From NCBI RefSeq assembly GCF_014635825.1, contig NZ_BMDO01000001.1, forward strand, positions 806,001 through 870,000: DNA of 64,000 nucleotides. Direction: 5' to 3'. Made by a program: the position numbers and the translations under genes. Source of the DNA: Mucilaginibacter galii. GTDB lineage: Bacteria > Bacteroidota > Bacteroidia > Sphingobacteriales > Sphingobacteriaceae. Within the stretch, counting starts at the first letter, position 1; each line of letters opens with the position of its first letter. Shown here piece after piece: positions 1 to 64,000 of the stretch. The notes under the pieces were generated by a model. The model made no database searches. It saw nothing but the letters and a program-made list of their open reading frames with translations, and was not told where the DNA came from.

Positions 1-645
1 GCAGGCGTGGTTTCGGTAAACGGCGAAGTGATATCAGAGTTAGGCCACAAGGTTGACCCAAGCAAGGATGTGATACGTTACAACGGCGAAACACTGAAAC
101 GCGAGAAAATGGTTTATGTGTTGCTGAACAAGCCTAAAGATTATATTACCACCACCGACGATCCGCAGGAACGCCGTACTATTATGGCCCTGGTTGAAAA
201 AGCCAGCAAAGAGCGTATTTACCCTGTTGGCCGTTTAGACCGTAACACCACCGGTTTAATATTAATGACCAACGATGGCGACCTGGCCGATAAGCTTTCG
301 CATCCGCGTAACAGCGTAACCAAACTTTACCAGGTTGAGTTGGATAAAAGCTTAACCCAAGGCGATTTAAATAAAATACAATACGGCCTGGAACTGGAAG
401 ATGGTATAATTAAGCCAGATATGGTGAGCTATGTACAAGGTGGCACCAAGCGCGAAATTGGCATACAAATACACAGCGGCAAAAACCGCATTGTACGCCG
501 CATATTTGAGCACTTAGGTTACGATGTAGTTAAGCTTGACCGTACTATTTACGCCGGTTTAACTAAAAAAGACCTGCCCCGCGGCCGCTGGAGATACCTT
601 GACGAAAAAGAGGTTGTACAGTTGAAGCATCTGGTACAAGTGTAA
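1..645 (+). CDS. rRNA pseudouridine synthase, RsuA/RluB family (5' truncated by window edge)
   Basis: This enzyme isomerises a uridine in ribosomal RNA to pseudouridine. The reading frame is open from base 1, so the true start lies to the left. The first visible residues look like the end of an S4 RNA-binding domain (VNGEVI, then KVDPSKD). The catalytic domain follows, with the family signature PVGRLDRNTTGLILMTNDG around residues 75-95; its Asp is the expected catalytic residue. The GKNRIVRRIFEHLGY segment near residue 160 is the conserved RsuA/RluB C-terminal motif. The large-subunit (RluB) or small-subunit (RsuA) target cannot be decided from this sequence. A hairpin terminator follows the stop codon. 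Confidence 0.9.
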   Translation, partial: AGVVSVNGEVISELGHKVDPSKDVIRYNGETLKREKMVYVLLNKPKDYITTTDDPQERRTIMALVEKASKERIYPVGRLDRNTTGLILMTNDGDLADKLSHPRNSVTKLYQVELDKSLTQGDLNKIQYGLELEDGIIKPDMVSYVQGGTKREIGIQIHSGKNRIVRRIFEHLGYDVVKLDRTIYAGLTKKDLPRGRWRYLDEKEVVQLKHLVQV

Positions 646-692
646 TTAGAGATTAGAATTGCAGCATAGGAGCCCACAAACTCTTTAATATA

Positions 693-727
693 AATGCCAT
701 TTCGATTGAGTTCGGGATGGCATTTTT
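693..727 (+). terminator. Intrinsic terminator after the pseudouridine synthase gene
   Basis: AAATGCCAT pairs with ATGGCATTT and a run of T follows on the plus strand. It lies about 50 nt after the stop codon of the upstream gene. Confidence 0.7.
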
Positions 728-773
728 GTTTGGGCTATATTTTGTGATGTGTATTCTAAAAACTTCTCTAAAC

Positions 774-816
774 AAATCAGCCGTTGTTAAATATTTCTAC
801 TTACAACGGCTGATTT
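774..816. terminator. Bidirectional hairpin between convergent genes
   Basis: AAATCAGCCGTTGT (774-787) and ACAACGGCTGATTT (803-816) form a perfect 14-bp stem with a 15-nt loop. It lies 68 nt beyond the parE stop codon, so it probably ends parE transcription and backs up termination of the convergent gene. Confidence 0.7.
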
Positions 817-883
817 CTATCGCTTATTCATAAGCTTTAGCATAACGCGGGGGTACCCGCATCAGATCAATGAATTTAACTAT

Positions 884-2761
884 CTAAGCTACCAAAGCTT
901 CAGGGACTGCAACCAGCGGGTTGATGGTTTCATCATCCTTTTCTACGCGCAAATTATTCACAATATGTTGTTGGCGGGTTGGTGTGTTTTTACCCATAAA
1001 ATATTCCAGCAAACCTTTAATGTTGGCATCTTTCAAAATTACCGGGTCAAGGCGCATGTCTTTACCAATGAACAGGCCAAACTCATCGGGCGATATTTCA
1101 CCCAAACCCTTAAAGCGGGTTATTTCGGGCTTGTTACCCAGTTTGGCTATAGCGTTGCGGCGCTCCTCGTCGCTGTAACAGTAAATGGTTTCTTTTTTAT
1201 TACGCACCCTGAATAGCGGCGTTTGCAAAATAGATACGTGCCCGGCCTTTACCACATCGGGGAAGAACTGCAAAAAGAAAGTCATGATCAATAAACGAAT
1301 GTGCATACCATCCACATCGGCATCGGTAGCTATTACAACGTTATTGTAGCGCAGGCCATCCAAACCATCTTCAATGTTCAAGGCATGTTGCAGCAGGTTA
1401 AACTCCTCGTTCTCGTAAACCACTTTTTTGGTCAATCCAAAGCAGTTTAGTGGCTTACCCTTTAAGCTGAACACAGCCTGCGTAAGTACATCGCGCGATT
1501 TGGTGATCGATCCGCTGGCCGAATCTCCCTCGGTAATAAACAAGGTAGTATCCTGGCGGCGCTCGTGCGTGTCTTCAAAATGCAGTTTGCAATCGCGCAG
1601 CTTACGGTTGTGGAGCGATGCTTTTTTAGCGCGCTCATTGGCAAGTTTTTTAATACCCGCAATATCTTTACGCTCGCGCTCCGATTGCAGTATGCGTTTC
1701 AACAGGGCATCGGCCGTGGCCGGGTTTTTATGTAGAAAGTTATCGAGTTCGGTCTTTAAAAAATCGTTAATAAAGGTACGCACGGTTGGCCCTTCGGGAC
1801 CAATGTTTTGCGAACCCAGCTTGGTTTTGGTTTGCGATTCAAAAACAGGCTCCTGCACCTTAATAGCAATAGCGGCTACGATTGAAGCACGGATATCTGC
1901 TGCATCAAATTCCTTTTTATAAAACTCGCGGATAGTTTTCACTACCGCCTCACGAAAAGCCGCCTGGTGTGTACCGCCCTGCGTTGTGTGCTGCCCGTTC
2001 ACAAAAGAATAATACTCTTCGCCGTATTGCTGTCCGTGTGTTAAGGCTATCTCTATATCCTCCCCTTTCAGGTGGATAATGGGGTAGCGTATATTAGCCA
2101 CATCGGCATTACGCTCCAAAAGGTCGCGCAGGCCGTTTTGTGAAAAGAATTTTTGCCCGTTAAAATTGATGGTTAAGCCGGCGTTGAGGAACACATAGTT
2201 CCAGATCATATTTTGCACAAACTCCGGAATAAAACGGTAGTTGCGAAAAATGGTTTCGTCGGGGTAAAAGTTAATCGCAGTTCCGTTACGTTGCGTGGTT
2301 TCTTTCTCAGGCTCGTCGCGTATCAATTCTCCTTTCGCAAATTCGGCCAGTTTGGTGCGGTTCTCACGGTAAGATTGTACCGTAAATGCAGTAGACAAAG
2401 CATTTACAGCCTTGGTACCTACACCATTTAAACCTACTGATTTTTGGAATGCCTTGCTGTCATACTTACCCCCGGTATTGATCTTCGATACGCAATCGAT
2501 CACCTTACCCAAAGGTATACCACGGCCATAATCGCGCACAGATACCTTGTGATCGCTCATGTTCACATCAATGGTGCGACCGGCCCCCATTACAAACTCA
2601 TCTATCGAGTTATCGACGATCTCTTTCAGCAATACGTAAATACCGTCATCGTACGCCGAACCATCGCCCAGTTTACCAATATACATACCCGGCCGCAGGC
2701 GGATGTGCTCTTTCCAATCGAGCGACCGTATACTATCTTCACTATAATTAACTTCTGCCAT
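884..2761 (-). CDS. parE: DNA topoisomerase IV subunit B (ParE)
   Basis: This is the ATPase and TOPRIM subunit of the type IIA topoisomerase that decatenates daughter chromosomes. The N-terminal GHKL ATPase has [10 protein letters not shown] (about residues 47-56), the G1 box DYGRGIPLG and the loop [15 protein letters not shown]. The TOPRIM domain has [11 protein letters not shown] near residue 410 and [12 protein letters not shown] near residue 480. At 625 residues it is ParE-sized and has no GyrB-type insertion. It starts with [20 protein letters not shown], followed by the usual RLRPGMYIG. No parC follows; the downstream neighbour is convergent and unrelated. The hairpin at 774-816 ends the unit. 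I am sure of the family and fairly sure it is ParE rather than GyrB. Confidence 0.95.
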
Positions 2762-2779
2762 GTTTCTTTATGAAAAATA

Positions 2780-2807
2780 CGTCATTGCGAGGTATAAAGG
2801 CAATGAC
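2780..2807. repeat. Short copy of the GTCATTGCGAGG dispersed palindrome
   Basis: GTCATTGC (2781-2788) and GCAATGAC (2800-2807) form a hairpin just upstream of parE. The left arm GTCATTGCGAGGTA is identical to the arm of the larger inverted repeat at 44281-44370, so the two belong to one family. Confidence 0.6.
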
Positions 2808-2866
2808 ATGCGTTGAAAGCACCAATCAAATATACTAATTTTCTTGGCAATCGAACATCTGCAAAT

Positions 2867-3532
2867 CTACCTGAATTTTATGCAATCGCGCGCCTGATTT
2901 ATGTTTTTAAAAAAAGCGGGACCTTTTTCGTTAGTGAGGCATACGGCCATTATATAACCGGTATGATCTTTTTGAATGGCAATAAGCAGGGCGTACTTAT
3001 AGCGGCGGATCTCGGGCAAATCGGCCAGATTAAACAAGTAGGTCTTACCAGCATCGGCGTTGTACATTTCCAATACATTTGCCGGGAGGGGGCGTGCAAA
3101 GTACTTGTCGTCATCGCTCATAGCCGTAGCATGGGCACGTGCAACCTGCAGGTAGGTAGAATCGGGGTTGGCTAGTGTTTTACCGGTTATATCCTTTACC
3201 TGGTCGTAACTTAACCAGTTTTGTTTCAGCGAGTGCACCTGCAACCAAACCTCAAAATCCTGACCGGGCATGGTCATGGCATAATCGAAAGAAAAGTTTT
3301 CGTTATTAATTGCCGGGATTTCTTTAAAACTTTTAGGCATGGAAAAATCAACGCCAGCCGCGCGTGCCTCTTTCAAAAAGGAAGTAAGCTGCGGACTTAG
3401 TACTACAATTGCAGACGCAGGTTTTGGCTTCAACGCTTTTCTATGATGCTGCGCAAAAGACGGACTTTGCGTAAGCAGCAAACATCCGGCAGCTAATAAA
3501 AGTATTTTGCTAATTTTCTTTATAAAATTCAT
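2867..3532 (-). CDS. Secreted protein of unknown function
   Basis: I do not recognise this family. The protein has 221 residues and a clear Sec signal peptide: MNFIKKISK, a hydrophobic stretch, and a likely cleavage after SPSFAQ near residue 28. The mature part is mixed alpha/beta with no cysteine cluster or catalytic motif that I can identify. It contains several aromatic and acidic segments (ENFSFDYAMTMPGQDFEVW, YFARPLPANVLEMY). It lies upstream of parE on the same strand, but 105 nt and a repeat separate them, so it is probably its own unit. It probably acts in the periplasm or outside the cell. Confidence 0.75.
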   Translation of the reverse strand: MNFIKKISKILLLAAGCLLLTQSPSFAQHHRKALKPKPASAIVVLSPQLTSFLKEARAAGVDFSMPKSFKEIPAINNENFSFDYAMTMPGQDFEVWLQVHSLKQNWLSYDQVKDITGKTLANPDSTYLQVARAHATAMSDDDKYFARPLPANVLEMYNADAGKTYLFNLADLPEIRRYKYALLIAIQKDHTGYIMAVCLTNEKGPAFFKNINQARDCIKFR

Positions 3533-3634
3533 TACTGTTAGTGCAGTAAACCGTTTAAATATCTATATTAACAAAAGCATCATGGTGAGTGATAAACAAA
3601 TGTATAATATTATTTTAAATACTTAGGGTAAGCA

Positions 3635-4948
3635 ATGAGCATTAAACCTAAGCTTAGCCGCTTCGACCTTACCATGATCGTAATTAGCCTTATTATAGGC
3701 ACAGGCATTTTTAAATCGCCGGGCGAGGTGGCTTTGCGTACCGGCAGCACCCAACTATTTTTTGCAGCCTGGGTAGTGGGTGGCCTGGTTACCCTGTGCG
3801 GTGCACTCACTTTTGCCGAAATTGGCGCCCGCTACCCTAATACGGGTGGTTTCTACAAATTGTTTTCTTATTGCTATCATCCGGCGTTTGCTTTCATGAT
3901 TAACTGGGGAGCCGTTATTGCCACTACGGCATCGGTAGCCGCAGTGGCACTTATTGGTGCAGAATACCTGAACCCCATTCTTTTACCTGATAGCTTGCAA
4001 AATAGCACAGGAACTAAAATATCGACCATAGCCATGGTGCTGGTGGTTTATCTGATCAACTTTTTGGGCATCAAAACCAGCGCCCGCACCCAAAACCTGC
4101 TTACCATTTTTAAGGTAGGGATGATAGTGGTGTTATGCCTGGCCATTTTCAGGAGTGATAGCACCACGGTAATTACCCATGCGGTAATGCCGGTGGGCAA
4201 TCCTGTTGCTTCTTTTGGGTTGAGTTTGGTGGCGGTATTCTTTACGTATACGGGCTACCAGCAAACCATCAACTTTGGTGGCGATGTTATAGATGCCAAG
4301 CGCAACATTCCCAAGGGGATATTTTTAGGGATAGCCATTGTCATAGCCGTTTACATGGCGGTTAACTTTGCTTATTATCATGTTTTAGGTATGGGCGGCT
4401 TACAGCAGAATACCGGGCTGGCGGCCAAAATGGCTTCGGTAGTATTTGGCGAAGTGGGCTCAAAAGTTACCTCGGTACTTATGTTCGTTTCGGTTTTGGC
4501 TTATGTAAATGTCAATATCATGTCGGTACCCCGGGTATACTACGCCATGGCCGAGGATGGTATGCTGCCGGCAATATTCAAGCGTGTTAACCCGCGTACC
4601 CAAGCACAGGAGTTTGGCATGAGCTTTTTCGTACTAACCATTTTGGGCATCCTGTTCTTGGTTAACTCCTTTGGCGAGGTACTTAATTATGCCATGTTTT
4701 TTGAATGCATTGGCCTCAGCACTGCTGCTATTGCCATATTCATTCTCCGCAAACGCACCAAAGAACTGGATGGAACGGGTATATATACTATCAAATGGTT
4801 CCCGCTGGTGCCTGTACTATTTATAGGGACGTATTGGTTTGTAACCCTGAGTATTTTTATGGCCAACCCCAAGGCTACGCTGGTTTGCCTGGGTGTTTTT
4901 GCGTTGGGACTTGCTATTTATTATGCCACAAAATGGCGGAAATTGTAG
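3635..4948 (+). CDS. Amino acid permease, APC superfamily
   Basis: This is an inner-membrane secondary transporter of the amino acid-polyamine-organocation superfamily, probably of the LAT/AAT type. Its 437 residues form about twelve hydrophobic segments. The first helix carries the family motif IISLIIGTGIFKSPG (about residues 17-31), in which the GTGIF backbone binds the substrate amino group. The segment YTGYQQTINFGGDVIDAKRNIPKG (about residues 207-230) is the equivalent of the conserved E-x-x-x-P-x-R-N-I-P loop after TM6. The substrate cannot be deduced. It is a single gene with no operon partner. Confidence 0.88.
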   Translation: MSIKPKLSRFDLTMIVISLIIGTGIFKSPGEVALRTGSTQLFFAAWVVGGLVTLCGALTFAEIGARYPNTGGFYKLFSYCYHPAFAFMINWGAVIATTASVAAVALIGAEYLNPILLPDSLQNSTGTKISTIAMVLVVYLINFLGIKTSARTQNLLTIFKVGMIVVLCLAIFRSDSTTVITHAVMPVGNPVASFGLSLVAVFFTYTGYQQTINFGGDVIDAKRNIPKGIFLGIAIVIAVYMAVNFAYYHVLGMGGLQQNTGLAAKMASVVFGEVGSKVTSVLMFVSVLAYVNVNIMSVPRVYYAMAEDGMLPAIFKRVNPRTQAQEFGMSFFVLTILGILFLVNSFGEVLNYAMFFECIGLSTAAIAIFILRKRTKELDGTGIYTIKWFPLVPVLFIGTYWFVTLSIFMANPKATLVCLGVFALGLAIYYATKWRKL

Positions 4949-5137
4949 CTGCATTTAACCTCAAATTTTAATTAAAAAACTCCATAAAACTTCACAATTC
5001 CTCAATTCACCATAAGTGCTGTCCTGATCTACGAATCAAGAGCATCAACAAAATACAACGACTATTTCTTTGCGATCCGGATCAGGTATATTTAGAAATC
5101 TTTCACCTTCGGTCTTGCATCCGGCCGGGAGGACATT

Positions 5138-5617
5138 CTATCTTTCGTATTTAAATCCGGTGGAGTAATGCGCGTTGGTATTGTAATCCGAATCGGGGAG
5201 TTTAGTTAACGCTTTGCCATCTATGCTGGCATCGGGTATATTAAAGCCACCTGATGGGATGGACTGAAAATTGATGAACAACTGATGATCTTCGGTTAAA
5301 CCGTTCCTATGAAACCTGACAATGAAATTGCGGACCCCCTTTTTTTGACACACCTCAAAAAGATATTTAGACACAAAATTCCCGCTGGGCACTTCATCAC
5401 TGTAATCGCCTTGCTGACCGGCAACCGATTTTATCTTCAGCGAAACTAAGTTCGCTGAAGATGGATCGGTGTAGTAAACAGAAAGTGTTTCGCCTGTAAC
5501 TGATGGCATTTGCAGGTAAATAACGAAGTCGGGCAAATCGGTAGCAGTGGCGCTACCTTTATTGCAGCCAAATAACACCATCGCCAGCAAAACGCCTGTT
5601 ACAGTTTTTAGTATCAT
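5138..5617 (-). CDS. Small lipoprotein directly downstream of the C10 peptidase; candidate inhibitor or accessory protein
   Basis: This 159-residue protein starts with a lipoprotein signal, MILKTVTGVLLAMVLFGC, with the lipid-modified Cys at position 18. The remainder looks beta-rich and matches no family I can name. Its start codon lies 3 nt after the stop codon of the C10 peptidase, so the two are almost certainly cotranscribed and translationally coupled. In Bacteroides, C10 peptidase genes are often paired with small staphostatin-like inhibitors; that parallel suggests an inhibitor, but no sequence match supports it directly. A chaperone or unrelated surface protein is also possible. Confidence 0.7.
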   Translation of the reverse strand: MILKTVTGVLLAMVLFGCNKGSATATDLPDFVIYLQMPSVTGETLSVYYTDPSSANLVSLKIKSVAGQQGDYSDEVPSGNFVSKYLFEVCQKKGVRNFIVRFHRNGLTEDHQLFINFQSIPSGGFNIPDASIDGKALTKLPDSDYNTNAHYSTGFKYER

Positions 5618-5620
5618 GCG

Positions 5621-7048
5621 TTAAGGATGTATATTGGTGACCTCGGTTTGGTCATGAAGGAAACGGTAAAGCTCTTCGCCGGTATTAGGATCGCGCGGAA
5701 TCCACGAACCCGGCGAATACCAGCCGTTGCAATAGCCCCCCCAGCCCCAGTTCAGGTGTACCGTTACGTAATAGCCACTCCAGTAGCTTGGGTAACAAGT
5801 ATTAGGAATAGCATGCAAACCATCGGCCACCCACTCGTGCCCGTCGCCACCCCATGGCCAAAAAGAATAAGTACGCCCGGTTAATATTACCGGCCTGCCG
5901 TACGATATACTGCCCAGCATATCGTATGCCGAGTAATCACCTTCATGTACCTCAGCATTAAAGCCTGCCTGCTTAAAATAAGTTTCATGGTTAGGATTAG
6001 CGCCCGATCCGCTTTCATCATAATCCATATTTACAGCGGTACCTATATCCCTGAGCAACCGTGCTGTTTCACTGCTGGCTCCATAATACATATTGCTATA
6101 ATTGTAGCTTTGATAACCAGGTGTTCCGTTAACTCCTATTTTGTTCCATTGAAGTGGTACGTTGCCGTAGTTCCAGTACTTCATGATCTGGCCTATGGCT
6201 ACAGCAACACAACCGGCAGGATCATGATAGCAATAACCGGCGTTACCGTTACCTGGAGCGTAATCGTTATAGCCACATCCCTGCCCCCAGTTAGTTTGCA
6301 AAAGCGGGCCAACGGTATACTCCGTACTGCATGGCGGCGGCGGCACGCATTCTGTACCATCGTAAGTATAACCCTCGGGGCAGGTAACACACTCGTGAAG
6401 TACGCGGTCGTAATAACCATTTTCGCAATACAATACATTGGTTTGCTTGCCCGGCGCTACAGATACCAGGTCGCTCGGGGTGGTTACGCTGCGGTACTTC
6501 ATCCATTCGGTACGGATGGCCATACTATCAAGTGCATGAAAAGTGCTTTTTGTTAATGCTTTAATTTTTTCATGCTCGCTGTAAAGCCAGTTGTTTACCG
6601 GGTGCGCACGCATCGTAACTTCTTTAGGAAAGCTATCAGCATCTGAATATGCCAACACCGGGTGCTCCTTTTTAGTAGTTGATATAACGATGAAGCCGCC
6701 ACCCGTAAAGTTGATTACATGTAACGATGGCTGCCCCTCGGCGTTGTTAAGGGTGTAAGCATCACTTACGGTTTTACTTTTAAAATTAATAGCGGCAGAC
6801 ATGGTACCCGAAGGCTTGTTTATACCAGCCTCCAATTTAATGGTTTGCCCGTTACTATCTTTAATATTGGGGGGTACGGCCATTATTGATGCCGGCACTT
6901 TAAACATACCGGCCATTTTGATGGCCATGTCTAAAGTAATGTCAACACTGGCTTGGGTAATAATTTCTTTTGTTAGGGTATTGTCTTTTTTACAGTTCGA
7001 AAAAAGAAACACCAGGCAAAGCAAAAAGAATGCGTAGTTTTTTTTCAT
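5621..7048 (-). CDS. C10 family (streptopain-type) cysteine peptidase lipoprotein
   Basis: This is a papain-fold cysteine peptidase made as an inactive precursor. The signal peptide ends in LFSNC, so Cys19 is the lipid anchor. Residues 90-150 resemble the C10 propeptide (GGGFIVISTTKKEHPVLAYSD). A Cys-rich linker follows (about 205-240, with CPEGYTYDGTEC and a PPPP run), which is unusual for the family. The catalytic domain starts near VGPLLQTNWGQGCGYN. Cys280 in AGCVAVAIGQIMKYW and His404 in DGHEW are the expected dyad, and LNWGWGG (residues 432-438) provides the Trp/Asn motif. The downstream lipoprotein is tightly coupled. The protein probably acts at the cell surface or in the periplasm. 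Confidence 0.92.
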   Translation of the reverse strand: MKKNYAFFLLCLVFLFSNCKKDNTLTKEIITQASVDITLDMAIKMAGMFKVPASIMAVPPNIKDSNGQTIKLEAGINKPSGTMSAAINFKSKTVSDAYTLNNAEGQPSLHVINFTGGGFIVISTTKKEHPVLAYSDADSFPKEVTMRAHPVNNWLYSEHEKIKALTKSTFHALDSMAIRTEWMKYRSVTTPSDLVSVAPGKQTNVLYCENGYYDRVLHECVTCPEGYTYDGTECVPPPPCSTEYTVGPLLQTNWGQGCGYNDYAPGNGNAGYCYHDPAGCVAVAIGQIMKYWNYGNVPLQWNKIGVNGTPGYQSYNYSNMYYGASSETARLLRDIGTAVNMDYDESGSGANPNHETYFKQAGFNAEVHEGDYSAYDMLGSISYGRPVILTGRTYSFWPWGGDGHEWVADGLHAIPNTCYPSYWSGYYVTVHLNWGWGGYCNGWYSPGSWIPRDPNTGEELYRFLHDQTEVTNIHP

Positions 7049-7171
7049 GTTGATAAGGTTATACCGTAAATCTACTACGCAGAAATTTAATTAACAAATA
7101 AATTCACATTAATTATTATGTAATAAATAACGTACTATTTATTCACTATCAATGAGTTGTACATACAATAA

Positions 7172-7208
7172 AAAAGACCAAAGCAAGATGAATATGCTTT
7201 GGTCTTTT
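7172..7208. terminator. Bidirectional hairpin between two minus-strand units
   Basis: AAAAGACCAAAGCA (7172-7185) and TGCTTTGGTCTTTT (7195-7208) form a perfect 14-bp stem with A and T tracts on both sides. It lies beyond the 3' end of the PAS/H-box gene and upstream of the peptidase gene, so it separates the two minus-strand units. Confidence 0.8.
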
Positions 7209-7293
7209 AATATTTAATGGACGATCTACCGTCGTATATACCTACTGCAATGGAGCAGATAGCTATAACTTAACACTTGTGCACTTTTTATAG

Positions 7294-7935
7294 CTAAGCA
7301 GTAAGCTTATCAGTAAGTTTAATTACTTCACTATCGAGTTTAACGGCACTGGTGCGGAGCAGGTCTATCATATCTCTTACTTCGTCGCTTACCTCCATGC
7401 CTTCGAGTAGGGCGGTTAAACCCAAAATATTAGCTAACGGTGCCCTTACCAAATGCGATTGATCGTAGGCCACTTGTTTCAGCGTATCTTCCTTGATCTC
7501 CTTTTCTATATCGGCTTGCTGCTTTTTCTTCAGCAATTCATCTTCATACTTTTTACGGTCGGTTACTTTGTATACAGTAGCCGCATAAAGCAATTCTCCA
7601 TCACCATCTTTTTCAAATGCAGTGGCACTAAACAGGCAATGAAAATCGCATTTGGCGGTGTACATATGAAAGCTGATCTCTTTTACATCATGCCTCATGC
7701 GCAGCAAAGGCTGTACAAAGAGCTGATAGTAAAGCTTGCCTCCTTTATCTAAAAAATCGGTAAAGTCGTGGTAAATAACGTCTTCGGCATCGGCACACAA
7801 CCAGGTTAGCAGTGTTTTATTGAGGTGAACAATGGTACCATCTGCCCTGAAGGTAAACAATCCGCAGGGGGCTTGATTATAAAACGCTTCAAAGTCCGTC
7901 TTCGGCGACGATATCATTGGATAGAAGTCTTGCAT
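7294..7935 (-). CDS. PAS domain protein with an H-box helix pair but no kinase ATPase domain
   Basis: Residues 13-128 form a PAS domain (FYNQAPCGLFTFRADGTIVH through YAATVYKVTDRKK). A coiled coil follows (130-158), then an H-box-like segment, YDQSHLVRAPLANILGL, with His161 where a histidine kinase carries its phosphorylated His. The protein stops at residue 213 after one more helix, so it has no N, G1, F or G2 box and cannot be an active kinase alone. Its start codon lies inside the end of the RsbQ-like gene, with a 47-nt overlap, so the pair is translationally coupled. It may signal as a dimer, feed another kinase, or act as a phosphotransfer domain. Similar ATPase-less PAS/H-box proteins occur in Sphingobacteria, as far as I recall. 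Confidence 0.8.
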   Translation of the reverse strand: MQDFYPMISSPKTDFEAFYNQAPCGLFTFRADGTIVHLNKTLLTWLCADAEDVIYHDFTDFLDKGGKLYYQLFVQPLLRMRHDVKEISFHMYTAKCDFHCLFSATAFEKDGDGELLYAATVYKVTDRKKYEDELLKKKQQADIEKEIKEDTLKQVAYDQSHLVRAPLANILGLTALLEGMEVSDEVRDMIDLLRTSAVKLDSEVIKLTDKLTA

Positions 7936-8743
7936 CTGATTTTGAGTAATTACTCAAATAACCATTAATGGCTTCTATTGTTTGAACATGTGCACTTAGA
8001 TGCGGACAATGGCCGGTAGCTTCTAAAATAACGAGGGTGTTGTTAGGCGTATGCTTGTTTAGGTAATAACCAACTTCAACAGGCGCCAAAATATCGTCCA
8101 GGCATTGCAGTGTTAAGCTGGGTACGCTGAGTTTGGCCAGATCGGCCCGATTGTCTGAAAAAAAGGTTACACGGGCAAACTTACGGGCAATATCAGGGTC
8201 GGTGGCGCAAAAGTTAGCGGTAAGTTCTTCGCCCAACTCAGGCATGTGTGCATTACCCATAATTAAGGGAGCCATAGAACTCGACCAGCCCAAATAATTG
8301 GCGTCCATCATTTCGAATAAGCTATCAAGATCTTCCCGGTTTAAGCCGCCAACGTAATCGCCATCGTTAAGATAACAGGGCGAAGGTGCCACAAATACCA
8401 GCTTACTAAAATACTGTGGCTTGAGTATAGCGGCTCGCAAACCGCTCATGCAACTTACCGAGTGGCCTATAAATATCACCTCGCGCAGTTGTAACGCGTC
8501 AATAATATCTAACACATCGGCTGCATACCCTTCTAACGAACTGTAACGCTCAATATCGTAAGCAGCTAAGTCGGACTTACCCGAGCCCACAAAATCGAAC
8601 ACAACCAGGGTATACTTATACTGATAGACCTTAATGAGATGCCGCCATACGTTTTGATCGCAACCAAAACCATGCGCAAACATCATCACCTGCTCCCCTT
8701 CGCCAATTACGCGGACGTTATTTCTCTTTAAAATATCTGTCAT
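7889..8743 (-). CDS. RsbQ-type alpha/beta hydrolase (signalling hydrolase of the RsbQ/D14/KAI2 group)
   Basis: The protein follows Bacillus RsbQ closely: FAHGFGCDQNVW (residues 22-33), FDFVGSGKSDLAAYD (49-63), SPCYLND (121-127), MMDANYLGW (145-153) and TDPDIARKFARVTFFSD (181-197). The triad is Ser95 in GHSVS, Asp217 in CLDDILAP and His245 in TGHCPHLS. In Bacillus, RsbQ activates the PAS-PP2C phosphatase RsbP during energy stress, probably by handling a small hydrophobic ligand. Here no RsbP or sigma-B gene is present; the partner is an overlapping PAS/H-box gene. A C-terminal tail of about 20 residues beyond the RsbQ core is encoded within the overlap. A hybrid histidine kinase lies 167 nt upstream on the same strand. 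Confidence 0.9.
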   Translation of the reverse strand: MTDILKRNNVRVIGEGEQVMMFAHGFGCDQNVWRHLIKVYQYKYTLVVFDFVGSGKSDLAAYDIERYSSLEGYAADVLDIIDALQLREVIFIGHSVSCMSGLRAAILKPQYFSKLVFVAPSPCYLNDGDYVGGLNREDLDSLFEMMDANYLGWSSSMAPLIMGNAHMPELGEELTANFCATDPDIARKFARVTFFSDNRADLAKLSVPSLTLQCLDDILAPVEVGYYLNKHTPNNTLVILEATGHCPHLSAHVQTIEAINGYLSNYSKSDARLLSNDIVAEDGL

Positions 8744-8910
8744 TACCCATAGATACTATGTTAGCCTTTATACGCAGTCTTTTTTAATTAAGATTGTTTA
8801 TTCAAAATTAAAAAAATAAACAAATCAGTGTTAATCAAGCTACTTGCGATAAATTTCAACTTCAGAAGCCCAAAATGGCCCATTTACTAGGCAAGAAAAA
8901 ATATGAAAAT

Positions 8911-10650
8911 TTACTGCTCCCCTTGCATCAAACCCTGCAACCTATCGCGCAGGTCTTCTAACTGGAACGGTTTGGGCAGGTAGTCATTCATACCGTGAGT
9001 TTTAATACGTGTTTGAATTTGATCGGACACCGAGGCCGTTAGTGCGATAATATAGGTACTGGCTTTCAGCGGATTGGTGTGCTGTCTTATTCTTTTCGCG
9101 GCTTCCATACCATCCAACACCGGCATATGCATGTCCATTAATATTACGTCGTAGTCTTTACTTTCAAGAAGTGCGAGTACTTCTTCGCCATTTTCTGCTA
9201 TATCGGCCGTAATGTTCCAACGTTTAAAAAGCTGCTTCATGAAAAAGATATTCATCATATTATCTTCGGCAAGCAGCACGCGCAAATTAGCCAAATCAAA
9301 TTCGCTACTCCTGTTTACAGCCACTGCTTCGTCGGGCAGTTTACTCAGATCTTCGTGCAGTACCAGATCAAAGTAGAAAACAGAGCCCTCGCCCGGCTTG
9401 CTTATGAGTTTGATATGGCTACCAAACCTTTCAACCAACTGTTTTACGATAGAAAGCCCCAAGCCCGTACCCCCAAACTTCCGGTTGGTGCTTACTGCTG
9501 CCTGTTTAAATGGCTCAAAAATTAGTAGTTGCTGAGCTTCAGAGATGCCTATACCCGAGTCTTTAATCTCGAAACGAATGGTTGAACTATCATGGTCGCT
9601 GTTTAAAACTTTGGCTTGCACATTTACCTCACCGTTCTCTGTAAACTTTACAGCGTTACCAATCAAATTATAAATAACCTGGCTAAGGCGGGCCGAATCG
9701 CCTAAATACCTTTTGCCCTTTATAGCATCATCTATGGTGAGTTCTAAGTGAAGCTTCTTTTCTTCTACCTTGAACATCATACCCTGCACAATACCGTTGA
9801 GCAAATGCTCCAGATCAAACGGTGCGTTCTCCAACTCAAACTTTCCCGAATCGAGTTTATTGATGTCCAGTATATCGTTTATTAAAGTTAACAACCCCTC
9901 TGCCGAAAATTTAAGCACATCTAACTGCTCTTTTTGCCTGGCGTTCGCGCTATCGCTAATAAGAAGTCCGGCAATGCCAATAACCGAGTTTAAAGGCGTG
10001 CGCAACTCGTGCGACATGGTAGAAAGAAAATTGGTTTTAGTTTCGGCCAGTTCGGCCAGTTTTTCATTCAGCAATTCGCTTTCTCTCAAATTACCGTACA
10101 ACACGGCATGAAAGTATACGTGCGACATGAGTATTACTAAACAATTAATGGCAATGTAAACGTCGTTAAGCTGCTGGGGCAAGGCGTGCAGGCCGGTAAA
10201 GCGCTGGGGTATGTAATGTACCAGTATAACCGAAGCAAATGCAATAACGGTATATACAGCACCCCATTTTTTACCCAAGCCGTAAAATGCAGATATAATA
10301 ACCATGAAGATAGCCTGCATAGCCACCACATCGGCACCAACCGATTGATTGAAAACCCGGTAGTAAACATGCAAGATGGTACCCACTACCGCATAATGAA
10401 TACCCCAGTAAATTATTTTAGGAAAGCGGCGTAATATAAAGATGGTGATAGTAGACGTAACCATTAACCGGATAGCACGCCCGCTGCCATCGCCCTGGTG
10501 ATTGCTGATGGCATCGAAAAGGTAGATAGCCCCTTTCAGCACATTAGCGCCCAGCATTAAGTAAAACAGTTTTAATTGAGCCTCTTGTAACGGCGTTTTG
10601 GCAGTTGAAGAATTAATAGCAGGAAGTAACTTAAAAGGCTTGCCCGGCAT
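8911..10650 (-). CDS. Membrane hybrid sensor histidine kinase with C-terminal receiver
   Basis: Residues 25-185 contain about six hydrophobic segments forming a membrane sensor region with no large periplasmic loop. HisKA follows with FLSTMSHELRTPLNSVIG, where His214 is the phosphoacceptor. The ATPase has the N box (IYNLIGNAVKFTENGE), G1 (DSGIGIS), F (FEPFKQ) and G2 (GGTGLGLSI). The receiver starts near residue 455, with the acidic pair Glu462/Asp463, phosphoacceptor Asp506 in LMDMHMPVLDG and Lys560 in LPKPF. No output domain follows, so the signal should pass to another protein. The RsbQ/PAS pair begins 167 nt downstream on the same strand and could share its transcript. Confidence 0.93.
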   Translation of the reverse strand: MPGKPFKLLPAINSSTAKTPLQEAQLKLFYLMLGANVLKGAIYLFDAISNHQGDGSGRAIRLMVTSTITIFILRRFPKIIYWGIHYAVVGTILHVYYRVFNQSVGADVVAMQAIFMVIISAFYGLGKKWGAVYTVIAFASVILVHYIPQRFTGLHALPQQLNDVYIAINCLVILMSHVYFHAVLYGNLRESELLNEKLAELAETKTNFLSTMSHELRTPLNSVIGIAGLLISDSANARQKEQLDVLKFSAEGLLTLINDILDINKLDSGKFELENAPFDLEHLLNGIVQGMMFKVEEKKLHLELTIDDAIKGKRYLGDSARLSQVIYNLIGNAVKFTENGEVNVQAKVLNSDHDSSTIRFEIKDSGIGISEAQQLLIFEPFKQAAVSTNRKFGGTGLGLSIVKQLVERFGSHIKLISKPGEGSVFYFDLVLHEDLSKLPDEAVAVNRSSEFDLANLRVLLAEDNMMNIFFMKQLFKRWNITADIAENGEEVLALLESKDYDVILMDMHMPVLDGMEAAKRIRQHTNPLKASTYIIALTASVSDQIQTRIKTHGMNDYLPKPFQLEDLRDRLQGLMQGEQ

Positions 10651-10720
10651 TGTAATGAGGTTAGAATAACAACTGCGTTTGCAAACTACAGCTGAAGGGC
10701 AAAGCTAAAGAAAATTTTGA

Positions 10721-10912
10721 AGTGGTGCGGTGATCATCTTAGTGCAAGCAGCTGGCGCTGCCATATGACCACCTGTTACTGAAACATATGCAAAACAGGC
10801 AACCTAAAATCTGTAGCTTATGATTAGTAGCATTGTAGTAATTATATTTACTTTATAAGGCACATGCCACAGGCGTGCGCCAGCATTGGGGGATAACACC
10901 GACCACAGGCTA
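10721..10912. repeat. Dispersed repeat split by a 155-bp insertion
   Basis: AGTGGTGCGGTGAT (10721-10734) and GATAACACCGACCACAGGCT (about 10891-10911) are the two halves of the element that is continuous at 17131-17161. The 155 bp between them carry GCTGGCGC near the left end and GCGCCAGC near the right end, plus GCCACAGGCGTGCGC, which recurs at 42682-42696. This looks like a small palindromic element inserted into another repeat. I see nothing else in this intergenic stretch. Confidence 0.6.
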
Positions 10913-10944
10913 AAAATTGGTACGCCGTCGTATGTTTTACTTTG

Positions 10945-12090
10945 TTATTGGGTTAATTTATAAGTCAGGTTCAACAAAATCATACAATGGGCGAACAGCT
11001 CATTACAATGGCTGATATATTCCACCAGAGTAAGCGTTCGTTCAGTACGGCCACCTTTGCCTGTTTTCAAGGTGATTTCCTGATCATCTGATTCTACCTT
11101 ACTTGCTTTGTGGTAGGTTGCGTTTCGTATGCCGGAATCATAAAACCTTGAAAGGCCGGCCAGCTTCGCGTTGCCCGCAAAGTTATCGCAGCGTCCTGCT
11201 TTATCACTATCCAAATACTTCGAAAATGTAAACGCCGGTGATGATTGAAAAATCTCGTGATCTTCCCTTGCTAATAAATTGTTCATACCTGTAGGTACAA
11301 CTAAGAGATCACCGAAAGTTTCATATAACCCGCCGTAGACCATCTCTAGTTTCTTCCAGTTAGCAGAAGTTGATTCCCCTATGGGCTGCATATCAAATTT
11401 TTGGGTTAGCAAAGTCGGCAGCAGTTCATGATAGGCATCGTTATAGGCATCCAAAACGGCATACATTCTTTCGATTAGAAACTCGTCACTCCTTCCCAAT
11501 AAATAGGCTTTGAACTGCGGAAACGCGGGCTTCCTCTTTATCTTTTCTGCTTCAGATAAGGCGTCCCTATAAAGCAAATCCCATTTTCCTTCGATAAATT
11601 TCCGACCAACAGCGAGCGCCTTTTTTAGGATTTCACGACGAACCTTAGCTTGATTTTTGCCAAAATCATTTTCGAGCATCGCCCATCTTTTTTCTTTTAA
11701 GTATCGTAAAGGCAACATCAGTTCGTCCAATAGCTTTTTAAATTCAGCCGTACTTTTTTGTCCCTTCCGGAATTCAGCCAAACGTTCATGACCACCAATA
11801 TTAAATTGGGTCATGTAATCCAACGAGGGGAAATAGAACGGGTTCGAAGCTTGAGCCGGATCAACAGTTATCTCCGGGTGTATATTTTGAATCGTAGCAT
11901 CTTTTTTATCGTCGGTAGTTTCTATACCAACCATTATTTTAGAGCGGTCCTTCGCAAACCCATACTCAAGGTTTGCACCACAATCCTGACACTTAAAAGT
12001 GCCTTTTTGAGGAAAGCTGTTTCCCATATTGAATCTAATGCGATATAAATGAGCACATTCTTTACATTTTACATATTCACCGAAAATCAT
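10945..12090 (-). CDS. Zinc-ribbon protein with a C-terminal HEPN-like RxxxxH motif, function unknown
   Basis: The 381-residue protein opens with two CxxC knuckles (Cys9/Cys12 and Cys34/Cys37), typical of a zinc ribbon. The middle is helical, with many basic residues between 110 and 190. Near the C-terminus SGIRNATYHKA holds Arg322-Asn323 and His327, an RNxxxH pattern used by many HEPN ribonucleases. It is followed by a short strand region and a terminal helix, as in HEPN folds. HEPN proteins are often toxins or antiphage RNases, so a defence role is an attractive inference, but no partner gene is nearby. The gene is alone between repeats and the terminator at 12163. I recognise no full-length family. 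Confidence 0.7.
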   Translation of the reverse strand: MIFGEYVKCKECAHLYRIRFNMGNSFPQKGTFKCQDCGANLEYGFAKDRSKIMVGIETTDDKKDATIQNIHPEITVDPAQASNPFYFPSLDYMTQFNIGGHERLAEFRKGQKSTAEFKKLLDELMLPLRYLKEKRWAMLENDFGKNQAKVRREILKKALAVGRKFIEGKWDLLYRDALSEAEKIKRKPAFPQFKAYLLGRSDEFLIERMYAVLDAYNDAYHELLPTLLTQKFDMQPIGESTSANWKKLEMVYGGLYETFGDLLVVPTGMNNLLAREDHEIFQSSPAFTFSKYLDSDKAGRCDNFAGNAKLAGLSRFYDSGIRNATYHKASKVESDDQEITLKTGKGGRTERTLTLVEYISHCNELFAHCMILLNLTYKLTQ

Positions 12091-12162
12091 GATTTATTTG
12101 TTAGGATGCGAAAATAGTAAATGCAATGCTTGTTTTGACACTCTTAACTTATTCCAACAAAA

Positions 12163-12185
12163 AAAGCCCGGCAAAACCGGGCTTT
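12163..12185. terminator. Terminator after sucB
   Basis: AAAGCCCGG (12163-12171) pairs perfectly with CCGGGCTTT (12177-12185) around a 5-nt loop. It lies just beyond the stop codon of the E2 gene on the minus strand and has A and T tracts on both sides. Confidence 0.8.
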
Positions 12186-12206
12186 CATATTTCAATATAG
12201 TTAAAC

Positions 12207-13796
12207 TTAAACGCCTAACAACAATCTCGCAGGATCTTCCAGCAGTTGTTTAACACGTACCAGGAAGCTTACCGATTCGCGGCCGTCAACAATACGGTGA
12301 TCATATGACAGGGCCAGGTACATCATAGGGCGAATAACCACTTGTCCGTTAACGGCAACCGGGCGCTCAATAATGTTGTGCATACCCAAGATGGCCGATT
12401 GCGGCGCATTAATGATTGGGGTACTCAGCATAGAACCAAAAATACCGCCGTTGGTAATGGTAAAAGTACCGCCGGTCATATCTTCAATGGTCAGCTTGTT
12501 TTCGCGGGCTTTACCGGCCAGCATAACTACGGCTTTTTCTACTTCGGCCAGACTCATGGCATCGGCATTACGGATAATAGGAACCACCAAACCTTTAGGG
12601 GCCGATACGGCGATAGAGATGTCGGCAAAATCGCTGTACACCACTTCTTCGCCATCTATACGGGCACCCACGGCAGGCCACTCAGAAAGGGCCATACAAA
12701 CCGCCTTGGTAAAGAATGACATAAAGCCTAAGCCTACACCATGTTTCTCTTTAAATTTATCTTTGTACTTGCCACGCAGTTCCATAATGGGCTGCATATC
12801 TACCTCGTTAAAGGTAGTAAGCATAGCAGTTTCGTTTTTAACAGCCACCAAACGCTTAGCTACGGTTTTACGCAGGTTCGACATTTTTTCCCTACGCTCG
12901 GCACGCGGGCCGGATGCTGCCGGTTGCGAGGTTTGAGGTGCGGGGGAAGCTGCAGGTTTCGAAGCAGGCGCAGCTGGTTTCTGCGCACCTAAAGCGTCTT
13001 CTTTAGTAATGCGACCACCAACACCGGTACCACTTACCGCTTCAGGACTCATGCCCTTTTCGGCCAGGATCTTTCCGGCAGCAGGCGATGGTGTACCAGC
13101 GGCGTAACCGTTTGCAGAAGGTGCGGGGTTCGAAGATTGAGGAGCGGAATTAGCAGCAGCAGGCGCACCTGAAGCTTCCCCGCTCTTCGCACTTGTACCA
13201 CCACCCGAAATAGAGCATACCACAGCACCAATGGCTAAGGTATCGCCTTCGGCGGCAATAGTTTTTAAGGTACCTGCGCTTTCGGCAGTTAACTCAAAAG
13301 TTGCTTTATCAGATTCCAGTTCGGCAATAGCTTCGTCCATTTCAACCTGGTCGCCGTCTTTTTTGATCCAGCGCGACAGGGTTACTTCGGTAATAGACTC
13401 TCCTACCGGTGGAACTTTAATTTCAATGGTTTTGGCTTCTGTTGCGGGTTGGCTATTGTCTGTTGACTGGGTAACTTCTGGTTTAGCGGCACGTTGGCCT
13501 GGTGCACTTTCGTCGGCAGCGGCAGCTGTGCTTTTATCGGCAGCAGGTGCAGTAGCAGCGCCACCAGCTTCGATGCTGGCCACAACACCACCAATAGGCA
13601 GGGTATCGCCTTCGGCAGCTACAGTTTTTAAAGTTCCGGCACTTTCGGCAGTAAGCTCAAAAGTGGCTTTGTCCGACTCCAATTCGGCAATTACTTCATC
13701 CATTTCAACCGCATCGCCGTCTTTCTTGATCCAGCGCGATAAGGTTACCTCAGTGATAGATTCGCCAACCGGCGGAACTTTGATCTCTAAACTCAT
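12207..13796 (-). CDS. sucB: 2-oxoglutarate dehydrogenase E2 (dihydrolipoamide succinyltransferase) with two lipoyl domains
   Basis: This TCA-cycle enzyme transfers the succinyl group from lipoamide to CoA and forms the core of the complex. I place the start at [17 protein letters not shown] (13796); the frame extends 34 codons upstream, but only through repeat-like DNA. That gives 529 residues. Lipoyl domains occupy roughly 1-75 and 120-195, each with [11 protein letters not shown] containing the lipoylated Lys. An Ala/Pro-rich linker follows, then an E1/E3-binding domain ([12 protein letters not shown]) and the acyltransferase domain, with [12 protein letters not shown] carrying the catalytic His. 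Many bacterial SucB proteins have one lipoyl domain, so the near-identical second one looks duplicated. The E1 gene lies directly upstream. Confidence 0.95.
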
Positions 13797-13806
13797 GTTT
13801 TTATTA

Positions 13807-13903
13807 AGTTGCGGGTTATTAGTTGCGAGGTGCGGGGTTAAAAGTTTCTGGTTATACAAGGATAGTTTCCCCGCAACCAAAAACCCTGATCCCCGCAACC
13901 CTA
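13807..13903. repeat. Imperfect inverted repeat of TTGCGGGG units between sucA and sucB
   Basis: The spacer holds several TTGCGGGGT-like words in both orientations, including TGCGGGGTTA near 13831 and CCCCGCAACC near 13869 and 13891. A closely similar stretch occurs in frame inside the SprE gene around 57430-57472. It accounts for the false upstream extension of the sucB frame. Confidence 0.6.
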
Positions 13904-13904
13904 A

Positions 13905-16718
13905 TTAGTCTGCATTAGTTTCGGCCATTTTTTTAGCCGTGTCTTTTACTTTTTCTTTTTGATTTTGGCTTACCGGGGCTTCAAAAGCTTTGGAAATGAT
14001 ATACAATTGCTGTGAAGCATGTTGTTTAGCATAACCGGTAGCAGTGCTGGCACCTTCCTTACGCGAAATTACATCTAACTGTAAACCGCTCTTGCGGAAC
14101 TTGCGCAGCATGTAAGGCCATGCACCCATGTTTTCGGGCTCTTCCTGTACCCATATAAAATCGGTAGCGTTGGTATACTTGGCCTTAATGGCTTCCATTT
14201 CCAATACCGGGGTTGGGTAAAGCTGCTCTACACGTACAATGGCCACATCGGCACGTTTATCGGTTTGCTGTTTTTCAAGCAATTCGTAATAGATCTTGCC
14301 GCTACAGAACAGTACGCGTTTCACCTTCTTAGCATCAGCAGTAAAGCTGTCGTCAATCAGTTCCTGGAACTTACCTTGGGTAAAGTCTTCTAATTTAGAT
14401 ACGCAGGCAGGGTGACGCAGTAAACTTTTTGGCGAAAAGATCACCAATGGCTTACGGAAATCGCGGTGCAGTTGGCGGCGTAAAATATGGAAAAAGTTGG
14501 CCGGTGTAGAGCAGTTAGCTACCTGGATATTGTTATCGGCACAAGCCTCCATAAAACGCTCTATACGGGCCGATGAATGCTCAGGGCCCTGGCCTTCATA
14601 ACCGTGAGGTAATAACATGACCAAACCATTACCACGCTGCCACTTGGTTTCGGCACTTACCAGGTATTGGTCAACGATGATTTGGGCACCGTTCACAAAA
14701 TCGCCAAACTGGGCTTCCCAAATGGTTAGGGCATTAGGATTAGCTAAGGCATAACCGTAATCGAAACCCAATACGCCGTATTCAGATAGTAAAGAGTTAT
14801 ATACGCTAAACTTAGCCTCGGTATCTAAAGTAGATAACGGGGTGTATTCCTCATCCGTATCGGGGAGTGTAACCACCGCATGACGGTGCGAGAAAGTACC
14901 ACGTTTAACATCCTCACCGCTTAACCTTACCGGGTGGCCTTCTTTCAACAAAGACCCGTAAGCCATCAATTCGCCCATAGCCCAATCGAACGTTTTGGTT
15001 TCGTTCACCATTTTGCGGCGGTCGTCAAACAATTTTTCAATTTTCTTGAAGAAAGTTTTGTCGGCCGGCAGGTTGGTTAACTTCTGGCCAATTTCAAGTA
15101 GTTCGCTTTCGCTAACTGCGGTATTGGCATCGGCATAAATTTCTGCTTTGGTAGGCAGGTGCAAACCTTGCCAAGAGCCGGCAAACATGGCATTACCGGT
15201 TTCAACACGGGCTTGAGCCTTGGTTTCATCCAGTTGCTTTTGCAGCTCGTCTTTGAAGGTTTTTTCCATCGCTTTTGCATCGTCGGCGGTAATGCTGCCT
15301 TCGGCTAAAAGTTTCTGGTAATATATCTCGCGCGGATTAGGGTGCGCCTCAATAGCTTTGTAAAGGGTTGGCTGTGTAAATTTAGGCTCATCGCTTTCGT
15401 TATGACCAAAGCGGCGGTAGCATAAAATATCAATAAACACATCCTCGTTAAACTCCTGGCGGTACTCCATAGCCAGGTTAATTACGTACACCAATGCCTC
15501 GGCATCATCACCATTTACGTGGAACACGGGCGATAATACAGTTTTGGCAATATCGGTACAGTAAGTGCTCGAACGGGCATCTTTATAGTTGGTGGTAAAA
15601 CCAATTTGATTGTTAATCACCAGGTGAACAGTTCCACCTGTTTTGTAACCATCCAGTTTTTCCATTTGCAGCACCTCATAAATAATACCCTGGCCGGCTA
15701 CCGAAGCATCGCCGTGGATTAAGATAGGTGCAATTTTATCATGATCGCCATTGTACTTACCATCAATTTTGGCTCGTGTAATACCCTCAACTACGGGGCC
15801 TACAGTTTCCAGGTGCGATGGGTTGGGGCAAAGGCTTAAGTGTACTTGCTTGCCGTTAGAAGTTTCCACATCGGTAGAGAAGCCCAGGTGATATTTCACA
15901 TCACCACCAAACGAAGATTCCATATCATAGTTCTTGCCTTCAAACTCCGAGAAGATCTCTTTGTAAGGCTTGCCCATAATATTGGCCAATACGTTTAAGC
16001 GGCCACGGTGAGCCATACCAATGGTAAATTCTTCGATGCCCAATTGTGCACCTTTTTCAATAACCGAATCAAGCGCCGGGATAAGTGCCTCCGCACCTTC
16101 TAATGAGAAACGTTTTTGGCCCAAAAACTTGGTACCCAAAAAGCTTTCAAAGCCAACGGCCTGGTTAAGCTTGTTTAAAATACGTTTCTTTTCTTCTTTA
16201 TTAAATGATGGCTGGTTGCGTTTACTTTCCATACGCTCCTCAAACCATTTGGTTTTGATAGGATTACGCATGTATTTATACTCGGCACCTATGCTTTGGC
16301 AATAAGTATCTTCCAGCACCTGGCGAATATCGCGCAGTTTGGCCTGGCCTAAACCTAATTCAACACCGGCATTAAACACGGTGTCCATATCGGCTTCGCT
16401 CAGCCCAAAAGTCTCTAATTCTTTACCCGGAAAGTATTTGCGGCGTTCGCGCACGGGGTTGGTGTGGGTAAACAAGTGCCCGCGTGTACGGTACCCGTTT
16501 ATCATATTCAGCACGTTTATTTCCTTTAAAACATGCTCTGGTGCACCGCTACCGGCTGCTGTTGCAGCAGTTTGAGGTGTTGATCCTTGTCCGAAATCGA
16601 AGCCTTCAAAAAACTTTTGCCAGCCGTAATCTACCGATTCGGGGTCCTGTTTGTAAGCCTCGTACAAAGAATCTATATAGGCAGCGTTTCCGCTATTAAC
16701 ATAAGTAAGACGATCCAT
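13905..16718 (-). CDS. sucA: 2-oxoglutarate dehydrogenase E1 (thiamine diphosphate-dependent)
   Basis: This enzyme decarboxylates 2-oxoglutarate and passes the succinyl group to the lipoyl arms of E2. Its 937 residues match the family length. The N-terminus YVNSGNAAYIDSLYEAYKQD carries the E2-contacting helix. GMAHRGRLNVLANIMGKP near residue 240 and the HGDASVAGQG segment near 340 are core motifs of the thiamine diphosphate fold. FGHNESDEP follows near residue 440, and the C-terminal VWVQEEPENMGAW-type motif (here FIWVQEEPENMGAW) is present. It forms an operon with sucB, separated by about 108 nt of repeat DNA. A TAGTTTTG -7 box lies about 26 nt upstream. The E3 subunit is not in the window. 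Confidence 0.96.
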   Translation of the reverse strand: MDRLTYVNSGNAAYIDSLYEAYKQDPESVDYGWQKFFEGFDFGQGSTPQTAATAAGSGAPEHVLKEINVLNMINGYRTRGHLFTHTNPVRERRKYFPGKELETFGLSEADMDTVFNAGVELGLGQAKLRDIRQVLEDTYCQSIGAEYKYMRNPIKTKWFEERMESKRNQPSFNKEEKKRILNKLNQAVGFESFLGTKFLGQKRFSLEGAEALIPALDSVIEKGAQLGIEEFTIGMAHRGRLNVLANIMGKPYKEIFSEFEGKNYDMESSFGGDVKYHLGFSTDVETSNGKQVHLSLCPNPSHLETVGPVVEGITRAKIDGKYNGDHDKIAPILIHGDASVAGQGIIYEVLQMEKLDGYKTGGTVHLVINNQIGFTTNYKDARSSTYCTDIAKTVLSPVFHVNGDDAEALVYVINLAMEYRQEFNEDVFIDILCYRRFGHNESDEPKFTQPTLYKAIEAHPNPREIYYQKLLAEGSITADDAKAMEKTFKDELQKQLDETKAQARVETGNAMFAGSWQGLHLPTKAEIYADANTAVSESELLEIGQKLTNLPADKTFFKKIEKLFDDRRKMVNETKTFDWAMGELMAYGSLLKEGHPVRLSGEDVKRGTFSHRHAVVTLPDTDEEYTPLSTLDTEAKFSVYNSLLSEYGVLGFDYGYALANPNALTIWEAQFGDFVNGAQIIVDQYLVSAETKWQRGNGLVMLLPHGYEGQGPEHSSARIERFMEACADNNIQVANCSTPANFFHILRRQLHRDFRKPLVIFSPKSLLRHPACVSKLEDFTQGKFQELIDDSFTADAKKVKRVLFCSGKIYYELLEKQQTDKRADVAIVRVEQLYPTPVLEMEAIKAKYTNATDFIWVQEEPENMGAWPYMLRKFRKSGLQLDVISRKEGASTATGYAKQHASQQLYIISKAFEAPVSQNQKEKVKDTAKKMAETNAD

Positions 16719-16743
16719 CTGAATACCAATCTGTAAAACGGTA

Positions 16744-16751
16744 CAAAACTA
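16744..16751 (-). promoter_or_regulatory. Possible Bacteroidota -7 box for sucA-sucB
   Basis: Read on the minus strand, TAGTTTTG fits the Bacteroidota -7 consensus TAnnTTTG and lies about 26 nt before the sucA start codon. I find no clear TTTG box 19-21 nt upstream, so support is partial. Confidence 0.35.
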
Positions 16752-16870
16752 AGAATATAAGCTGTAAGTTCTACGGTTTAATTTGCTTTTGGTTTGGTAA
16801 ATTATATATTTATTACCTTAAAAGGATATTGTAAAATGAACACTTAGTGTTAAAATTACAACGGTTTTGA

Positions 16871-16962
16871 TATTTGGGCCGTTTCCCTCCGGGCCGGGCT
16901 ATACGCTCATACGCCTGCAGGCTTTTACCGCACAGGCCGGTATCCGCTGCTATCCCTAACGT
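16871..16962. repeat. REP-like element, GCCGGTATCCGCTGCTATCCCTAACG family, copy 1
   Basis: The element contains GCTCATACGCCTGCAGG followed by GGCCGGTATCCGCTGCTATC and CCTAACG. Related copies lie at 17926-17982 and 31606-31686. The ends resemble a GGCTATCCGCT...GCTATCCCTAACGC palindrome common in Bacteroidota intergenic DNA. Confidence 0.7.
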
Positions 16963-17060
16963 TGGTGGAAGTGGTATTAAGGTATTTATAGGGTGAATAG
17001 AATGAGGGTTTATGGTGCAAGTGCCTACTTGTGACTCGGCATGTATAAGTACATTGCGCA

Positions 17061-17161
17061 ACTTGTGGTAGGTGTTATCACCGCACCACTTACCTTACGT
17101 ATATTCCCGACATGCATCAACCACCTTTAGAGTGGTGCGGTGATAACACCGACCACAAGCT
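17061..17161. repeat. Paired inverted copies of the GTGGTGCGGTGATAACACC element
   Basis: ACTTGTGGTAGGTGTTATC with CCGCACCAC (17061-17090) is the near-perfect inverse of GTGGTGCGGTGATAACACCG with ACCACAAGC (17132-17160). Roughly 27 of 29 positions pair across about 40 nt. The right arm is the intact form of the element that is split at 10721-10912. The rest of this 573-nt intergenic region shows nothing else I can support. Confidence 0.75.
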
Positions 17162-17291
17162 GAAAGGCTTTGCAGCATTTTTTGTGTAACCTATGTATGC
17201 AGTATGATCTTGCAGCAATTAATTTTTTTCAACCATTTTATGATATGAGCTAATCAAAATCAATAATTAACTTAGTGGCAAAAAACCACAC

Positions 17292-17903
17292 ATGCTTAAA
17301 CCGAATAAAAATAATCTGCAAATTGTTATTGTACCACTTTTACTTATTTTAAGTCTTGCGTTCAAGTTTAAAGAGGAGATAATCAACTATTTTGGAACAA
17401 GCAAGGAGATCACACTCAGTAAAAAAATATACAAACTATCCTGGAGTTCGCACCCAAACGCTACATATTATAAACAGGAATATATTCCAGACGGAGATAA
17501 AGCCGACACCTTTAATGATATGATTCTTATCGACTTTATTCAGCGCGATATGCCGGTTGCAGAAGTGGTTAAGGCCCAGGTAAACATGCTTAACGAGCGT
17601 AAAAAAACTGACAATATTTGCAACTACCACCTTATTAATAGCGCAAACGGCAGCGAATATATTCTGGACTTTGTGATGAGTGAAAGCAGCGGCCCAACGC
17701 TTAAAATTGTGGAGTGGAATGCATACCGGTACAAGGCTTATACCGATAAACAAGGCCATAAAGGAGTTTTACTATTTGGCGTAAGCCACCGCAGTTATGG
17801 CAGTAAAGCAAGCAGTTTCTTAAAATCATTAAAGGAATATCGTGTTGAACACCGGAAGGCGTTAGTTAGCTATCCTACGCCTAACATTCAAATTAAGCCT
17901 TAA
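17292..17903 (+). CDS. Membrane-anchored protein of unknown function
   Basis: I do not recognise the family. The 203-residue protein has a single hydrophobic segment near the N-terminus (IVIVPLLLILSLAF, about residues 12-25) with no lipobox and no obvious signal cleavage site, so it is probably anchored with the remainder outside the membrane. The soluble part has alternating strand and helix character; LKIVEWNAYRYKAYTDKQGH and KGVLLFGVSHRSYG suggest a beta sheet. It is a single gene with repeat clusters on both sides, which suggests a mobile or strain-variable locus. Confidence 0.65.
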   Translation: MLKPNKNNLQIVIVPLLLILSLAFKFKEEIINYFGTSKEITLSKKIYKLSWSSHPNATYYKQEYIPDGDKADTFNDMILIDFIQRDMPVAEVVKAQVNMLNERKKTDNICNYHLINSANGSEYILDFVMSESSGPTLKIVEWNAYRYKAYTDKQGHKGVLLFGVSHRSYGSKASSFLKSLKEYRVEHRKALVSYPTPNIQIKP

Positions 17904-17925
17904 GTATCAGGTAGTTCAGATTATC

Positions 17926-17982
17926 TGCTCATACGCCTGTAGGCCTTAGGCTCGGGCCGGTATCTGCTGCTACCCCTAACGC
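17926..17982. repeat. REP-like element, GCCGGTATC family, copy 2
   Basis: GCTCATACGCCTGTAGG is followed by GGGCCGGTATCTGCTGCTAC and CCCTAACGC. It matches the copy at 16871 with a few substitutions and lies just after the stop codon of the preceding gene. Confidence 0.7.
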
Positions 17983-18063
17983 AGTTTTGTGCGTTTTAAC
18001 TGCCGTCTATACTGGTTAACCTCCTTCTTTTCGCTCATTGCCGCGAGTGGCTACTCCCGTTTC

Positions 18064-18157
18064 CGCAGGGTCTCTCGTAGAGTACCCTGCATTACAAAGC
18101 GACTTAAACTGCACCCATATACACAGCATCGCAGGGTCCTTTACGAGAGACCCTGCG
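18064..18157. repeat. Inverted pair of the GCAGGGTCTCTC palindrome
   Basis: CGCAGGGTCTCTCGTAGAG plus TACCCTGC (18064-18090) is mirrored by GCAGGGTCCTTTACGAGAGA plus CCCTGCG (18131-18157). Each arm is itself nearly palindromic, and the two arms can also pair with each other. Related single copies lie at 18256-18283, 18813-18842 and 32525-32690. Confidence 0.75.
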
Positions 18158-18255
18158 AAGACAAAGTGATTATGACATTGAAGTATATGAAAACGATGTA
18201 TTATTAGAAAACTGGTATAAATATATGTAACGGTATATTAAACTTTTCCCGTTTG

Positions 18256-18283
18256 GGCAGGGTACCTTGTGAAAGGTACTGAA
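18256..18283. repeat. Degenerate single copy of the GCAGGGT palindrome
   Basis: GGCAGGGTACCTTGTGAAAG followed by GTACTGAACC is a diverged copy of the palindrome at 18064-18157. It lies just beyond the 3' end of the next minus-strand gene, so it may act as a terminator-like hairpin there. Confidence 0.5.
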
Positions 18284-18300
18284 CCGACAAGAAACACAAA

Positions 18301-18744
18301 TCAATGGTCTATCGCTTTTTGTAATGAGCTTAATACTTCTCTATAAACAGAAGCATCTGTTATTATCCCTTTATCTTCAAAGTAGTAAGATCTGGAAGAG
18401 CTATTCCCGCCAAAATAATATTGCTCCATGTAAATATTAAGGGTAACCTGAGTTTGGTTACCTACTTGTTTTAAGAAGAAATTCATCGTCCTTTTTTCGC
18501 CTGCTTTTGTCGACAATAAACTCCCGTTCTTTATAAATACTTTACCTTGTATAAATCCGGCTTGCTTATCTAACGATTGAATAAAAATATCTTTCGTTGT
18601 TAAGTAGTCAATCACTTTATCAAAAGCAGCGTCTTTATCAAGCGTTATGGTTGTTGTTTTAAATAATTTATCATTTTGCGCTAATGTAGCACTTGTGCAA
18701 AAACATAAAAGAAGCACTATTAATAAGTTTTTCATTTTCATCAT
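18301..18744 (-). CDS. Small secreted protein, possibly DUF4468-like
   Basis: The start lies in an ATGATGAAAATG cluster; the first of these gives 147 residues. A signal peptide follows (MKNLLIVLLLCFCTSATLAQ, cleavage after LAQ). The mature part begins FKTTTITLDKDAAFDKVIDYL and continues with a beta-rich FIQGKVFIKNGSLL and VTLNIYMEQYYFGG. The pattern of short strands and one early helix resembles the DUF4468 group of Bacteroidota exported proteins, but the match is from memory and weak. The frame extends eight codons further upstream without a signal-like sequence. No functional residue is recognisable, and repeat clusters flank it. Confidence 0.65.
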   Translation of the reverse strand: MMKMKNLLIVLLLCFCTSATLAQNDKLFKTTTITLDKDAAFDKVIDYLTTKDIFIQSLDKQAGFIQGKVFIKNGSLLSTKAGEKRTMNFFLKQVGNQTQVTLNIYMEQYYFGGNSSSRSYYFEDKGIITDASVYREVLSSLQKAIDH

Positions 18745-18812
18745 AGTTAGTTTTAATAATAACCACATCTGCGAAATACCCTAAAGAAACAAACATAACG
18801 ATAATTCCGTCT

Positions 18813-18842
18813 CCACAGGTTCTCTCGTAGAGTACCTTGCAG
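18813..18842. repeat. Single copy of the GCAGGGT palindrome family
   Basis: CCACAGGTTCTCTCGTAGAG followed by TACCTTGCAG is a variant of the palindrome at 18064-18157. It lies upstream of the small secreted protein. The following stretch to about 19000 contains TTTTTTGTTACTTTTTGTAT, which looks like another dispersed fragment. Several overlapping frames here look like chance readings through repeat DNA. Confidence 0.55.
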
Positions 18843-19127
18843 AGAAAAAGGCTTACCCGGCAAGTAAGAGCACGGGGGATGACAGAAAGGCGGGTCAGCC
18901 CGGGCCTTGTGCGGAGAAGCTTTTTTCTGTCTTGATTTTTTGTTACTTTTTGTATCAAGATAAAACTTAGCGATAGCGATCTCATGAACACCTTTAAACA
19001 ATAAACACACGTGAATAAAGTAATGGGCCTCTCCGGCCAAGAGGAGACTAAGGTTGTTATTAGCACTAATTAAAGTTAAACGCATAAACCTTTATTATCT
19101 AACTGCATCATCATTAAATAGGAACCC

Positions 19128-20663
19128 CTACAACCCATTCAAATCCCCTAAATACTTCTCTGCCTGTTCCATCAGCAACGCCTTCTCCTCAGGTTTCATT
19201 TTTTTCAGCGTTACATAAGCCATACCTATACGCGGGTTGTTTAGCAGCTTTTCAGCGTTACGTTCAAAAAAGTTCCAGTACAGGCTATTGAAGGGGCAAG
19301 CCCTATCCCCAACCTTCTTTTTATAATCGTAATGACAGTGCTTACAATAATCGCTCATCTTGTTAATATAAGCCGCCGAGGATGCGTATGGTTTGGAACC
19401 AATGATGCCGCCATCGGCAAACTGGCTCATGCCGCGGGTGTTGGTAATTTCTACCCATTGTATAGCATCAATGTACACGCCCAAATACCAGGCATCCACA
19501 TCATCGGGGTTAATGCCAGCCAGCATGGAGAAATTACCGATCACCATTAACCGCTGTATATGGTGCGCCCAGGCATGGTCTAAAGACTGACCAATACATT
19601 TGTGCAGGCAGTTCATTTTGGTATTGCCATCCCAGTACCAGTGCGGTATTTCGGTTTTATGGTTCAGAAAATTTAAGCTTTCAAAATCGGGCATCTGCGC
19701 CCAGTATACGCCACGCATAAATTCGCGCCAGCCTATTACCTGCCTTATGTACCCTTCTACCTGCGCCAGCGAGATAGTGTCTTTATTTTGCTCGTAGTGG
19801 CTCAGCACCTTGGTTACGATCTCTACCGGCGATATCATTTTTACATTTTGCGCAAACGACAGCCTTGAGTGAAACAAACTGATATGCTCCTGCAACATGG
19901 CATCCTCGTAAGTACCGAAGTACGGCAGCAGATTATGGCAAAAATACTGCAGCGATTTCAAAGCTTCCTGTCGCGATAACGGCCAGGGGAAATGCTCAGC
20001 ATCCACATTACCAAAATACTTTACGCCCATGCGGTCTACCATTTCTTTCAAGGCCGTTACATCATGATCAAAGGTAATGGCATCTTCCAGCGGCACCTTG
20101 CCATCGTACTTTTTACGGTTGTCGGCATCAAAGTTCCAGCGGTTGCCCAGCGGGTCGTCGCCCTGCATCAAGATGTGCAGCTTGTTACGCATGTGGCGGT
20201 AAAAGCTTTCCATGAGGTAGCGCTTTTTATGGCCGAAAAAATTCTGCACGTCCAGCCGTTCGGTAAAGAAGTGTTCGGTGTCGGCCACGCCGGTGTCGAT
20301 AGTTAAGCTATGGCAAATACTCTTGAGTTGCTCGTCTAACCGATATTCGTCGGGCAGTTGGTATTCAAAACGGCTAAAATCTTCTTTCTTGATAATGCGT
20401 TTCAGATTCTGTTCAAAATCCTGCTGATTGTCCTCATCATTAAGTTTGAGGTAGATTACCTGGTGGCCTTTTTTGGTTAGCTGGTGAGCAAAATTGCGCA
20501 TGGCGGCAAAAAAAGCCAGTATTTTTTGCACATGGTGTTTAACGTACTCTTGCTCCTGCATTACTTCGAGCATGATGTAGGTTACGTTATCGTTTTTGTG
20601 TTGATACCAACTGTGATTACTGTTGAGCTGATCGCCGAGGATTAAGCGTAAGGTTTTGGCCAT
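19128..20663 (-). CDS. Iron-sulfur photolyase/cryptochrome (FeS-BCP, PhrB-type (6-4) photolyase family)
   Basis: These flavoproteins use light to repair (6-4) photoproducts or to signal. The start MAKTLRLILGDQLN is typical of the family. Cys352, Cys440, Cys443 and Cys456 correspond, with a constant shift of two, to the four cluster ligands of Agrobacterium PhrB as I remember them (350, 438, 441, 454), so a [4Fe-4S] cluster is expected. YIRQVIGWREFMRG (305-318) and WAHHIQRLMVIGNFSML (365-381) line the FAD pocket. Its 511 residues are the usual length. It is the first gene of a light/UV island and may be transcribed apart from the cryptochrome gene, since 348 nt of repeats lie between them. Confidence 0.93.
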   Translation of the reverse strand: MAKTLRLILGDQLNSNHSWYQHKNDNVTYIMLEVMQEQEYVKHHVQKILAFFAAMRNFAHQLTKKGHQVIYLKLNDEDNQQDFEQNLKRIIKKEDFSRFEYQLPDEYRLDEQLKSICHSLTIDTGVADTEHFFTERLDVQNFFGHKKRYLMESFYRHMRNKLHILMQGDDPLGNRWNFDADNRKKYDGKVPLEDAITFDHDVTALKEMVDRMGVKYFGNVDAEHFPWPLSRQEALKSLQYFCHNLLPYFGTYEDAMLQEHISLFHSRLSFAQNVKMISPVEIVTKVLSHYEQNKDTISLAQVEGYIRQVIGWREFMRGVYWAQMPDFESLNFLNHKTEIPHWYWDGNTKMNCLHKCIGQSLDHAWAHHIQRLMVIGNFSMLAGINPDDVDAWYLGVYIDAIQWVEITNTRGMSQFADGGIIGSKPYASSAAYINKMSDYCKHCHYDYKKKVGDRACPFNSLYWNFFERNAEKLLNNPRIGMAYVTLKKMKPEEKALLMEQAEKYLGDLNGL

Positions 20664-20733
20664 GGCTTTACAACATTTTACAAGTGTTGCAGGTTTTTAA
20701 ATGCTTAGTGTTATTGGTTGTGAAACTTCGCCC

Positions 20734-20920
20734 ATTCAGGCGTCCGCGCCTGAATGTTGTCTGGGGCAAGCGTCCACGCTTGCGTATGATACTTAAGCGT
20801 AGATGCTTACCTTAGGATTTCGTTCAGGCGTGGACGCCTCAACGGGCGGGATTGATTGTCCGTCTGAGCCTGTCGAAGACCTTACCAACCGGCGAATGCT
20901 TCGACAAGCTCAGCATGATA
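20734..20920. repeat. Cluster of GGCGTCC/GGACGCC palindromes and CTTCGACAAGCTCAG repeats
   Basis: ATTCAGGCG-TCCG-CGCCTGAAT (20734-20755), AAGCGTCCACGCTT (20768-20781), AAGCGTAGATGCTT (20795-20808) and TTCAGGCGTGGACGCCTC (20823-20840) are successive short palindromes. GAGCCTGTCGAAG (from 20866) and GCTTCGACAAGCTCAGCATG (20898-20917) form another inverted pair. A clean copy of the first type is at 54745-54766. The rest of the gap up to the next gene shows only a further partial copy (GTTCAGCATGACAC). Confidence 0.7.
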
Positions 20921-21011
20921 TTGCGGAAATTAGCGGGTGGGGTACTGAAACAAGTTCAGCATGACACTCAAATTCAGTAGCGTTGAAAACTAATCAACCA
21001 ATCAAACAAAA

Positions 21012-22286
21012 CTAAGCTACCTTTTCCCCGGCCAACCACAGCTTTGTATACTCGCCTTTAGGGTCGAGTTCGGCGGGGGTTTTGGGATTGAAATAGCGGT
21101 TTTCGCGCGGGTCGTTGCCTACGCCGGCTATGTAGGCCCAGTTGCCCCAGTTGCTGGCGGGCGAGTAATCGATAAGTTTTTCTTCGAACCATTGGGCGCC
21201 GCGGGTCCAGTCTACCTTTAAGGTTTTAACCAGGTAGTACGATACGGTTTGGCGGCTGGCGTTATTCATGAAACCGGTAGCATCAAGTTCGTGCATACTG
21301 GCATCAATAAAAGGTACGCCGGTATGGCCGGTTTTCCATTGCTCAAAAAGCTCATCCTGGTTTTGGGCCAGCTCGGGCGCTGCATTTTTAAATCCTTCAG
21401 GGTCGAAGAACTTGCGGCTATATTTTTTGAACATGAATCTGAAATAATCGCGCCATAACAACTCCAGCATGAGCGGGTGGTTATTGGTTTCCTGCTCATG
21501 TTTTACCACTTCCCAATACACCTGCCTGGGCGATACACAGCCCAATGCCAACCATGGCGATAGTTTAGACGATGCCTGGTTACGGCTCTTTCCAGTACTA
21601 TTTAAACGCTGCCCCGTAAAAAACTGGTTCAACTGCTGCCAGGCTACCGTTTCGCCACCTTTAAAGGTATAAGTTGCGCGCATATCATGCACCGGCTGCG
21701 TTAAACCCAATTGTTCTAACGTTGGCAGCTCGCCGGCATCGGTTATATCGGGGGTTATTATGTTTTCGGGGGTTGCAATGCAGGGGCGTACATTGCTATC
21801 GCGTTCTACCTTCTTTTTAAAAGTGTTAAAGCTGTCGGGAATATCTTTGATAGGGAAAGGAAGATCTTCTTTATGGTAAAGCGTATGACCGATAAAATGC
21901 TTAAGGTTAATTTGCATCTTCCACAAAGCAGCTTCTACTTCTTCAGAAATATTGGTTTCCTCAAAGGCCACCTCGCGGTGATGGTATACTTCGTTTACCC
22001 CATATTGCTGGGCTAATTGGGGCAGTACCTCTACCGGGTTGCCATGGGCAATAAGTAATTCGCCGCCTAAATTGCGCAGGCTTTGGCGCAGGTCGGCTAC
22101 GCTTTCCAATAAAAATTCGGCCCTGAAATTGCCGGTTTTCATGCGGCCATCGGTAGGGAAATAATGAGGATCAAAACAATATACCGGCAATACTTTATCA
22201 GCTTTACGCGTGGCTTCCAACAGTATTTCATTGTCTTGCACACGTAAATCATTCCTAAACCAAACCAGTATTGTTCTTTCGCTCAT
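21012..22286 (-). CDS. DASH-type cryptochrome / photolyase
   Basis: This is a blue-light flavoprotein; DASH family members repair CPD lesions, mainly in single-stranded DNA. The N-terminus ERTILVWFRNDLRVQDNEIL starts the antenna-binding alpha/beta domain. GHTLYHKEDLPFPIKDIPDSF near residue 145 is a DASH hallmark. The FAD domain contains SPWLALGCVSPRQVYWEV near residue 245, LELLWRDYFRFMFKKY, and WTRGAQWFEEKLIDYSPASN near the end. Its 424 residues are slightly short but complete. Directly upstream on the same strand is the DUF2256 mini-gene, 40 nt away, so the two form an operon. The convergent side carries the palindrome cluster. Confidence 0.93.
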   Translation of the reverse strand: MSERTILVWFRNDLRVQDNEILLEATRKADKVLPVYCFDPHYFPTDGRMKTGNFRAEFLLESVADLRQSLRNLGGELLIAHGNPVEVLPQLAQQYGVNEVYHHREVAFEETNISEEVEAALWKMQINLKHFIGHTLYHKEDLPFPIKDIPDSFNTFKKKVERDSNVRPCIATPENIITPDITDAGELPTLEQLGLTQPVHDMRATYTFKGGETVAWQQLNQFFTGQRLNSTGKSRNQASSKLSPWLALGCVSPRQVYWEVVKHEQETNNHPLMLELLWRDYFRFMFKKYSRKFFDPEGFKNAAPELAQNQDELFEQWKTGHTGVPFIDASMHELDATGFMNNASRQTVSYYLVKTLKVDWTRGAQWFEEKLIDYSPASNWGNWAYIAGVGNDPRENRYFNPKTPAELDPKGEYTKLWLAGEKVA

Positions 22287-22326
22287 TCTTTATAATTGAT
22301 CTAAACTAGATATACAAAAATCGTAA

Positions 22327-22473
22327 TTATTTACTTCTCCTGCACTTCTCGCTGCAATATTTGACATCATCCCAACACTTTTCCCACTTCTTGCGCCAGG
22401 TAAATGGCCGGTTACAAACCAGGCAAACTTTTTGCGGCAAATTGCTTTTCAGGATATTCTTCGGTGCTGGCAT
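22327..22473 (-). CDS. DUF2256 zinc-finger mini-protein
   Basis: A 48-residue protein, too short for many gene callers, is encoded just upstream of the DASH cryptochrome. It starts [20 protein letters not shown] and continues [20 protein letters not shown], ending SEKCRRSK. The pattern [15 protein letters not shown]...[10 protein letters not shown] is the DUF2256 signature: two CxxC-like pairs that probably bind zinc, in a very basic, Trp-rich chain. Members of this family are frequently encoded beside photolyase genes; their role is unknown. It is divergent from the SDR gene, with 61 nt between the start codons. Confidence 0.88.
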
Positions 22474-22534
22474 ATCAATCTAAACAAACTCATATTCCGT
22501 ATGTTAGAGCATCTCATTCATTAAACGTTCAAAC

Positions 22535-23245
22535 ATGAATTTTAACGGAAAAAACATCCTCATTGTGGGCGGAAGCTCGGGTATTGGCCTGGCTTTAGTA
22601 AAGCAACTGGTAAAGGATGGAGCAAATATAATCAATCTGTCGCGTACTTCATCGGCCGAATGGCCCGATGGCGTGAAGCATATTGAAATGGACGTACTGG
22701 GTGATTTGAGTAGCCTGGCTGCCCAACTGCCCGAACAATTACACGGACTGGTTTACGCGGCGGGCAGCATTAACCTCAAACCCTTTACACGCCTTACGGC
22801 AGATGACTTTTTAAACGACTACAGTATTAACGTATTGGGTGCTGTAACAGTGATACAACAGGCGCACAAAGCCCTGCGTGCTTCGGGTGCCGCATCGGTA
22901 GTATTGTACAGCACCGTAGCTACTAAGGTGGGCCTGAGTTTTCACACCAGTGTAGCGGCCGCTAAAAGTGCTGTGAACGGCTTAACCCTGGCCCTGGCTG
23001 CCGAGTTTTCTACCCAAAACATTCGCGTAAATGCGGTGGCACCATCGCTTACCGATACCCCGCTTGCCGGAAGCCTGCTGAGTACTGATGATAAACGCGA
23101 GGCCTCTAACAAACGCCACCCGCTGGGCCGCTACGGGCAACCTGATGATATTGCCTCGGCCACCAAATTCCTGCTCTCCGACGAAAGCAGCTGGATGACC
23201 GGACAGATTATTTCGGTGGACGGTGGGATGTCGACGATAAAATAA
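22535..23245 (+). CDS. SDR-family protein lacking the catalytic Tyr
   Basis: The fold is a classical short-chain dehydrogenase of 236 residues. It has the nucleotide-binding GGSSGIG (residues 12-18), the NAD-type AAGS segment, LYSTVA with the Ser position, and IRVNAVAPSLTDTPL after the active site. The usual YxxxK is VAAAK here (HTSVAAAKSAVNGL), so the Lys is kept and the Tyr is Val. The variant is not a frameshift, because the surroundings are intact. It may therefore bind a nucleotide and serve a structural or altered-chemistry role. The gene is divergent from DUF2256-cryptochrome and belongs to the light island. I recall related Tyr-less SDRs beside photolyases in other bacteria. Confidence 0.88.
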   Translation: MNFNGKNILIVGGSSGIGLALVKQLVKDGANIINLSRTSSAEWPDGVKHIEMDVLGDLSSLAAQLPEQLHGLVYAAGSINLKPFTRLTADDFLNDYSINVLGAVTVIQQAHKALRASGAASVVLYSTVATKVGLSFHTSVAAAKSAVNGLTLALAAEFSTQNIRVNAVAPSLTDTPLAGSLLSTDDKREASNKRHPLGRYGQPDDIASATKFLLSDESSWMTGQIISVDGGMSTIK

Positions 23246-23246
23246 A

Positions 23247-23349
23247 GGGGAGAGTCAAGAATACAGATTCAGGAGTCAAGACAGGAAATCTCTTAACCGT
23301 TTGATGGAGCCAATCTGGATTCTTGACTCTGTACTCCTGACTCTCTCCC
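23247..23349. repeat. Inverted repeat of GAGTCAAGA/TCTTGACTC units
   Basis: GGGGAGAGTCAAGAATACAG plus ATTCAGGAGTCAAGA is mirrored by TGGATTCTTGACTCTG plus TACTCCTGACTCTCTCCC about 35 nt later. It fills most of the gap between the SDR and the TetR-like gene and may act as a terminator of the SDR gene. Confidence 0.7.
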
Positions 23350-23422
23350 AAAACTTGCTTGCTATTGACACTAAATACCCTATTTAACCGTACATTTATA
23401 TAAATCACCAACGGAAAAATTT

Positions 23423-24076
23423 ATGGCTACTACAGAGAGCATTCAAAGCGCTTATATAGATTATGTGTTGACCGAAGGACATGAACCTAAATCGGTTTAC
23501 TTGTTTGCCAAGCAAAACGAGATGACCGAGGAGGAATTTTACCGTTTCTTTGGTTCGTTTGAGGCAGTGGAGCAAAACATATGGACCGAACTTGCCCGCC
23601 GTACCATTACCGAGGCTAAGGGCCAGGAAATTTGGGCACAGTATTCGGCCCGCGAAAGGGCTTTGTCTTTCTTCTACAGCTTTTTTGAGTTGCTGAAAGG
23701 CAACCGCAGTTTTGCGGTTTACAGCTTAAAAAAACAGCCACTCACGCTATCTAACCCGCGTGTGCTGGAACCTATGAAGCACCTGTTTGAGAGTTTTGCC
23801 GACGACATTTTGCGCGACGGCCTGGAAACCGGTGAGTTAACCGACCGCAAATTTTTCTCTAATAAGTACAAAGATGCCCTGTGGATGCAGTTTGGCTTCG
23901 TGCTTAAATTCTGGATCAATGATAACTCGGCCGGGTTTGAAAAAACCGACGAGGCTATTGAAAAAGGTGTTAACGTAACTTTCGATCTTTTTCAACGCTC
24001 GCCTATTGACAACCTGTTGGATTATGGCAAGTTTTTAGCCAAGAATGGCGGTTTGAAAGAACGGATGGGGTTTTAA
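23423..24076 (+). CDS. TetR-like transcriptional regulator
   Basis: The 217-residue protein begins with a short helix-turn-helix domain: SIQSAYIDYVLTEGHEPKSV, then FAKQNEMTEEEFYRFFGSFE, where the EFYRFFGS segment matches the YxHFxs end of TetR recognition helices. The all-helical C-terminal part has the look of a ligand and dimer domain (ERALSFFYSFFELLKGNRSF, DALWMQFGFVLKFWINDN). It is the only obvious DNA-binding regulator within the photolyase island and so is a candidate for its control, though no operator was found. Its 5' side carries an inverted repeat, and the HAD gene follows 107 nt downstream. Confidence 0.8.
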   Translation: MATTESIQSAYIDYVLTEGHEPKSVYLFAKQNEMTEEEFYRFFGSFEAVEQNIWTELARRTITEAKGQEIWAQYSARERALSFFYSFFELLKGNRSFAVYSLKKQPLTLSNPRVLEPMKHLFESFADDILRDGLETGELTDRKFFSNKYKDALWMQFGFVLKFWINDNSAGFEKTDEAIEKGVNVTFDLFQRSPIDNLLDYGKFLAKNGGLKERMGF

Positions 24077-24180
24077 CCTCTCCGAATCCTCCCCAAAGGA
24101 GAGGACTTTAACTTTCTAACGAACAAAATTATAACATATAAAACATAATAGCTCTCCCCTTTGGGGAGGATTGGGAGGGG
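24077..24180. repeat. Inverted pair of the CCTCCCCAAAGG dispersed repeat
   Basis: CCTCTCCGAATCCTCCCC followed by AAAGGAGAGG (24077-24104) is mirrored by CTCTCCCCTTTGGGGAGGAT followed by TGGGAGGGG (24152-24180). The same unit occurs at 61985-62013 inside the atp operon. The pair brackets an AT-rich 47-nt spacer just upstream of the HAD gene and could form a hairpin in the mRNA. Confidence 0.75.
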
Positions 24181-24183
24181 TGA

Positions 24184-24840
24184 ATGTACGCTGCAATTTT
24201 TGACATGGATGGCACTTTAGTTGATAACAATCCATATCACTTTAAAGCCTGGGCAGATATATTTGAAAAATACAAGCACACCAAAATAACACGGGATTTT
24301 TTCAACGAACATTTAAGCGGTGTACCCGGATTGCCCATTATGCGTGAGTATTTCAGCGAGATGGACGAGACGCAGATGCAGGCTGTTTTTGATGAAAAAT
24401 CGCAGCGTTACCGCGATGCGTATGCACCCTATGCCAAACCTATAAATGGCTTGGAACGTTTTTTAAGCGAGTTGAAAGAGGCAGGCATTAAACTGGCCGT
24501 GGCATCATCGGCAGCGGTGATCAACATAGATTATATTATGAGCCATGTGCCCATCAGGCCCTATTTTGATGCCATTATTGATGGCCCGCATGTGAGCAAA
24601 CCTAAACCTCATCCGCAAATATTTTTAAAAGCAGCCGAAGATTTAGGGGTTAAACCTGAGCACTGTGTAGTGTTTGAAGATTCACTATCGGGCATTAAAG
24701 CAGCCAATGCAGCAGGCATGAAAGTGGTTGGCATAACCACCACCCATACAGCTGCAGAACTACATCCGGTAGATATGGTGATAGCCGATTACACGGGGCT
24801 AACCGAACATAAACTGGCTGCCCTATTTGATACGAAATAA
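24184..24840 (+). CDS. HAD-family phosphatase/phosphoglucomutase-like hydrolase
   Basis: The protein belongs to the HAD superfamily, subclass I, near beta-phosphoglucomutase and related sugar-phosphate phosphatases. Motif I is IFDMDGTLVDNN (residues 6-17), with the nucleophile Asp7 and acid/base Asp9... then the helical cap (17-85). Motif II is AVASSAAV, motif III is the Lys in KPKPHPQIF, and motif IV is VVFEDSLSGIKAANAAGM. Its 218 residues match the group. The substrate is not predictable. It shares a 1-nt spacing with the ABC1-kinase gene that follows (TAA then CATG), so the two are cotranscribed. Confidence 0.88.
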   Translation: MYAAIFDMDGTLVDNNPYHFKAWADIFEKYKHTKITRDFFNEHLSGVPGLPIMREYFSEMDETQMQAVFDEKSQRYRDAYAPYAKPINGLERFLSELKEAGIKLAVASSAAVINIDYIMSHVPIRPYFDAIIDGPHVSKPKPHPQIFLKAAEDLGVKPEHCVVFEDSLSGIKAANAAGMKVVGITTTHTAAELHPVDMVIADYTGLTEHKLAALFDTK

Positions 24841-24841
24841 C

Positions 24842-26167
24842 ATGAGCGAAGATAAAGCGAGAGAGCAAAACAGTATTCCTACCAGCAAGGTAGAGCGGTC
24901 GGCCAAGTTTGTAAAAACGGGGTTCAAAGTAGGTGGTAATTACATTAAGCACTACTCTAAAAAGCTGTTTAACCCTGCCATGGACCGCACCGAACTGAAC
25001 GAGGACAATGCGGCCGACATCTACGAATCGCTAAGCGAACTGAAGGGCAGTGCCCTTAAAGTAGCGCAGATGCTGAGCATGGATAAGAATATTTTGCCCA
25101 AAGCTTATGTAGACCAGTTTTCGCAATCGCAATACAACGCTCCGCCCCTATCGGGTCCGCTTATTGTACAAACTTTCAGAAAATACTTTGGCAAATCGCC
25201 CGAGCAGATCTATGATAAATTTAACCTCCGCTCTACCAACGCGGCCTCTATAGGCCAGGTACACGAGGCGGAACTTAACGGACAAAAATTAGCCGTTAAA
25301 ATACAATATCCTGGCGTTGGCGATTCTATATCATCCGACTTAAAATTGATCAAACCTTTTGCCTTCAGGCTATTGGGCATGAGCGAAAAGGAATTGAACG
25401 TGTACATGCGCGAGGTAGAAGAACGCCTGGTAGAAGAAACAGATTACGAACTGGAAGTTCGCCGCTCCATAGAGTTTTCTAACGCCTGCGCAAATTTGGA
25501 TAACATTGTATTCCCTACTTATTATCCCGAGTTATCCAGCAAACGCATTATTACCATGAGCTGGCTGGAAGGCATGCATTTAAAGGAGTTTATGCTCACC
25601 AATCCATCGCAGGAGTTGCGTAACCAAATTGGCCAGGCCCTGTGGGATTTCTATAACTACCAGCAACACGAGTTGCGCGCCGTACATGCCGACCCGCATC
25701 CGGGCAACTTTTTGATACTGCCCGACGGTCAGTTAGGCGTTATTGATTTTGGCTGTATTAAAGAAATGCCCGAAGATTTTTATTACCCCTTCTTCTCCCT
25801 TACCTCTACCAACCTGTTAGAAAATAAGGAAGAAACCATCAAAGCTTTCCGCAAGCTGGAAATGATACAGCCGAACGATAGTCCGCAGCAAATTGAGTTT
25901 TATTATGGCATGTATCATAAAATGATTGGCTTATTTGCCAAGCCTTACATGAGCAGCACTTTTGATTTTAGTGAAACTGCATTTTTTGAGGAATTATATG
26001 GCTTTGGCGAACAAATAGCTAAAATGCCCGAGTTTAAACAAGCGCGGGGTGTAAAGCACTTTATTTACGTTAACCGTACTAATTTTGGGTTGTATAACAT
26101 TCTTCATGAGCTAAAAGCCCAGGTAAAAACCGATACTTACAAGCCGCATGTGATGCTGGTGCATTAG
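24842..26167 (+). CDS. ABC1/UbiB (ADCK/COQ8) family atypical kinase
   Basis: This protein family has an atypical kinase fold and is linked to isoprenoid-quinone metabolism; COQ8 and UbiB act in ubiquinone synthesis. Bacteroidota use menaquinone, so the role here is open. The start is the ATG one base after the HAD stop codon; the upstream in-frame ATG overlaps that gene. Family motifs include the K-x-G-Q-like LKGSALKVAQMLSMD near residue 75, NAASIGQVHEAELNGQKLAVKIQYP (about 135-160), ADPHPGNF, and GVIDFGCIKE as the DFG-like metal-binding site. Its 442 residues are complete. A terminator follows, closing the HAD-ABC1 unit. Confidence 0.9.
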   Translation: MSEDKAREQNSIPTSKVERSAKFVKTGFKVGGNYIKHYSKKLFNPAMDRTELNEDNAADIYESLSELKGSALKVAQMLSMDKNILPKAYVDQFSQSQYNAPPLSGPLIVQTFRKYFGKSPEQIYDKFNLRSTNAASIGQVHEAELNGQKLAVKIQYPGVGDSISSDLKLIKPFAFRLLGMSEKELNVYMREVEERLVEETDYELEVRRSIEFSNACANLDNIVFPTYYPELSSKRIITMSWLEGMHLKEFMLTNPSQELRNQIGQALWDFYNYQQHELRAVHADPHPGNFLILPDGQLGVIDFGCIKEMPEDFYYPFFSLTSTNLLENKEETIKAFRKLEMIQPNDSPQQIEFYYGMYHKMIGLFAKPYMSSTFDFSETAFFEELYGFGEQIAKMPEFKQARGVKHFIYVNRTNFGLYNILHELKAQVKTDTYKPHVMLVH

Positions 26168-26192
26168 TGATGATTGAATAACCGAATTTCAT

Positions 26193-26230
26193 AAAAAAAA
26201 GCTTAGCACCATGGCGCTAAGCTTTTTTTT
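26193..26230 (+). terminator. Terminator after the ABC1 kinase gene
   Basis: GCTTAGC (26201-26207) pairs with GCTAAGC (26216-26222); an A tract precedes the stem and a run of eight T follows it. It ends the HAD-ABC1 unit and could work in both directions. Confidence 0.85.
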
Positions 26231-26298
26231 ATGCCGTAAAATCATCTTATTTTGTTTAGTTAAAACCCCCTGCGTTTTGCATTGTTGCATTTACTTAT

Positions 26299-27180
26299 AT
26301 GAAGATACTGCTTACAGGTGCCAATGGTTATATCGGGGCAAGGCTTATTCCGGCGTTGCTTGCGAAAGGTCATGAAGTGGCATGCCTTGTTCGCGATCCT
26401 AAATTATTTGCAAAGCAAAGTGAGTATGCCAACCAGGTAACCCTCATCACCGGCGATCTGCTGCGCAACCGTAGCCTCCAAGCGTTGCCAGCCGATATAG
26501 ATGCAGCCTATTACCTGGTTAACGCCTTACCGCAAACGTCGGGCTTTGCAGGGTTGGAAGCGCTATCGGCCCAAAACTTTGTACAGGCCATTGATCAAAC
26601 CACTTGCAAGCAAATTATTTCATTAAGCGAGATTGATGACCATTTGGGCGAAGCCGGCTTATCAAGGCTACATGTGGAAGAAATTTTGAGGGAAGCTGAT
26701 GCAGCCATTACCATCCTGAAATCGACCATGATTGTAGGGCAGGGAAGTATTGCTTTAGAATTGCTGGAAGGGCTTACCAAGAAATCGCCCATTATTATTG
26801 CCGCTAACTGGGCCAAGGCACAAGAGCAGCCTATTGCCACCTGTAATGTAATTGACTACCTGGCAGGCTGCCTGTTAAATGAGGACACCTTTAACAGCGA
26901 GTTTCATATTGCCGGGCCGGATATTGTTACTTTTAAACAAATGCTGCTGACTTACGGCGAGGTATGCAGGCAGCGCAAGGTTAAGGTAATGACGGTGCCA
27001 CAGGTATCGGCAGCACTATCTTCCTACTGGTTAAACTACCTTACCCCTATCAGTTACTCGCACGCCAAGACACTGGTAGAAAACCTAAAGTTCGACCTCG
27101 TATCGCGCGATGACACCATCAGGCGTATTATTCCCGTTCAGCTTCAAACACTCAAGGAAGCGCTTACACAATGCGCCTGA
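26299..27180 (+). CDS. Atypical SDR / NAD(P)-binding Rossmann protein (NmrA or epimerase type)
   Basis: The N-terminus MKILLTGANGYIGARLIPAL carries the GxxGxxG dinucleotide motif of extended and atypical SDRs. VACLVRDPKL and ITGDLL follow at the adenine and ribose positions. Later parts (YYLVNALP, ILKSTMIVGQGSIALELLEG, FHIAGPDIVTFKQMLLTYGE) match the complex-I-assembly or epimerase-like DUF2867-type group, but the protein is short (293 residues) for proteins with the extra C-terminal domain. No classical YxxxK is evident. It precedes the TIGR01777 gene by 34 nt on the same strand, so it probably starts the operon that ends with photolyase. Confidence 0.82.
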   Translation: MKILLTGANGYIGARLIPALLAKGHEVACLVRDPKLFAKQSEYANQVTLITGDLLRNRSLQALPADIDAAYYLVNALPQTSGFAGLEALSAQNFVQAIDQTTCKQIISLSEIDDHLGEAGLSRLHVEEILREADAAITILKSTMIVGQGSIALELLEGLTKKSPIIIAANWAKAQEQPIATCNVIDYLAGCLLNEDTFNSEFHIAGPDIVTFKQMLLTYGEVCRQRKVKVMTVPQVSAALSSYWLNYLTPISYSHAKTLVENLKFDLVSRDDTIRRIIPVQLQTLKEALTQCA

Positions 27181-27214
27181 TTATATATTACAGAGCTGCT
27201 AACTTCTACATATT

Positions 27215-28123
27215 ATGCCCAACCATCACGTACTCATTACCGGCGCAACAGGTTTAATAGGCAAACCGCTTACAGATGCCTTACTTAAAAAAGGATACCA
27301 GGTAAGTCACCTGAGCCGCAGTGCGGGTAAAAACCCACAGGTTAAAACCTATATATGGGATGTTGACAAAGGGCAAATTGATGAGCATTGTATTGACGGC
27401 GTACAAACTATTATTCATTTAGCAGGCGCTGGTATTGCCGAAAAACGCTGGACCAAAAAGCGTAAGGCACTTTTAATAAATACCCGTACGCAATCCATCA
27501 GGCTTATTTACCAGGTATTGCAAAAGCAGCCACACCAGGTAAAGAACGTGATCTCTGCATCGGCCACTGGCTACTATAGCAATCGCGGCGATGAGTTACT
27601 GACCGAAGATAGTAAACCTCTTAACGACTTTTTAGGTACCTGCTGTATTGAATGGGAAAAAGCCGTTGATGAAGGTGAGGCTTTGGGTTTAAGCATCACT
27701 AAGTTTCGTACCGGCGTTGTGCTGTCTACCAAAGGAGGAGCACTGCCACCAATATCGCTTCCCGTTAAGTTTGGTTTAGGTGCATCCATAGGCAATGGCC
27801 GTCAGTTTATTCCATGGATACACTGGCAAGATGCTGTTGACATGTACTTGCAAGCCATTGAAGGCCATTTACCTGCCGATGTTTACAATATGGTAGCCCC
27901 CAACCCGGTAAACAATAAACAACTTACGCAAGCGGTAGCCCTCCAGTTACGCAAACCGTTGTGGGCGCCTAATGTACCTGCCTTTTTACTTAAACTGGCT
28001 TTAGGCGAAATGAGTTTGGTTGTACTGGGAAGCACCCGGGTATCGGCCCTGAAAGTGCAGGATGCCGGTTATAAATTTAAGTTTGAAAACATTACTGATG
28101 CCCTGAGCAATATATATGGATAG
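27215..28123 (+). CDS. TIGR01777-family epimerase-like protein (SDR39U1/YfcH type)
   Basis: The 302-residue protein matches the YfcH/SDR39U1 group. VLITGATGLIGKPL is the nucleotide motif, IHLAGAGIAEKRWTKKRKA (about 69-87) is the family signature, and ISASATGYYSNRGDELLTED and GWIH-like FIPWIHWQDAVDM are also conserved. The C-terminal NMVAPNPVNNKQLTQAVA and VVLGSTRVSALKVQDAGYKF segments form the DUF1731-type end. The natural substrate of this family is unknown. Its last 8 nt overlap the start of the photolyase gene, so it is translationally coupled to DNA repair. Confidence 0.93.
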   Translation: MPNHHVLITGATGLIGKPLTDALLKKGYQVSHLSRSAGKNPQVKTYIWDVDKGQIDEHCIDGVQTIIHLAGAGIAEKRWTKKRKALLINTRTQSIRLIYQVLQKQPHQVKNVISASATGYYSNRGDELLTEDSKPLNDFLGTCCIEWEKAVDEGEALGLSITKFRTGVVLSTKGGALPPISLPVKFGLGASIGNGRQFIPWIHWQDAVDMYLQAIEGHLPADVYNMVAPNPVNNKQLTQAVALQLRKPLWAPNVPAFLLKLALGEMSLVVLGSTRVSALKVQDAGYKFKFENITDALSNIYG

Positions 28124-29423
28124 AAAAGCTCCTGTTACCCTGTTTTGGTTCCGCCGCGATTTACGCCTGCATGATAACGCCGGCTTATACCACGCCCTTA
28201 AAGGTCCAAATCCTGTATTGTGCATGTTCATCTTCGACCGCGACATTTTGGATATTTTGGAAGATAAAGACGATGCCCGCGTAACTTTTATCTATAATAC
28301 TATTGACAAACTTAGCCAAGAACTGCAGGAGCACAAAAGCAGCCTGCTGATCAAATACGACAAGCCCGAACAAGCCTGGAAAGAAATTTTGCAGGAATAC
28401 AATGTAGCTGCTGTTTACACCAACCGCGATTATGAACCCTACGCTAAACAGCGCGACGGTGAAATTGGCGAAATGCTGAACGCCAAAGGCATAGACTTTA
28501 AAACCTTTAAAGACCAGATCATATTTGAGCGCGACGAAGTAGTTAAGGACGATAAAAAGCCTTACACCGTTTTTACGCCCTATAAAAAGAAATGGATGAA
28601 AAAGGTAAACGAGTTCTATCTTAAAGCTTACCCTACCGAAAAGTACTTTAAAAATTTATATACCACCAAGCCACTCAAAGGAGTAAGTTTAAAGGAAATG
28701 GGCTTCACTAAAAGTGAAATTGAATTCCCTAAAACAGAGTACGAGCATATTATTGATGATTATGCCCAAAACCGTAATTTTCCGGCTAAAAAAGGCACTT
28801 CACATATTGGCTTGCACCTGCGCTTTGGTACCATAAGCATTCGCGATGCCGCCCGCAATTCTTTTGAACGTGAGCAAACCTGGCTGGGCGAACTCATATG
28901 GAGAGAGTTTTACATGATGGCGCTCGATCATTTTCCCGATACCGCTAATCATGCCTACCGCCCTGCATACGACCGTATGGAGTGGCGCAACAACGAAACG
29001 GAGTTTGAAGCCTGGTGCGAAGGAAAAACCGGCTATCCGCTGGTTGATGCCGGTATGCGCGAATTAAATGCCACCGGTTTTATGCATAACCGTGTACGCA
29101 TGGTGGCCGCCAGCTTTATGGTGAAACACTTACTCATCGACTGGCGCTGGGGCGAACACTACTTTGGCCGTAAACTACTGGACTATGAAGCATCTACCAA
29201 CATAGGCAGCTGGCAGTGGGTGGCAGGCTCGGGCACCGATGTAATGCCATATTTCAGAATATTTAACCCCGAGGCACAGTTGAAGAAGTTTGATCTTAAA
29301 ATGGAGTACGTAAAAAAATGGGTTCCAGAATATGGCACCAGCCAATATCCAAAACCCATTATTGATAACAAAACCGGTAAAGAACGCGCTCTAAAAGCTT
29401 ATAAAACGGCGCTGGCGCGGTAG
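28116..29423 (+). CDS. phrB: Deoxyribodipyrimidine photolyase, class I CPD type
   Basis: This enzyme repairs cyclobutane pyrimidine dimers with FAD and light. The N-terminal antenna domain starts VTLFWFRRDLRLHDNAGLYHAL. The FAD and DNA-binding half contains SHIGLHLRFGTISIRDA near residue 228, LIWREFYMMALDHFPD near 265, GYPLVDAGMRELNATGFMHN and MVAASFMVKHLLIDWRWGE, and ends with SWQWVAGSGTDVMPYFRIFN. These include the Trp residues expected in the electron-transfer chain and dimer pocket. Its 435 residues are slightly short but complete. The start overlaps the upstream gene by 8 nt. This is the third and most distant photolyase-family member within 10 kb. Confidence 0.95.
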   Translation: MDRKAPVTLFWFRRDLRLHDNAGLYHALKGPNPVLCMFIFDRDILDILEDKDDARVTFIYNTIDKLSQELQEHKSSLLIKYDKPEQAWKEILQEYNVAAVYTNRDYEPYAKQRDGEIGEMLNAKGIDFKTFKDQIIFERDEVVKDDKKPYTVFTPYKKKWMKKVNEFYLKAYPTEKYFKNLYTTKPLKGVSLKEMGFTKSEIEFPKTEYEHIIDDYAQNRNFPAKKGTSHIGLHLRFGTISIRDAARNSFEREQTWLGELIWREFYMMALDHFPDTANHAYRPAYDRMEWRNNETEFEAWCEGKTGYPLVDAGMRELNATGFMHNRVRMVAASFMVKHLLIDWRWGEHYFGRKLLDYEASTNIGSWQWVAGSGTDVMPYFRIFNPEAQLKKFDLKMEYVKKWVPEYGTSQYPKPIIDNKTGKERALKAYKTALAR

Positions 29424-30377
29424 TTAGTTAGTTACCGTTAAAACATTCATATCAAAACGCAGGCAACTTGTAGCAGGTATAACTGTTGCACCTGTGGTTG
29501 GATTAACATTTGCAGAAAAACCATAGGCTAATCTTGATGGTATGATCAACGACACTTTACTGCCTGCAACCACACCAATCAATCCGTCTTTCCATCCTTG
29601 AATAACACCATTCTCCAAGCCTAATGGCTTTCCTACATTGCCTGTTTCCTGATCATTGAATTCATCAAATATGGTGTTGTTGAATAACTTTCCGGTATAT
29701 TGAACATTAACGGTTGATGTTTGTATAGCAGGTACTGTACCTGTACCTACCAGCGTAATTTGACGGTATAAAGAACTTTGCGGAAACTTTGAGGATACCA
29801 CCTTTTGGTAACCGGTTAAGTTATTAGCGGTCAGGTATTTTTGAATAGCTGCATCATCGTATTTATCTATATCAGCATCGTTCAATACACTTACGGTGAA
29901 GTCAAGGCTTTCATTACCGGGCAAGCGACTACTGCCAACACCTGTACCTGCCGAACCATAAGCCAAATGTGAAGGAATTAAAAACCGGCCTTGCGTACCC
30001 TTGGTCTTAGCCAGATTATGCAAAGCCAGCATTAAACCTTTCGGCGTTGCTGCACCCACATAGTAATAATTACGGTTTACAAATGTATCTGTAATGGCAT
30101 ATTTACCATCTAAGGATTTAACGGTGTAAACTAACGATACGCGTTTATCATAATCAAGCGCCTCACCTTTGCCCTGATTAAATATTTGATAATAGATGCC
30201 GGTAGTATCTACATTTCCGGCTTTATCGCGCTGCATTCCGGTTAGGTTATTGGCTTTAATATAGGCATCTATCTGGTTTTGATCATACTCCTTGATCCCT
30301 ATATCATTGCCATCCTTACGGCAAGAACATAAACCCAATACTGTTAAAAAAAAGAGCGCTAAATAAGATTGTTTCAT
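29424..30377 (-). CDS. FKBP-type peptidyl-prolyl isomerase lipoprotein with two FKBP-like domains
   Basis: The signal ends LGLCSC, so the protein is lipid-anchored, probably at the periplasmic face of the outer membrane. Two repeats follow. Each starts with a short acidic helix module (YDQNQIDAYIKANNLTG; YDDAAIQKYLTANNLTG) and continues with an FKBP-like domain. The C-terminal one is canonical (VQYTGKLFNNTIFDEF, GVIQGWKDGLIGVVAGSKV, IPSRLAYGF). The first is degenerate: its VIQGW motif is replaced, though IPSHLAYGSAG is kept. It probably assists folding of exported proteins. The stop codon abuts the photolyase stop, so the genes are convergent. The next FKBP lipoprotein lies 6 nt upstream. Confidence 0.9.
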   Translation of the reverse strand: MKQSYLALFFLTVLGLCSCRKDGNDIGIKEYDQNQIDAYIKANNLTGMQRDKAGNVDTTGIYYQIFNQGKGEALDYDKRVSLVYTVKSLDGKYAITDTFVNRNYYYVGAATPKGLMLALHNLAKTKGTQGRFLIPSHLAYGSAGTGVGSSRLPGNESLDFTVSVLNDADIDKYDDAAIQKYLTANNLTGYQKVVSSKFPQSSLYRQITLVGTGTVPAIQTSTVNVQYTGKLFNNTIFDEFNDQETGNVGKPLGLENGVIQGWKDGLIGVVAGSKVSLIIPSRLAYGFSANVNPTTGATVIPATSCLRFDMNVLTVTN

Positions 30378-30383
30378 TTAAAA

Positions 30384-30911
30384 TTAGTTCGTTACATCAA
30401 ATATTTGTATCGTAAAATCGAGCACCGAATTTGGCGGCAACCCATTTTTACCTAATTGGGGCTGGGCAAAAGGCCCGTACGCATAGCGCGACGCCATCAG
30501 TATCCTGATAATGCCTCCCTTGTTCACTTTACCATTTAACAAGCCCAGCTGCCAGCCTTTAATGGTTTGCCCCAGCACAAATGCAGGGTGTACACCAGTG
30601 GCACCTACTTCGGCTATAACCTCGCCGGTGGTTAATACCTTACCGGTATATGCCACCGTAATATTGCTCGACAGGCTGTAGAGCGTATTCACCGTGCCTT
30701 GCTTTTCTACCACGTAATAAACACCTACCGTGTCTTGTGTGCCTACTTTTACCTTAACCGCTTTACCGGCAAGGCCGTTACCGGCCACGTAATCGGCCAG
30801 TAGCTTATCATCAATGGCGGCCTGGTCGGGGTTTACCACCGCAGGGTCGTCTACTTTACTACAGGCTGTAAAAAGCAGCAGGCACCAGCACAATAATAAT
30901 AACCTGTTCAT
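30384..30911 (-). CDS. FKBP-type peptidyl-prolyl isomerase lipoprotein, single domain
   Basis: The start is the ATG giving MNRLLLLCWCLLLFTAC, whose Cys17 is the lipobox Cys; the frame is open 23 codons further but without a signal. The mature protein repeats the helix module (DDKLLADYVAGNGLAG), then an FKBP domain with VAYTGKVLTTGEVI, TIKGWQLGLLNGKVNKGG and ILMASRYAYGP. It keeps the buried Trp and Tyr of the active site. It is the first gene of a two-gene unit with the larger FKBP lipoprotein. The two may have arisen by duplication of the helix-plus-FKBP module. Its function is folding assistance in the periplasm, by family analogy. Confidence 0.9.
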   Translation of the reverse strand: MNRLLLLCWCLLLFTACSKVDDPAVVNPDQAAIDDKLLADYVAGNGLAGKAVKVKVGTQDTVGVYYVVEKQGTVNTLYSLSSNITVAYTGKVLTTGEVIAEVGATGVHPAFVLGQTIKGWQLGLLNGKVNKGGIIRILMASRYAYGPFAQPQLGKNGLPPNSVLDFTIQIFDVTN

Positions 30912-31042
30912 CACCTTGTTAGTAGGGGGCAAATTTACTTTTTTAAAAAACAAAACACGCAGCTTAACAAATTTTAACATTTAAAACCAATCAACAAGGC
31001 ATAATTTGCCTTTAGAACGGCTCAACGTTACCTATAAACGAA

Positions 31043-31480
31043 TTATTCGGGCTTATAATCTAACGTAAGCTGATTAATTTTTTTCAGTGCTTTGGTTAGC
31101 TGCTGCTTTTCCTTGTCGCTAATGTGCTCGTTCAAATAAGCGTTGAACTGCTTTACAATAACCCGGGCCATTTGCCGCTTCTCCTTACCCAGATTGGTGA
31201 GGTATACTTTTACCGAGCGCTTATCGCCCTCGTTAGACTGGCGGTAAATAAGCCCCATTTTTTCCAGCTGGCTCAGCATGCGCGATAAACTGGTAGATTT
31301 TAACCCCAGCAGCGCCGCCACCTGCGATACCGTAGTACCCTCCTTCTCATCAATATTAATAAGCACGTAACCTATAGACTGGGTGATGCCAAAATCGGCC
31401 ACCAACTGGTTATAGCGGTTGGCCATATTTTGCCAAACAATTTTCAAGAGGTAATCTATGGTTTCGTGGTTATTTTTCAC
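31043..31480 (-). CDS. MarR-family transcriptional regulator
   Basis: The 145-residue protein is a winged-helix dimer of the MarR type. TVSQVAALLGLKSTSLSRML (about residues 50-69) is the recognition helix and LEKMGLIYRQSNEGDKRSVK is the wing with the conserved D-x-R. The start codon is GTG. Effector and target genes are not evident. It lies 63 nt upstream of the shorter FKBP lipoprotein on the same strand, which could place it in that operon or make it the regulator of that unit. Its identity as MarR is secure. Confidence 0.9.
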   Translation of the reverse strand: MKNNHETIDYLLKIVWQNMANRYNQLVADFGITQSIGYVLINIDEKEGTTVSQVAALLGLKSTSLSRMLSQLEKMGLIYRQSNEGDKRSVKVYLTNLGKEKRQMARVIVKQFNAYLNEHISDKEKQQLTKALKKINQLTLDYKPE

Positions 31481-31605
31481 AGTTTCGGCTTATGCCTACC
31501 AAAGGTAATATAAATTGAGGAGAGGCGTTGAGGAAGTTTGGAGGTTTAGGGAAAGCACCGGGAGCTTTGGGTGTTGGAGGAGGTGTGAAGCAATATAACC
31601 ATTAT

Positions 31606-31686
31606 AGCGTTGCCTTCGGCCAGGCTATCCGCTCATACTGCACCGGCCTTAGCCACAAGGCCGGTATCCGCTGCTATCCTTAACGC
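31606..31686. repeat. REP-like element, GCCGGTATC family, copy 3
   Basis: GCTCATACTGCACCGGCC, then GGCCGGTATCCGCTGCTATC and CTTAACGC follow an inverted AGCGTTGCC...GGCTATCCGCT end. It shares the core with the copies at 16871 and 17926 and lies upstream of marR and downstream of the orphan gene. Confidence 0.7.
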
Positions 31687-31738
31687 AATATATAAGTTAC
31701 TGAAAGTTATGGCATGCTAAGTTCGAAGAGAAAATTCT

Positions 31739-32413
31739 TTAAGGAGCGGGATAGTATTCTTGTAATACGTATTTTGTAGCATCTGTACTTTTAGATTTAC
31801 GCCTTCCAATCCATATATCACCTAAACGTTTAGCATAATATATCCCACCGTTGTTTTGCTCTTTCTTAACATACCCTTCTTCAAGCAAGTCTTCCGCAGT
31901 AAAATCTACATCTTCAAAATCGTCTTCAAAGCAAATATTCTCATCATCTGCAAGCAACCACTCAAATTCATCGAGGTCATAAAATTTCGATGCTAACTTG
32001 CTATATGGAAATGGCTTATTTTCGGATGCTTCCCAATTAAACTGCTTGCGCTCACTTGCTTCTTCCATTTTATAACAAATAATTTCTGACCGGATAAAAG
32101 CAGGGTCGTAAATCCACAGTTGTAAGTCATAAGGTATGCCTAAGTCATCAAATGTTTGCTGCCAATTATCATACGCTGTTATTAATTTAGCGATGATAAG
32201 CTTATAAAACCACAATGGAGGCTGGCGCTTTATTAATCTGTAAAATGGTGAAACCGTATATCGCTCATAAGAATGACTGCCACTTTCAGTAATAAAATAT
32301 TTTGTATAAGGTTTCTTGATTTGCTCACCCCACCAGTTAAGGTGCTCCACCCTACGTTTCCAACCCCTAATCTTCTTTCGTTGTGAATTGTAATCTCTAC
32401 TCATAAAGTTCAT
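31739..32413 (-). CDS. Orphan protein of unknown function, acidic C-terminal half
   Basis: I do not recognise this 224-residue protein. It starts at the ATG giving MNFMSRDYNSQRKKIRGWKR; the frame opens upstream only with a TTG. The N-terminal part is basic and Trp-rich (WKRRVEHLNWWGEQIKKPY), with no signal peptide or membrane segment. The C-terminal half contains an acidic run (ENICFEDDFEDVDFTAEDLL), then YAKRLGDIWIGRR. Such orphan proteins with a charged split are sometimes toxin-immunity or phage-related, but nothing here proves that. It sits between repeat elements, with a tandem repeat upstream and a REP copy downstream. Confidence 0.65.
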   Translation of the reverse strand: MNFMSRDYNSQRKKIRGWKRRVEHLNWWGEQIKKPYTKYFITESGSHSYERYTVSPFYRLIKRQPPLWFYKLIIAKLITAYDNWQQTFDDLGIPYDLQLWIYDPAFIRSEIICYKMEEASERKQFNWEASENKPFPYSKLASKFYDLDEFEWLLADDENICFEDDFEDVDFTAEDLLEEGYVKKEQNNGGIYYAKRLGDIWIGRRKSKSTDATKYVLQEYYPAP

Positions 32414-32524
32414 TTTCGCTATTGCAAGCTTCAACTTGTGGTTATTCTGCCCAAGTTTGTAAATTTTCTACATCAGCACTACGAGTTACACGTAGCTAAA
32501 CTCGTGGAGAAGGGAATACTTTTT

Positions 32525-32690
32525 ATGTCCGTGCAGGGTCTCTCAATAGAGGACCCTGCAATGCATTCATGCACTACAACCGACCAGTCTCTATGTCCGT
32601 GCAGGGTCTCTCGATAGAGGACCCTGCAATGCATTCATACACTACAACCACCGGGTAACTCAGGTTCCTCTGTCGAGAGACCCTGCGAAA
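32525..32690. repeat. Tandem 68-bp repeat carrying the GCAGGGTCTCTC palindrome, plus an inverted copy
   Basis: Copy 1 (from 32525) and copy 2 (from 32593) start ATGTCCGTGCAGGGTCTCTC and end GCACTACAACC or ACACTACAACC; they differ at only two or three positions. A third, inverted copy, TTCCTCTGTCGAGAGACCCT, lies at about 32664-32685. The palindrome belongs to the family at 18064-18157. The number is too small and the spacer too palindromic for a CRISPR array. Confidence 0.75.
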
Positions 32691-32721
32691 ACTTTTAAGG
32701 GTGTGGCCAGTTGTAACCTTT

Positions 32722-34428
32722 CTACCACCCCGCCTTCGTATCATCCCCTCTCGGGTCAGCACCGCCTGTATACCCCTGCGGCGTTACTACAATAGCATCT
32801 ACCCGGCCAATATTTCCTTTGGTTACAATCTTATAACCTTTTTGCTGTAGCTGGCTTAACACCTCAGGAGAGAACGCATCGTTCTCAATATCCACCTCAT
32901 CGGGTAGCCATTGGTGGTGGAAACGTTTGCTGGTTACGGCTTGCTGGGCGTCCTGGTTAAATTCGATAACGTTGAGGATGGTTTGAAACACGGAGGTTAT
33001 AATGGTAGAACCACCAGGGGTGCCTACCACCATGAATAGCTTGCCGTCTTTTTCTACGATGGTGGGCGTCATGGAAGAGAGCATACGCTTGCCCGGCTGG
33101 ATGCTGTTAGCCTTGCCACCTACTAAGCCGTACATGTTGGGTACGCCGGGTTTAGCACTAAAATCGTCCATTTCATTGTTGAGCAAAAAGCCGGCACCTT
33201 TTACAAAGATCTTAGCCCCGAACGATCCATTTAATGTGGTGGTAATAGATACGGCGTTGCCCTGTGCATCTACAATAGAGTAGTGCGTGGTTTGGTCGCT
33301 TTCGTAACCGGCAAAGCTACCCGGTTGTATGCTGCTGCTTGGTGTGGCGGTGTTCCAGTTAAAAGTTTGCATACGACCGGTAATGTAGTTGGGCTGCAGC
33401 AGGCTATCTACCGGCACTTTAAAATAATCGGGGTCGCCCAGGTATTTGGAGCGGTCGGCGTATACGCGGCGCTCGGCCTCGGTAATGAGTTGTACGGTCG
33501 AATCCTGGTTATGGCCCCAGCGGTTCAGCGGGTATGGCTCTACACTACGCAGCAACTGCACCAGCGCAATACCCCCGCTTGATGGCGGCGGCATGGTGAT
33601 AACCCTGTATTGTTTGTAGTTGCCGGTAATGGCCTTACGCCAAACCGAGTGATAGTTGTTAAGGTCGGCTTGAGAAATCATGCCGTTGCCTGCTTTCATT
33701 TCGGTTATCAGTTGTAAAGCTACCGCACCGGCGTAAAAACCCGCACGGCCTTTATCGCGTATGAGGGTAAGCGTTCTAGCTAAGTCTTGCTGTATCAGTA
33801 TATCGCCCGCTTTCCAGGGTGTATCTTTCGTAAAATAATTTATACCGGCTGTGTTTAGGCGGCTAAAGTCGGCCTGGTTACGGTTGAGGTCGTTGGCCAG
33901 TCGTTCGGTAATTTTAAAACCTTTTCGGGCCAGGTCAATAGCGGGCTGCACCAGGTCGGACCATTTGAGTTTACCGTACTTTTGATGTGCCTGTACCATT
34001 CCATCAACCGAGCCCGGCACACCGGCAGCCTGGTGAGTGTACAAACTTTTATTCGGGATCACATTACCTTTAGTATCCAGGTACATATTGGCGCTGGCAG
34101 CAGCCGGTGCCTTTTCCCTAAAATCGAGCGTATTGGTTTTCCCTTCTGCCGATCGGTATACCATGAAGCCGCCGCCGCCAATGTTACCCGCCTGCGGCAG
34201 CGTTACGGCCAGTGCAAATTGTACCGCTACGGCTGCATCAACAGCATTGCCACCTTTTTTCAATACCGCTAAACCGGCTTGTGCCGCATCGGGGTAGGCA
34301 CAAACCACCATGCCCCGCTGGTACGATGGCGCATTTTGCGCATCCGCTAAAAACGGTTGCATAAATGAAAAAATCGTAAACAAAAATGCAGTGCTTACGG
34401 TAATTCTATAACCCGGTGTAATATTCAT
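32722..34428 (-). CDS. ggt: Gamma-glutamyltransferase (gamma-glutamyl transpeptidase)
   Basis: This enzyme removes the gamma-glutamyl group from glutathione and related peptides and passes it to water or an amino acid. The precursor has an N-terminal signal peptide (AFLFTIFSFMQPFLADAQ) and exports to the periplasm. It cuts itself before Thr380 in DQTTHYSIVDAQGNAVS, the new N-terminus of the small subunit and the nucleophile. Other motifs are GGNAVDAAVAVQFALAVTLP (59-78), GNIGGGGFM, PPPSSGGIAL and GTPGGSTIITSVFQ near the C-terminus. Its 568 residues match the family. The promoter region appears to be shared with the divergent gene at 34606. Confidence 0.95.
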   Translation of the reverse strand: MNITPGYRITVSTAFLFTIFSFMQPFLADAQNAPSYQRGMVVCAYPDAAQAGLAVLKKGGNAVDAAVAVQFALAVTLPQAGNIGGGGFMVYRSAEGKTNTLDFREKAPAAASANMYLDTKGNVIPNKSLYTHQAAGVPGSVDGMVQAHQKYGKLKWSDLVQPAIDLARKGFKITERLANDLNRNQADFSRLNTAGINYFTKDTPWKAGDILIQQDLARTLTLIRDKGRAGFYAGAVALQLITEMKAGNGMISQADLNNYHSVWRKAITGNYKQYRVITMPPPSSGGIALVQLLRSVEPYPLNRWGHNQDSTVQLITEAERRVYADRSKYLGDPDYFKVPVDSLLQPNYITGRMQTFNWNTATPSSSIQPGSFAGYESDQTTHYSIVDAQGNAVSITTTLNGSFGAKIFVKGAGFLLNNEMDDFSAKPGVPNMYGLVGGKANSIQPGKRMLSSMTPTIVEKDGKLFMVVGTPGGSTIITSVFQTILNVIEFNQDAQQAVTSKRFHHQWLPDEVDIENDAFSPEVLSQLQQKGYKIVTKGNIGRVDAIVVTPQGYTGGADPRGDDTKAGW

Positions 34429-34605
34429 AGCCTCTAATATTTCACTAAATTAAAGGAAATCCTGTTAAACTAACATAGCCGCCTGCAGTCAAAAGGCTAA
34501 ATTTTAAGGTTGACAATCAGCCTGATAAGGCAAATCAAATTCATTTTTCAACCGGGTAATGGCAGAAAAAGTAAAATCTGCCGTTATTTACACAAACATT
34601 CGATC

Positions 34606-35103
34606 ATGAAAAAAACGCTTCTACTCCTTTTCATCCCTGCTTTTCTACTGCTCTTTCAGCAAAAGGCAAGTGCACAGTCTTATAATTATGCAGTGGGCTT
34701 AAAGTTTTCGGGTTACGAGAACGGTATTTCGGGTAAGTACTTTTTAAACGAGGGTACCGCCTTAGAAGGTGTACTGGGCCTGCGTAACCACGGACTGGTG
34801 ATAACCGGCCTTTACGAAAAACATCAAACGGCCTTTAACCTGCCCGATCTTAAATTTTACTACGGTTTTGGTGCTCACGTAGGCGCAGTGGGTAGTGGCT
34901 TTTACAAACGCTATGGCAGCGATGATGAATATTATAACAGCAGCACCATCTTATTGGGTGCCGATGGTGTTTTAGGTTTAGAATATGTAATACCCGAAAG
35001 CCCCATAGCCATAAGCGTTGATCTTAACCCCCGCCTAGAACTGGCACGCGGACCATTTTTTGACATTGCACCCGGCTTGGGCATTAAGTACACGTTTAAA
35101 TAG
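34606..35103 (+). CDS. Secreted outer-membrane beta-barrel-like protein
   Basis: I begin the gene at the ATG giving MKKTLLLLFIPAFLLLFQQ, a signal peptide cleaved after SAQ near residue 25; the frame opens 32 codons earlier without a signal. The mature protein of about 140 residues is strand-rich: YNYAVGLKFSGYENGISGKY, GTALEGVLGLRNHGLVITGL, LKFYYGFGAHVGAVGSGFYK and SVDLNPRLELARGPFFDIAP. The alternating polar and hydrophobic pattern and final aromatic-ended strand (LGIKYTFK) resemble small Bacteroidota outer-membrane beta barrels. I assign no transport or binding function. A hairpin terminator follows the stop codon. Confidence 0.78.
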   Translation: MKKTLLLLFIPAFLLLFQQKASAQSYNYAVGLKFSGYENGISGKYFLNEGTALEGVLGLRNHGLVITGLYEKHQTAFNLPDLKFYYGFGAHVGAVGSGFYKRYGSDDEYYNSSTILLGADGVLGLEYVIPESPIAISVDLNPRLELARGPFFDIAPGLGIKYTFK

Positions 35104-35144
35104 CAATATCCATTTAGCCGCTATGCGGCAACCTCATAAAATAA

Positions 35145-35172
35145 AAAGGGTCATGATATATCATGACCCTTT
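35145..35172. terminator. Bidirectional terminator between convergent genes
   Basis: AAAGGGTCATGA (35145-35156) and TCATGACCCTTT (35161-35172) form a perfect 12-bp stem with a 4-nt loop. It separates the barrel-like gene from the convergent subtilase gene. Confidence 0.8.
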
Positions 35173-35193
35173 ATCGTTGACAACGGGTGCTCA

Positions 35194-38100
35194 TTAATGT
35201 GTAATGATCACCTTGGTGCTGTAAACCTTTTGCCCTATTACGGCCCGGAGTATGTAGGTGCCGGTAAACTGATCAGACACGCCGAAGGAGGTACTGTAAT
35301 TTCCTTTCCTCACGGCATTGGTTTTGGTGTACACGGTTTTACCTATGGTGTTAATGAGCGATAGCGTAAGATCACCATCCTGCGGTGCAACAAGCGTAAC
35401 ATTCAGCTCGGTATTGGCCGGTACCGGGAATACCGACATCTTAATATCGCTTGGGGTATTCACCACGGCATTTTCCTTAATGTAAGTGTATACGGCCGAT
35501 ATAGAGGTACACCCTGATATAATGGTGTTTCTTAACTGGTAATTACCGCTTATTTGCGGCACATAGGTTTGCCCGGTAGCCCCGGCAATAATTTCATCGT
35601 TAAGATACCATTGGTTACCGGTGGGTATATTAGATTGCAAAGTGGTGCCGTTTTGCGTAATTACCGGGCTTAGCACGGTGGCAGGCTGACGTATTACCGA
35701 AGCGCAACCACTGCTGACTACACGCATATTGTAAAAGAAGTAATAGAAACCACGGTACGCTGTAGTGTCTGACGGGTTACTGGCCAGCGTGGCACTATTA
35801 CCGGTAATCTTAAACACATCGTTGCCAAAAGGATAACCCGTTACGCCGCCGTTGCTGCGGTAAAGGGTGGCACCGTTGGCATAGGCGGTACTGATGGTGT
35901 AATTGCCTGCACGGGGCAAAACCAGGTTTAAGTTATAAACGCTTCCTGCATCGGTAGGGTCGTCGTTCTGCGTTCCGGTAGCGGCAGGGCTGCGGGTGGC
36001 GGTTACGTTAAGGGTGGTTACAGTCACTTCTTCACCGTTCGAATCGGTCACCGTAAATCTAACCCGCCCGGGGTTACCCACATACAACCGCGCGCTTTGT
36101 ATAATAACAGGCGCCTTGGTGTTCACCCTCACTGCCTGGCTATACTGCCCATAACTACCCGAGCTAAAATTACTCTTAGCTGCCGGACCAATATTGGCGC
36201 TAAAGTCGTTCAACCCGGCATAAAAAGTGTTGTTTACCGGCTTTACCTGGGTAAACGTATTTTTACCTGTGGCTATAGGCACCCCGCCGGTTGGGGTGGT
36301 GTACCAAAATAGCTGTCCCTCACCTTCACCGGCCAGTGCATACTGCTTGGTGTCGTCGCAATAACTTGCCGTTACATTGGTAGCTACCGGTATAGAGCCA
36401 ATAACTACCGAGGAAGTAACCTGGTTGTTAGCCGTAACAGGATCGTTAGTTAAATTGGTGGTTGCGGTAAGCGTGTAAGTAACCCCGGCAACAGAAGTAA
36501 AAGTGCCGTTAAGAATAAAATCATCTTCAGCCTGCTCGGTTAACGTACCGGTATACGTTTCGGTAAGGGTGGTAGCCGCGCCGCCGTTAGAGGGTGTAAT
36601 AGTTACCGTTACCGGGATGTTGCTGATAGAGGCCGACCCAAAGTTCTTGAGCCTTACGCTAATGTTTGATACCCCGGCGCAGTTACCGTTAGCCACATTG
36701 TTGGTTACGGCAATGGCCCCTACATCGCGCGATGCTTTGGTGAACTGTACGCGGTAATCCTGCGTTTCTCCCTTGGCATACGTGCCGCAAGGGGTTACAG
36801 CGGCAGCCGAATTGGTTTCTACAAGTACCACCCTCATTAGGCTATAATTACCCGGGATAACCGAGGCGGGAATATTGATATTCCCTGTAAAAGTCCCGGT
36901 AGCGGCAATAACACCAGTTGTAGTAGCAAGCTCGGTAACAGGGTCGAACGTACCATCGCCGTTATAATCAATAAATACCTTGGCCATTTTGTTAAAGTTG
37001 GCGCCGCAGGTACCAAGAGTTAGGCTAATGGGCTGCGTGTTGCCCTGCTCTAACTGGGCAACAAGGTTGGTATAATCGCTGTAGGTAGTACAGCCAGCTG
37101 CAGGTGTGTTGTTGATGTTAGACAGCGTTACATTGTTAATACGGGAATCGGCGCTGGATGCGGGTGCCGATGTACAATAAGCAGCACCACCTACCCCTGT
37201 TGCAATAAGTGAATATGGTTGTGTACCGCCCGTCAAAGTACCCTTATGGGTGATCCTGATAGTGTAAGTGTGGCCGGGAATAGCGTTATCGAGGTACACC
37301 TGCTCTACGTTATCGCGTATATTATCGCCGCGGGTAGCGGCAGCATCGGGGGCATTAAAGTTCAATACCCAGGGGCTGTAAGTGGTTGTTCCGTCTATGA
37401 TGCGGATATCGAGGTCGTTAATCAATTTGGGTGCACGGTCGTTAAGGGTGCCGGCGGCAGCTACGGTGGCTTGCGGGTCAGTCCAGGCTATGGTGGCTAC
37501 CAAAGTACCGTTGCCTGATGCCACCACATTGATGTTCTGGGTTTGCCCCTGCGCCAGTGTACTTTCATTAAGGAGGCTTTTACCGCCTTTATCAGTAATG
37601 GCCTGCGCGGCTTTCTGCACATCCAGCACACCCCATCCAAAAGTATAATCGGGCCCTACGTTACCGGCATCAAAAGCGGTTTGGCATACCAGGCCTTTCA
37701 GCGTGGCCGACCGCATAAAGGCGCCGCTGTTCTTTTGCGCATAGTATTCCTGCAAAAGGTATAACGAGCCGGTTACGTTAGGCGTAGCCATAGAAGTGCC
37801 CGAAAGGGTTAAGTATGAGGTAGTGCTACTGCTGCCGGTAGATAATACGGCATCACCATCGCCGCAAATATCGGGCTTAATACGTCCATCATCGGTAGGG
37901 CCAAGCGAACTAAAATAGCTTGCCACCACGCCGCTGCGGGTTATTGGGCCGTAAGGCAACTGGTTTACCGAGCCTACCGTGAGTACGTTTTTAGCATTAC
38001 TAAAACCGGGAATAACATCAAAACCGTTATTGCTGCTAATACTTGCATCGCGTATTTTGCTTACCAGTTTGCCGTTGGCATCGTACCCAAAGTATTCCGA

Positions 38101-38937
38101 ACCTACGGCAGGGCCAGAGTAGCCACGCGCATTGCCCGATGCTGACACAATAAGGTAGTAAGGTGCATTCACCGCGGCCTGGTCTACCACTCTCGAATCG
38201 CTGTCATAATAGCCAAACTTATAATCCTCGGTAGCGCCGGAGTTTCCGTACCACTCCCAGCGGTTAAGGTCCGAATCGTAATTCCAACCGGCCACTACCC
38301 CATAAGAGTGGTTAGAAAGCAGCAAGTTCGAGGCTGCCGATGCAATTTCGGCCACGTCGTTATCAAAATCGTAAGACTGCAGCGTACGGGCGTTGAAGGC
38401 CATTCCTTTTGCCGGGGCATAAAGGCCTTTGGCTATCATGGTACCCGCCACGTGCGTGCTGTGCTCATCTATGGCAGCGGCATCGTGCAGGGTAATGGTT
38501 TTACCGGTAAACTCCTGGTGCGTGGTTAACACGGAGCCACCATCCCATATGGCCAGCTTACCATCGAGGTTAGCGCCCGAGCCCGACAAGTTTAAGCCCA
38601 GTGCACCGCCGGGCTGCACGGTATTGGTACGCGTAGTAGCCGCTGCGGTAGTATTGTTATAGCTTTTATAGTAAATAGGATAGCCCAGCGATGAGATGCG
38701 CTGCAAGGAGATCACTGTTCCGTTTTTATACTTTTTACGGGTTACCCAATTGTTTTGCGGCGCCAGCGCCAAAGCCTTTTTCAGGTTGGCGTTATACGTA
38801 TTTTCGAGCGATGCAGATAGCTGGTCGAGCTGGGCCTTTTTCTCAGCAGTAACCAGTGGCTTTTGCGCCACAGCGTTCATTGCAAAAAAAACAGGGAGAA
38901 GAGCGGCAACCGTAAATTTGTATAAACTTTTAACCAT
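35194..38937 (-). CDS. Subtilisin-like S8 peptidase with GEVED-type domain and type IX secretion sorting tail
   Basis: The 1247-residue protein begins at MVKSLYKFTVAALLPVFFAM, a Sec signal; the frame opens 11 codons earlier. The S8 triad is Asp132 (AIWDGG), His162 (EHSTHVAGT) and Ser382 (SGTSMATPN), counted from this start. A GEVED-like repeat follows (VFIDYNGDGTFDP, then YAKGETQDYRV), and CARDB-like beta domains continue to the C-terminus. The last 80 residues (MSVFPVPANTELNVTLVAPQ through TGTYILRAVIGQKV, ending STKVIITH) form a type A type IX sorting signal. The protein is therefore expected to cross the outer membrane by type IX secretion and be released or attached at the surface. The substrate is unknown. 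Confidence 0.95.
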   Translation of the reverse strand: MVKSLYKFTVAALLPVFFAMNAVAQKPLVTAEKKAQLDQLSASLENTYNANLKKALALAPQNNWVTRKKYKNGTVISLQRISSLGYPIYYKSYNNTTAAATTRTNTVQPGGALGLNLSGSGANLDGKLAIWDGGSVLTTHQEFTGKTITLHDAAAIDEHSTHVAGTMIAKGLYAPAKGMAFNARTLQSYDFDNDVAEIASAASNLLLSNHSYGVVAGWNYDSDLNRWEWYGNSGATEDYKFGYYDSDSRVVDQAAVNAPYYLIVSASGNARGYSGPAVGSEYFGYDANGKLVSKIRDASISSNNGFDVIPGFSNAKNVLTVGSVNQLPYGPITRSGVVASYFSSLGPTDDGRIKPDICGDGDAVLSTGSSSTTSYLTLSGTSMATPNVTGSLYLLQEYYAQKNSGAFMRSATLKGLVCQTAFDAGNVGPDYTFGWGVLDVQKAAQAITDKGGKSLLNESTLAQGQTQNINVVASGNGTLVATIAWTDPQATVAAAGTLNDRAPKLINDLDIRIIDGTTTYSPWVLNFNAPDAAATRGDNIRDNVEQVYLDNAIPGHTYTIRITHKGTLTGGTQPYSLIATGVGGAAYCTSAPASSADSRINNVTLSNINNTPAAGCTTYSDYTNLVAQLEQGNTQPISLTLGTCGANFNKMAKVFIDYNGDGTFDPVTELATTTGVIAATGTFTGNINIPASVIPGNYSLMRVVLVETNSAAAVTPCGTYAKGETQDYRVQFTKASRDVGAIAVTNNVANGNCAGVSNISVRLKNFGSASISNIPVTVTITPSNGGAATTLTETYTGTLTEQAEDDFILNGTFTSVAGVTYTLTATTNLTNDPVTANNQVTSSVVIGSIPVATNVTASYCDDTKQYALAGEGEGQLFWYTTPTGGVPIATGKNTFTQVKPVNNTFYAGLNDFSANIGPAAKSNFSSGSYGQYSQAVRVNTKAPVIIQSARLYVGNPGRVRFTVTDSNGEEVTVTTLNVTATRSPAATGTQNDDPTDAGSVYNLNLVLPRAGNYTISTAYANGATLYRSNGGVTGYPFGNDVFKITGNSATLASNPSDTTAYRGFYYFFYNMRVVSSGCASVIRQPATVLSPVITQNGTTLQSNIPTGNQWYLNDEIIAGATGQTYVPQISGNYQLRNTIISGCTSISAVYTYIKENAVVNTPSDIKMSVFPVPANTELNVTLVAPQDGDLTLSLINTIGKTVYTKTNAVRKGNYSTSFGVSDQFTGTYILRAVIGQKVYSTKVIITH

Positions 38938-39046
38938 ATAATAATAGAAGTGCTGTAACACACTCAGCAAATATTGCGTAATTTAACGATTATATGATAA
39001 CATTTGCAGCTATCATTTTTACACTATTACGTTATACTCTATTATT

Positions 39047-39523
39047 ATGTTAAATCTTAATATTTTGCTCAAGCCGGTCAATCTTATAGTTGTTGCCGTG
39101 GCTGGCCTTATGTTTTCATGCACCATGCGTATGCCCCCACAAACCACTATAGAACAAGGCATTGAAGGCCACATTTACAAAGTGAGCGGCAACCAAATGC
39201 CTATGAAAGGTACTCAAAGGTCGAAGCCCAAAGCACTCATATGCGAGGTTTACATTTACAAACCTACCACCGTAAAGCAGGCACAGGGCCAGGGCACGCT
39301 TTACAGCCAAATCAACACACCATTAGTAGCCAAAGTAAAAACCGATAGTGCAGGCCATTACCAGGTTAAACTGCCGGTTGGCAATTATTCAGTTTTTGTG
39401 AAAGAAGGCAACCAGTATTTTGCCTCAGAAAGTGACGGCACCGGCAACCTGAACCCGGCCGAAGTATTTGCCGGGAAAGTAACTACCCGCAACATTACGG
39501 TAAACCATGACGCAGCTTATTAA
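39047..39523 (+). CDS. Lipoprotein with a carboxypeptidase-regulatory-like beta domain
   Basis: The precursor carries a long hydrophobic N-terminus ending GLMFSC, a lipobox whose Cys25 should be lipidated. The mature part of about 130 residues is one beta-sandwich (GIEGHIYKVSGNQMP, ICEVYIYKPTT, VKTDSAGHYQVKLPVGNYSV), the layout of carboxypeptidase regulatory-like domains. The closing segment VTTRNITVNHDAAY completes it. Such lipoproteins are common in Bacteroidota with no fixed role. It is divergent from the subtilase gene, whose start codon is 110 nt away, so the two may share regulation. Confidence 0.8.
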   Translation: MLNLNILLKPVNLIVVAVAGLMFSCTMRMPPQTTIEQGIEGHIYKVSGNQMPMKGTQRSKPKALICEVYIYKPTTVKQAQGQGTLYSQINTPLVAKVKTDSAGHYQVKLPVGNYSVFVKEGNQYFASESDGTGNLNPAEVFAGKVTTRNITVNHDAAY

Positions 39524-39563
39524 AGCAGCAGCATCACGTTGAAAAGTCGGGGCATTTTACCTG

Positions 39564-40136
39564 TTAAATCTTGATCACATTGGCTGGCGACGGGTTCTTT
39601 TTCAAGTTACCGGCCACTCGTTTGATGAACATAAAGTTGGCCGCACCGCCAACCACTGCTCCTACTACTGGCACCAGGCGTTCGGCGGTTTTAGAGCCGA
39701 TGTTGATCATTAGTTTTTCTACCACTTCCTCCATAATATTCTTGCTCATGGCTATACCGGCGTCCACCTTAAGCGAACTGGCCACGATCTTGAAAAACTC
39801 GCTGAAACTGAGCTTGTATTTACCGGTGTTGTGGTAAGATACCGCCATGGTTACCCTGAATTGCTGGGTAATCAGGTTAATCATATCCAGCGGTACGCCA
39901 ATAAGCATGGTTGAAATACCGCCAATGCCTGTTATAGCGCCCGATCCGGCGGCCAGCAATGCACACTGGGTAATGAACTTGTCTATACCCATAGTATCCA
40001 CCCCTTTTTTGATACCCATCTGATCTATCTGGTTAAAGATCTTCTGAAAACCGCCTTTAGAAAGCTGGGTTAAGCCAGCCTTTAAATTGTCTTTGGCTTT
40101 GTTGAGGTTTATTTTAGGAAAGCTGATGGCACGCAT
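39564..40136 (-). CDS. EcsC-family protein
   Basis: The 190-residue protein resembles the EcsC family, named after the third gene of the Bacillus ABC-transporter locus, whose molecular role is unclear. It has two amphipathic or hydrophobic stretches: AAGSGAITGIGGISTMLIGV (about 68-87) and LVPVVGAVVGGAANFMFIKR near the end, the latter rich in Gly and Ala as in the family. There is no signal peptide or cysteine pattern. No ecsA or ecsB gene is present here. It stands alone, and its 3' end converges with the lipoprotein gene. Confidence 0.82.
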   Translation of the reverse strand: MRAISFPKINLNKAKDNLKAGLTQLSKGGFQKIFNQIDQMGIKKGVDTMGIDKFITQCALLAAGSGAITGIGGISTMLIGVPLDMINLITQQFRVTMAVSYHNTGKYKLSFSEFFKIVASSLKVDAGIAMSKNIMEEVVEKLMINIGSKTAERLVPVVGAVVGGAANFMFIKRVAGNLKKNPSPANVIKI

Positions 40137-40261
40137 GGTATGTATTTATTTTTAATGATTGTGCTATTTTCATGCCATATATTTACAGGCATTGAGTTTA
40201 TTAAAACAAGTGTGCTTGTAAAATGATTTATTCACACAATAACATCGTTGCCCGCAGGGTT

Positions 40262-40269
40262 TATATTTG
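40262..40269 (+). promoter_or_regulatory. Possible -7 box for the gluconokinase-type gene
   Basis: TATATTTG matches the Bacteroidota -7 consensus TAnnTTTG 17 nt before the chosen ATG. A convincing TTTG -33 box at 19-21 nt upstream is not evident, so support is partial. Confidence 0.35.
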
Positions 40270-40286
40270 AGCCGAAGTTTACAATC

Positions 40287-41786
40287 ATGCAAGAAGAATA
40301 CATTTTAGGGATAGATATTGGTACCGGAAGCACTAAAGGAGTGGGCTTGAGTTTAAAAGGTACCGTACTTGCTTCGGCACAGCACCACTACCTCATTAAC
40401 GAACCGCAACCCGGCTACAGCGAACAAGACCCCGAAGCCATATGGCAGGCCTTTGTAGACTGCGTAAAAGATGTAACCGCCGAGATTAAACGCCCGCCTG
40501 CGGCCGTAAGTTTCAGCAGTGCTATGCACAGCCTTATTGCGGTTGATGATAAAGGTACTGCCCTGCACCCCATGATTACCTGGGCCGATACAAGGAGCGA
40601 AAAACTGGCCACCCAATTACGTGCCTCCCCCCAGGGCGAAGCTATTTACAGGCAAACCGGCACCCCTATTCATCCCATGACGCCTTTGTGCAAACTGCTT
40701 TGGATGAAAGAGCATGATGCCGGTCTGTTTCATAAAGCAGCGAAATTCATCTCCATTAAAGAGTACCTGTGGTATAAACTGTTTAATGCTTTTGAAGTTG
40801 ATTATTCTTTAGCTTCGGCAACAGGTCTTTTTGATATTGTAAAGCTACAATGGAGCGATGAAGCCTGCCAACTGGCGGGCATAACCACCGATAAACTTTC
40901 TAAACCGGTAGACACCAACTACACACAAAAAGCCTTAATACCTGATGCTGAGAAATTATTGGGTATCCCCGGCAATACGCCTTTTGTAATTGGTGCCAGC
41001 GATGGTTGCTGTGCTAACCTGGGCAGCCACGTAACCGGCGCAGGAACCGCAGCACTCACCATTGGCACCAGCGGTGCTGTACGCATTACCGGCGCTCAAC
41101 CTGTTTACAACTACCCCGCCATGATATTTAATTACCTGCTTAACCATAACACCTACGTAAGCGGCGGTGCAGTAAACAACGGTGGCATAGCTTTAGATTG
41201 GCTGCTCAAAAAGTTCCTGAACATTAGCAAACCTACCGACGAAGATTATAAGGACTTGTTTAAAGCCATAAACACCGTACCTGCCGGGAGTGAAGGTTTA
41301 TTGTTTCTTCCCTATCTTTACGGCGAACGTGCCCCTATTTGGGATGCCAACAGCAGCGGTGCCTACCTCAACATACAACCGCAGCACAGCCAGCAGCACT
41401 TTTTACGGGCGGGGTTAGAAGGCATATGCTTTGCCCTTGCCGATGTGGTGAATACCCTTGAGCAGGCATCAACCCCCATTAAGCAAATCAGCATCAGCGG
41501 AGGGTTTATTAGTTCGGCAACGTGGGTGCAAATTTTGGCCAATATTACCGGTAAAAAGCTGGTGGTGCAGCAAACGGAAGATGCTTCGGCCATGGGTGCT
41601 GTTTACATAGCCATGCAGGAATTGTTTCCCGACACACAGTTGCCTCACCTGCCCGATGCCCAGGTTATTGAACCTGATGCCGAAAGTCATAAAGTTTATG
41701 CAAAGATGTTCCCGTTGTTTAAGAAAGTGTATGAGGATTTGAAGGGAAGCATGCAGGTATTGAATGGGTTAACGGAGCAGGGATAG
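40287..41786 (+). CDS. gntK: FGGY-family carbohydrate kinase, gluconokinase type
   Basis: This kinase phosphorylates a sugar or sugar acid with ATP. The start giving MQEEYILGIDIGTGSTKGVG places the first phosphate-binding motif (DIGTGSTK, 10-17) near the N-terminus; the frame opens 13 codons earlier. FSSAMHSLIAVDDKG (about 85-99) and ITWADTRSE match gluconokinases of the XylB/GntK branch. Further motifs are IGASDGCCANLGSHV, TIGTSGAVR and ISGGFISSATWVQILANITG, the ATP site. Gluconate is the favoured substrate because of the MHS/WADTR segments, but xylulose cannot be fully ruled out. No gluconate transporter or Entner-Doudoroff gene is adjacent. Confidence 0.85.
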   Translation: MQEEYILGIDIGTGSTKGVGLSLKGTVLASAQHHYLINEPQPGYSEQDPEAIWQAFVDCVKDVTAEIKRPPAAVSFSSAMHSLIAVDDKGTALHPMITWADTRSEKLATQLRASPQGEAIYRQTGTPIHPMTPLCKLLWMKEHDAGLFHKAAKFISIKEYLWYKLFNAFEVDYSLASATGLFDIVKLQWSDEACQLAGITTDKLSKPVDTNYTQKALIPDAEKLLGIPGNTPFVIGASDGCCANLGSHVTGAGTAALTIGTSGAVRITGAQPVYNYPAMIFNYLLNHNTYVSGGAVNNGGIALDWLLKKFLNISKPTDEDYKDLFKAINTVPAGSEGLLFLPYLYGERAPIWDANSSGAYLNIQPQHSQQHFLRAGLEGICFALADVVNTLEQASTPIKQISISGGFISSATWVQILANITGKKLVVQQTEDASAMGAVYIAMQELFPDTQLPHLPDAQVIEPDAESHKVYAKMFPLFKKVYEDLKGSMQVLNGLTEQG

Positions 41787-41956
41787 TAGTTTATTGCTGC
41801 TGCAATCTTTAAATTTGTGGTGAGAATACAGCAAGTTTTCAACTTGATTGTAAACTGATAGCTTACGACATGGCACCCATAAGTTAAAAATTTGCCGTAA
41901 CAAAGAGCGTTAAAACTAAGGTTACTATAATAATAGCAATAACATATCTTTATCAA

Positions 41957-42595
41957 ATGAGCCTCATAATGCAACTGCACAGCTTTCTTGATAATGTATT
42001 TAAAAGCTTAAAGCTTACACAACCACTTTTCTTTAAAGGGTTTCCAGCACTCAGGTTTGACTTGCAAGATGAAATGCTTGATACATCTGATGATGCTTAC
42101 TTTACAGAGGTAGTTAGGAGGATGAACAAGATACATGAAATAACAACAAGCAAAAATGATGAAGTACTAATTATGCTACAACGTTATACTTATAAACGAA
42201 GAAAAATTAGAAAGTATAGCTATCTGTTCAAGCTTTTTAATGAAGCAACGGCTACCTACCAGTTTAAACGTTCAAAAGCACCAATTTATAAGGCGAACGG
42301 TGATACAGTTGCTGACAGGTCTTGTCTGGTTATAATAAAAGATAAAGCTTGTAATATTAATTTCAAAGGAATATTTGTTGGAATTTCACATGCTGACTTT
42401 GGTAGAACACCAATTATTAGGGGTGAATTATATATTGTCAACCTCACTAAAGCAACAATAACTTTGATGTATGATGACAGAGGATGCGATCTCGTGTCTA
42501 ATAATATTCAACTTTTGAAGGATTATTATGTAGAATTAAATGATTTGGTTTTGGAAGCAAATCGTTCGGACATTATTGAGCGTTTAAACATATAG
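41957..42595 (+). CDS. DUF3885-like protein of unknown function
   Basis: The 212-residue protein is AT-rich compared with its neighbours, which suggests recent acquisition. LRFDLQDEMLDTSDDAYFTE is followed by VVRRMNKIHEITTSKNDEVL and a basic helix (YTYKRRKIRKYSYLFKLF). The distal part has IFVGISHADFGRTPIIRGEL and TLMYDDRGCDLVSNN, which together resemble the DUF3885 pattern as I remember it, with MYDDRG as the strongest cue. No signal or membrane segment is present. DUF3885 proteins occur singly or near polymorphic-toxin genes, but no toxin is visible here. An inverted-repeat element lies just downstream. Confidence 0.7.
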   Translation: MSLIMQLHSFLDNVFKSLKLTQPLFFKGFPALRFDLQDEMLDTSDDAYFTEVVRRMNKIHEITTSKNDEVLIMLQRYTYKRRKIRKYSYLFKLFNEATATYQFKRSKAPIYKANGDTVADRSCLVIIKDKACNINFKGIFVGISHADFGRTPIIRGELYIVNLTKATITLMYDDRGCDLVSNNIQLLKDYYVELNDLVLEANRSDIIERLNI

Positions 42596-42607
42596 ACCGC
42601 CATATGC

Positions 42608-42696
42608 GCGCACGCCTGTGGCGTGAGAATATAAGCCCTTATAAAACAGCTTTAACAACAGCAATATGTCATTCGGCACAAGCCACAGGCGTGCGC
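42608..42696. repeat. Inverted repeat GCGCACGCCTGTGGC
   Basis: GCGCACGCCTGTGGC (42608-42622) and GCCACAGGCGTGCGC (42682-42696) are perfect 15-bp inverse copies around a 59-nt spacer. GCCACAGGCGTGCGCCAGCA occurs at the right end of the insertion at 10735-10890, so the two share a family. Confidence 0.75.
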
Positions 42697-42722
42697 TAAC
42701 ATACCCATTCAGTTAACTAACG

Positions 42723-43208
42723 CTAATCATTTTCTTCCTGCCCTACACATACCCCCAGCGTTTCATGAAAACGAATAATTTTACTCAGCACCTCCAGCGT
42801 GGTATTAAAATCAGTTTCGCCAACTAATTGCTTGTACTGTTCTACCAGCTTAATCATTTCGCGGTTGGCGTCCTGCACGTAATTCTTGCCTTCTTCGGTT
42901 AGGTTAATGCGGTAGCTGCGCTTATCCTGCTTTATGGGTGCCGAGGTAATCATGCCCATCTGTTCCAGTTCTTTTACCGTTCGGCTCATGGCCTGCTTGG
43001 CTATCAACGCTTTTTTGGAAATTTCGGTATTGGTATTGCCTTCGGGGCTGATATTAAAAATCAAGGGCATGTAAGAAAGCTTCAGATGTCCGTTATACGG
43101 CCTGATAGTTTGGTGCGACCATACATCCAAATGCTTTTTGGCAATATAGATCAGCCTTCCCCAGTTCTTCTCATCGTCGTATTGCAAGCTCTCAATCTTA
43201 TCTACCAT
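42723..43208 (-). CDS. MarR-family transcriptional regulator, divergent from the NmrA-family gene
   Basis: The 161-residue protein has the MarR winged helix: NTEISKKALIAKQAMSRTVK contains the recognition helix and LEQMGMITSAPIKQDKRSYR the wing, with the D-K-R-S-Y-R stretch at its tip. A flanking helix pair (ENDYNTTL-like region) makes the dimer surface. It is transcribed away from the NmrA-family gene, and the shared spacer holds three operator-like palindromes with a 21-bp period. MarR members commonly repress their own and the divergent gene and release on binding a phenolic or oxidant ligand. That model fits the layout but is inferred. Confidence 0.9.
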   Translation of the reverse strand: MVDKIESLQYDDEKNWGRLIYIAKKHLDVWSHQTIRPYNGHLKLSYMPLIFNISPEGNTNTEISKKALIAKQAMSRTVKELEQMGMITSAPIKQDKRSYRINLTEEGKNYVQDANREMIKLVEQYKQLVGETDFNTTLEVLSKIIRFHETLGVCVGQEEND

Positions 43209-43229
43209 AGGTTACTTTACAAAACTTTT

Positions 43230-43291
43230 AATTAGTAAACAATGCTTACCAATTAGTAAACAATGTTTACCAATTAATAAACATTGTTTAC
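43230..43291. promoter_or_regulatory. Triple operator array, GTAAACAATGTTTAC palindromes on a 21-bp period
   Basis: Three copies of AATTAGTAAACAATG(C/T)TTACC start at 43230, 43251 and 43272, exactly 21 bp apart. Each contains a palindrome: GTAAACAATGCTTAC (43235-43249), GTAAACAATGTTTAC (43256-43270) and ATAAACATTGTTTAC (43277-43291). The array fills the spacer between marR and the divergent oxidoreductase. TTTA (43266-43269), a 19-bp gap and TACTTTTA (43289-43296) could serve as -33 and -7 boxes for the oxidoreductase, so copies 2 and 3 would cover its promoter. Confidence 0.8.
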
Positions 43292-43361
43292 TTTTACAAA
43301 AGTAGGCAAGAGTGATAAAAACTCATTCAACTTTCTTAAAAAAACACACAACAAAATACTT

Positions 43362-44264
43362 ATGAAAACAACAATTTTAGTAGCCGGAGCTACAGGCAAT
43401 TTGGGTGGGCGCATTGTGAAAGCGTTATTAGAACAGGGAGCCAACGTTCGTGCACTCGTTCGCCATAATTCTGATGAAAGTAAAGTGGAACACCTAAAGC
43501 AGAGCCGTGTAGATGTGGTTACAGCCGATATGAACAACCTGGAAGAACTTACTAAAGCTTGTGAAGGTGTAGCCTGCGTAGTATCGGTACTACAGGGATT
43601 GCACGATGTAATTGTAGACACGCAGACCTTATTGCTTAATGCCGCTGTGGCTGCCGGGGTACCACGCTTTATCCCCTCCGATTTCTCTACAGATTTTACC
43701 CAGATTGCACCCGGCGAAAACCGCAACTTTGATCTGCGCCGGGAGTTTAAAGAGCGGCTGGACCAAGCTCTTATTGCCGCTACCTCTATCATGAACGGTG
43801 CCTTTGCCGAGATTTTGGCTTATGGCACGCCCCTGCTTAACCTAAAAGATAAAACCGCAGGCTATTGGGAAAACCCCGATTTGAAAATGGATTTTACTAC
43901 CATGGATGATACCGCCGCCTTTACTGCCGCAGCCGCGTTAGATGCTTCTACCCCGCGCATTTTGCACATTGCCAGCTTCCAGTTAAGCGCTAATGGCATT
44001 GCCGAAACGGCTACCGAAGTACTGCAACAACCTTTTAAACTGGCACCTATGGGTACCCTGGCAGATTTAAGCGCACATAACCAGCGCGAACGTGCCGCCC
44101 ACCCCGAAGGCGAGCAGGAAGTGTTTCCACGCTGGCAACAAAGTCAGTACATTCAAAGCATGTTTAGCGTGCAGATAGATACGTTAGATAACGACCGCTA
44201 CCCTGATTTAACATGGACCAGCGCGCTGGAGATGATTAAACAATTGGGACAAAGGGGAAGATAA
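43362..44264 (+). CDS. NmrA-like NAD(P)-binding oxidoreductase
   Basis: The start giving MKTTILVAGATGNLGGRIVK places GAGxTGxxG-type AGATGNLGG within ten residues of the N-terminus; the frame opens 26 codons earlier within the operator region. VRALVRHNS follows as the phosphate/ribose region, with ADMNN as the adenine-facing Asp. Later segments (LNAAVAAGVPRFIPSDFSTD, DLRREFKERLDQALIAATSI) match the aromatic-alcohol-reductase/NmrA group of about 300 residues. Its redox substrate is unknown. It is divergent from marR, which probably controls it, and stands alone as a transcription unit with the palindromic pair at 44281 as its probable end. Confidence 0.88.
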   Translation: MKTTILVAGATGNLGGRIVKALLEQGANVRALVRHNSDESKVEHLKQSRVDVVTADMNNLEELTKACEGVACVVSVLQGLHDVIVDTQTLLLNAAVAAGVPRFIPSDFSTDFTQIAPGENRNFDLRREFKERLDQALIAATSIMNGAFAEILAYGTPLLNLKDKTAGYWENPDLKMDFTTMDDTAAFTAAAALDASTPRILHIASFQLSANGIAETATEVLQQPFKLAPMGTLADLSAHNQRERAAHPEGEQEVFPRWQQSQYIQSMFSVQIDTLDNDRYPDLTWTSALEMIKQLGQRGR

Positions 44265-44280
44265 GCATGTAATAACCTAT

Positions 44281-44370
44281 ACGTCATTGCGAGGTACGAA
44301 GCAATCGCTGTACGGCAGGTAATCGCCTCATTAGTCTACGCAGGGATTGCTTCGTACCTCGCAATGACGT
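44281..44370. repeat. Perfect 26-bp inverted repeat, GTCATTGCGAGGTACGAAGC family
   Basis: ACGTCATTGCGAGGTACGAA plus GCAATC (44281-44306) is mirrored exactly by GATTGCTTCGTACCTCGCAA plus TGACGT (44345-44370), with a 38-nt spacer. A shorter version lies at 2780-2807. The repeat ends the oxidoreductase unit and could stop transcription in both directions. Confidence 0.85.
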
Positions 44371-44398
44371 GTTTTTGTTGCTTGACTTAAATCCCCAA

Positions 44399-44656
44399 TT
44401 AAGGCAGCAACTTCGTATCGGCAATGCCATACTTTAGCTTCCATTTTTCTATCACGGGCTGTTCTAAAGGTATTTGGCGGTATTCGTCGGGGGCCATAAT
44501 GGGCACGCCGTAGATGATGGGGTACTTGCGCTGGCAGGTGCTGCAGGTTAAAATTCCTTCTATTATATTATCTTCTATATCCTTGGCCAGTACCTGCAAA
44601 TTAAGGTCGTGCTTATCAAAAGGGCAGCACAGTTTTTCAATGGTTTTTAGTTTCAT
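44399..44656 (-). CDS. Trm112-like small zinc-ribbon protein
   Basis: This 85-residue protein begins at the ATG giving MKLKTIEKLCCPFDKHDLNL; the upstream extension is not needed. CCPFDKHDL and CSTCQRKYPI form the two zinc-ribbon knuckles of the Trm112/UPF0434 fold. The GVPIMAPDEYR segment after them is also conserved in that family. In eukaryotes and archaea Trm112 activates methyltransferases; bacterial members are seldom studied, so a partner role with the methyltransferase encoded about 2 kb upstream is possible. It follows the ThiE-like gene on the same strand after a repeat of about 150 nt, so cotranscription is uncertain. Confidence 0.8.
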   Translation of the reverse strand: MKLKTIEKLCCPFDKHDLNLQVLAKDIEDNIIEGILTCSTCQRKYPIIYGVPIMAPDEYRQIPLEQPVIEKWKLKYGIADTKLLP

Positions 44657-44715
44657 GTTAATTCTTTTTAAGTTTTGCAAGGAGCTGTCTAAAAATTTAA
44701 ACCACCCTGTAAGTT

Positions 44716-44798
44716 CGATTGATAACGAGAAATCCTGTTACTCTGTGCCTGTTATTCGCCTTGCAATTTGAACAGGATCTCTCACTATCGTTCGAGAT
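44716..44798. repeat. Inverted repeat of the GAACAGGAT/CTCTC dispersed family
   Basis: CGATTGATAACGAGAAATCC (44716-44735) is partly mirrored by GAACAGGATCTCTCACTATC and GTTCGAGAT (44770-44798). A related pair is at 52583-52678. It lies between the ThiE-like and Trm112-like genes. Confidence 0.6.
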
Positions 44799-44813
44799 AA
44801 CAGTGTGCATTTA

Positions 44814-45464
44814 TTATACAGCTGCTAAAGCTTGTTGATACTCTTTTACTTTTTGTTGCGGATGCCCGGCACTTAAAATGCCCGATATAACGGCCACGCC
44901 ATCAAACGGCGTCTCTTTTTTGAGCAGTGCTATGTTTTCGGGAGTAACACCACCCGATACAAAGATGGGCATGTTAGTCATACCCCGGGCCTGCTTAACC
45001 GTTTGGGGCATTACAATATCGCAGCTACCGGCCGATGGCGAAGGGAACATGGCGCAGAATGACACATAATCGAAGCCATGCTGATATGCCCATTCCACTG
45101 TTTTCAAATTGCCAGAACAGGTAATGCCCGACAGGAATGGCCTGCCCACAGTTTGCTGAATCTCTTTGTAGTTGGTAGGGATAGTATCGAAGTGAACTCC
45201 TTGCAAACCCTGGCATTGTGTAAGCAATTGCCATTCCTCATTAATGAATAACGGAACATGGTAAGTATTACATAAGCCTGCTACGGCTTCTACCCACTTT
45301 AATTTATCAATACCGGCAGACCAGTTGTTCCAAATTTGCACTACATTGATGCCTGCGGCTAACGCTGCCGACAATTTGTTGAGCAATAGTTCCTGTTCCA
45401 TACCCGGATCGAGCACCAGGTAAATTCCGCCTGTTATTGAATGAGATTTTCCCATTACTTCCAT
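44814..45464 (-). CDS. ThiE/TenI-fold protein lacking the diphosphate-binding residues
   Basis: The fold is that of thiamine phosphate synthase: IYLVLDPGMEQE, PLFINEEW, GVHFDTIP and FVSGGVTPENIALLKKE with FDGVAVISGI. ThiE normally grips HMP diphosphate with an Arg and a Lys in QLREK and a T-x-T-K motif. Here QLREK is QIWNN (43-47), so Arg is Trp45 and Lys is Asn47, while the later loop is FPSPSAGSCD with no T-x-TK. The Mg-binding Asp is Glu76. The phosphate-binding GG (170-171) is kept. It may therefore bind a different thiamine-like phosphate or be a regulator. It is last in a TPP-riboswitch operon; its start codon overlaps the PurM-like gene. Confidence 0.8.
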   Translation of the reverse strand: MEVMGKSHSITGGIYLVLDPGMEQELLLNKLSAALAAGINVVQIWNNWSAGIDKLKWVEAVAGLCNTYHVPLFINEEWQLLTQCQGLQGVHFDTIPTNYKEIQQTVGRPFLSGITCSGNLKTVEWAYQHGFDYVSFCAMFPSPSAGSCDIVMPQTVKQARGMTNMPIFVSGGVTPENIALLKKETPFDGVAVISGILSAGHPQQKVKEYQQALAAV

Positions 45465-46504
45465 CCTTCTTTATAAGCGTTAAAAAATGCTGCCCAATAT
45501 GGGTCGGTACTGTAATAGGGCAGGTCTACTTCTACGTCTTCATCTATTAATTTATAGCCTTGCTCTTTGGATGTAAACTCACCTATAACAGTACCCTTAA
45601 TATTATTTTGTTGTAAGCGCTGCAATACGTTTGGTGCGGCTTCTGGTTTAGCGGCCATCACCATTGACCCCGCGCCTACGCAAAAGCGGCTATCAATGCC
45701 GAATAATTTGCAGATACTTTCCTGTGCATTGCCTTTGGGTAATAGCTTATTATCCACCAGTACGCCATTACCCGATGCTATGGCCATTTCATAAACTGCC
45801 CCTAACACACCGCCCTCGGTAACATCGTGCATGCCGGTTACTTCGTGATGTGGTTCGTGGGCACCCGAAGCTATCAAGGCATCGGGTAAAGAAGAGGTTT
45901 GGTAAAACAAGGCACAAGCCTGGTTATAAACTTCTTTACCCAATTTATTCTTTACCGTTTCCGGGAAACACATAGCCAGTATAGCCGAAGAAGACAATGC
46001 ACATTCCTTGGTGATGATAATAACATCGCCTGCGTTTGCTTTATGGCTTAACAAAATATTGTTCAGTGGTGCTGTAAGCAACATGGTACCGCCGCCTGCT
46101 ATAGTGGAGTTTTGCCCTTCTATGCTCCCGGTGTGTCCGCCTGTAATGGCTACGCCAATATCGTTGCAGTATTGATGAATATAATTCCAGTAGGTGGTAA
46201 AATCAGCTTTGGTTAAGGTGGGTGGCAGGTTGAGTACCATTTGGGCATACATGGGTGCAAAACCGGTGGTGCCCATATCGTTGGCCATTAAGTGTACCGA
46301 TAACCAGGCCGATTCCTGCAAGCCCAGCGCCGTTATTAATGATAAAGGGTCGCTGGTAAGTGCCAGTCCTGTGCCGCCGCCAATATCCACCAACGATACA
46401 TCCACCCCAAAAGCCGGTCCGCTTTTAACTTCACTGTGCGGATGGCCGCAACGTGGAAGAATGATTTCTTCGAAACCGCCGTTACTTATTTTTCCTAAAG
46501 ACAT
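45455..46504 (-). CDS. PurM-superfamily (AIR synthase/HypE/ThiL-like) protein
   Basis: The 349-residue protein has the two-domain PurM fold: GPAFGVDVSLVDIGGGTGL (29-47), LALTSDPLSLITALG, HLMANDMGTTGFAPMYAQMV and ITGGHTGSIEGQNS in the first half, then VIITKECALSSSAILAM and DVTEGGVLGAVYEMA in the second. It matches no purM or thiL closely; ThiL phosphorylates thiamine monophosphate, and HypE works on [NiFe] maturation, but no hyp gene is nearby. The Asp in TSDP and the Gly-rich loops support ATP and Mg binding. It is the second gene of the riboswitch operon, starting 14 nt after the methyltransferase and overlapping the ThiE-like gene by 10 nt. Confidence 0.82.
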   Translation of the reverse strand: MSLGKISNGGFEEIILPRCGHPHSEVKSGPAFGVDVSLVDIGGGTGLALTSDPLSLITALGLQESAWLSVHLMANDMGTTGFAPMYAQMVLNLPPTLTKADFTTYWNYIHQYCNDIGVAITGGHTGSIEGQNSTIAGGGTMLLTAPLNNILLSHKANAGDVIIITKECALSSSAILAMCFPETVKNKLGKEVYNQACALFYQTSSLPDALIASGAHEPHHEVTGMHDVTEGGVLGAVYEMAIASGNGVLVDNKLLPKGNAQESICKLFGIDSRFCVGAGSMVMAAKPEAAPNVLQRLQQNNIKGTVIGEFTSKEQGYKLIDEDVEVDLPYYSTDPYWAAFFNAYKEGWK

Positions 46505-46517
46505 AAGTAGGCGGAAT

Positions 46518-47237
46518 TTAGTCTAACAGTTTTACATACAAACCAAAAAAATCGCCCACGGGCACACTCCATTGCTGTACTGGAAACCACTCGGGCAGGC
46601 CGGTACACGTCCACTCCAAACTGTACTGCCGGCCTTTGAGGGCCTCATCAATTTTTTCGATCAGCATTGATGGTGTGTAAAACGTAGCCGTAACATAAAA
46701 AGGATTTTTACCGAACATTTGCTGTACCCGCCTGCGCAATACCTTGGGCGAGTTGCGGTTCATCATACCAAAGGCAATACCATGCTTGCCCACCCGGGCG
46801 GCCTCGCGTATTACCTGTACCGGGTCGCGGTAGTACTCAAAGGTGGTTATGAAGGCCACGGCATCAAAGGTGTGATCTTTAAAAGGCATAAAGTGCGAAT
46901 CGGCATTGACCAGATCGCCTTTGAAAAGGTGTACGGCCTGGCCCAGCATAAAAGGCGACAGATCGCCGCCGGTAGCATCGATGCCTATCTCGTGCCACCA
47001 GCGGGTAAAGCGGGTGGTGCCGCAGCCAAACTCAAGCAGTTCTTTTACCCGCGGGTCTTTGCCCAGCAACTGGCCCATTACCTTTTTTTGCCATACTTCA
47101 GCACGTTTGTAGCGGCCTTCGTACCATTGCTCGTAAGTGTCGGTGTGTTCGCGGTTAAAAAACCATTCTTTACGCCCCTGCCAGTTGGTGAGGCTTTTGG
47201 TCATGAGGCCAAAGCTGTTGTTTTTTTCGAGCTCCAT
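46518..47237 (-). CDS. Class I SAM-dependent methyltransferase
   Basis: This is a Rossmann-fold methyltransferase of 239 residues. Motif I is LLEFGCGTTRFTRWW (67-81), with Glu69 before the Gly loop and Asp92 in GGDLSPFM as the ribose-binding acid. Motif II-like VNADSHFMPFKDHTFDAVAF and post-motif VIREAARVGKHGIAFGM follow. The C-terminal domain (TFYTPSMLIEKIDEALKGRQ) is a substrate cap of unknown target. It is the first gene of the operon controlled by the TPP riboswitch. The substrate could be a thiamine-pathway intermediate, or the enzyme could modify another small molecule. It has no zinc or DNA-binding features. Confidence 0.9.
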   Translation of the reverse strand: MELEKNNSFGLMTKSLTNWQGRKEWFFNREHTDTYEQWYEGRYKRAEVWQKKVMGQLLGKDPRVKELLEFGCGTTRFTRWWHEIGIDATGGDLSPFMLGQAVHLFKGDLVNADSHFMPFKDHTFDAVAFITTFEYYRDPVQVIREAARVGKHGIAFGMMNRNSPKVLRRRVQQMFGKNPFYVTATFYTPSMLIEKIDEALKGRQYSLEWTCTGLPEWFPVQQWSVPVGDFFGLYVKLLD

Positions 47238-47253
47238 TTGTTTAGCGGTTAAA

Positions 47254-47300
47254 TAAAAAAGCCTTGCTCCTTACCGTAAACACGGGTACAGAAACAAGGC
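47254..47300 (-). terminator. Probable riboswitch-controlled terminator ahead of the methyltransferase gene
   Basis: On the minus strand GCCTTG (from 47300) pairs with CAAGGC (to 47261), with an inner TACC/GGTA pair, and seven T follow (47260-47254). It lies between the TPP aptamer and the first start codon, the position of a transcription-attenuating platform. I infer that TPP binding favours this hairpin and shuts off the operon. Confidence 0.75.
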
Positions 47301-47339
47301 CTTTATATCATCAAACAGCTGCGCTGGAAATAACATTGA

Positions 47340-47430
47340 GCCCATGCATCCCTACGCCGGTATTATCCGTATCAGGTTTATCGGGTATTATCTCAGCCTT
47401 CTGTTTTTAAGAAAGCACCCCGTGCAAGTA
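47340..47430 (-). ncRNA. TPP riboswitch aptamer
   Basis: The minus strand carries the thi-box elements in order: ACGGGGTGCT, GGCTGAGATAATACCC, ACCTGATACGGATAATACC and GCGTAGGGA, followed by the closing TGCAT of P1. These are the diagnostic pyrimidine-binding (CTGAGA) and diphosphate-binding (CCTGAT...GTAGGGA) segments of the TPP aptamer. It lies about 100 nt upstream of the methyltransferase gene, and the terminator at 47254-47300 lies between them. The aptamer should reduce expression of the three genes downstream when TPP is plentiful. Confidence 0.96.
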
Positions 47431-47525
47431 TGTGGCTAAGGTAGTTTTTTATATTATAAATTAATACAAGTATTTACGTTTTTAAAATGCGTTGCCTCGG
47501 CAATTACGAAACCTAACTGCAACAA

Positions 47526-47554
47526 AAAAGACCTGCTGTAAGAGCAGGTCTTTT
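47526..47554 (-). terminator. Terminator after the DUF4136 lipoprotein gene
   Basis: AAAAGACCTGCT (47526-47537) and AGCAGGTCTTTT (47543-47554) form a perfect 12-bp stem around GTAAG. It lies between the end of the lipoprotein gene and the riboswitch, isolating the two transcription units. Confidence 0.82.
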
Positions 47555-47580
47555 CTAGAACACTAAACAGTTAACCGCAA

Positions 47581-48249
47581 TTACGATTTCGCAACCGGCA
47601 AACGCTTAAATATGTCTTCCACAATTTTGGGCAACTGGGTAATTACCTTTTTAGGGTCGCGGCTTAACTCGCCACTGCCGTAACCAATCCAAACCGGTTC
47701 TTTGGTACGGGCATCAATTAACTCAATAGCCAGTACACCTTCTTTAAAGTGCTCTTGCAATGGGTAGCCACCATAACCGTAACCACCGCCCCAGCCACCA
47801 TACCAGTATGGGTTAAACCGGTAGCGTCCCCAGCCGTAGCCTAAGCCCCAGCCATAAAAGCCACCATAGTAGGGCGTGTAATAGGTGGTACGGGTACCGC
47901 GGTCAACCAGGGTTGAGTAGCGTACCAGCAAATCGGCGTTGCCTTCTTGCAGTGTCAAACCTTTGCTCTGCAAACTGGCCTCGGTGGCTGCCTTAATTTT
48001 TTGCATAGCCTCGGGGTTGTTGTAGTAACGGTTGTTGTTCACATAATTTAACCGTGCACCCAAAGCTTTCTTATCAGCAATGGCACCGTCGGGTCGGCGT
48101 GGCATCTGGCGCGGCGCAAAGGCGAATGATTTATATTGTTGTAAATTGAGCTCATCGTGGCCGGCGGTATAGTACCGGTAGCCGGTAGAGCAGGCTCCCA
48201 GCGTGGTTATCAACGCCAGCAGCATACCTATATGCAGTAATCTTTTCAT
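47581..48249 (-). CDS. DUF4136 lipoprotein with a Tyr/Gly-rich segment
   Basis: The 222-residue precursor has the lipobox ITTLGAC (Cys20). The start of the mature chain, YTAGHDELNLQQYKSFAF, and the late KKVITQLPKIVEDIFKRLPV frame a DUF4136 domain. Between them lies a low-complexity segment of about 35 residues, rich in Tyr, Gly and Trp (YGGFYGWGLGYGWGRYRFNP), an inserted loop common in these proteins. The function is not known; members are small envelope lipoproteins. It is a single-gene unit between NAD synthetase and the TPP operon. Confidence 0.9.
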   Translation of the reverse strand: MKRLLHIGMLLALITTLGACSTGYRYYTAGHDELNLQQYKSFAFAPRQMPRRPDGAIADKKALGARLNYVNNNRYYNNPEAMQKIKAATEASLQSKGLTLQEGNADLLVRYSTLVDRGTRTTYYTPYYGGFYGWGLGYGWGRYRFNPYWYGGWGGGYGYGGYPLQEHFKEGVLAIELIDARTKEPVWIGYGSGELSRDPKKVITQLPKIVEDIFKRLPVAKS

Positions 48250-48410
48250 GATGTATTTTTTGATAGTAATTGTTAGACAAATTTAGGTCCAAAGGTTTAA
48301 CCGTTTTTTATAATTTTTTGATGTCTTATTAAACGTGATTTTCAGCGCCGTAGTGTTGCCGAAAATTTGCGATCCTAAACCAGAAATCATCCCATCATTT
48401 ACAACAAACA

Positions 48411-48442
48411 AGGGTGGTAAAACACGTTAGCCTTACCACCCT
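48411..48442 (-). terminator. Hairpin after nadE
   Basis: AGGGTGGTAA (48411-48420) and TTACCACCCT (48433-48442) form a perfect 10-bp stem. It lies beyond the end of the NAD synthetase gene on the minus strand; the trailing T run is weak, so termination is probable rather than certain. Confidence 0.6.
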
Positions 48443-48497
48443 ATTTATTTGAGGAAAAATGAAGTTTTTTGAAGAATTAATGAACTTATATAAAGTT

Positions 48498-50153
48498 TTA
48501 TGAAAGATATTTACCCACAATTGGCATCCTCCTGCCCATGCCAAATGCCTTGGGCGATACCCTTAAAATAGGCGGCGTTTGATAGCGTTTATGCTCGGCC
48601 GTGTTTACCAATTTAATTACCCGGCGAACGGTAGCCTCATCATACCCCTGCTGAATGATCTCTCCGGACGACAGCCGGTGTTCTATGTACTCTACCAAAA
48701 TAGTGTCTAAAGTATTATAATCGGGCAGCGAGTCGCTATCTTTCTGATCGGGACGCAACTCTGCCGATGGTGGTTTAACAATGGAGTTCTGTGGGATAAT
48801 TTCTTTATCGCGGTTTATGTAATTGGCTAACTGATAGACTTGTGTCTTATAAACATCGCCCAATACCGATATACCGCCGCACATATCGCCATATAAAGTA
48901 CCATAACCTACCGCAGCCTCGCTTTTGTTGGAAGTATTTAACAGTATGTAGCCAAACTTATTACACATGGCCATTAACACTACTGCACGGCTGCGTGCCT
49001 GCAGGTTTTCTTCGGCAATATTGAAGGGCAAGCCCTCAAACTGCGGGTGCAGGGCAGTTTCAAAAGCATCGGTAATTGACTTAATTTCAACCGTTTCGCT
49101 CATACAGCCCAGGTTTTCAACTAAATCTTCGGCATCGGTAATGGAGTGGCCGGTAGAATATTTAGACGGCAATAGCACAGCCATTACATTCTCGGCACCT
49201 AAGGCTTCGGCCGCCAAAGCACAAACTACGGCAGAATCTATGCCACCAGATAACCCCAGTATGGCCTGTTTAAAGCCCGATTTATAAAAATAATCACGTA
49301 TACCAAGTATCAATCCCTGGTGTATTTGTTCAATATCGCTTTGGCGCTCCGGCATCAAGGTTACGGGTTGTTGTGGCGTAACCTGGCTATCATCGCTCAA
49401 GTCGTAATAAGTTATTACTTCCTTAAAATAAGGCAACTCATCTATTACTTTCCCCTGATTATCAAACACTAACGAACCACCATCGAAAATAATTTCGGTT
49501 TGCGCACCTACGTGGTTTACGTAAAACAGGGGTAGGTTATAGCGTTTGGCATTATCGCTCAGGATGGCTATACGCTCTTCATCATGGTTGTAAGCAAAAG
49601 GCGAGGCTGCAATATTGATCATTACATCGGGCTTTTGCTCCATCAGCTTATCCATGGGGCGGGTTACGTATAGTGGGTTCTCTATATCGTTCCAAAGGTC
49701 TTCGCAAATGGTTAAGGCTATACGATGACCTTTGTATTCTACGCACGTAAATTCGGTTTCGGGCTCAAAGTATCGGTACTCGTCAAATACGTCGTAATTG
49801 GGCAACAGCGCTTTGTTAACCACCTGCTGCACTTTGCCATCAGCTATAAAATAAGCCGAATTATGCAGGTCTTTGCCACCTTTGCTACGGTTGGTGTTGT
49901 GTTTGGGTATACCTATGATACAGGCAATACCTGTGCAGGCCGTGGCAATAGTTTGAGCCGACTGCTCACAAAGGCCTATAAATTCTTTAAACTCTAAGAA
50001 ATCGCGGGCAGGGTACCCGCTTATACATAGTTCAGCAAATACAACCAGGTCGGCACCTTTGCCGCGTGCTGCATGTATGGTGTTTATAATCTTTTCGGTG
50101 TTGGAATCAAAATTACCTATATGGTAATTAAGCTGGGCCAGTGCAATTTTCAT
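48498..50153 (-). CDS. nadE: Glutamine-dependent NAD+ synthetase
   Basis: This enzyme makes NAD from deamido-NAD, ATP and glutamine. The start giving MKIALAQLNYHIGNFDSNTE is the usual one; the frame opens 14 codons further. The N-terminal nitrilase-type amidase has FAELCISGYPARDF with the Glu of the triad near residue 46, KALLPNYDVFDEYRYF with the Lys and LTICEDLWND with the Cys. The synthetase domain has GLSGGIDSAVV (P-loop, about 290-300), LPSKYSTGHSITDAEDL, LNTSNKSEAAVGYGTLYGDM and the C-terminal KRYQTPPILRVSP. The 551 residues form a complete two-domain enzyme. The divergent neighbour is gldB. Confidence 0.96.
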   Translation of the reverse strand: MKIALAQLNYHIGNFDSNTEKIINTIHAARGKGADLVVFAELCISGYPARDFLEFKEFIGLCEQSAQTIATACTGIACIIGIPKHNTNRSKGGKDLHNSAYFIADGKVQQVVNKALLPNYDVFDEYRYFEPETEFTCVEYKGHRIALTICEDLWNDIENPLYVTRPMDKLMEQKPDVMINIAASPFAYNHDEERIAILSDNAKRYNLPLFYVNHVGAQTEIIFDGGSLVFDNQGKVIDELPYFKEVITYYDLSDDSQVTPQQPVTLMPERQSDIEQIHQGLILGIRDYFYKSGFKQAILGLSGGIDSAVVCALAAEALGAENVMAVLLPSKYSTGHSITDAEDLVENLGCMSETVEIKSITDAFETALHPQFEGLPFNIAEENLQARSRAVVLMAMCNKFGYILLNTSNKSEAAVGYGTLYGDMCGGISVLGDVYKTQVYQLANYINRDKEIIPQNSIVKPPSAELRPDQKDSDSLPDYNTLDTILVEYIEHRLSSGEIIQQGYDEATVRRVIKLVNTAEHKRYQTPPILRVSPKAFGMGRRMPIVGKYLS

Positions 50154-50202
50154 AGTATACATTTGCTGGACGGTTGCCGGTATAAATGCAACCATAAACC
50201 TC

Positions 50203-50210
50203 TAATTTTG
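50203..50210 (+). promoter_or_regulatory. Possible -7 box for gldB
   Basis: TAATTTTG fits TAnnTTTG 11 nt before the gldB start codon. It lies in the 68-nt spacer shared with nadE. The -33 box is not convincing, so the leader would be very short. Confidence 0.35.
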
Positions 50211-50221
50211 TTGAAAGTAAT

Positions 50222-51265
50222 ATGACGATACTCTACAACAGCAAATTAAAACATTTTTACGCGTTTTTATTTACAGCCACGCTACTTTGTGCCTGTCATA
50301 GCGGTAAGGATAAGGTAGATGTTAGCAACATTGACCTCCAGGTGCATATTGAGCGCTTTGACCACGACTTTAATCAAATGGCTAAAAAGTCTATGCAACC
50401 GCAAGCAACTGTGCTTCAACGTAAGTATGGCCCTTTTTATACCGATTATATTGAGCGCATCTTAAATGCCGGTACGGTTACCGATACCACCTATTTTAGT
50501 AACCTGCGCCAGGTTTTTGCCGGCAAGCCCTACCAAGATTTAAAGCACGAAGTAGATTCTGTATACCCCAATTTAGATAAGCAAGAAGAAGAATTAACAG
50601 ATGCTTTTAAGCGCATCAAATACTATTTCCCTAAAAAGCATCTGCCTAAAGTGTATGCCTACTTTTCAGGTTTCCAAGCACAAACTACTTTAGGCAATGG
50701 TTATTTTGGTATTGGGCTGGATATGTTTTTGGGAGCCAAATCTAAGTTCTATCCGGCCTTGATCAACACTTTTCCGCATTACCTGTCGCGCCGCTTTACG
50801 CCCGAAAACATTGCGCCGAGGGTAGTAGAAGGCATTTTACGAGAGGATATGTTTCCTGAGAGCGGCCGCGATAAATCGCTGCTGGCTAAAATGGTTTACG
50901 AGGGTAAAATGATGTACCTCATGGATCTTTTACTCCCCAATGTAGCCGACAGTATTAAGATAGGCTATACATCACAGCAAATGCAATGGTGCCAAGCCTT
51001 TGAGGCTAATATTTGGGGATATTTTATTGAGGAAAACCTGCTTTATGAAACGGATTATATAAAATTGCAAAAATACCTGAACGAGGCCCCTTTTACTCCC
51101 GGATTGGGCGAAAAAAATGAATCGGCACCTAAACTGGCCGTTTGGACCGGGTGGCAAATTGTAAGGCAGTACATTATTAAGCACCCTGATACTACTGTAC
51201 AACAACTCTTAGCTATGCAGGATGCTCAACAAATTTTGAACGAGGCAGGCTATCATCCTAAATAA
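50222..51265 (+). CDS. gldB: Gliding motility/type IX secretion lipoprotein GldB
   Basis: GldB is a lipoprotein needed for gliding or type IX secretion in several Bacteroidota. The signal ends TLLCAC, so Cys25 is the lipid anchor. The mature chain starts VDVSNIDLQVHIERFDHDFN, the characteristic GldB opening, followed by LQRKYGPFYTDYIERILNAG. Conserved internal parts include QTTLGNGYFGIGLDMFLGAK, LINTFPHYLSRRFTPENIAP and LLAKMVYEGKMMYLMDLLLP. The protein has about 347 residues. In Flavobacterium gldC follows, but here a terminator and a different gene follow. The divergent nadE is a known neighbour. Confidence 0.93.
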   Translation: MTILYNSKLKHFYAFLFTATLLCACHSGKDKVDVSNIDLQVHIERFDHDFNQMAKKSMQPQATVLQRKYGPFYTDYIERILNAGTVTDTTYFSNLRQVFAGKPYQDLKHEVDSVYPNLDKQEEELTDAFKRIKYYFPKKHLPKVYAYFSGFQAQTTLGNGYFGIGLDMFLGAKSKFYPALINTFPHYLSRRFTPENIAPRVVEGILREDMFPESGRDKSLLAKMVYEGKMMYLMDLLLPNVADSIKIGYTSQQMQWCQAFEANIWGYFIEENLLYETDYIKLQKYLNEAPFTPGLGEKNESAPKLAVWTGWQIVRQYIIKHPDTTVQQLLAMQDAQQILNEAGYHPK

Positions 51266-51284
51266 TATTTAGCTTATGCCAACA

Positions 51285-51317
51285 AAAAAGGCTTCCTGAA
51301 AAACAGGAAGCCTTTTT
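51285..51317. terminator. Bidirectional terminator after gldB
   Basis: AAAAAGGCTTCCTG (51285-51298) and CAGGAAGCCTTTTT (51304-51317) form a perfect 14-bp stem with a 5-nt loop. It lies between gldB and the convergent small membrane protein gene. Confidence 0.85.
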
Positions 51318-51338
51318 GATATATAAAATAAATTTACT

Positions 51339-51542
51339 TTACGATTTCAAAATTGTAAAAACACCTTTCAATGAGATCAGGATGCCAATTACTAATATGA
51401 TGTTAGATACGCTGGTGAATATAAAACCATGACCGAATATTTCATCCAGGAAACGGAAGAACACACCTACTATGCCTACAATAACAGCAATGGTTATGAT
51501 TACGTATATATTTAATGAATTAGCTTTTTCTACCGAGTTCAT
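51339..51542 (-). CDS. Small membrane protein with two transmembrane segments
   Basis: The 67-residue protein has two hydrophobic segments: IYVIITIAVIVGIVGVFFRF (about 12-31) and FIFTSVSNIILVIGILISLK (41-60). A short loop (LDEIFGHG) separates them, and a Lys closes the second, so both ends may face the cytoplasm. I recognise no named family. It converges with gldB and lies downstream of the DUF4349 gene on the same strand, 70 nt apart, so the two might be cotranscribed. Confidence 0.72.
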   Translation of the reverse strand: MNSVEKANSLNIYVIITIAVIVGIVGVFFRFLDEIFGHGFIFTSVSNIILVIGILISLKGVFTILKS

Positions 51543-51612
51543 AGTTTTGACAATTATGTTGCTGCAAAAATAAAAATGTTTAGCTAATTATCTTCATTTG
51601 GTTGCAGATATT

Positions 51613-52473
51613 TTAAATTGTATTAATGGCAGGTACCTGCCTACGTTTATACAACCTGATAAGCAGCCAAACTCCGCAACCCGCCAGCAAGAACAGCCAC
51701 AAATTAGCCAATCCAATAATAAAAGCAGCAAATAAATTCCAGCCGTTAGACAGCGCAAAAAGTAAGCGCTTAAAGAACGATAACTGGTAAGCCGCCGGAT
51801 CATCGTTAGCTATATGTTCTTTAACTATGGTATCGCTTTGATAAAGGCTCATATCCACAACGCTGTTTTTGGCGGCATCGTTTATCCTTTTGTTGTTAAT
51901 TTTCTCATCTATCATGTCGTCTTTAAGCCAAAGCACATCGGCTGGATTCTTGATCTTGATTTTACCTGCCTTTTGCTGACTAATGAGTTGATTTCTGCTG
52001 TTCAGTTTCAATTGTGCCGTAAGGTAATCGAGTGTTTTATCTTCAATATCCATACGCCTTACGTTCACATGCAGGCCCAGCTTTTCTACACGGGTCATAT
52101 ATTGTTCCAGGCTATCTGAAGGGATTTTAACCGTGATGCCGGCCGTGGTGCGCATAACTGATACTCTAACGAGCGAATCGCTGCTTAGTGGCATATCTTG
52201 CGAACGCACCTCGTCCGACTGCATTTGATGGTGCGTTACCATACCATGAAACTTTGTGGTGAGATTTACAATGCTTTCGCTCACCGCCGGAACGTCCTTC
52301 ACCTTGATATTCATTTCGGCCGTTTTCACAAGTTTGCTCGCTGTCGTATCGGTAGCCACGGTGTCGGCCGTGCTCATATCTTTGTTATTCACGGCTTCAT
52401 AATTACCACTTCCTTTACAGGCTCCAAAAAGGCAAAGCACGGCCAGAAGCACCAATAAGTTACTCATTTTCAT
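51613..52473 (-). CDS. DUF4349 membrane lipoprotein
   Basis: The 286-residue protein starts MKMSNLLVLLAVLCLFGACK, with a lipobox ending in Cys19; the frame opens 15 codons upstream. The region from VKTAEMNIKVKDVPAVSESI, then MDIEDKTLDYLTAQLKLNSR is the DUF4349 pattern: a beta strand followed by an amphipathic coiled-coil stretch (about 150-185). The C-terminus has two long hydrophobic segments (LFAAFIIGLANLWLFLLAGC and GVWLLIRLYKRRQ) that anchor the protein in a membrane. Its cellular role is undefined. It lies downstream of uvrC on the same strand. Confidence 0.88.
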   Translation of the reverse strand: MKMSNLLVLLAVLCLFGACKGSGNYEAVNNKDMSTADTVATDTTASKLVKTAEMNIKVKDVPAVSESIVNLTTKFHGMVTHHQMQSDEVRSQDMPLSSDSLVRVSVMRTTAGITVKIPSDSLEQYMTRVEKLGLHVNVRRMDIEDKTLDYLTAQLKLNSRNQLISQQKAGKIKIKNPADVLWLKDDMIDEKINNKRINDAAKNSVVDMSLYQSDTIVKEHIANDDPAAYQLSFFKRLLFALSNGWNLFAAFIIGLANLWLFLLAGCGVWLLIRLYKRRQVPAINTI

Positions 52474-52582
52474 AATGTTAAAGTTTAAATGATTTCTATA
52501 TTGATACCCGAAAGGCACTAAAGTAACCCAATGTTATCTTATGTGATAAACTTGTTACTTGAAGAGCCTTTTAACCATAACT

Positions 52583-52678
52583 TGTCATCTCGAACGGCAG
52601 TGAGAGATCTTGTTTAGAGTGCTAGGTCGGCTAACGACTATATCGAACAGGATTTCTCGTTAACACTCGAAATGACAG
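52583..52678. repeat. Inverted repeat of the GAACAGGAT/GTCATCTCGAA family
   Basis: TGTCATCTCGAACGGCAGTG, then AGAGATCTTGTT (52583-52614) is partly mirrored by CGAACAGGATTTCTCGTTAA and CACTCGAAATGACAG (52644-52678). The pair at 44716-44798 shares the same motifs. It lies between the DUF4349 and uvrC genes. Confidence 0.65.
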
Positions 52679-52711
52679 CGGTTTTTTATAAGTTTTTCGT
52701 AGAGTAGCTTT

Positions 52712-54523
52712 TTACTCTTCACCATCAACCGCTTCCTCCTTAAAATAGTTCAGCACAGCCTGCGATTGTTTCAAGTTTAATACTTCCTGCAACTCCTCCA
52801 ACTTGGCTTCGCGAATCTTTTTAACAGATTTAAAGTACTTCAATAGTTTCTCTGCAGATAAACGCCCTACGCCCGGAATAAGTTCGAGTTCAGTGGCTAA
52901 TGTACCTTTATCGCGCTTTTTACGGTGGGCGGTAATGCCGAAACGGTGAGCTTCATCGCGCAGTTGTTGGATGATCTTCAGGGTTTCCGAACGCTTATCC
53001 AGGTACATGGGGTACTGGTCGCCTGGGTAAAATAGTTCTTCCAGGCGTTTGGCTATGCCTATTACGGTCAATTGCTTTTCGATACCTAAGAGTTTGAGAC
53101 TTTTTAGTGCGGCAGATAATTGCCCCTTGCCACCGTCGATGATAACCAGTTGCGGCAAGGTGCCACCTTCATCCAGCATACGGCGATAGCGACGGTAAAC
53201 GGCTTCTTCCATGGTGGCAAAATCGTTGGGGCCTTCTACTGTTTTTACGTTAAAGTAGCGGTAATCTCTTTTTGATGGTTTAGCATCTCTAAATACCACA
53301 ATAGCCGATACCGGGTACTTACCCTGAAAGTTGGAGTTATCAAAACACTCTATATGCTTGGGCAATTGGTTCATACGCAAGTCTTTCATCATTTGCGTTA
53401 ATAACCTTTCGGTACGTACATCAGGGTTCAGTTTTTCATACTGCTCCATCTTATCGCGCTTAAAGAAGTGTACGTTCTTCTCCGACAAATCGAGCAGCTT
53501 CTTCTTCTCCCCCATTTTGGGCACGGTGAACCTTATCTTTTCATCGTCCAGCTCAATGTCAAAAGGCACAATAATTTCTTTCGACTGGCTGTTATACCGG
53601 GTCCTGAACTCAGAGATAGCTAGGGTTAACAGTTCCTCATCACTTTCATCCAGGCGCTTTTTCAGCTCCAGAGTTTGCGTTTGAGTGATAGTACCATTCA
53701 TTACCTTGAGGTAATTTACAAAGGCATATTTTTCTTCGGATGCAATGCTGAACACATCAATATCTGTAATGGAAGTATTAACTACTGTAGATTTGTGCTG
53801 ATATTTTTCCAGCAGGTCGTACTTCCGTTTAAGCTTATGTGCCTGTTCAAAATCAAGGTTAACAGCCGCCAGTTCCATGTCGGTTTTAAGGCCCTTCACC
53901 ACGTTACCTATTTTACCGCTTAGTATATCCTGAATCTCAATAATACTACGGTCGTAATCTTCTTGCGTTTGATAGTTTTGACAAGGGCCTTTACAGTTGC
54001 CTAACTGGTACTCTAAACAAACTTTAAACTTCCCGGCGTTAATGTTTTCGGGCGTTAAAGCCAGGTTACAAGTACGCAGTGCATAGGTTTCGCGGATAAC
54101 CCCTATAATAGTATGCATCATACTTACCGATGGGTATGGACCCAGGTACTTGGAACCATCGCGGATAACGTTACGTGTCCAGTAGATGCGTGGAAAGTTC
54201 TCTTTCTTGATCACTATCCAAGGGTAGGTCTTATCGTCTTTTAAATCGATGTTGTACTTTGGCTTGTGCTTTTTAATGAGGCTGTTTTCCAGCAGCCAGG
54301 CATCAACCTCGGTATCAACTATGGTAAAAGTTATATTGCGTATTTTAGAAACGAGTACGCGTGTTTTGGCATTAAGCCCCTGGTCTTTTACAAAGTAAGA
54401 CGACACGCGATTACGCAGGTCTTTAGCTTTGCCTATATAGATAAGGGTATTGCTTTCATCCCAATATTGGTATACACCGGGTTTATGTGGTATATTTTTT
54501 AATGCTTCGCGGTAGTCAAACAT
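52712..54523 (-). CDS. uvrC: Excinuclease ABC subunit C
   Basis: UvrC makes both cuts in nucleotide excision repair. The N-terminal GIY-YIG nuclease has PGVYQYWDESNTLIYIGKAK (about 14-34), in which Tyr18 and Tyr30 fall at the catalytic sites, and Arg39 follows. The UVR helix pair FEQAHKLKRKYDLLEKY lies near residue 225. The C-terminal half holds the second nuclease domain (HIECFDNSNFQGKYPVSAIV near 390 and VIIDGGKGQLSAAL near 465) and a helix-hairpin-helix DNA-binding tail (ELIPGVGRLSAEKLLKYFKS). At 603 residues it is complete. It is not adjacent to uvrA or uvrB. Confidence 0.96.
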   Translation of the reverse strand: MFDYREALKNIPHKPGVYQYWDESNTLIYIGKAKDLRNRVSSYFVKDQGLNAKTRVLVSKIRNITFTIVDTEVDAWLLENSLIKKHKPKYNIDLKDDKTYPWIVIKKENFPRIYWTRNVIRDGSKYLGPYPSVSMMHTIIGVIRETYALRTCNLALTPENINAGKFKVCLEYQLGNCKGPCQNYQTQEDYDRSIIEIQDILSGKIGNVVKGLKTDMELAAVNLDFEQAHKLKRKYDLLEKYQHKSTVVNTSITDIDVFSIASEEKYAFVNYLKVMNGTITQTQTLELKKRLDESDEELLTLAISEFRTRYNSQSKEIIVPFDIELDDEKIRFTVPKMGEKKKLLDLSEKNVHFFKRDKMEQYEKLNPDVRTERLLTQMMKDLRMNQLPKHIECFDNSNFQGKYPVSAIVVFRDAKPSKRDYRYFNVKTVEGPNDFATMEEAVYRRYRRMLDEGGTLPQLVIIDGGKGQLSAALKSLKLLGIEKQLTVIGIAKRLEELFYPGDQYPMYLDKRSETLKIIQQLRDEAHRFGITAHRKKRDKGTLATELELIPGVGRLSAEKLLKYFKSVKKIREAKLEELQEVLNLKQSQAVLNYFKEEAVDGEE

Positions 54524-54529
54524 AAACTC

Positions 54530-54766
54530 AAGCCCCCGGCCCCCTAAAAGGGCGTATAAACAGATAGTAACATTGATTGATAAATAACGACTGCAAAGGT
54601 TTTGTTTAAATATTATGTTGATAACGATAGGTTACGCAAAAATGTTGCACCACCGAATATTACAGTATCATTTGTAAAACCTAACTGTACAATTGCGGCT
54701 TAATAGCACATACTGCGTGAGCATAGACGATCACAGGTATTTACGGTCAGGCGTGGACGCCTGACC
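54530..54766. repeat. Fragments of two dispersed repeat families upstream of uvrC
   Basis: AAGCCCCCGGCCCCCTAAAA followed by GGGCG (54530-54554) resembles a C-rich Bacteroidota repeat. GGTCAGGCGTGGACGCCTGA plus CC (54745-54766) is a perfect palindrome of the family at 20734-20840. The rest of this 297-nt spacer shows nothing I can support. Confidence 0.6.
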
Positions 54767-54820
54767 GGGCAGAGGGTTCCTAAAATCTCGGCTCCTGGTT
54801 CTTGTATCTTGGTTCTTCTA

Positions 54821-57058
54821 CTAAAAACCTAACTTATTCTCCACCTCAGCGGTACCTTGTTGCTGCTGGTTATAGGCCCCGCAATCTAACGTAATATTGA
54901 TGCCTCTTGGCGGCATGGCAAAATCAATATTGGTGCGTATACCTAAATTTTTATCGGCATATACCTTTTTCATATATAGCGCAAAAACCGGCAATGCCGA
55001 ATTGGCACCCTCGCCTAAATTGGTTGATCGAAAGTGAATAGCGCGATCTTCGCAGCCTGTCCACACGCCGGTTACCAGTTGCGGAGTAACACCTATAAAC
55101 CAACCGTCGGAATTATTTTGCGTAGTACCAGTTTTACCACCTATGGGGTTTTTAAGTCCATACTTACTGCGCAAGCGCCAGCCAGTACCCTCGTCAACTA
55201 CACCTTTAAGCATGTAAGTCATTACGTAGGCGGTTTCGGGATTCATGGCCTGCACCACGCGGGCTTTATGGTCATATAGCAGGTTACCATTTTTGTCTTC
55301 GATGCGGAGTAAATAGGTGGGTTCTGTCCATAAGCCTTCGTTAGCAAACACGCTGTAAGCACCGGTCATATCATATACTGATGCGTTAAACGTACCCAGG
55401 CAAATGGTTGGATAGGCCGGAACATCGCTGGTTATACCCATTTTCTTGATGAGTTGCGCTACAGGTTCAGGTTTAACCTCTTTCATTACGTGTGCGGTAA
55501 CCCAGTTTTGCGAACGGGCCATCGCCTTGCGCAGGGTAATATAACCCGGCACTGTTTCTGAAGGGGCTGAGCCGGGGCACCAGGGCTTGCCATAACCATA
55601 AATGGTATCGGGCACGTTGTTGATCTGCATACAGGGCGAGAAGCCGTTATCAATGGCCACTGCATAAGTAAACGGCTTGGCGGTAGAACCTACCTGCCGT
55701 GTACCCGTTTTTACTTGATCATATTTAAAGTGTTCAAAGTTAATGCCTCCTACCCAGGCTTTAATGTAGCCTGTTTTAGGATCCATGCTCATCATGGCGT
55801 TGCGCAATAGCATTTTGCAGTACACAATGGAATCAATAGGCTTCATCAAGGTATCAATATTACCATGCCAGGTAAATAGGTTCATGCTGGCCGGTGTATT
55901 AAAATCTTCGCGTATTTCCTCATCGCTTTTGTTTTGTGCTTTAAGGGCACGGTACCTGTCTGACCGTTTTAAACCCTGATCTAACAGTAATTTAAAATCG
56001 GGGATGGCTTTCCATAAGCTGCGACCGCGCCAGTGCTGGTTAAACTGCACCTGCAACTGCTTCATGTATTCTTTTTGCGCTTCCTCGGCATACTGCTGCA
56101 TGGTGTAGTTAAGGGTAGTATATATCTTTAACCCATCGCGGTCAAGGTCGTAAGGGGTACCGTCAGATTTACGCAGATCCTGGTCTACCAATACCTTCTG
56201 TACTTCTTTTTTCAATACCGAACGAAAATAGGTAGCCAAACCATCTTTATGATCAATAGGATGAAAGTCAAGCCCAAGCGGTTTCATTTTTGCTTCTTGC
56301 GATTGCCCTTCGCTTAAATAACCTTCTTCGGTCATGCGGCGCAATACAAAGTTGCGGCGGCTAATAGCATTATCGGGGTGGCGTATGGGCGAGTATAAAC
56401 CCGGGCCGTTCACCATACCTATTAAAAGAGCGGCCTGGTCGGCCGTTAAATCGGCCGGCGTAGTATTAAAGTAAGTGGCCGCCGCCGAACTGATACCGAA
56501 CGTATTGTAGGCACCAAAATCGACCGTGTTGAGGTACATAGTCAATATCTCTTCCTTGGTGTAATTACGCTCCAGGCGCACGGCAATTACCCATTCCTGT
56601 AGTTTTTGCCTCAAGCGCGTAAACTTATTGTGCGAACGTTCAGAAAAAAGGTTTAGCGCTAATTGCTGGGTAATGGTACTCCCTCCTTGTTGCTTACCAA
56701 TTAAGTTATAAAATAATATAGTAAAAGAGCGGCCAAAATCTATACCTGAGTGGGCATAAAAGCGATTATCCTCCGTGGCGATAAGGGCGTGGATAACGTT
56801 AGGCGATATTTGATTGTACGTAACATTCGAACGGTTCTGTACAAAGTATTTTCCCAGTATCTGTTTATCAGACGAAAGAACATCCGACGCCTGGTTACTT
56901 TTAGGATTTTCCAGATCTCGGAATGAGGGCAAGGGGCCAAATACACCAAAAGCGGTGAGGGCTATTATGATTACGCCAATAAAAAACCCACCTATCACTA
57001 TCTTCCAAATGAACCAGTTGTAGCGGCGTATATCGTGTTGTGTTAATTTTTCGGACAT
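54821..57058 (-). CDS. Penicillin-binding protein 1A (bifunctional glycosyltransferase/transpeptidase)
   Basis: This enzyme polymerises and cross-links peptidoglycan in the periplasm. One membrane anchor (KIVIGGFFIGVIIIALTAFG, about 19-38) is followed by the GT51 domain: ALIATEDNRFYAHSGIDFGR contains catalytic Glu96, then GKQQGGSTITQQLALNLF. The transpeptidase has GSTAKPF with active Ser458, SRSQN-type MARSQNWV and KTGTTQNNSDGW as the KTG box. Its 745 residues are a usual PBP1A length. The gene starts 1 nt after the upstream sprE stop codon (TAACATG), so both are cotranscribed, linking cell-wall growth with a secretion lipoprotein. Confidence 0.94.
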   Translation of the reverse strand: MSEKLTQHDIRRYNWFIWKIVIGGFFIGVIIIALTAFGVFGPLPSFRDLENPKSNQASDVLSSDKQILGKYFVQNRSNVTYNQISPNVIHALIATEDNRFYAHSGIDFGRSFTILFYNLIGKQQGGSTITQQLALNLFSERSHNKFTRLRQKLQEWVIAVRLERNYTKEEILTMYLNTVDFGAYNTFGISSAAATYFNTTPADLTADQAALLIGMVNGPGLYSPIRHPDNAISRRNFVLRRMTEEGYLSEGQSQEAKMKPLGLDFHPIDHKDGLATYFRSVLKKEVQKVLVDQDLRKSDGTPYDLDRDGLKIYTTLNYTMQQYAEEAQKEYMKQLQVQFNQHWRGRSLWKAIPDFKLLLDQGLKRSDRYRALKAQNKSDEEIREDFNTPASMNLFTWHGNIDTLMKPIDSIVYCKMLLRNAMMSMDPKTGYIKAWVGGINFEHFKYDQVKTGTRQVGSTAKPFTYAVAIDNGFSPCMQINNVPDTIYGYGKPWCPGSAPSETVPGYITLRKAMARSQNWVTAHVMKEVKPEPVAQLIKKMGITSDVPAYPTICLGTFNASVYDMTGAYSVFANEGLWTEPTYLLRIEDKNGNLLYDHKARVVQAMNPETAYVMTYMLKGVVDEGTGWRLRSKYGLKNPIGGKTGTTQNNSDGWFIGVTPQLVTGVWTGCEDRAIHFRSTNLGEGANSALPVFALYMKKVYADKNLGIRTNIDFAMPPRGINITLDCGAYNQQQQGTAEVENKLGF

Positions 57059-57059
57059 G

Positions 57060-59900
57060 TTAAAAGTTTTTTTGATAGTACTCTATATAACTATCTAATA
57101 GTTTTCGGTCGGCTAATTTATCCAGATTTTCTTGAGTGATGATAAAAAAGCTGTATTTATCGGCAGGTACCTTCATAATCTGCGGCATTAAAGGCACAAT
57201 TTTACGTGCATATTCCTTAGCTTCCTCTCTGTTATTAAAGCGTCCCACGTAAATGAGCTGGTTATCGGCCCCTACAGGTTTAAGCTGATGTTTGATAGGA
57301 CTACCTTGATAACTGGTACGGTTAAACTGCCCCACGCCAAACCTTGACGATGCCAGATTAGTGCTACCGCTGCTCACATTAATGGCAAAATAGTAATTGG
57401 CACTATCGCGATTGTTAAAGAAAGAGGGGGGTTGAGGTACGGGGATTGGGGTTTTTAGTTGCGGGGAAGAAGGTGCGGGTAGCGTAGTTACTGCAACAGG
57501 CTGCTGTTTAGCCTCCGGTTGTTTAACTTCTACCGGCTTCTTAACTACAGGCTTCGTGCTGGCCACTGCCAACTGTGAACTGACAACCGGCAACTGAACC
57601 ACGGGTGCAGGTATAAAGGCGGCAGCATTAGGGTCGCTGTCTATAATGGCAAACCGGCGTGTGGCCATTTCGGCCTGGTTAACATCTATATAGGCCAGGT
57701 GCTGGCGTACCAATGGTGTGATCAGGGCATCATTAGGGTATCGCACGGTAATTTGCAGCAACTCGTTCCTGAATGGGGTTACTTTTTCCTGGTGGCCCGA
57801 TGCAATGGAACGCAGGTAGGCCAGTTGAGGTGCTACGCGGCTATCAGGATATTGCTGTAACAGCTCATCTGCCCGGGTTATGACCTGCGGGTACTGTCGC
57901 TGGGTGTACAGGTCGTAAATTTGGTTGTAGAAAGCGTTAAGTTCGGTATCCTTATCGTCTAAGCGGCGTGCATAATCGGGGTCGTTAATTACCTTGGAAA
58001 ACGTACTATTAGGGAACTGGGTAAAGATGAGGTTCTTATATTCTTCGGATTTAGCCTGATCAACATCACTATATAAACGGTATAAGTTGTAGTAATTAGC
58101 TACCAGGTTTTCATCCTTTGGAAAGCGCCTGATCAACTGTGCGTAAATAGAAATAGCCTCGGGCTTATCGTTGAGCACATCACGGTAAAAAGTAGCCAGA
58201 TCAAGGTAGGCAGTGTAAATACGCTGGTTACTCTGCTCCAGCAATTGTGGTGTAAGGGGTATACTTTGCGATAATTCCTGTTTATACCCAGTGGCGGCAA
58301 CATCGACCGTGCTTTTTTGGGTGCCGTTAGGCAACACGCTGGGGTCAACGTTTTGCGTAGTGTTTAAAGTATTGGTAGTGATATCGCTGTTGCTGCGAAT
58401 ACTGCGGCGCCAGTTATCCTCCAGCCGGCGGTTACCCCAGCGGCGTTTAAAATCGGTAAAACCCTGGCTTATGGCCCCGGTGTTATCAAAATAAAAACCG
58501 CTGGCATCGGTATTGGCAGCCGGACCTTGCATGTTATTAGCAAAACCATTTTGATTATTAGCATCGGCAATTTGGTTATTGACCACCAGGTTGCTATTAG
58601 ATGCGGAAACATTTGCTGTCACGACTGCTTGCTGCTGCGCCTTACTGTTAACCATTTGCTCAATACGGCGGTTACGCTCCTCTTCGCCCAGTTTTGCTAA
58701 AGCCTGCAGCGTATCCTCGCGGGCAATAATCTGAAAGCGGTCGGCCAGTAACTGCAGGTTGTCGGCTTTCTTACGGATAACCTGATAGCCGGGGTAATTG
58801 GGCGACAAACTCAGCAGTGTACTATCATAATATTGTTTGGCAATGGCGTAATCGCCGCGTGTTTTGAAATTAATATCGGCCAGGCGCAGGTAACTCAAGC
58901 CTTTTTGATTTTGGTTTCGCAAGCTATTCTTTACCGAGAGATTATAGTTTTTGATAGCCTCATCAGTTTGATTATCGCTCAGCGCCAGCTCGCCCAATTG
59001 ATAATAGATCTGGTCGGTAAATTCGACATTGTTTTCGTTACGCAACAGGCTGCGCAACCTGTCGGCCCGGCTCATGTGCCTGCCGTTGGCTGTATCTTCA
59101 ATACGTATGCGGTTAAGTTCGGCATTAAAAGCCATTACAAAAGGGGCGTTGCTTTTCACAACCCGGGTATAGCTCATATACGCGTCAGCCGGTTGACGGC
59201 TAAGCTCCTGCAATTGCGCCAGGATAAACGTCCACCGTAAACGCTGCTGGCTTTGCTTACTCAGGGGAATAGCTTGCTGCGCCATGGTGATAGCATCGGG
59301 ATAGTTTTGTGCCGCTATATAATACTGCATGCCTGCCGCGTACACATAGCCCGCAGTAATTTTAGCTTTTGGGGTAATATTCATCAAGGCGGTATCCAAC
59401 ACCCCTTTGGCCTGCTTCAGTTCATCTAAATAAACCAGAGAGCGTATCTGCCAGGCGCGTGCCTCCTGTGCCAGTTCGGGCTTATCGCGGTAAGTACGGA
59501 TTACGTAGTTAAAATATTCAACGGCATTGTAGTAATCGGCATTAAGGTGGGCAGCTTTCCCCAACAACAAATAAGCATCTCCTATATAATGACTTTGCTC
59601 TTTAACGCTAATAATGGTATTGGCCCGGCTAATAATGCCTTGCAGCTCCTTATCGCCCCCGGCCAGGTGCGATGCCTTATCCTGGTAAACGTTCAGTAAC
59701 TGGTCGTAATCATCTATAAAGGTGGAGGCATAACTTTCCTGTTTTTGGCGCAGCAGTTCATTGGCATTAAAAAGGATATTGTAACGGGCGGTCAAATTTT
59801 GCAATCCACGGTTTACGGTGCTCTCCTTTTCGAGCGAGCAACCGGCCACGAACAAAAGAATGAAGGATAAAAGACCAATAGATTTTAATGCGTTCTTCAA
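57060..59900 (-). CDS. SprE/PorW-like type IX secretion lipoprotein with SPOR-type C-terminus
   Basis: SprE/PorW is a tetratricopeptide lipoprotein of the type IX secretion system. The mature N-terminus RGLQNLTARYNILFNANELL is its signature, and TPR-like helices follow (AHLNADYYNAVEYFNYVIRT, GDYAIAKQYYDSTLL, AYLDLATFYRDVLNDKPEAI). A low-complexity Pro/Gln linker precedes a SPOR-like end (IYVGRFNNREEAKEYARKIV). I prefer a TTG start at 59900, which gives KNALKSIGLLSFILLFVAGC with an early basic residue. The longer frame starts GTG at 59972 with no good signal and runs over the atp -7 box. The gene is coupled with PBP1A and divergent from atpI. Confidence 0.85.
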   Translation of the reverse strand: MKNALKSIGLLSFILLFVAGCSLEKESTVNRGLQNLTARYNILFNANELLRQKQESYASTFIDDYDQLLNVYQDKASHLAGGDKELQGIISRANTIISVKEQSHYIGDAYLLLGKAAHLNADYYNAVEYFNYVIRTYRDKPELAQEARAWQIRSLVYLDELKQAKGVLDTALMNITPKAKITAGYVYAAGMQYYIAAQNYPDAITMAQQAIPLSKQSQQRLRWTFILAQLQELSRQPADAYMSYTRVVKSNAPFVMAFNAELNRIRIEDTANGRHMSRADRLRSLLRNENNVEFTDQIYYQLGELALSDNQTDEAIKNYNLSVKNSLRNQNQKGLSYLRLADINFKTRGDYAIAKQYYDSTLLSLSPNYPGYQVIRKKADNLQLLADRFQIIAREDTLQALAKLGEEERNRRIEQMVNSKAQQQAVVTANVSASNSNLVVNNQIADANNQNGFANNMQGPAANTDASGFYFDNTGAISQGFTDFKRRWGNRRLEDNWRRSIRSNSDITTNTLNTTQNVDPSVLPNGTQKSTVDVAATGYKQELSQSIPLTPQLLEQSNQRIYTAYLDLATFYRDVLNDKPEAISIYAQLIRRFPKDENLVANYYNLYRLYSDVDQAKSEEYKNLIFTQFPNSTFSKVINDPDYARRLDDKDTELNAFYNQIYDLYTQRQYPQVITRADELLQQYPDSRVAPQLAYLRSIASGHQEKVTPFRNELLQITVRYPNDALITPLVRQHLAYIDVNQAEMATRRFAIIDSDPNAAAFIPAPVVQLPVVSSQLAVASTKPVVKKPVEVKQPEAKQQPVAVTTLPAPSSPQLKTPIPVPQPPSFFNNRDSANYYFAINVSSGSTNLASSRFGVGQFNRTSYQGSPIKHQLKPVGADNQLIYVGRFNNREEAKEYARKIVPLMPQIMKVPADKYSFFIITQENLDKLADRKLLDSYIEYYQKNF
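57430..57600. repeat. Two intergenic-type repeats embedded in frame in the SprE linker
   Basis: The segment GGGGTTTTTAGTTGCGGGGA around 57448-57467 is close to the reverse of the sucA-sucB spacer repeat at 13863-13903. GCCAACTGTGAACTGACAAC followed by CGGCAACTG at 57567-57595 resembles a second, self-complementary dispersed repeat. Both stay in frame and encode the low-complexity linker (QLKTPIPVPQPPS; QLPVVSSQLAVAS). Confidence 0.55.
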
Positions 59901-59961
59901 ATCAAAAATAGCGTTACAAAAAAGCCTGGCTAATTTACTAAATACTATGCAACCCGTTTCA

Positions 59962-59969
59962 TAAATTTG
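59962..59969 (+). promoter_or_regulatory. Possible -7 box for the atp operon
   Basis: TAAATTTG fits TAnnTTTG 27 nt before the atpI-like start codon. TTTA 24 nt upstream is too far for a regular -33 box, so the assignment is tentative. Confidence 0.35.
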
Positions 59970-59995
59970 CACAACCGTTATAACACCCCTGCCGC

Positions 59996-60193
59996 ATGAG
60001 TAAACCCACCAACGATTACGTAAAATACACCGGTATAGCCTTCCAAATGATCGCTATTATAGGGGTTTTGAGCTTTGTGGGTTATGAAATAGATAAGCGC
60101 AGCGCACACCAAACGCCCTGGGTAACGGCAATGCTTTCATTAGCAGGTGTATTTATTGCACTATACCTGGTTATTAAATCGGTTAAAGAGTGA
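59996..60193 (+). CDS. AtpZ/AtpI-like small membrane subunit of F0F1 ATP synthase
   Basis: The 65-residue protein has two hydrophobic segments: YTGIAFQMIAIIGVLSFVGY (about 10-29) and WVTAMLSLAGVFIALYLVIK (42-61). The YEIDKRSAHQTPW loop between them is characteristic of the AtpZ/AtpI-type family that precedes the F0 genes and aids assembly of the c ring. It is first in the atp operon, and its end overlaps the following gene by 4 nt (GTGA). Confidence 0.85.
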   Translation: MSKPTNDYVKYTGIAFQMIAIIGVLSFVGYEIDKRSAHQTPWVTAMLSLAGVFIALYLVIKSVKE

Positions 60194-60570
60194 AAAGGTT
60201 TTTTATTGCTTTTGGCATAGCCGTTATTGCCATTGCCTTGCCCCCGGCCCTGCTGAATTTTTTTGGAAAAAGCCAATTATTAATTCCAGGCTTTTGGCTT
60301 ATTTACCAATTTTTCTCCTCACTCACCTTCCTTATTTGCCTTGGCGTAATTTGGGGGCAACAGAAAAATGCCACCCTGGGCGGACAAGTATTTTTAGGAT
60401 CCACCACCCTAAAACTACTTTTATGCATGACTATTGCTCTTATTTATTTGCACAAATACAAGGTAAACGACGTTGTTTTTGTACTCAACTACTTTTACTT
60501 ATATTTCTTGTATACGGCCTTTGAAATTTACAGTTTGTTGAGTAACTTGCGCGTCCAAAATAAAAAGTAA
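60190..60570 (+). CDS. ATP synthase-associated membrane protein (AtpI-like)
   Basis: The 126-residue protein starts with GTG overlapping the previous stop codon. It has four hydrophobic segments (IAFGIAVIAIALPPALLNFF, FFSSLTFLICLGVIWG, LKLLLCMTIALIYLHK, VFVLNYFYLYFLYTAFEIYS). Position and layout match the AtpI-like protein between AtpZ and AtpB in Bacteroidota, thought to aid c-ring assembly or Mg uptake. No sequence motif fixes the function. The atpB start follows 14 nt after its stop codon. Confidence 0.78.
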   Translation: MKRFFIAFGIAVIAIALPPALLNFFGKSQLLIPGFWLIYQFFSSLTFLICLGVIWGQQKNATLGGQVFLGSTTLKLLLCMTIALIYLHKYKVNDVVFVLNYFYLYFLYTAFEIYSLLSNLRVQNKK

Positions 60571-60584
60571 AAATCTCGCAATAA

Positions 60585-61664
60585 ATGGATTTTAGGCACA
60601 TTTTGAATTCAAAAAAAATCTTCCTTCGTGTAATATTAGGTGTTTTATTTACACTAACCACTTGTAAAACTTTCGCTATACAGGAAGAAAAAGCGCCCGT
60701 AGAGGCTAAAAATGCAGAACAGGAGGCTTTTAATCCTACCACCGCAATTTTAGAGCACATTGCCGATTCTCACTACTGGCACTTATGGGGCGAAACCTCA
60801 ATTCCGCTTCCGGTAATTCTTTTTACAGACAAAGGAACAGAGTTTTTCTATGCCTCAGAATTTCATCATGGCCACGAAGCTCACCAGGGCAAATACTACA
60901 CCTACAAACTTATTGAAGATAAGATAAGGGTAGTGAATGCCGAGGGTGCAGTTGACAAAGAAGCATCGAGCCATATTTACGATTTTTCGATCACAAAAAA
61001 TGTGGTTGCCTTATGGATAGCCGGTATCTTGTTATTCATCATCTTCTTTTCTGTAGCGGCTGCTTACAAAAAAACGGTTGGCAAAGCACCAAGAGGTTTG
61101 CAATCGTTAATTGAGCCGGTTATTATGTTTGTGCGCGATGAAATTGCACGCCCTAACATTGGTTACCGCTACCAGCGTTACATGCCAATTTTGTTAACCA
61201 TATTTTTCTTTATATGGATCAACAACTTAATGGGTTTGATCCCTATCTTTCCGGGTGGTGCTAACGTAACGGGTAATATCCTGCTAACGTTCGTAATGGC
61301 ATTCATTGTATTGATCGTGGTTAACTTTAGCGCTAACAAATACTACTGGAAGCACATTTTCATGCCACCTGTACCAGTCTGGTTGTACCCTATTATGATC
61401 CCGGTGGAACTGATCGGTGTTATTTCACGCCCGTTCGCGTTAATGATTCGTTTGTATGCTAACATTTCGGCTGGTCACATTATCGTATTGAGTTTAATAT
61501 CTTTGATATTCATTTTCAAAACTTTATGGATTGCCCCGGTATCTATCATCTTCGTATTGTTTATGGATGTTTTGGAGCTGCTGGTAGCTTTCTTGCAAGC
61601 ATTCATTTTCACCATGCTTACTGCGCTGTTTATAGGTACAGCGGTTGAAGAGCATCACCATTAA
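60585..61664 (+). CDS. atpB: ATP synthase F0 subunit a
   Basis: Subunit a forms the proton half-channels beside the c ring. Its 359 residues include a long N-terminal extension of about 130 residues facing the periplasm, a known Bacteroidota feature, with a His-rich part (FHHGHEAHQGK). The channel half starts at LIEPVIMFVRDEIARPNIGY. The essential Arg lies in RPFALMIRLYANISAGHIIV, and the last helices (LLVAFLQAFIFTMLTALFIG) complete the channel; the C-terminus is VEEHHH. It is cotranscribed with the c, b, delta and alpha subunit genes. Confidence 0.95.
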   Translation: MDFRHILNSKKIFLRVILGVLFTLTTCKTFAIQEEKAPVEAKNAEQEAFNPTTAILEHIADSHYWHLWGETSIPLPVILFTDKGTEFFYASEFHHGHEAHQGKYYTYKLIEDKIRVVNAEGAVDKEASSHIYDFSITKNVVALWIAGILLFIIFFSVAAAYKKTVGKAPRGLQSLIEPVIMFVRDEIARPNIGYRYQRYMPILLTIFFFIWINNLMGLIPIFPGGANVTGNILLTFVMAFIVLIVVNFSANKYYWKHIFMPPVPVWLYPIMIPVELIGVISRPFALMIRLYANISAGHIIVLSLISLIFIFKTLWIAPVSIIFVLFMDVLELLVAFLQAFIFTMLTALFIGTAVEEHHH

Positions 61665-61703
61665 TCAACTTAGTAAATAATTATACACTATATTTAACTT
61701 TAA

Positions 61704-61922
<219 letters not shown>

Positions 61923-61984
61923 TTACCTGACCCAAAATTAAAAACCTTACTTGCAGCGGTTGGCGGCAGGTAAGGTTTTTTAAA

Positions 61985-62013
61985 CCCCTCCTAACCCTCC
62001 CCAAAGGAGAGGG
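61985..62013. repeat. CCTCCCCAAAGG repeat inside the atp operon
   Basis: CCCCTCCTAACCCTCCCCAA followed by AGGAGAGGG matches the unit flanking the HAD gene at 24077-24180. It is transcribed within the atp mRNA and could form a weak hairpin between atpE and atpF. Confidence 0.65.
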
Positions 62014-62071
62014 CTTGAATGAAGGATATTTAAGTTAAAGAAAGTGTTGGTTTAGCTAACAATATTTATAA

Positions 62072-62581
62072 ATGGAACAATTATTTGAAGGTTTATTAAA
62101 CGATCATTTGGGCTTTGTGGTTTGGGCTGCGGTAGCATTCTTAATACTGCTTTTCTTACTGGCAAAATTTGCATGGAATCCAATAATGAGCGCTATCACT
62201 GAACGTGAACGCTCTATTGAAGATGCATTGCTTAAAGCAGAGGCTGCTAAAGAAGAAATGGCCCGTTTAACTAACGAAAACGAGCAGTTATTGAAAGACG
62301 CCCGTGCAGAACGCGATTTAATATTACGTGAAGCCCGTCATCTGAAAGATCAAATTGTTAATGAAGCAAAATCTGTGGCCAACGTTGAAGGTGCCCGCAT
62401 GATAGAGAATGCACGTTTAGAAATTAACAGCCTTAAAGCCGTAGCCATGGCTGATGTAAAAAACCAGGTAGCCACCCTATCAGTAGAAATTGCTGAAAAG
62501 ATATTACGCAAGCAATTTGCCGATCAGCATGCACAAGATGAGCTGGTTGCTGATTTATTAAAGGAAGTAAAAATTAAATAA
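62072..62581 (+). CDS. atpF: ATP synthase F0 subunit b
   Basis: Subunit b is the peripheral stalk. An N-terminal membrane helix (FVVWAAVAFLILLFLLAKFA, about 15-34) is followed by NPIMSAITERERSIEDAL and a long charged coiled coil. The stretch LLKAEAAKEEMARLTNENEQ has the heptad-like pattern of stalk subunits. The 169 residues are the usual length. The next spacer holds a repeat pair upstream of atpH. Confidence 0.94.
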   Translation: MEQLFEGLLNDHLGFVVWAAVAFLILLFLLAKFAWNPIMSAITERERSIEDALLKAEAAKEEMARLTNENEQLLKDARAERDLILREARHLKDQIVNEAKSVANVEGARMIENARLEINSLKAVAMADVKNQVATLSVEIAEKILRKQFADQHAQDELVADLLKEVKIK

Positions 62582-62585
62582 GATA

Positions 62586-62658
62586 GTGAGTGGTTGATTG
62601 GTGAGTAGTTAAGTAATTAACTTTTCAACCACTCAGCAATCAACTACTCACCACTCAC
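62586..62658. repeat. Inverted repeat between atpF and atpH
   Basis: GTGAGTGGTTGATTGGTGAG followed by TAGTT (62586-62610) is mirrored by AACCACTCAGCAATCAAC and TACTCACCACTCAC (62627-62658) with several mismatches. It fills almost the whole spacer, so a hairpin would sit in the mRNA just before the atpH start codon. Confidence 0.7.
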
Positions 62659-62663
62659 TAAAT

Positions 62664-63212
62664 ATGTCTGAAATAACAGTTGCATCACGTTACGCTAAAT
62701 CGTTAATTGATTTAGCCGAGGAACAAAATGTTTTAGAAGCCATTAAGCTGGATATGCTCTTTTTTGTGAAAACATTGAAAGAGAATACCCAGTTACAGGC
62801 TGTATTACGCAATCCTATTATTTCGCACGATAAAAAGCTGAAGGTATTGCAGGCTATATTTACCGGCAAGGTAAGCCCTGTTACCGATTCTTTTTTTAAG
62901 ATCATGGTTGATAAAAGCCGCGCCGAGATCCTGTATCCTACCGCTACGGAGTTTATTAGCCAGTACAACATTAAAAAGAACATCGTTAACGCCAGGGTGG
63001 TATCGGCAGCTCATTTATCTGATGCCAACAGGCAACAAATTATAAGCGAGGTTAACGCTATTACCAAAGGTGAGGTTATTTTAACCGAAAAGGTTGATGC
63101 CTCATTGATCGGTGGTTTTGTATTAACCGTAGGCGACCGCCAGATAGACACTTCGGTAGCTAACAGCTTACAAAAATTGAAGAAAGATTTCGCCCAAAAG
63201 GTGATACAATAA
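62664..63212 (+). CDS. atpH: ATP synthase F1 subunit delta
   Basis: Subunit delta joins the b stalk to the F1 head. It starts VASRYAKSLIDLAEEQNVLE, the conserved N-terminal helix, and its C-terminal end has EKVDASLIGGFVLTVGDRQI followed by DTSVANSLQKLKKDF, the hallmark of the delta/OSCP family. Its 182 residues are normal for the family. It lies 36 nt upstream of atpA. Confidence 0.94.
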   Translation: MSEITVASRYAKSLIDLAEEQNVLEAIKLDMLFFVKTLKENTQLQAVLRNPIISHDKKLKVLQAIFTGKVSPVTDSFFKIMVDKSRAEILYPTATEFISQYNIKKNIVNARVVSAAHLSDANRQQIISEVNAITKGEVILTEKVDASLIGGFVLTVGDRQIDTSVANSLQKLKKDFAQKVIQ

Positions 63213-63248
63213 TTTATTAGACACTTATACTAAAAATAAAATTAAAAA

Positions 63249-64000
63249 ATGGTAGAGGTTAGACCAGACGAAGTATCGGCCATCTTGCGTCAGCAGTTGT
63301 CGGGCTTTAAGTCAGAATCTGAGTTAGAAGAAGTGGGTACCGTGCTACAGGTGGGCGATGGTATTGCACGCGTTTACGGCTTAACTAAAGTACAATCAGG
63401 TGAGCTGGTTGAATTTGACAACGGCCTGCAAGGTATCGTACTTAACCTTGAAGAAGATAATGTAGGTGTGGTATTGCTTGGCCAGTCAGACGGCGTTAAA
63501 GAAGGCGATACTATTAAACGTACCACCAAAATTGCGTCTATTAAAGTAGGTGAAGGTATGTTGGGCCGTGTGGTAAACACGCTTGGCCAGCCCATTGATG
63601 GTAAAGGCCCTATTGCCGGCGAAACTTATGATATGCCTTTGGAGCGTAAAGCACCAGGCGTTATTTACCGCCAGCCGGTAACCGAGCCGTTACAAACCGG
63701 TATTAAGGCTATTGATGCCATGATCCCTATTGGTCGTGGCCAGCGTGAGCTGGTAATTGGTGACCGTCAAATTGGTAAAACTGCCGTTTGTATTGATACC
63801 ATTATCAACCAAAAAGAATTTTATGCTGCAGGTGAGCCTGTAATTTGTATATATGTTGCCTGCGGTCAAAAATCATCAACCGTAGCTAACATCGTGCGTA
63901 CACTTGAAGAGAACGGCGCTATGCCTTACTCTATCGTAGTTGCGGCCAGTGCTGCCGAGCCTGCTCCAATGCAGTTCTTTGCACCATTTGCTGGCGCTGC
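63249..64000 (+). CDS. atpA: ATP synthase F1 subunit alpha (3' end outside the window)
   Basis: The alpha subunit carries the noncatalytic nucleotide sites of F1. The start [20 protein letters not shown] and the beta-barrel [16 protein letters not shown] (30-45) are typical. The P-loop is GDRQIGKT at residues 171-178, with Ile in the place often held by Thr. [11 protein letters not shown] (112-122) and [20 protein letters not shown] (137-156) are conserved as well. About 250 codons are present before the window ends, roughly half the gene. The gamma subunit would be expected to follow; beta and epsilon are often elsewhere in this phylum. Confidence 0.96.

Follow-up and report, generated by a model that had tools for sequence, protein, structure and literature searches.

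A TPP riboswitch in Mucilaginibacter galii heads a group of genes in which no standard thiamine enzyme was recognised, which raises the question of what these genes do under thiamine control. The locus lies in a stretch of 64,000 nucleotides (contig NZ_BMDO01000001.1, positions 806,001 to 870,000) that was analysed at its full length and is called the window here.

Layout, control and distribution of the cassette

The cassette contained four genes on the minus strand, headed by a TPP riboswitch aptamer (47332-47432, minus strand; Rfam RF00059). In order, they encode a class I SAM-dependent methyltransferase (MT, 46518-47237; PF08241, Methyltransf_11, 5.7e-16), a PurM-superfamily (AIR synthase-related), HypE/ThiL-like protein (45455-46504; PF00586 and PF02769, AIRS_C, 2.4e-17), a ThiE-fold protein with an altered active site and conserved C116, C137 and C148 (44814-45464; PF02581, TMP-TENI, 8.8e-28), and a Trm112-type small zinc-ribbon protein (44399-44656; PF03966, 3.5e-8). 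The start of the last gene was placed at a conserved ATG, the longest open reading frame there being 44399-44680. The MT and PurM-like genes are 13 nt apart, and the PurM-like and ThiE-like genes overlap by 10 nt. An imperfect palindromic repeat (44703-44807) separates the ThiE-like and Trm112-type genes; it has 37-nt arms that are 76% complementary and a further copy at 52583-52696 (76% identical), and is probably an insertion in this genome. An earlier note on this DNA had described a TPP aptamer ahead of three tightly coupled genes, and the aptamer score, reading frames and spacings agreed with that description; the gene set of three was too small, as the conserved unit comprises four genes and the predicted Trm112-type activator had been missed.

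The window aptamer matched the full RF00059 model (1-105), scoring 70.5 bits where the cut-off is 54.3 (E 7.8e-12), and nothing else in the window reached the gathering score. Between the aptamer and MT sits a stem-loop with a U run (47255-47304, minus strand); its stem has 15 pairs, and the leader fold gave a z of -3.3. Of 53 leaders from relatives examined with a custom script, 36 had a terminator-like hairpin. The window hairpin was unlisted in a generic promoter and terminator scan, the loop limit of which is 8. This hairpin is likely the expression platform, acting by transcription attenuation.

A TPP aptamer was present in all 60 distinct Bacteroidota cassettes surveyed, and 59 of these aptamers exceeded the Rfam cut-off, the weakest (47.8 bits) lying below the gathering score. 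All four genes occurred in one order, on one strand and within 4 kb in 59/60 cassettes; in the remaining one the contig ends early. The aptamer-gene linkage is therefore not due to chance, and TPP-riboswitch control of the cassette is supported. The same counts bear out the earlier view that the genes form one unit under this control; linkage and aptamer, the loss of which in relatives had been named as evidence against it, persisted in the relatives examined. Flanking genes were not conserved, each neighbour cluster being confined to at most 4 of 47 loci, and no additional cassette genes emerged from the clustered neighbourhoods or, by eye, from 12 phylum loci. Among these 12, the closely related g100 genomes have neighbour genes in common beside the cassette. 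Within the order (Sphingobacteriales), 39 of 300 genomes carried the cassette, and within the phylum 13 of 395; the distribution is patchy and scattered over the Bacteroidota. Albibacterium bauzanense (L009), which is in culture, is one of the carriers.

Proteins of the cassette

All three proteins of the earlier description scored below the NCBIfam cut-offs of their best-scoring models, which upholds the statement that none is a standard thiamine enzyme. For MT, the best-scoring model was MenG/UbiE (39 vs 158 bits). MT was the best-conserved member of the cassette, with a mean pairwise identity of 0.79 over 39 loci vs 0.47-0.57 for the others, and its EFGCGT motif was invariant in at least 12 of 13 aligned rows of the column list. 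The MT profile had 27 matches in the PDB, which weakly included the Trm112-partner chains of 6g4w and 6f5z (6f5z_A, E 0.00086), although the majority are not known Trm112 partners. Two haloarchaeal MT neighbourhoods that were examined gave no lead.

The Trm112-type protein scored above the cut-off of Pfam PF03966 (33.7 vs 22 bits) and below that of NCBIfam NF038101 (62.7 vs 77 bits), and its top PDB sequence matches were 6zxw_H and 6f5z_C. The accessible parts of a 2017 review (PMC5372719) give the Trm112 signature as [C/D]PX[C/D]X19-36CX2C, describe eukaryotic partners that modify tRNA, rRNA and eRF1, and term the bacterial function obscure. The signature, with C required in the first position, was present in 37 of 39 called cassette proteins, and the gene accompanied MT in each of the 59 cassettes that contained it (59/60). 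The protein is predicted to be an activator subunit of MT; in that case MT would be an evident partner for a bacterial Trm112. The cassette resembles the archaeal and eukaryotic Trm112-methyltransferase pairs in its Trm112 signature, with MT encoded in the same operon, but here the operon is bacterial and TPP-regulated, and the pairing is a predicted one.

The earlier assignment of the second protein to the PurM superfamily, with a resemblance to HypE/ThiL, was confirmed by its Pfam families and by its AF2 model (pLDDT 89), for which HypE was the top Foldseek match and ThiL the next. Profile similarity to both was also observed; however, the protein fell far under both equivalog cut-offs (hypE, 65.8 vs 251.6 bits; thiL, 61.9 vs 184.15 bits), and the comparison with ThiL gave no clue to its substrate. 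In HypE, a C-terminal Cys carries the carbamoyl group. A Cys within the last 25 residues occurred in only 3 of 47 PurM-like proteins and was absent from the other 44; the window protein has none.

The ThiE-like protein (AF2 model, pLDDT 92) has a ThiE-type TIM barrel, with ThiE structures 1xi3 and 2tps as the best Foldseek matches (TM 0.80 by query length), and did not reach the NCBIfam thiE cut-off (93.1 vs 145.1 bits). Its active site was compared over 58 cassette proteins, with B. subtilis numbering taken from the alignment, and proved to be altered as had been proposed. We take R59, K61, D93, D112 and K159 of B. subtilis ThiE to be the residues for HMP pyrophosphate and Mg. The R59 position was W in 58/58 proteins, K was absent from the K61 and K159 positions (0/58 each), the D112 position had no D (0/58) and mostly P (54/58), and D remained at the D93 position in 5/58. 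Both canonical Bacteroidota ThiE rows kept all five residues. The Y (57/58), Q, H and G188 positions (58/58 each), which we assume to form the pyrimidine pocket, were retained, and Cys137 and Cys148 were present in all 58 proteins, C116 also being among the conserved Cys. If the residue roles are as taken here, the protein appears to have kept the pyrimidine pocket, lost pyrophosphate binding and gained conserved Cys. A K159A mutant is named in a PDB entry title; the accessible parts of the literature on residue roles named the S130A structure alone.

Thiamine genes in carriers

ThiC was found in 2 of the 39 carriers of the order vs 169 of 261 non-carriers. The cassette is thus anticorrelated with ThiC and avoids de novo makers, as far as counts that ignore descent can be read. 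Full-length ThiG was not found in 49 of 51 carriers and full-length ThiD in 47 of 51. No further PF02581 protein above the cut-off was detected in 29 of 39 carriers, while 10 of 39 keep another ThiE/TenI protein. Two carriers (G057 and G178) also have ThiC and ThiG, and, judged by the thi genes tested, a ThiD-like kinase is kept without ThiG in G055 and G543 alone. Within the genus, stand-alone ThiE occurred in 3 of 21 genomes with the cassette vs 25 of 35 without it. Among genus-mates lacking both ThiC and the cassette, 10 of 35 also lack a PF02581 protein above the cut-off; therefore, the lineage can do without the cassette.

Neither ThiC, ThiG, full-length ThiD nor any other ThiE was recognised in the genome of the window, which also had no match to PF04263 (thiamine pyrophosphokinase). 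It contained its own ThiL (319.5 bits vs the thiL cut-off of 184.15), a probable TonB/PnuC-type uptake locus (L049) behind a weak TPP box, and a protein that we take to be TPK-like. With the latter two, the cassette may not be needed to use thiamine. No Pfam or NCBIfam model matched the TPK-like protein (two members scanned), which was present in 37 of 51 carriers and in 12 of 12 non-carriers searched, so a role of the cassette as a pyrophosphokinase replacement was rejected. Supply of the ThiL substrate was likewise dismissed, since within the order ThiL occurs in 299 of 300 genomes regardless of other genes, as was a complement for one missing half of thiamine, ThiG and ThiD being mostly absent as well.

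The canonical Bacteroidota thi operon (L096; ThiC, TenI-like, ThiE, ThiG, ThiH, ThiF and ThiD) also has a TPP aptamer in front and a ThiE-fold protein. No other enzyme in common with the cassette was seen, and its ThiC is anticorrelated with the cassette. The Bacteroidota uptake operon (OMthi, PnuT and Tnr3) is under TPP-riboswitch control, according to the accessible parts of PMC5613172; L049 would be a TonB/PnuC-type version of it, and the cassette shares this control but has no transporter. Neither the family models nor the literature searched yielded a named pathway with these components, as the earlier note had supposed, and no description of the four-gene set was found in that literature.

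Proposed function and alternatives

We tentatively propose, at somewhat less than even confidence, that the cassette, under repression by TPP, converts a thiamine-related compound to thiamine phosphate or thiamine. The observed basis is the aptamer, the hairpin, the fixed gene set, the infrequency with which carriers have the canonical pathway, and the altered active site. A shortage of TPP would turn the cassette on, probably through attenuation of transcription, and its starting compound would be taken up by the cell or arise by damage. MT and Trm112 may modify this substrate as a heterodimeric SAM enzyme, and the PurM-like protein, with ATP, may phosphorylate it or close a ring. The ThiE-like protein would bind the pyrimidine and thiazole-phosphate moieties and, in pyrophosphate-free chemistry, join or free the two halves, perhaps via the conserved Cys. 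ThiL or the TPK-like protein would then convert the thiamine phosphate or thiamine to TPP. The earlier suggestion that the set could salvage, modify or repair a compound agrees with the carriers being almost devoid of ThiC, ThiG and ThiD. The thiamine-linked neighbours of a PurM-like relative on Haloarcula plasmids speak for the proposal. The TPK-like protein with the uptake locus, the 10 of 35 genus-mates, the two carriers with ThiC and ThiG, the 10 of 39 carriers with a further ThiE/TenI protein, the ThiC counts that ignore descent and the predominance of PDB matches of MT outside the known Trm112 partners are points against the proposal, as is the fact that we know of no salvage route with a methyltransferase. 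If right, the cassette suggests an undescribed way to obtain or repair vitamin B1, an extra route for scattered environmental bacteria otherwise scored as plain auxotrophs. A bolder and rather unlikely form holds that thiamine phosphate is formed in a new way: Cys chemistry would replace that of metal and pyrophosphate in the ThiE-fold enzyme, and the pyrimidine would come not from HMP-PP but from another donor, such as methylated or damaged thiamine prepared by MT-Trm112, and be transferred onto a thiazole phosphate that the PurM-like protein provides as a kinase or cyclase. Bacterial Trm112 would thereby gain a defined metabolic role.

An operon headed by a strongly conserved methyltransferase might instead yield a thiamine-like product that carries a methyl group, such as an antivitamin or modified cofactor, and does not feed the TPP pool, and the Clostridium bacimethrin gene cluster, which includes a methyltransferase and thiamine-related enzymes, is a precedent. 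This is rather unlikely, since no exporter, resistance or tailoring gene recurred in 47 clustered loci or, by eye, in 12 phylum loci, and with ThiC, ThiG and ThiD mostly absent the cell would need an external supply of both halves. A diverged ordinary salvage module, with TMP synthase activity retained in the ThiE-like protein and the PurM-like protein acting as a ThiL-like kinase, agrees with the folds and with the tendency of the cassette and stand-alone ThiE to exclude each other in the genus. It is quite unlikely, as few or none of the 58 proteins keep the presumed HMP-PP/Mg residues, ThiD, which is required for HMP-PP, is mostly not found full-length, a canonical ThiL is already present nearly throughout, and MT and Trm112 are left unexplained.

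The high identity of MT suggests demanding chemistry, ring closure is known PurM chemistry, and ThiC and ThiG are rare in carriers, all of which would suit a novel de novo pathway for one thiamine half with SAM as a building block. Carriers are usually without both halves and ThiD, so that making one half would not be enough, and this reading is also quite unlikely. A role of MT and Trm112 in modifying a macromolecule such as tRNA or protein, with the operon being no thiamine-compound pathway, is very improbable. The eukaryotic Trm112 partners (PMC5372719, accessible parts) and the match of the MT profile to the 18S rRNA methyltransferase of 6g4w point this way, but the constant TPP aptamer, the linkage to ThiE-like and PurM-like proteins and a distribution unlike that of a core modification argue against it.

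A plasmid-borne cassette was searched for in PLSDB and rejected: the 10 MT records were all below 80% coverage and 60% identity, and the 46 PurM-like and 14 ThiE-like records were all below 60% identity. An AIR synthase family protein of Haloarcula plasmids is 30-31% identical to the PurM-like protein over 96-97%. No methyltransferase, ThiE or Trm112 was among the genes listed 4-6 kb on each side of it, and in 3/3 records this relative adjoins thiamine-binding genes.

Layout and conservation of the cassette

The cassette lies on the minus strand of the window and opens with a TPP aptamer at 47432-47332, which scores 70.5 bits in Rfam. Next comes a stem-loop that carries a U run, at 47304-47255; the leader folds at -59.5 kcal/mol (z of -3.3). 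Behind this hairpin follow, in transcription order, genes for a 239-aa class I methyltransferase (MT), a 349-aa protein of the PurM superfamily, a 216-aa ThiE-like protein, and a Trm112-type protein (44656-44399, starting at a conserved ATG). The MT and PurM-like genes are spaced by 13 nt, and the PurM-like and ThiE-like genes overlap by 10 nt. The earlier note had described a riboswitch operon of three genes; the aptamer and these genes stand, but the set was incomplete, the Trm112-type fourth gene having been missed. An imperfect palindrome (44703-44807) between the ThiE-like and Trm112 genes of the window genome looks like an inserted repeat because a second copy, 76% identical, occurs at 52583-52696, and the pair resembles a small mobile or REP/MITE-like element. 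ThiE-like and Trm112 matches are separated by 137 nt in the window and by a median of 15 nt over 59 complete cassettes, five of which have a larger gap than the window (up to 541 nt).

The earlier note had proposed a survey of its three genes with a thi-box in Bacteroidota, and their co-occurrence was borne out in 60 distinct cassettes, drawn from the window, 38 other Sphingobacteriales genomes, 12 other Bacteroidota genomes, and nine named loci (ten were obtained, and L009, a duplicate of L076, was left out of the count). The aptamer precedes MT in all 60, that of L118/L134 being the sole locus under the gathering score (47.8 bits, E 2.7e-6). In 59, the four genes follow one another in the expected order on a single strand, inside 4 kb; the exception is L012, whose contig stops after the PurM-like gene. 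Applied to 53 leaders from relatives, a script of our own detected terminator-like hairpins separating the aptamer from MT in 36, and 17 were without one by that measure. Beyond the four genes, any flanking cluster was limited to 4 of 47 loci at most, and no extra cassette gene was seen by eye in 12 phylum loci. In a quick tree of 57 cassettes (SH-aLRT branch support only, two long rows), the Sphingobacteriaceae label changed at least three times on starred branches and Arenibacter grouped with Algoriphagus, genus and family names being inferred from few named records only. One Arenibacter contig carries two copies (L005 and L006) about 32 kb apart and 88% identical in DNA. Together, the unshared flanks, label changes, Arenibacter/Algoriphagus grouping, and duplicate copies suggest that the cassette is a module moving between lineages.

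In the literature searched (most subscription journals lie outside its coverage), no match to a named thiamine pathway, which the earlier note had held would overturn its reading, was found, nor any description of the four-gene set itself, whose parts are known folds. Nothing was found on a TPP riboswitch with Trm112, on Mucilaginibacter with thiamine and a riboswitch, or on haloarchaea with thiamine and AIR synthase; a search on AIR synthase, thiamine phosphate synthase, methyltransferase, and riboswitch gave no paper containing "AIR synthase", and one on Trm112 with thiamine gave no title concerning such a gene set. In the available part of PMC5613172, TPP-riboswitch operons serve transport or biosynthesis, and methyltransferases are nowhere mentioned in its text. 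PMC2211319 leaves 23 TPP riboswitches without function.

Predicted properties of the four proteins

MT is the slowest-evolving member, with a mean pairwise identity of 0.79 across the 39 loci that gave calls for all four proteins (PurM-like 0.57, Trm112 0.57, ThiE-like 0.47). Among the rows seen, the SAM motif of MT takes two forms, EFGCGT and EYGCGT: EFGCGT in all 13 aligned rows, and a start of EY in some phylum members. The best PDB sequence matches of the Trm112-type protein were 6zxw_H and 6f5z_C, which we take to be archaeal activator structures. The Trm112 signature given in the available part of PMC5372719 occurs in 37 of the 39 called proteins; the same part describes bacterial Trm112 as wholly obscure in function, but fused to methyltransferases in some bacteria. 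With E values of 0.05 or less, 27 PDB sequences matched the MT profile, and the Trm112 partners among them were two 18S rRNA methyltransferase sequences and 6f5z_A (E 0.00086). Entry 6g4w holds one of these 18S rRNA methyltransferases and a TRM112-like chain; the remaining matches are presumably not Trm112 partners. These sequence matches on both sides make the predicted MT-Trm112 pairing likely.

Foldseek on the AF2 model of the PurM-like protein (pLDDT 89) returned HypE as best match, then ThiL and SelD, in agreement with the likeness to HypE/ThiL noticed earlier. An assignment as HypE was nevertheless dropped because the protein scores under the cut-off of every NCBIfam model matched and 44 of 47 PurM-like proteins have no Cys among their 25 C-terminal residues. 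Relatives were present in 46 plasmid records, the best three being Haloarcula AIR synthase family proteins (30-31% identity). The Haloarcula gene adjoins genes for a thiamine-binding protein and a thiamine ABC substrate-binding protein in 3/3 records (L142, L143, and L149), and such neighbors were not seen in the single records examined from Acaryochloris, Haloferax, and Halobacterium. The Haloarcula neighborhoods give an independent, partial hint at a thiamine-type substrate for the PurM-like protein, and the Haloarcula gene is possibly an archaeal thiamine-linked PurM-family enzyme. It is oriented divergently from the thiamine-binding and ThiB-like genes.

The ThiE-like model (pLDDT 92) had ThiE as its best structural matches, with TenI behind. 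When 58 cassette proteins were aligned to canonical ThiE, the positions that we take to form the pyrimidine pocket were mostly kept (Y 57/58, Q 58/58, H 58/58, N 47/58), as was G188. The R59, K61, D93, D112, and K159 positions are presumably pyrophosphate, Mg, or catalytic ones; among them, only K159 is matched by a variant (K159A) named in a PDB title. R59 is W in all 58, K occurs at the K61 and K159 positions in none, D112 is never D (P in 54), and D93 is kept in five, whereas the two canonical ThiE sequences from Bacteroidota that were aligned alongside retain all five residues. The altered active site claimed for this protein was thereby supported, R59, K61, D112, and K159 being replaced throughout. 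Newly conserved cysteines appear at C137 (58/58), C148 (58/58), and C116 (55/58).

Thiamine genes in carriers and proposed working

PurM-like matches were found in 39/300 Sphingobacteriales and 13/395 Bacteroidota genomes, each count including the window's own genome; beyond Bacteroidota, coverage consisted of a plasmid collection and one genome-contig scan, which detects only close relatives. ThiC, counted in the order genomes, was present in 171 of 300. It occurred in 2/39 carriers, that is, genomes having the cassette (G057 and G178), vs. 169/261 non-carriers (Fisher p 3e-13), and within Mucilaginibacter in 0/21 carriers vs. 14/49 non-carriers (p 0.007), both p values ignoring shared descent and being indicative only. 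Full-length ThiG (>300 bits) was likewise confined to G057 and G178 among 51 carriers, with partial matches of at most 36 bits in 14 others, some over Pfam's low cut-off of 23. A full-length ThiD-like kinase was detected in 4/51 carriers (G055, G178, G543, and, in two pieces, G057); partial ThiD matches of at most 60 bits in many carriers, including the window's genome (29.3 bits vs. a cut-off of 27), are read as other ribokinase-type kinases. A further PF02581 protein scored above cut-off in 10/39 carriers and, within the genus, in 3/21 carriers vs. 25/35 genomes lacking both ThiC and the cassette (p 7e-5, shared descent ignored, indicative only); the other 10 of these 35 lacked ThiC, cassette, and PF02581 protein alike. 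ThiL was present in 299/300 order genomes.

In the window's genome (4.86 Mb, 99.99% complete), no ThiC, ThiG, full-length ThiD, PF04263 TPK, or other PF02581 protein was found, and ThiL was present (319.5 bits). A weak second TPP box (38 bits, under cut-off) stands ahead of a TonB receptor gene and one for a PnuC-family transporter, and this locus (L049 8415-11806, contig C2) probably serves thiamine uptake. By eye, an acyl-CoA dehydrogenase-like gene comes next. The genome also encodes a protein that we take to be TPK-like; the TPK-candidate family is conserved, about 190 aa long (MSSHHIV...), and present in 49/63 genomes searched (L141 about 6060-6630, L095 7782-8351, and L101 8559-9119), and the two members scanned matched no Pfam or NCBIfam model. 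Given ThiL, the TonB/PnuC locus, and the TPK-like protein, the organism can probably take thiamine up and put it to use, with the cassette contributing something further.

Under TPP shortage, transcription would pass the hairpin, and MT with Trm112 may modify a thiamine-related compound. The PurM-like protein would use ATP to phosphorylate this compound or close a ring, and the ThiE-like protein, perhaps via cysteine, would join or free pyrimidine and thiazole phosphate in a pyrophosphate-free reaction; thiaminases work through cysteine. ThiL or the TPK-like protein would complete TPP. We give this scheme as a whole, from read-through to TPP, slightly less than an even chance, the step order and substrate being guesses.

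A second, stand-alone type of degenerate ThiE occurs in genomes without ThiC (L093 7168-7791, L095 7144-7770, and L101 7865-8497), with the R59 and K159 positions kept and K61 and N92 lost. The TPK-candidate gene adjoins stand-alone ThiE in some genomes.
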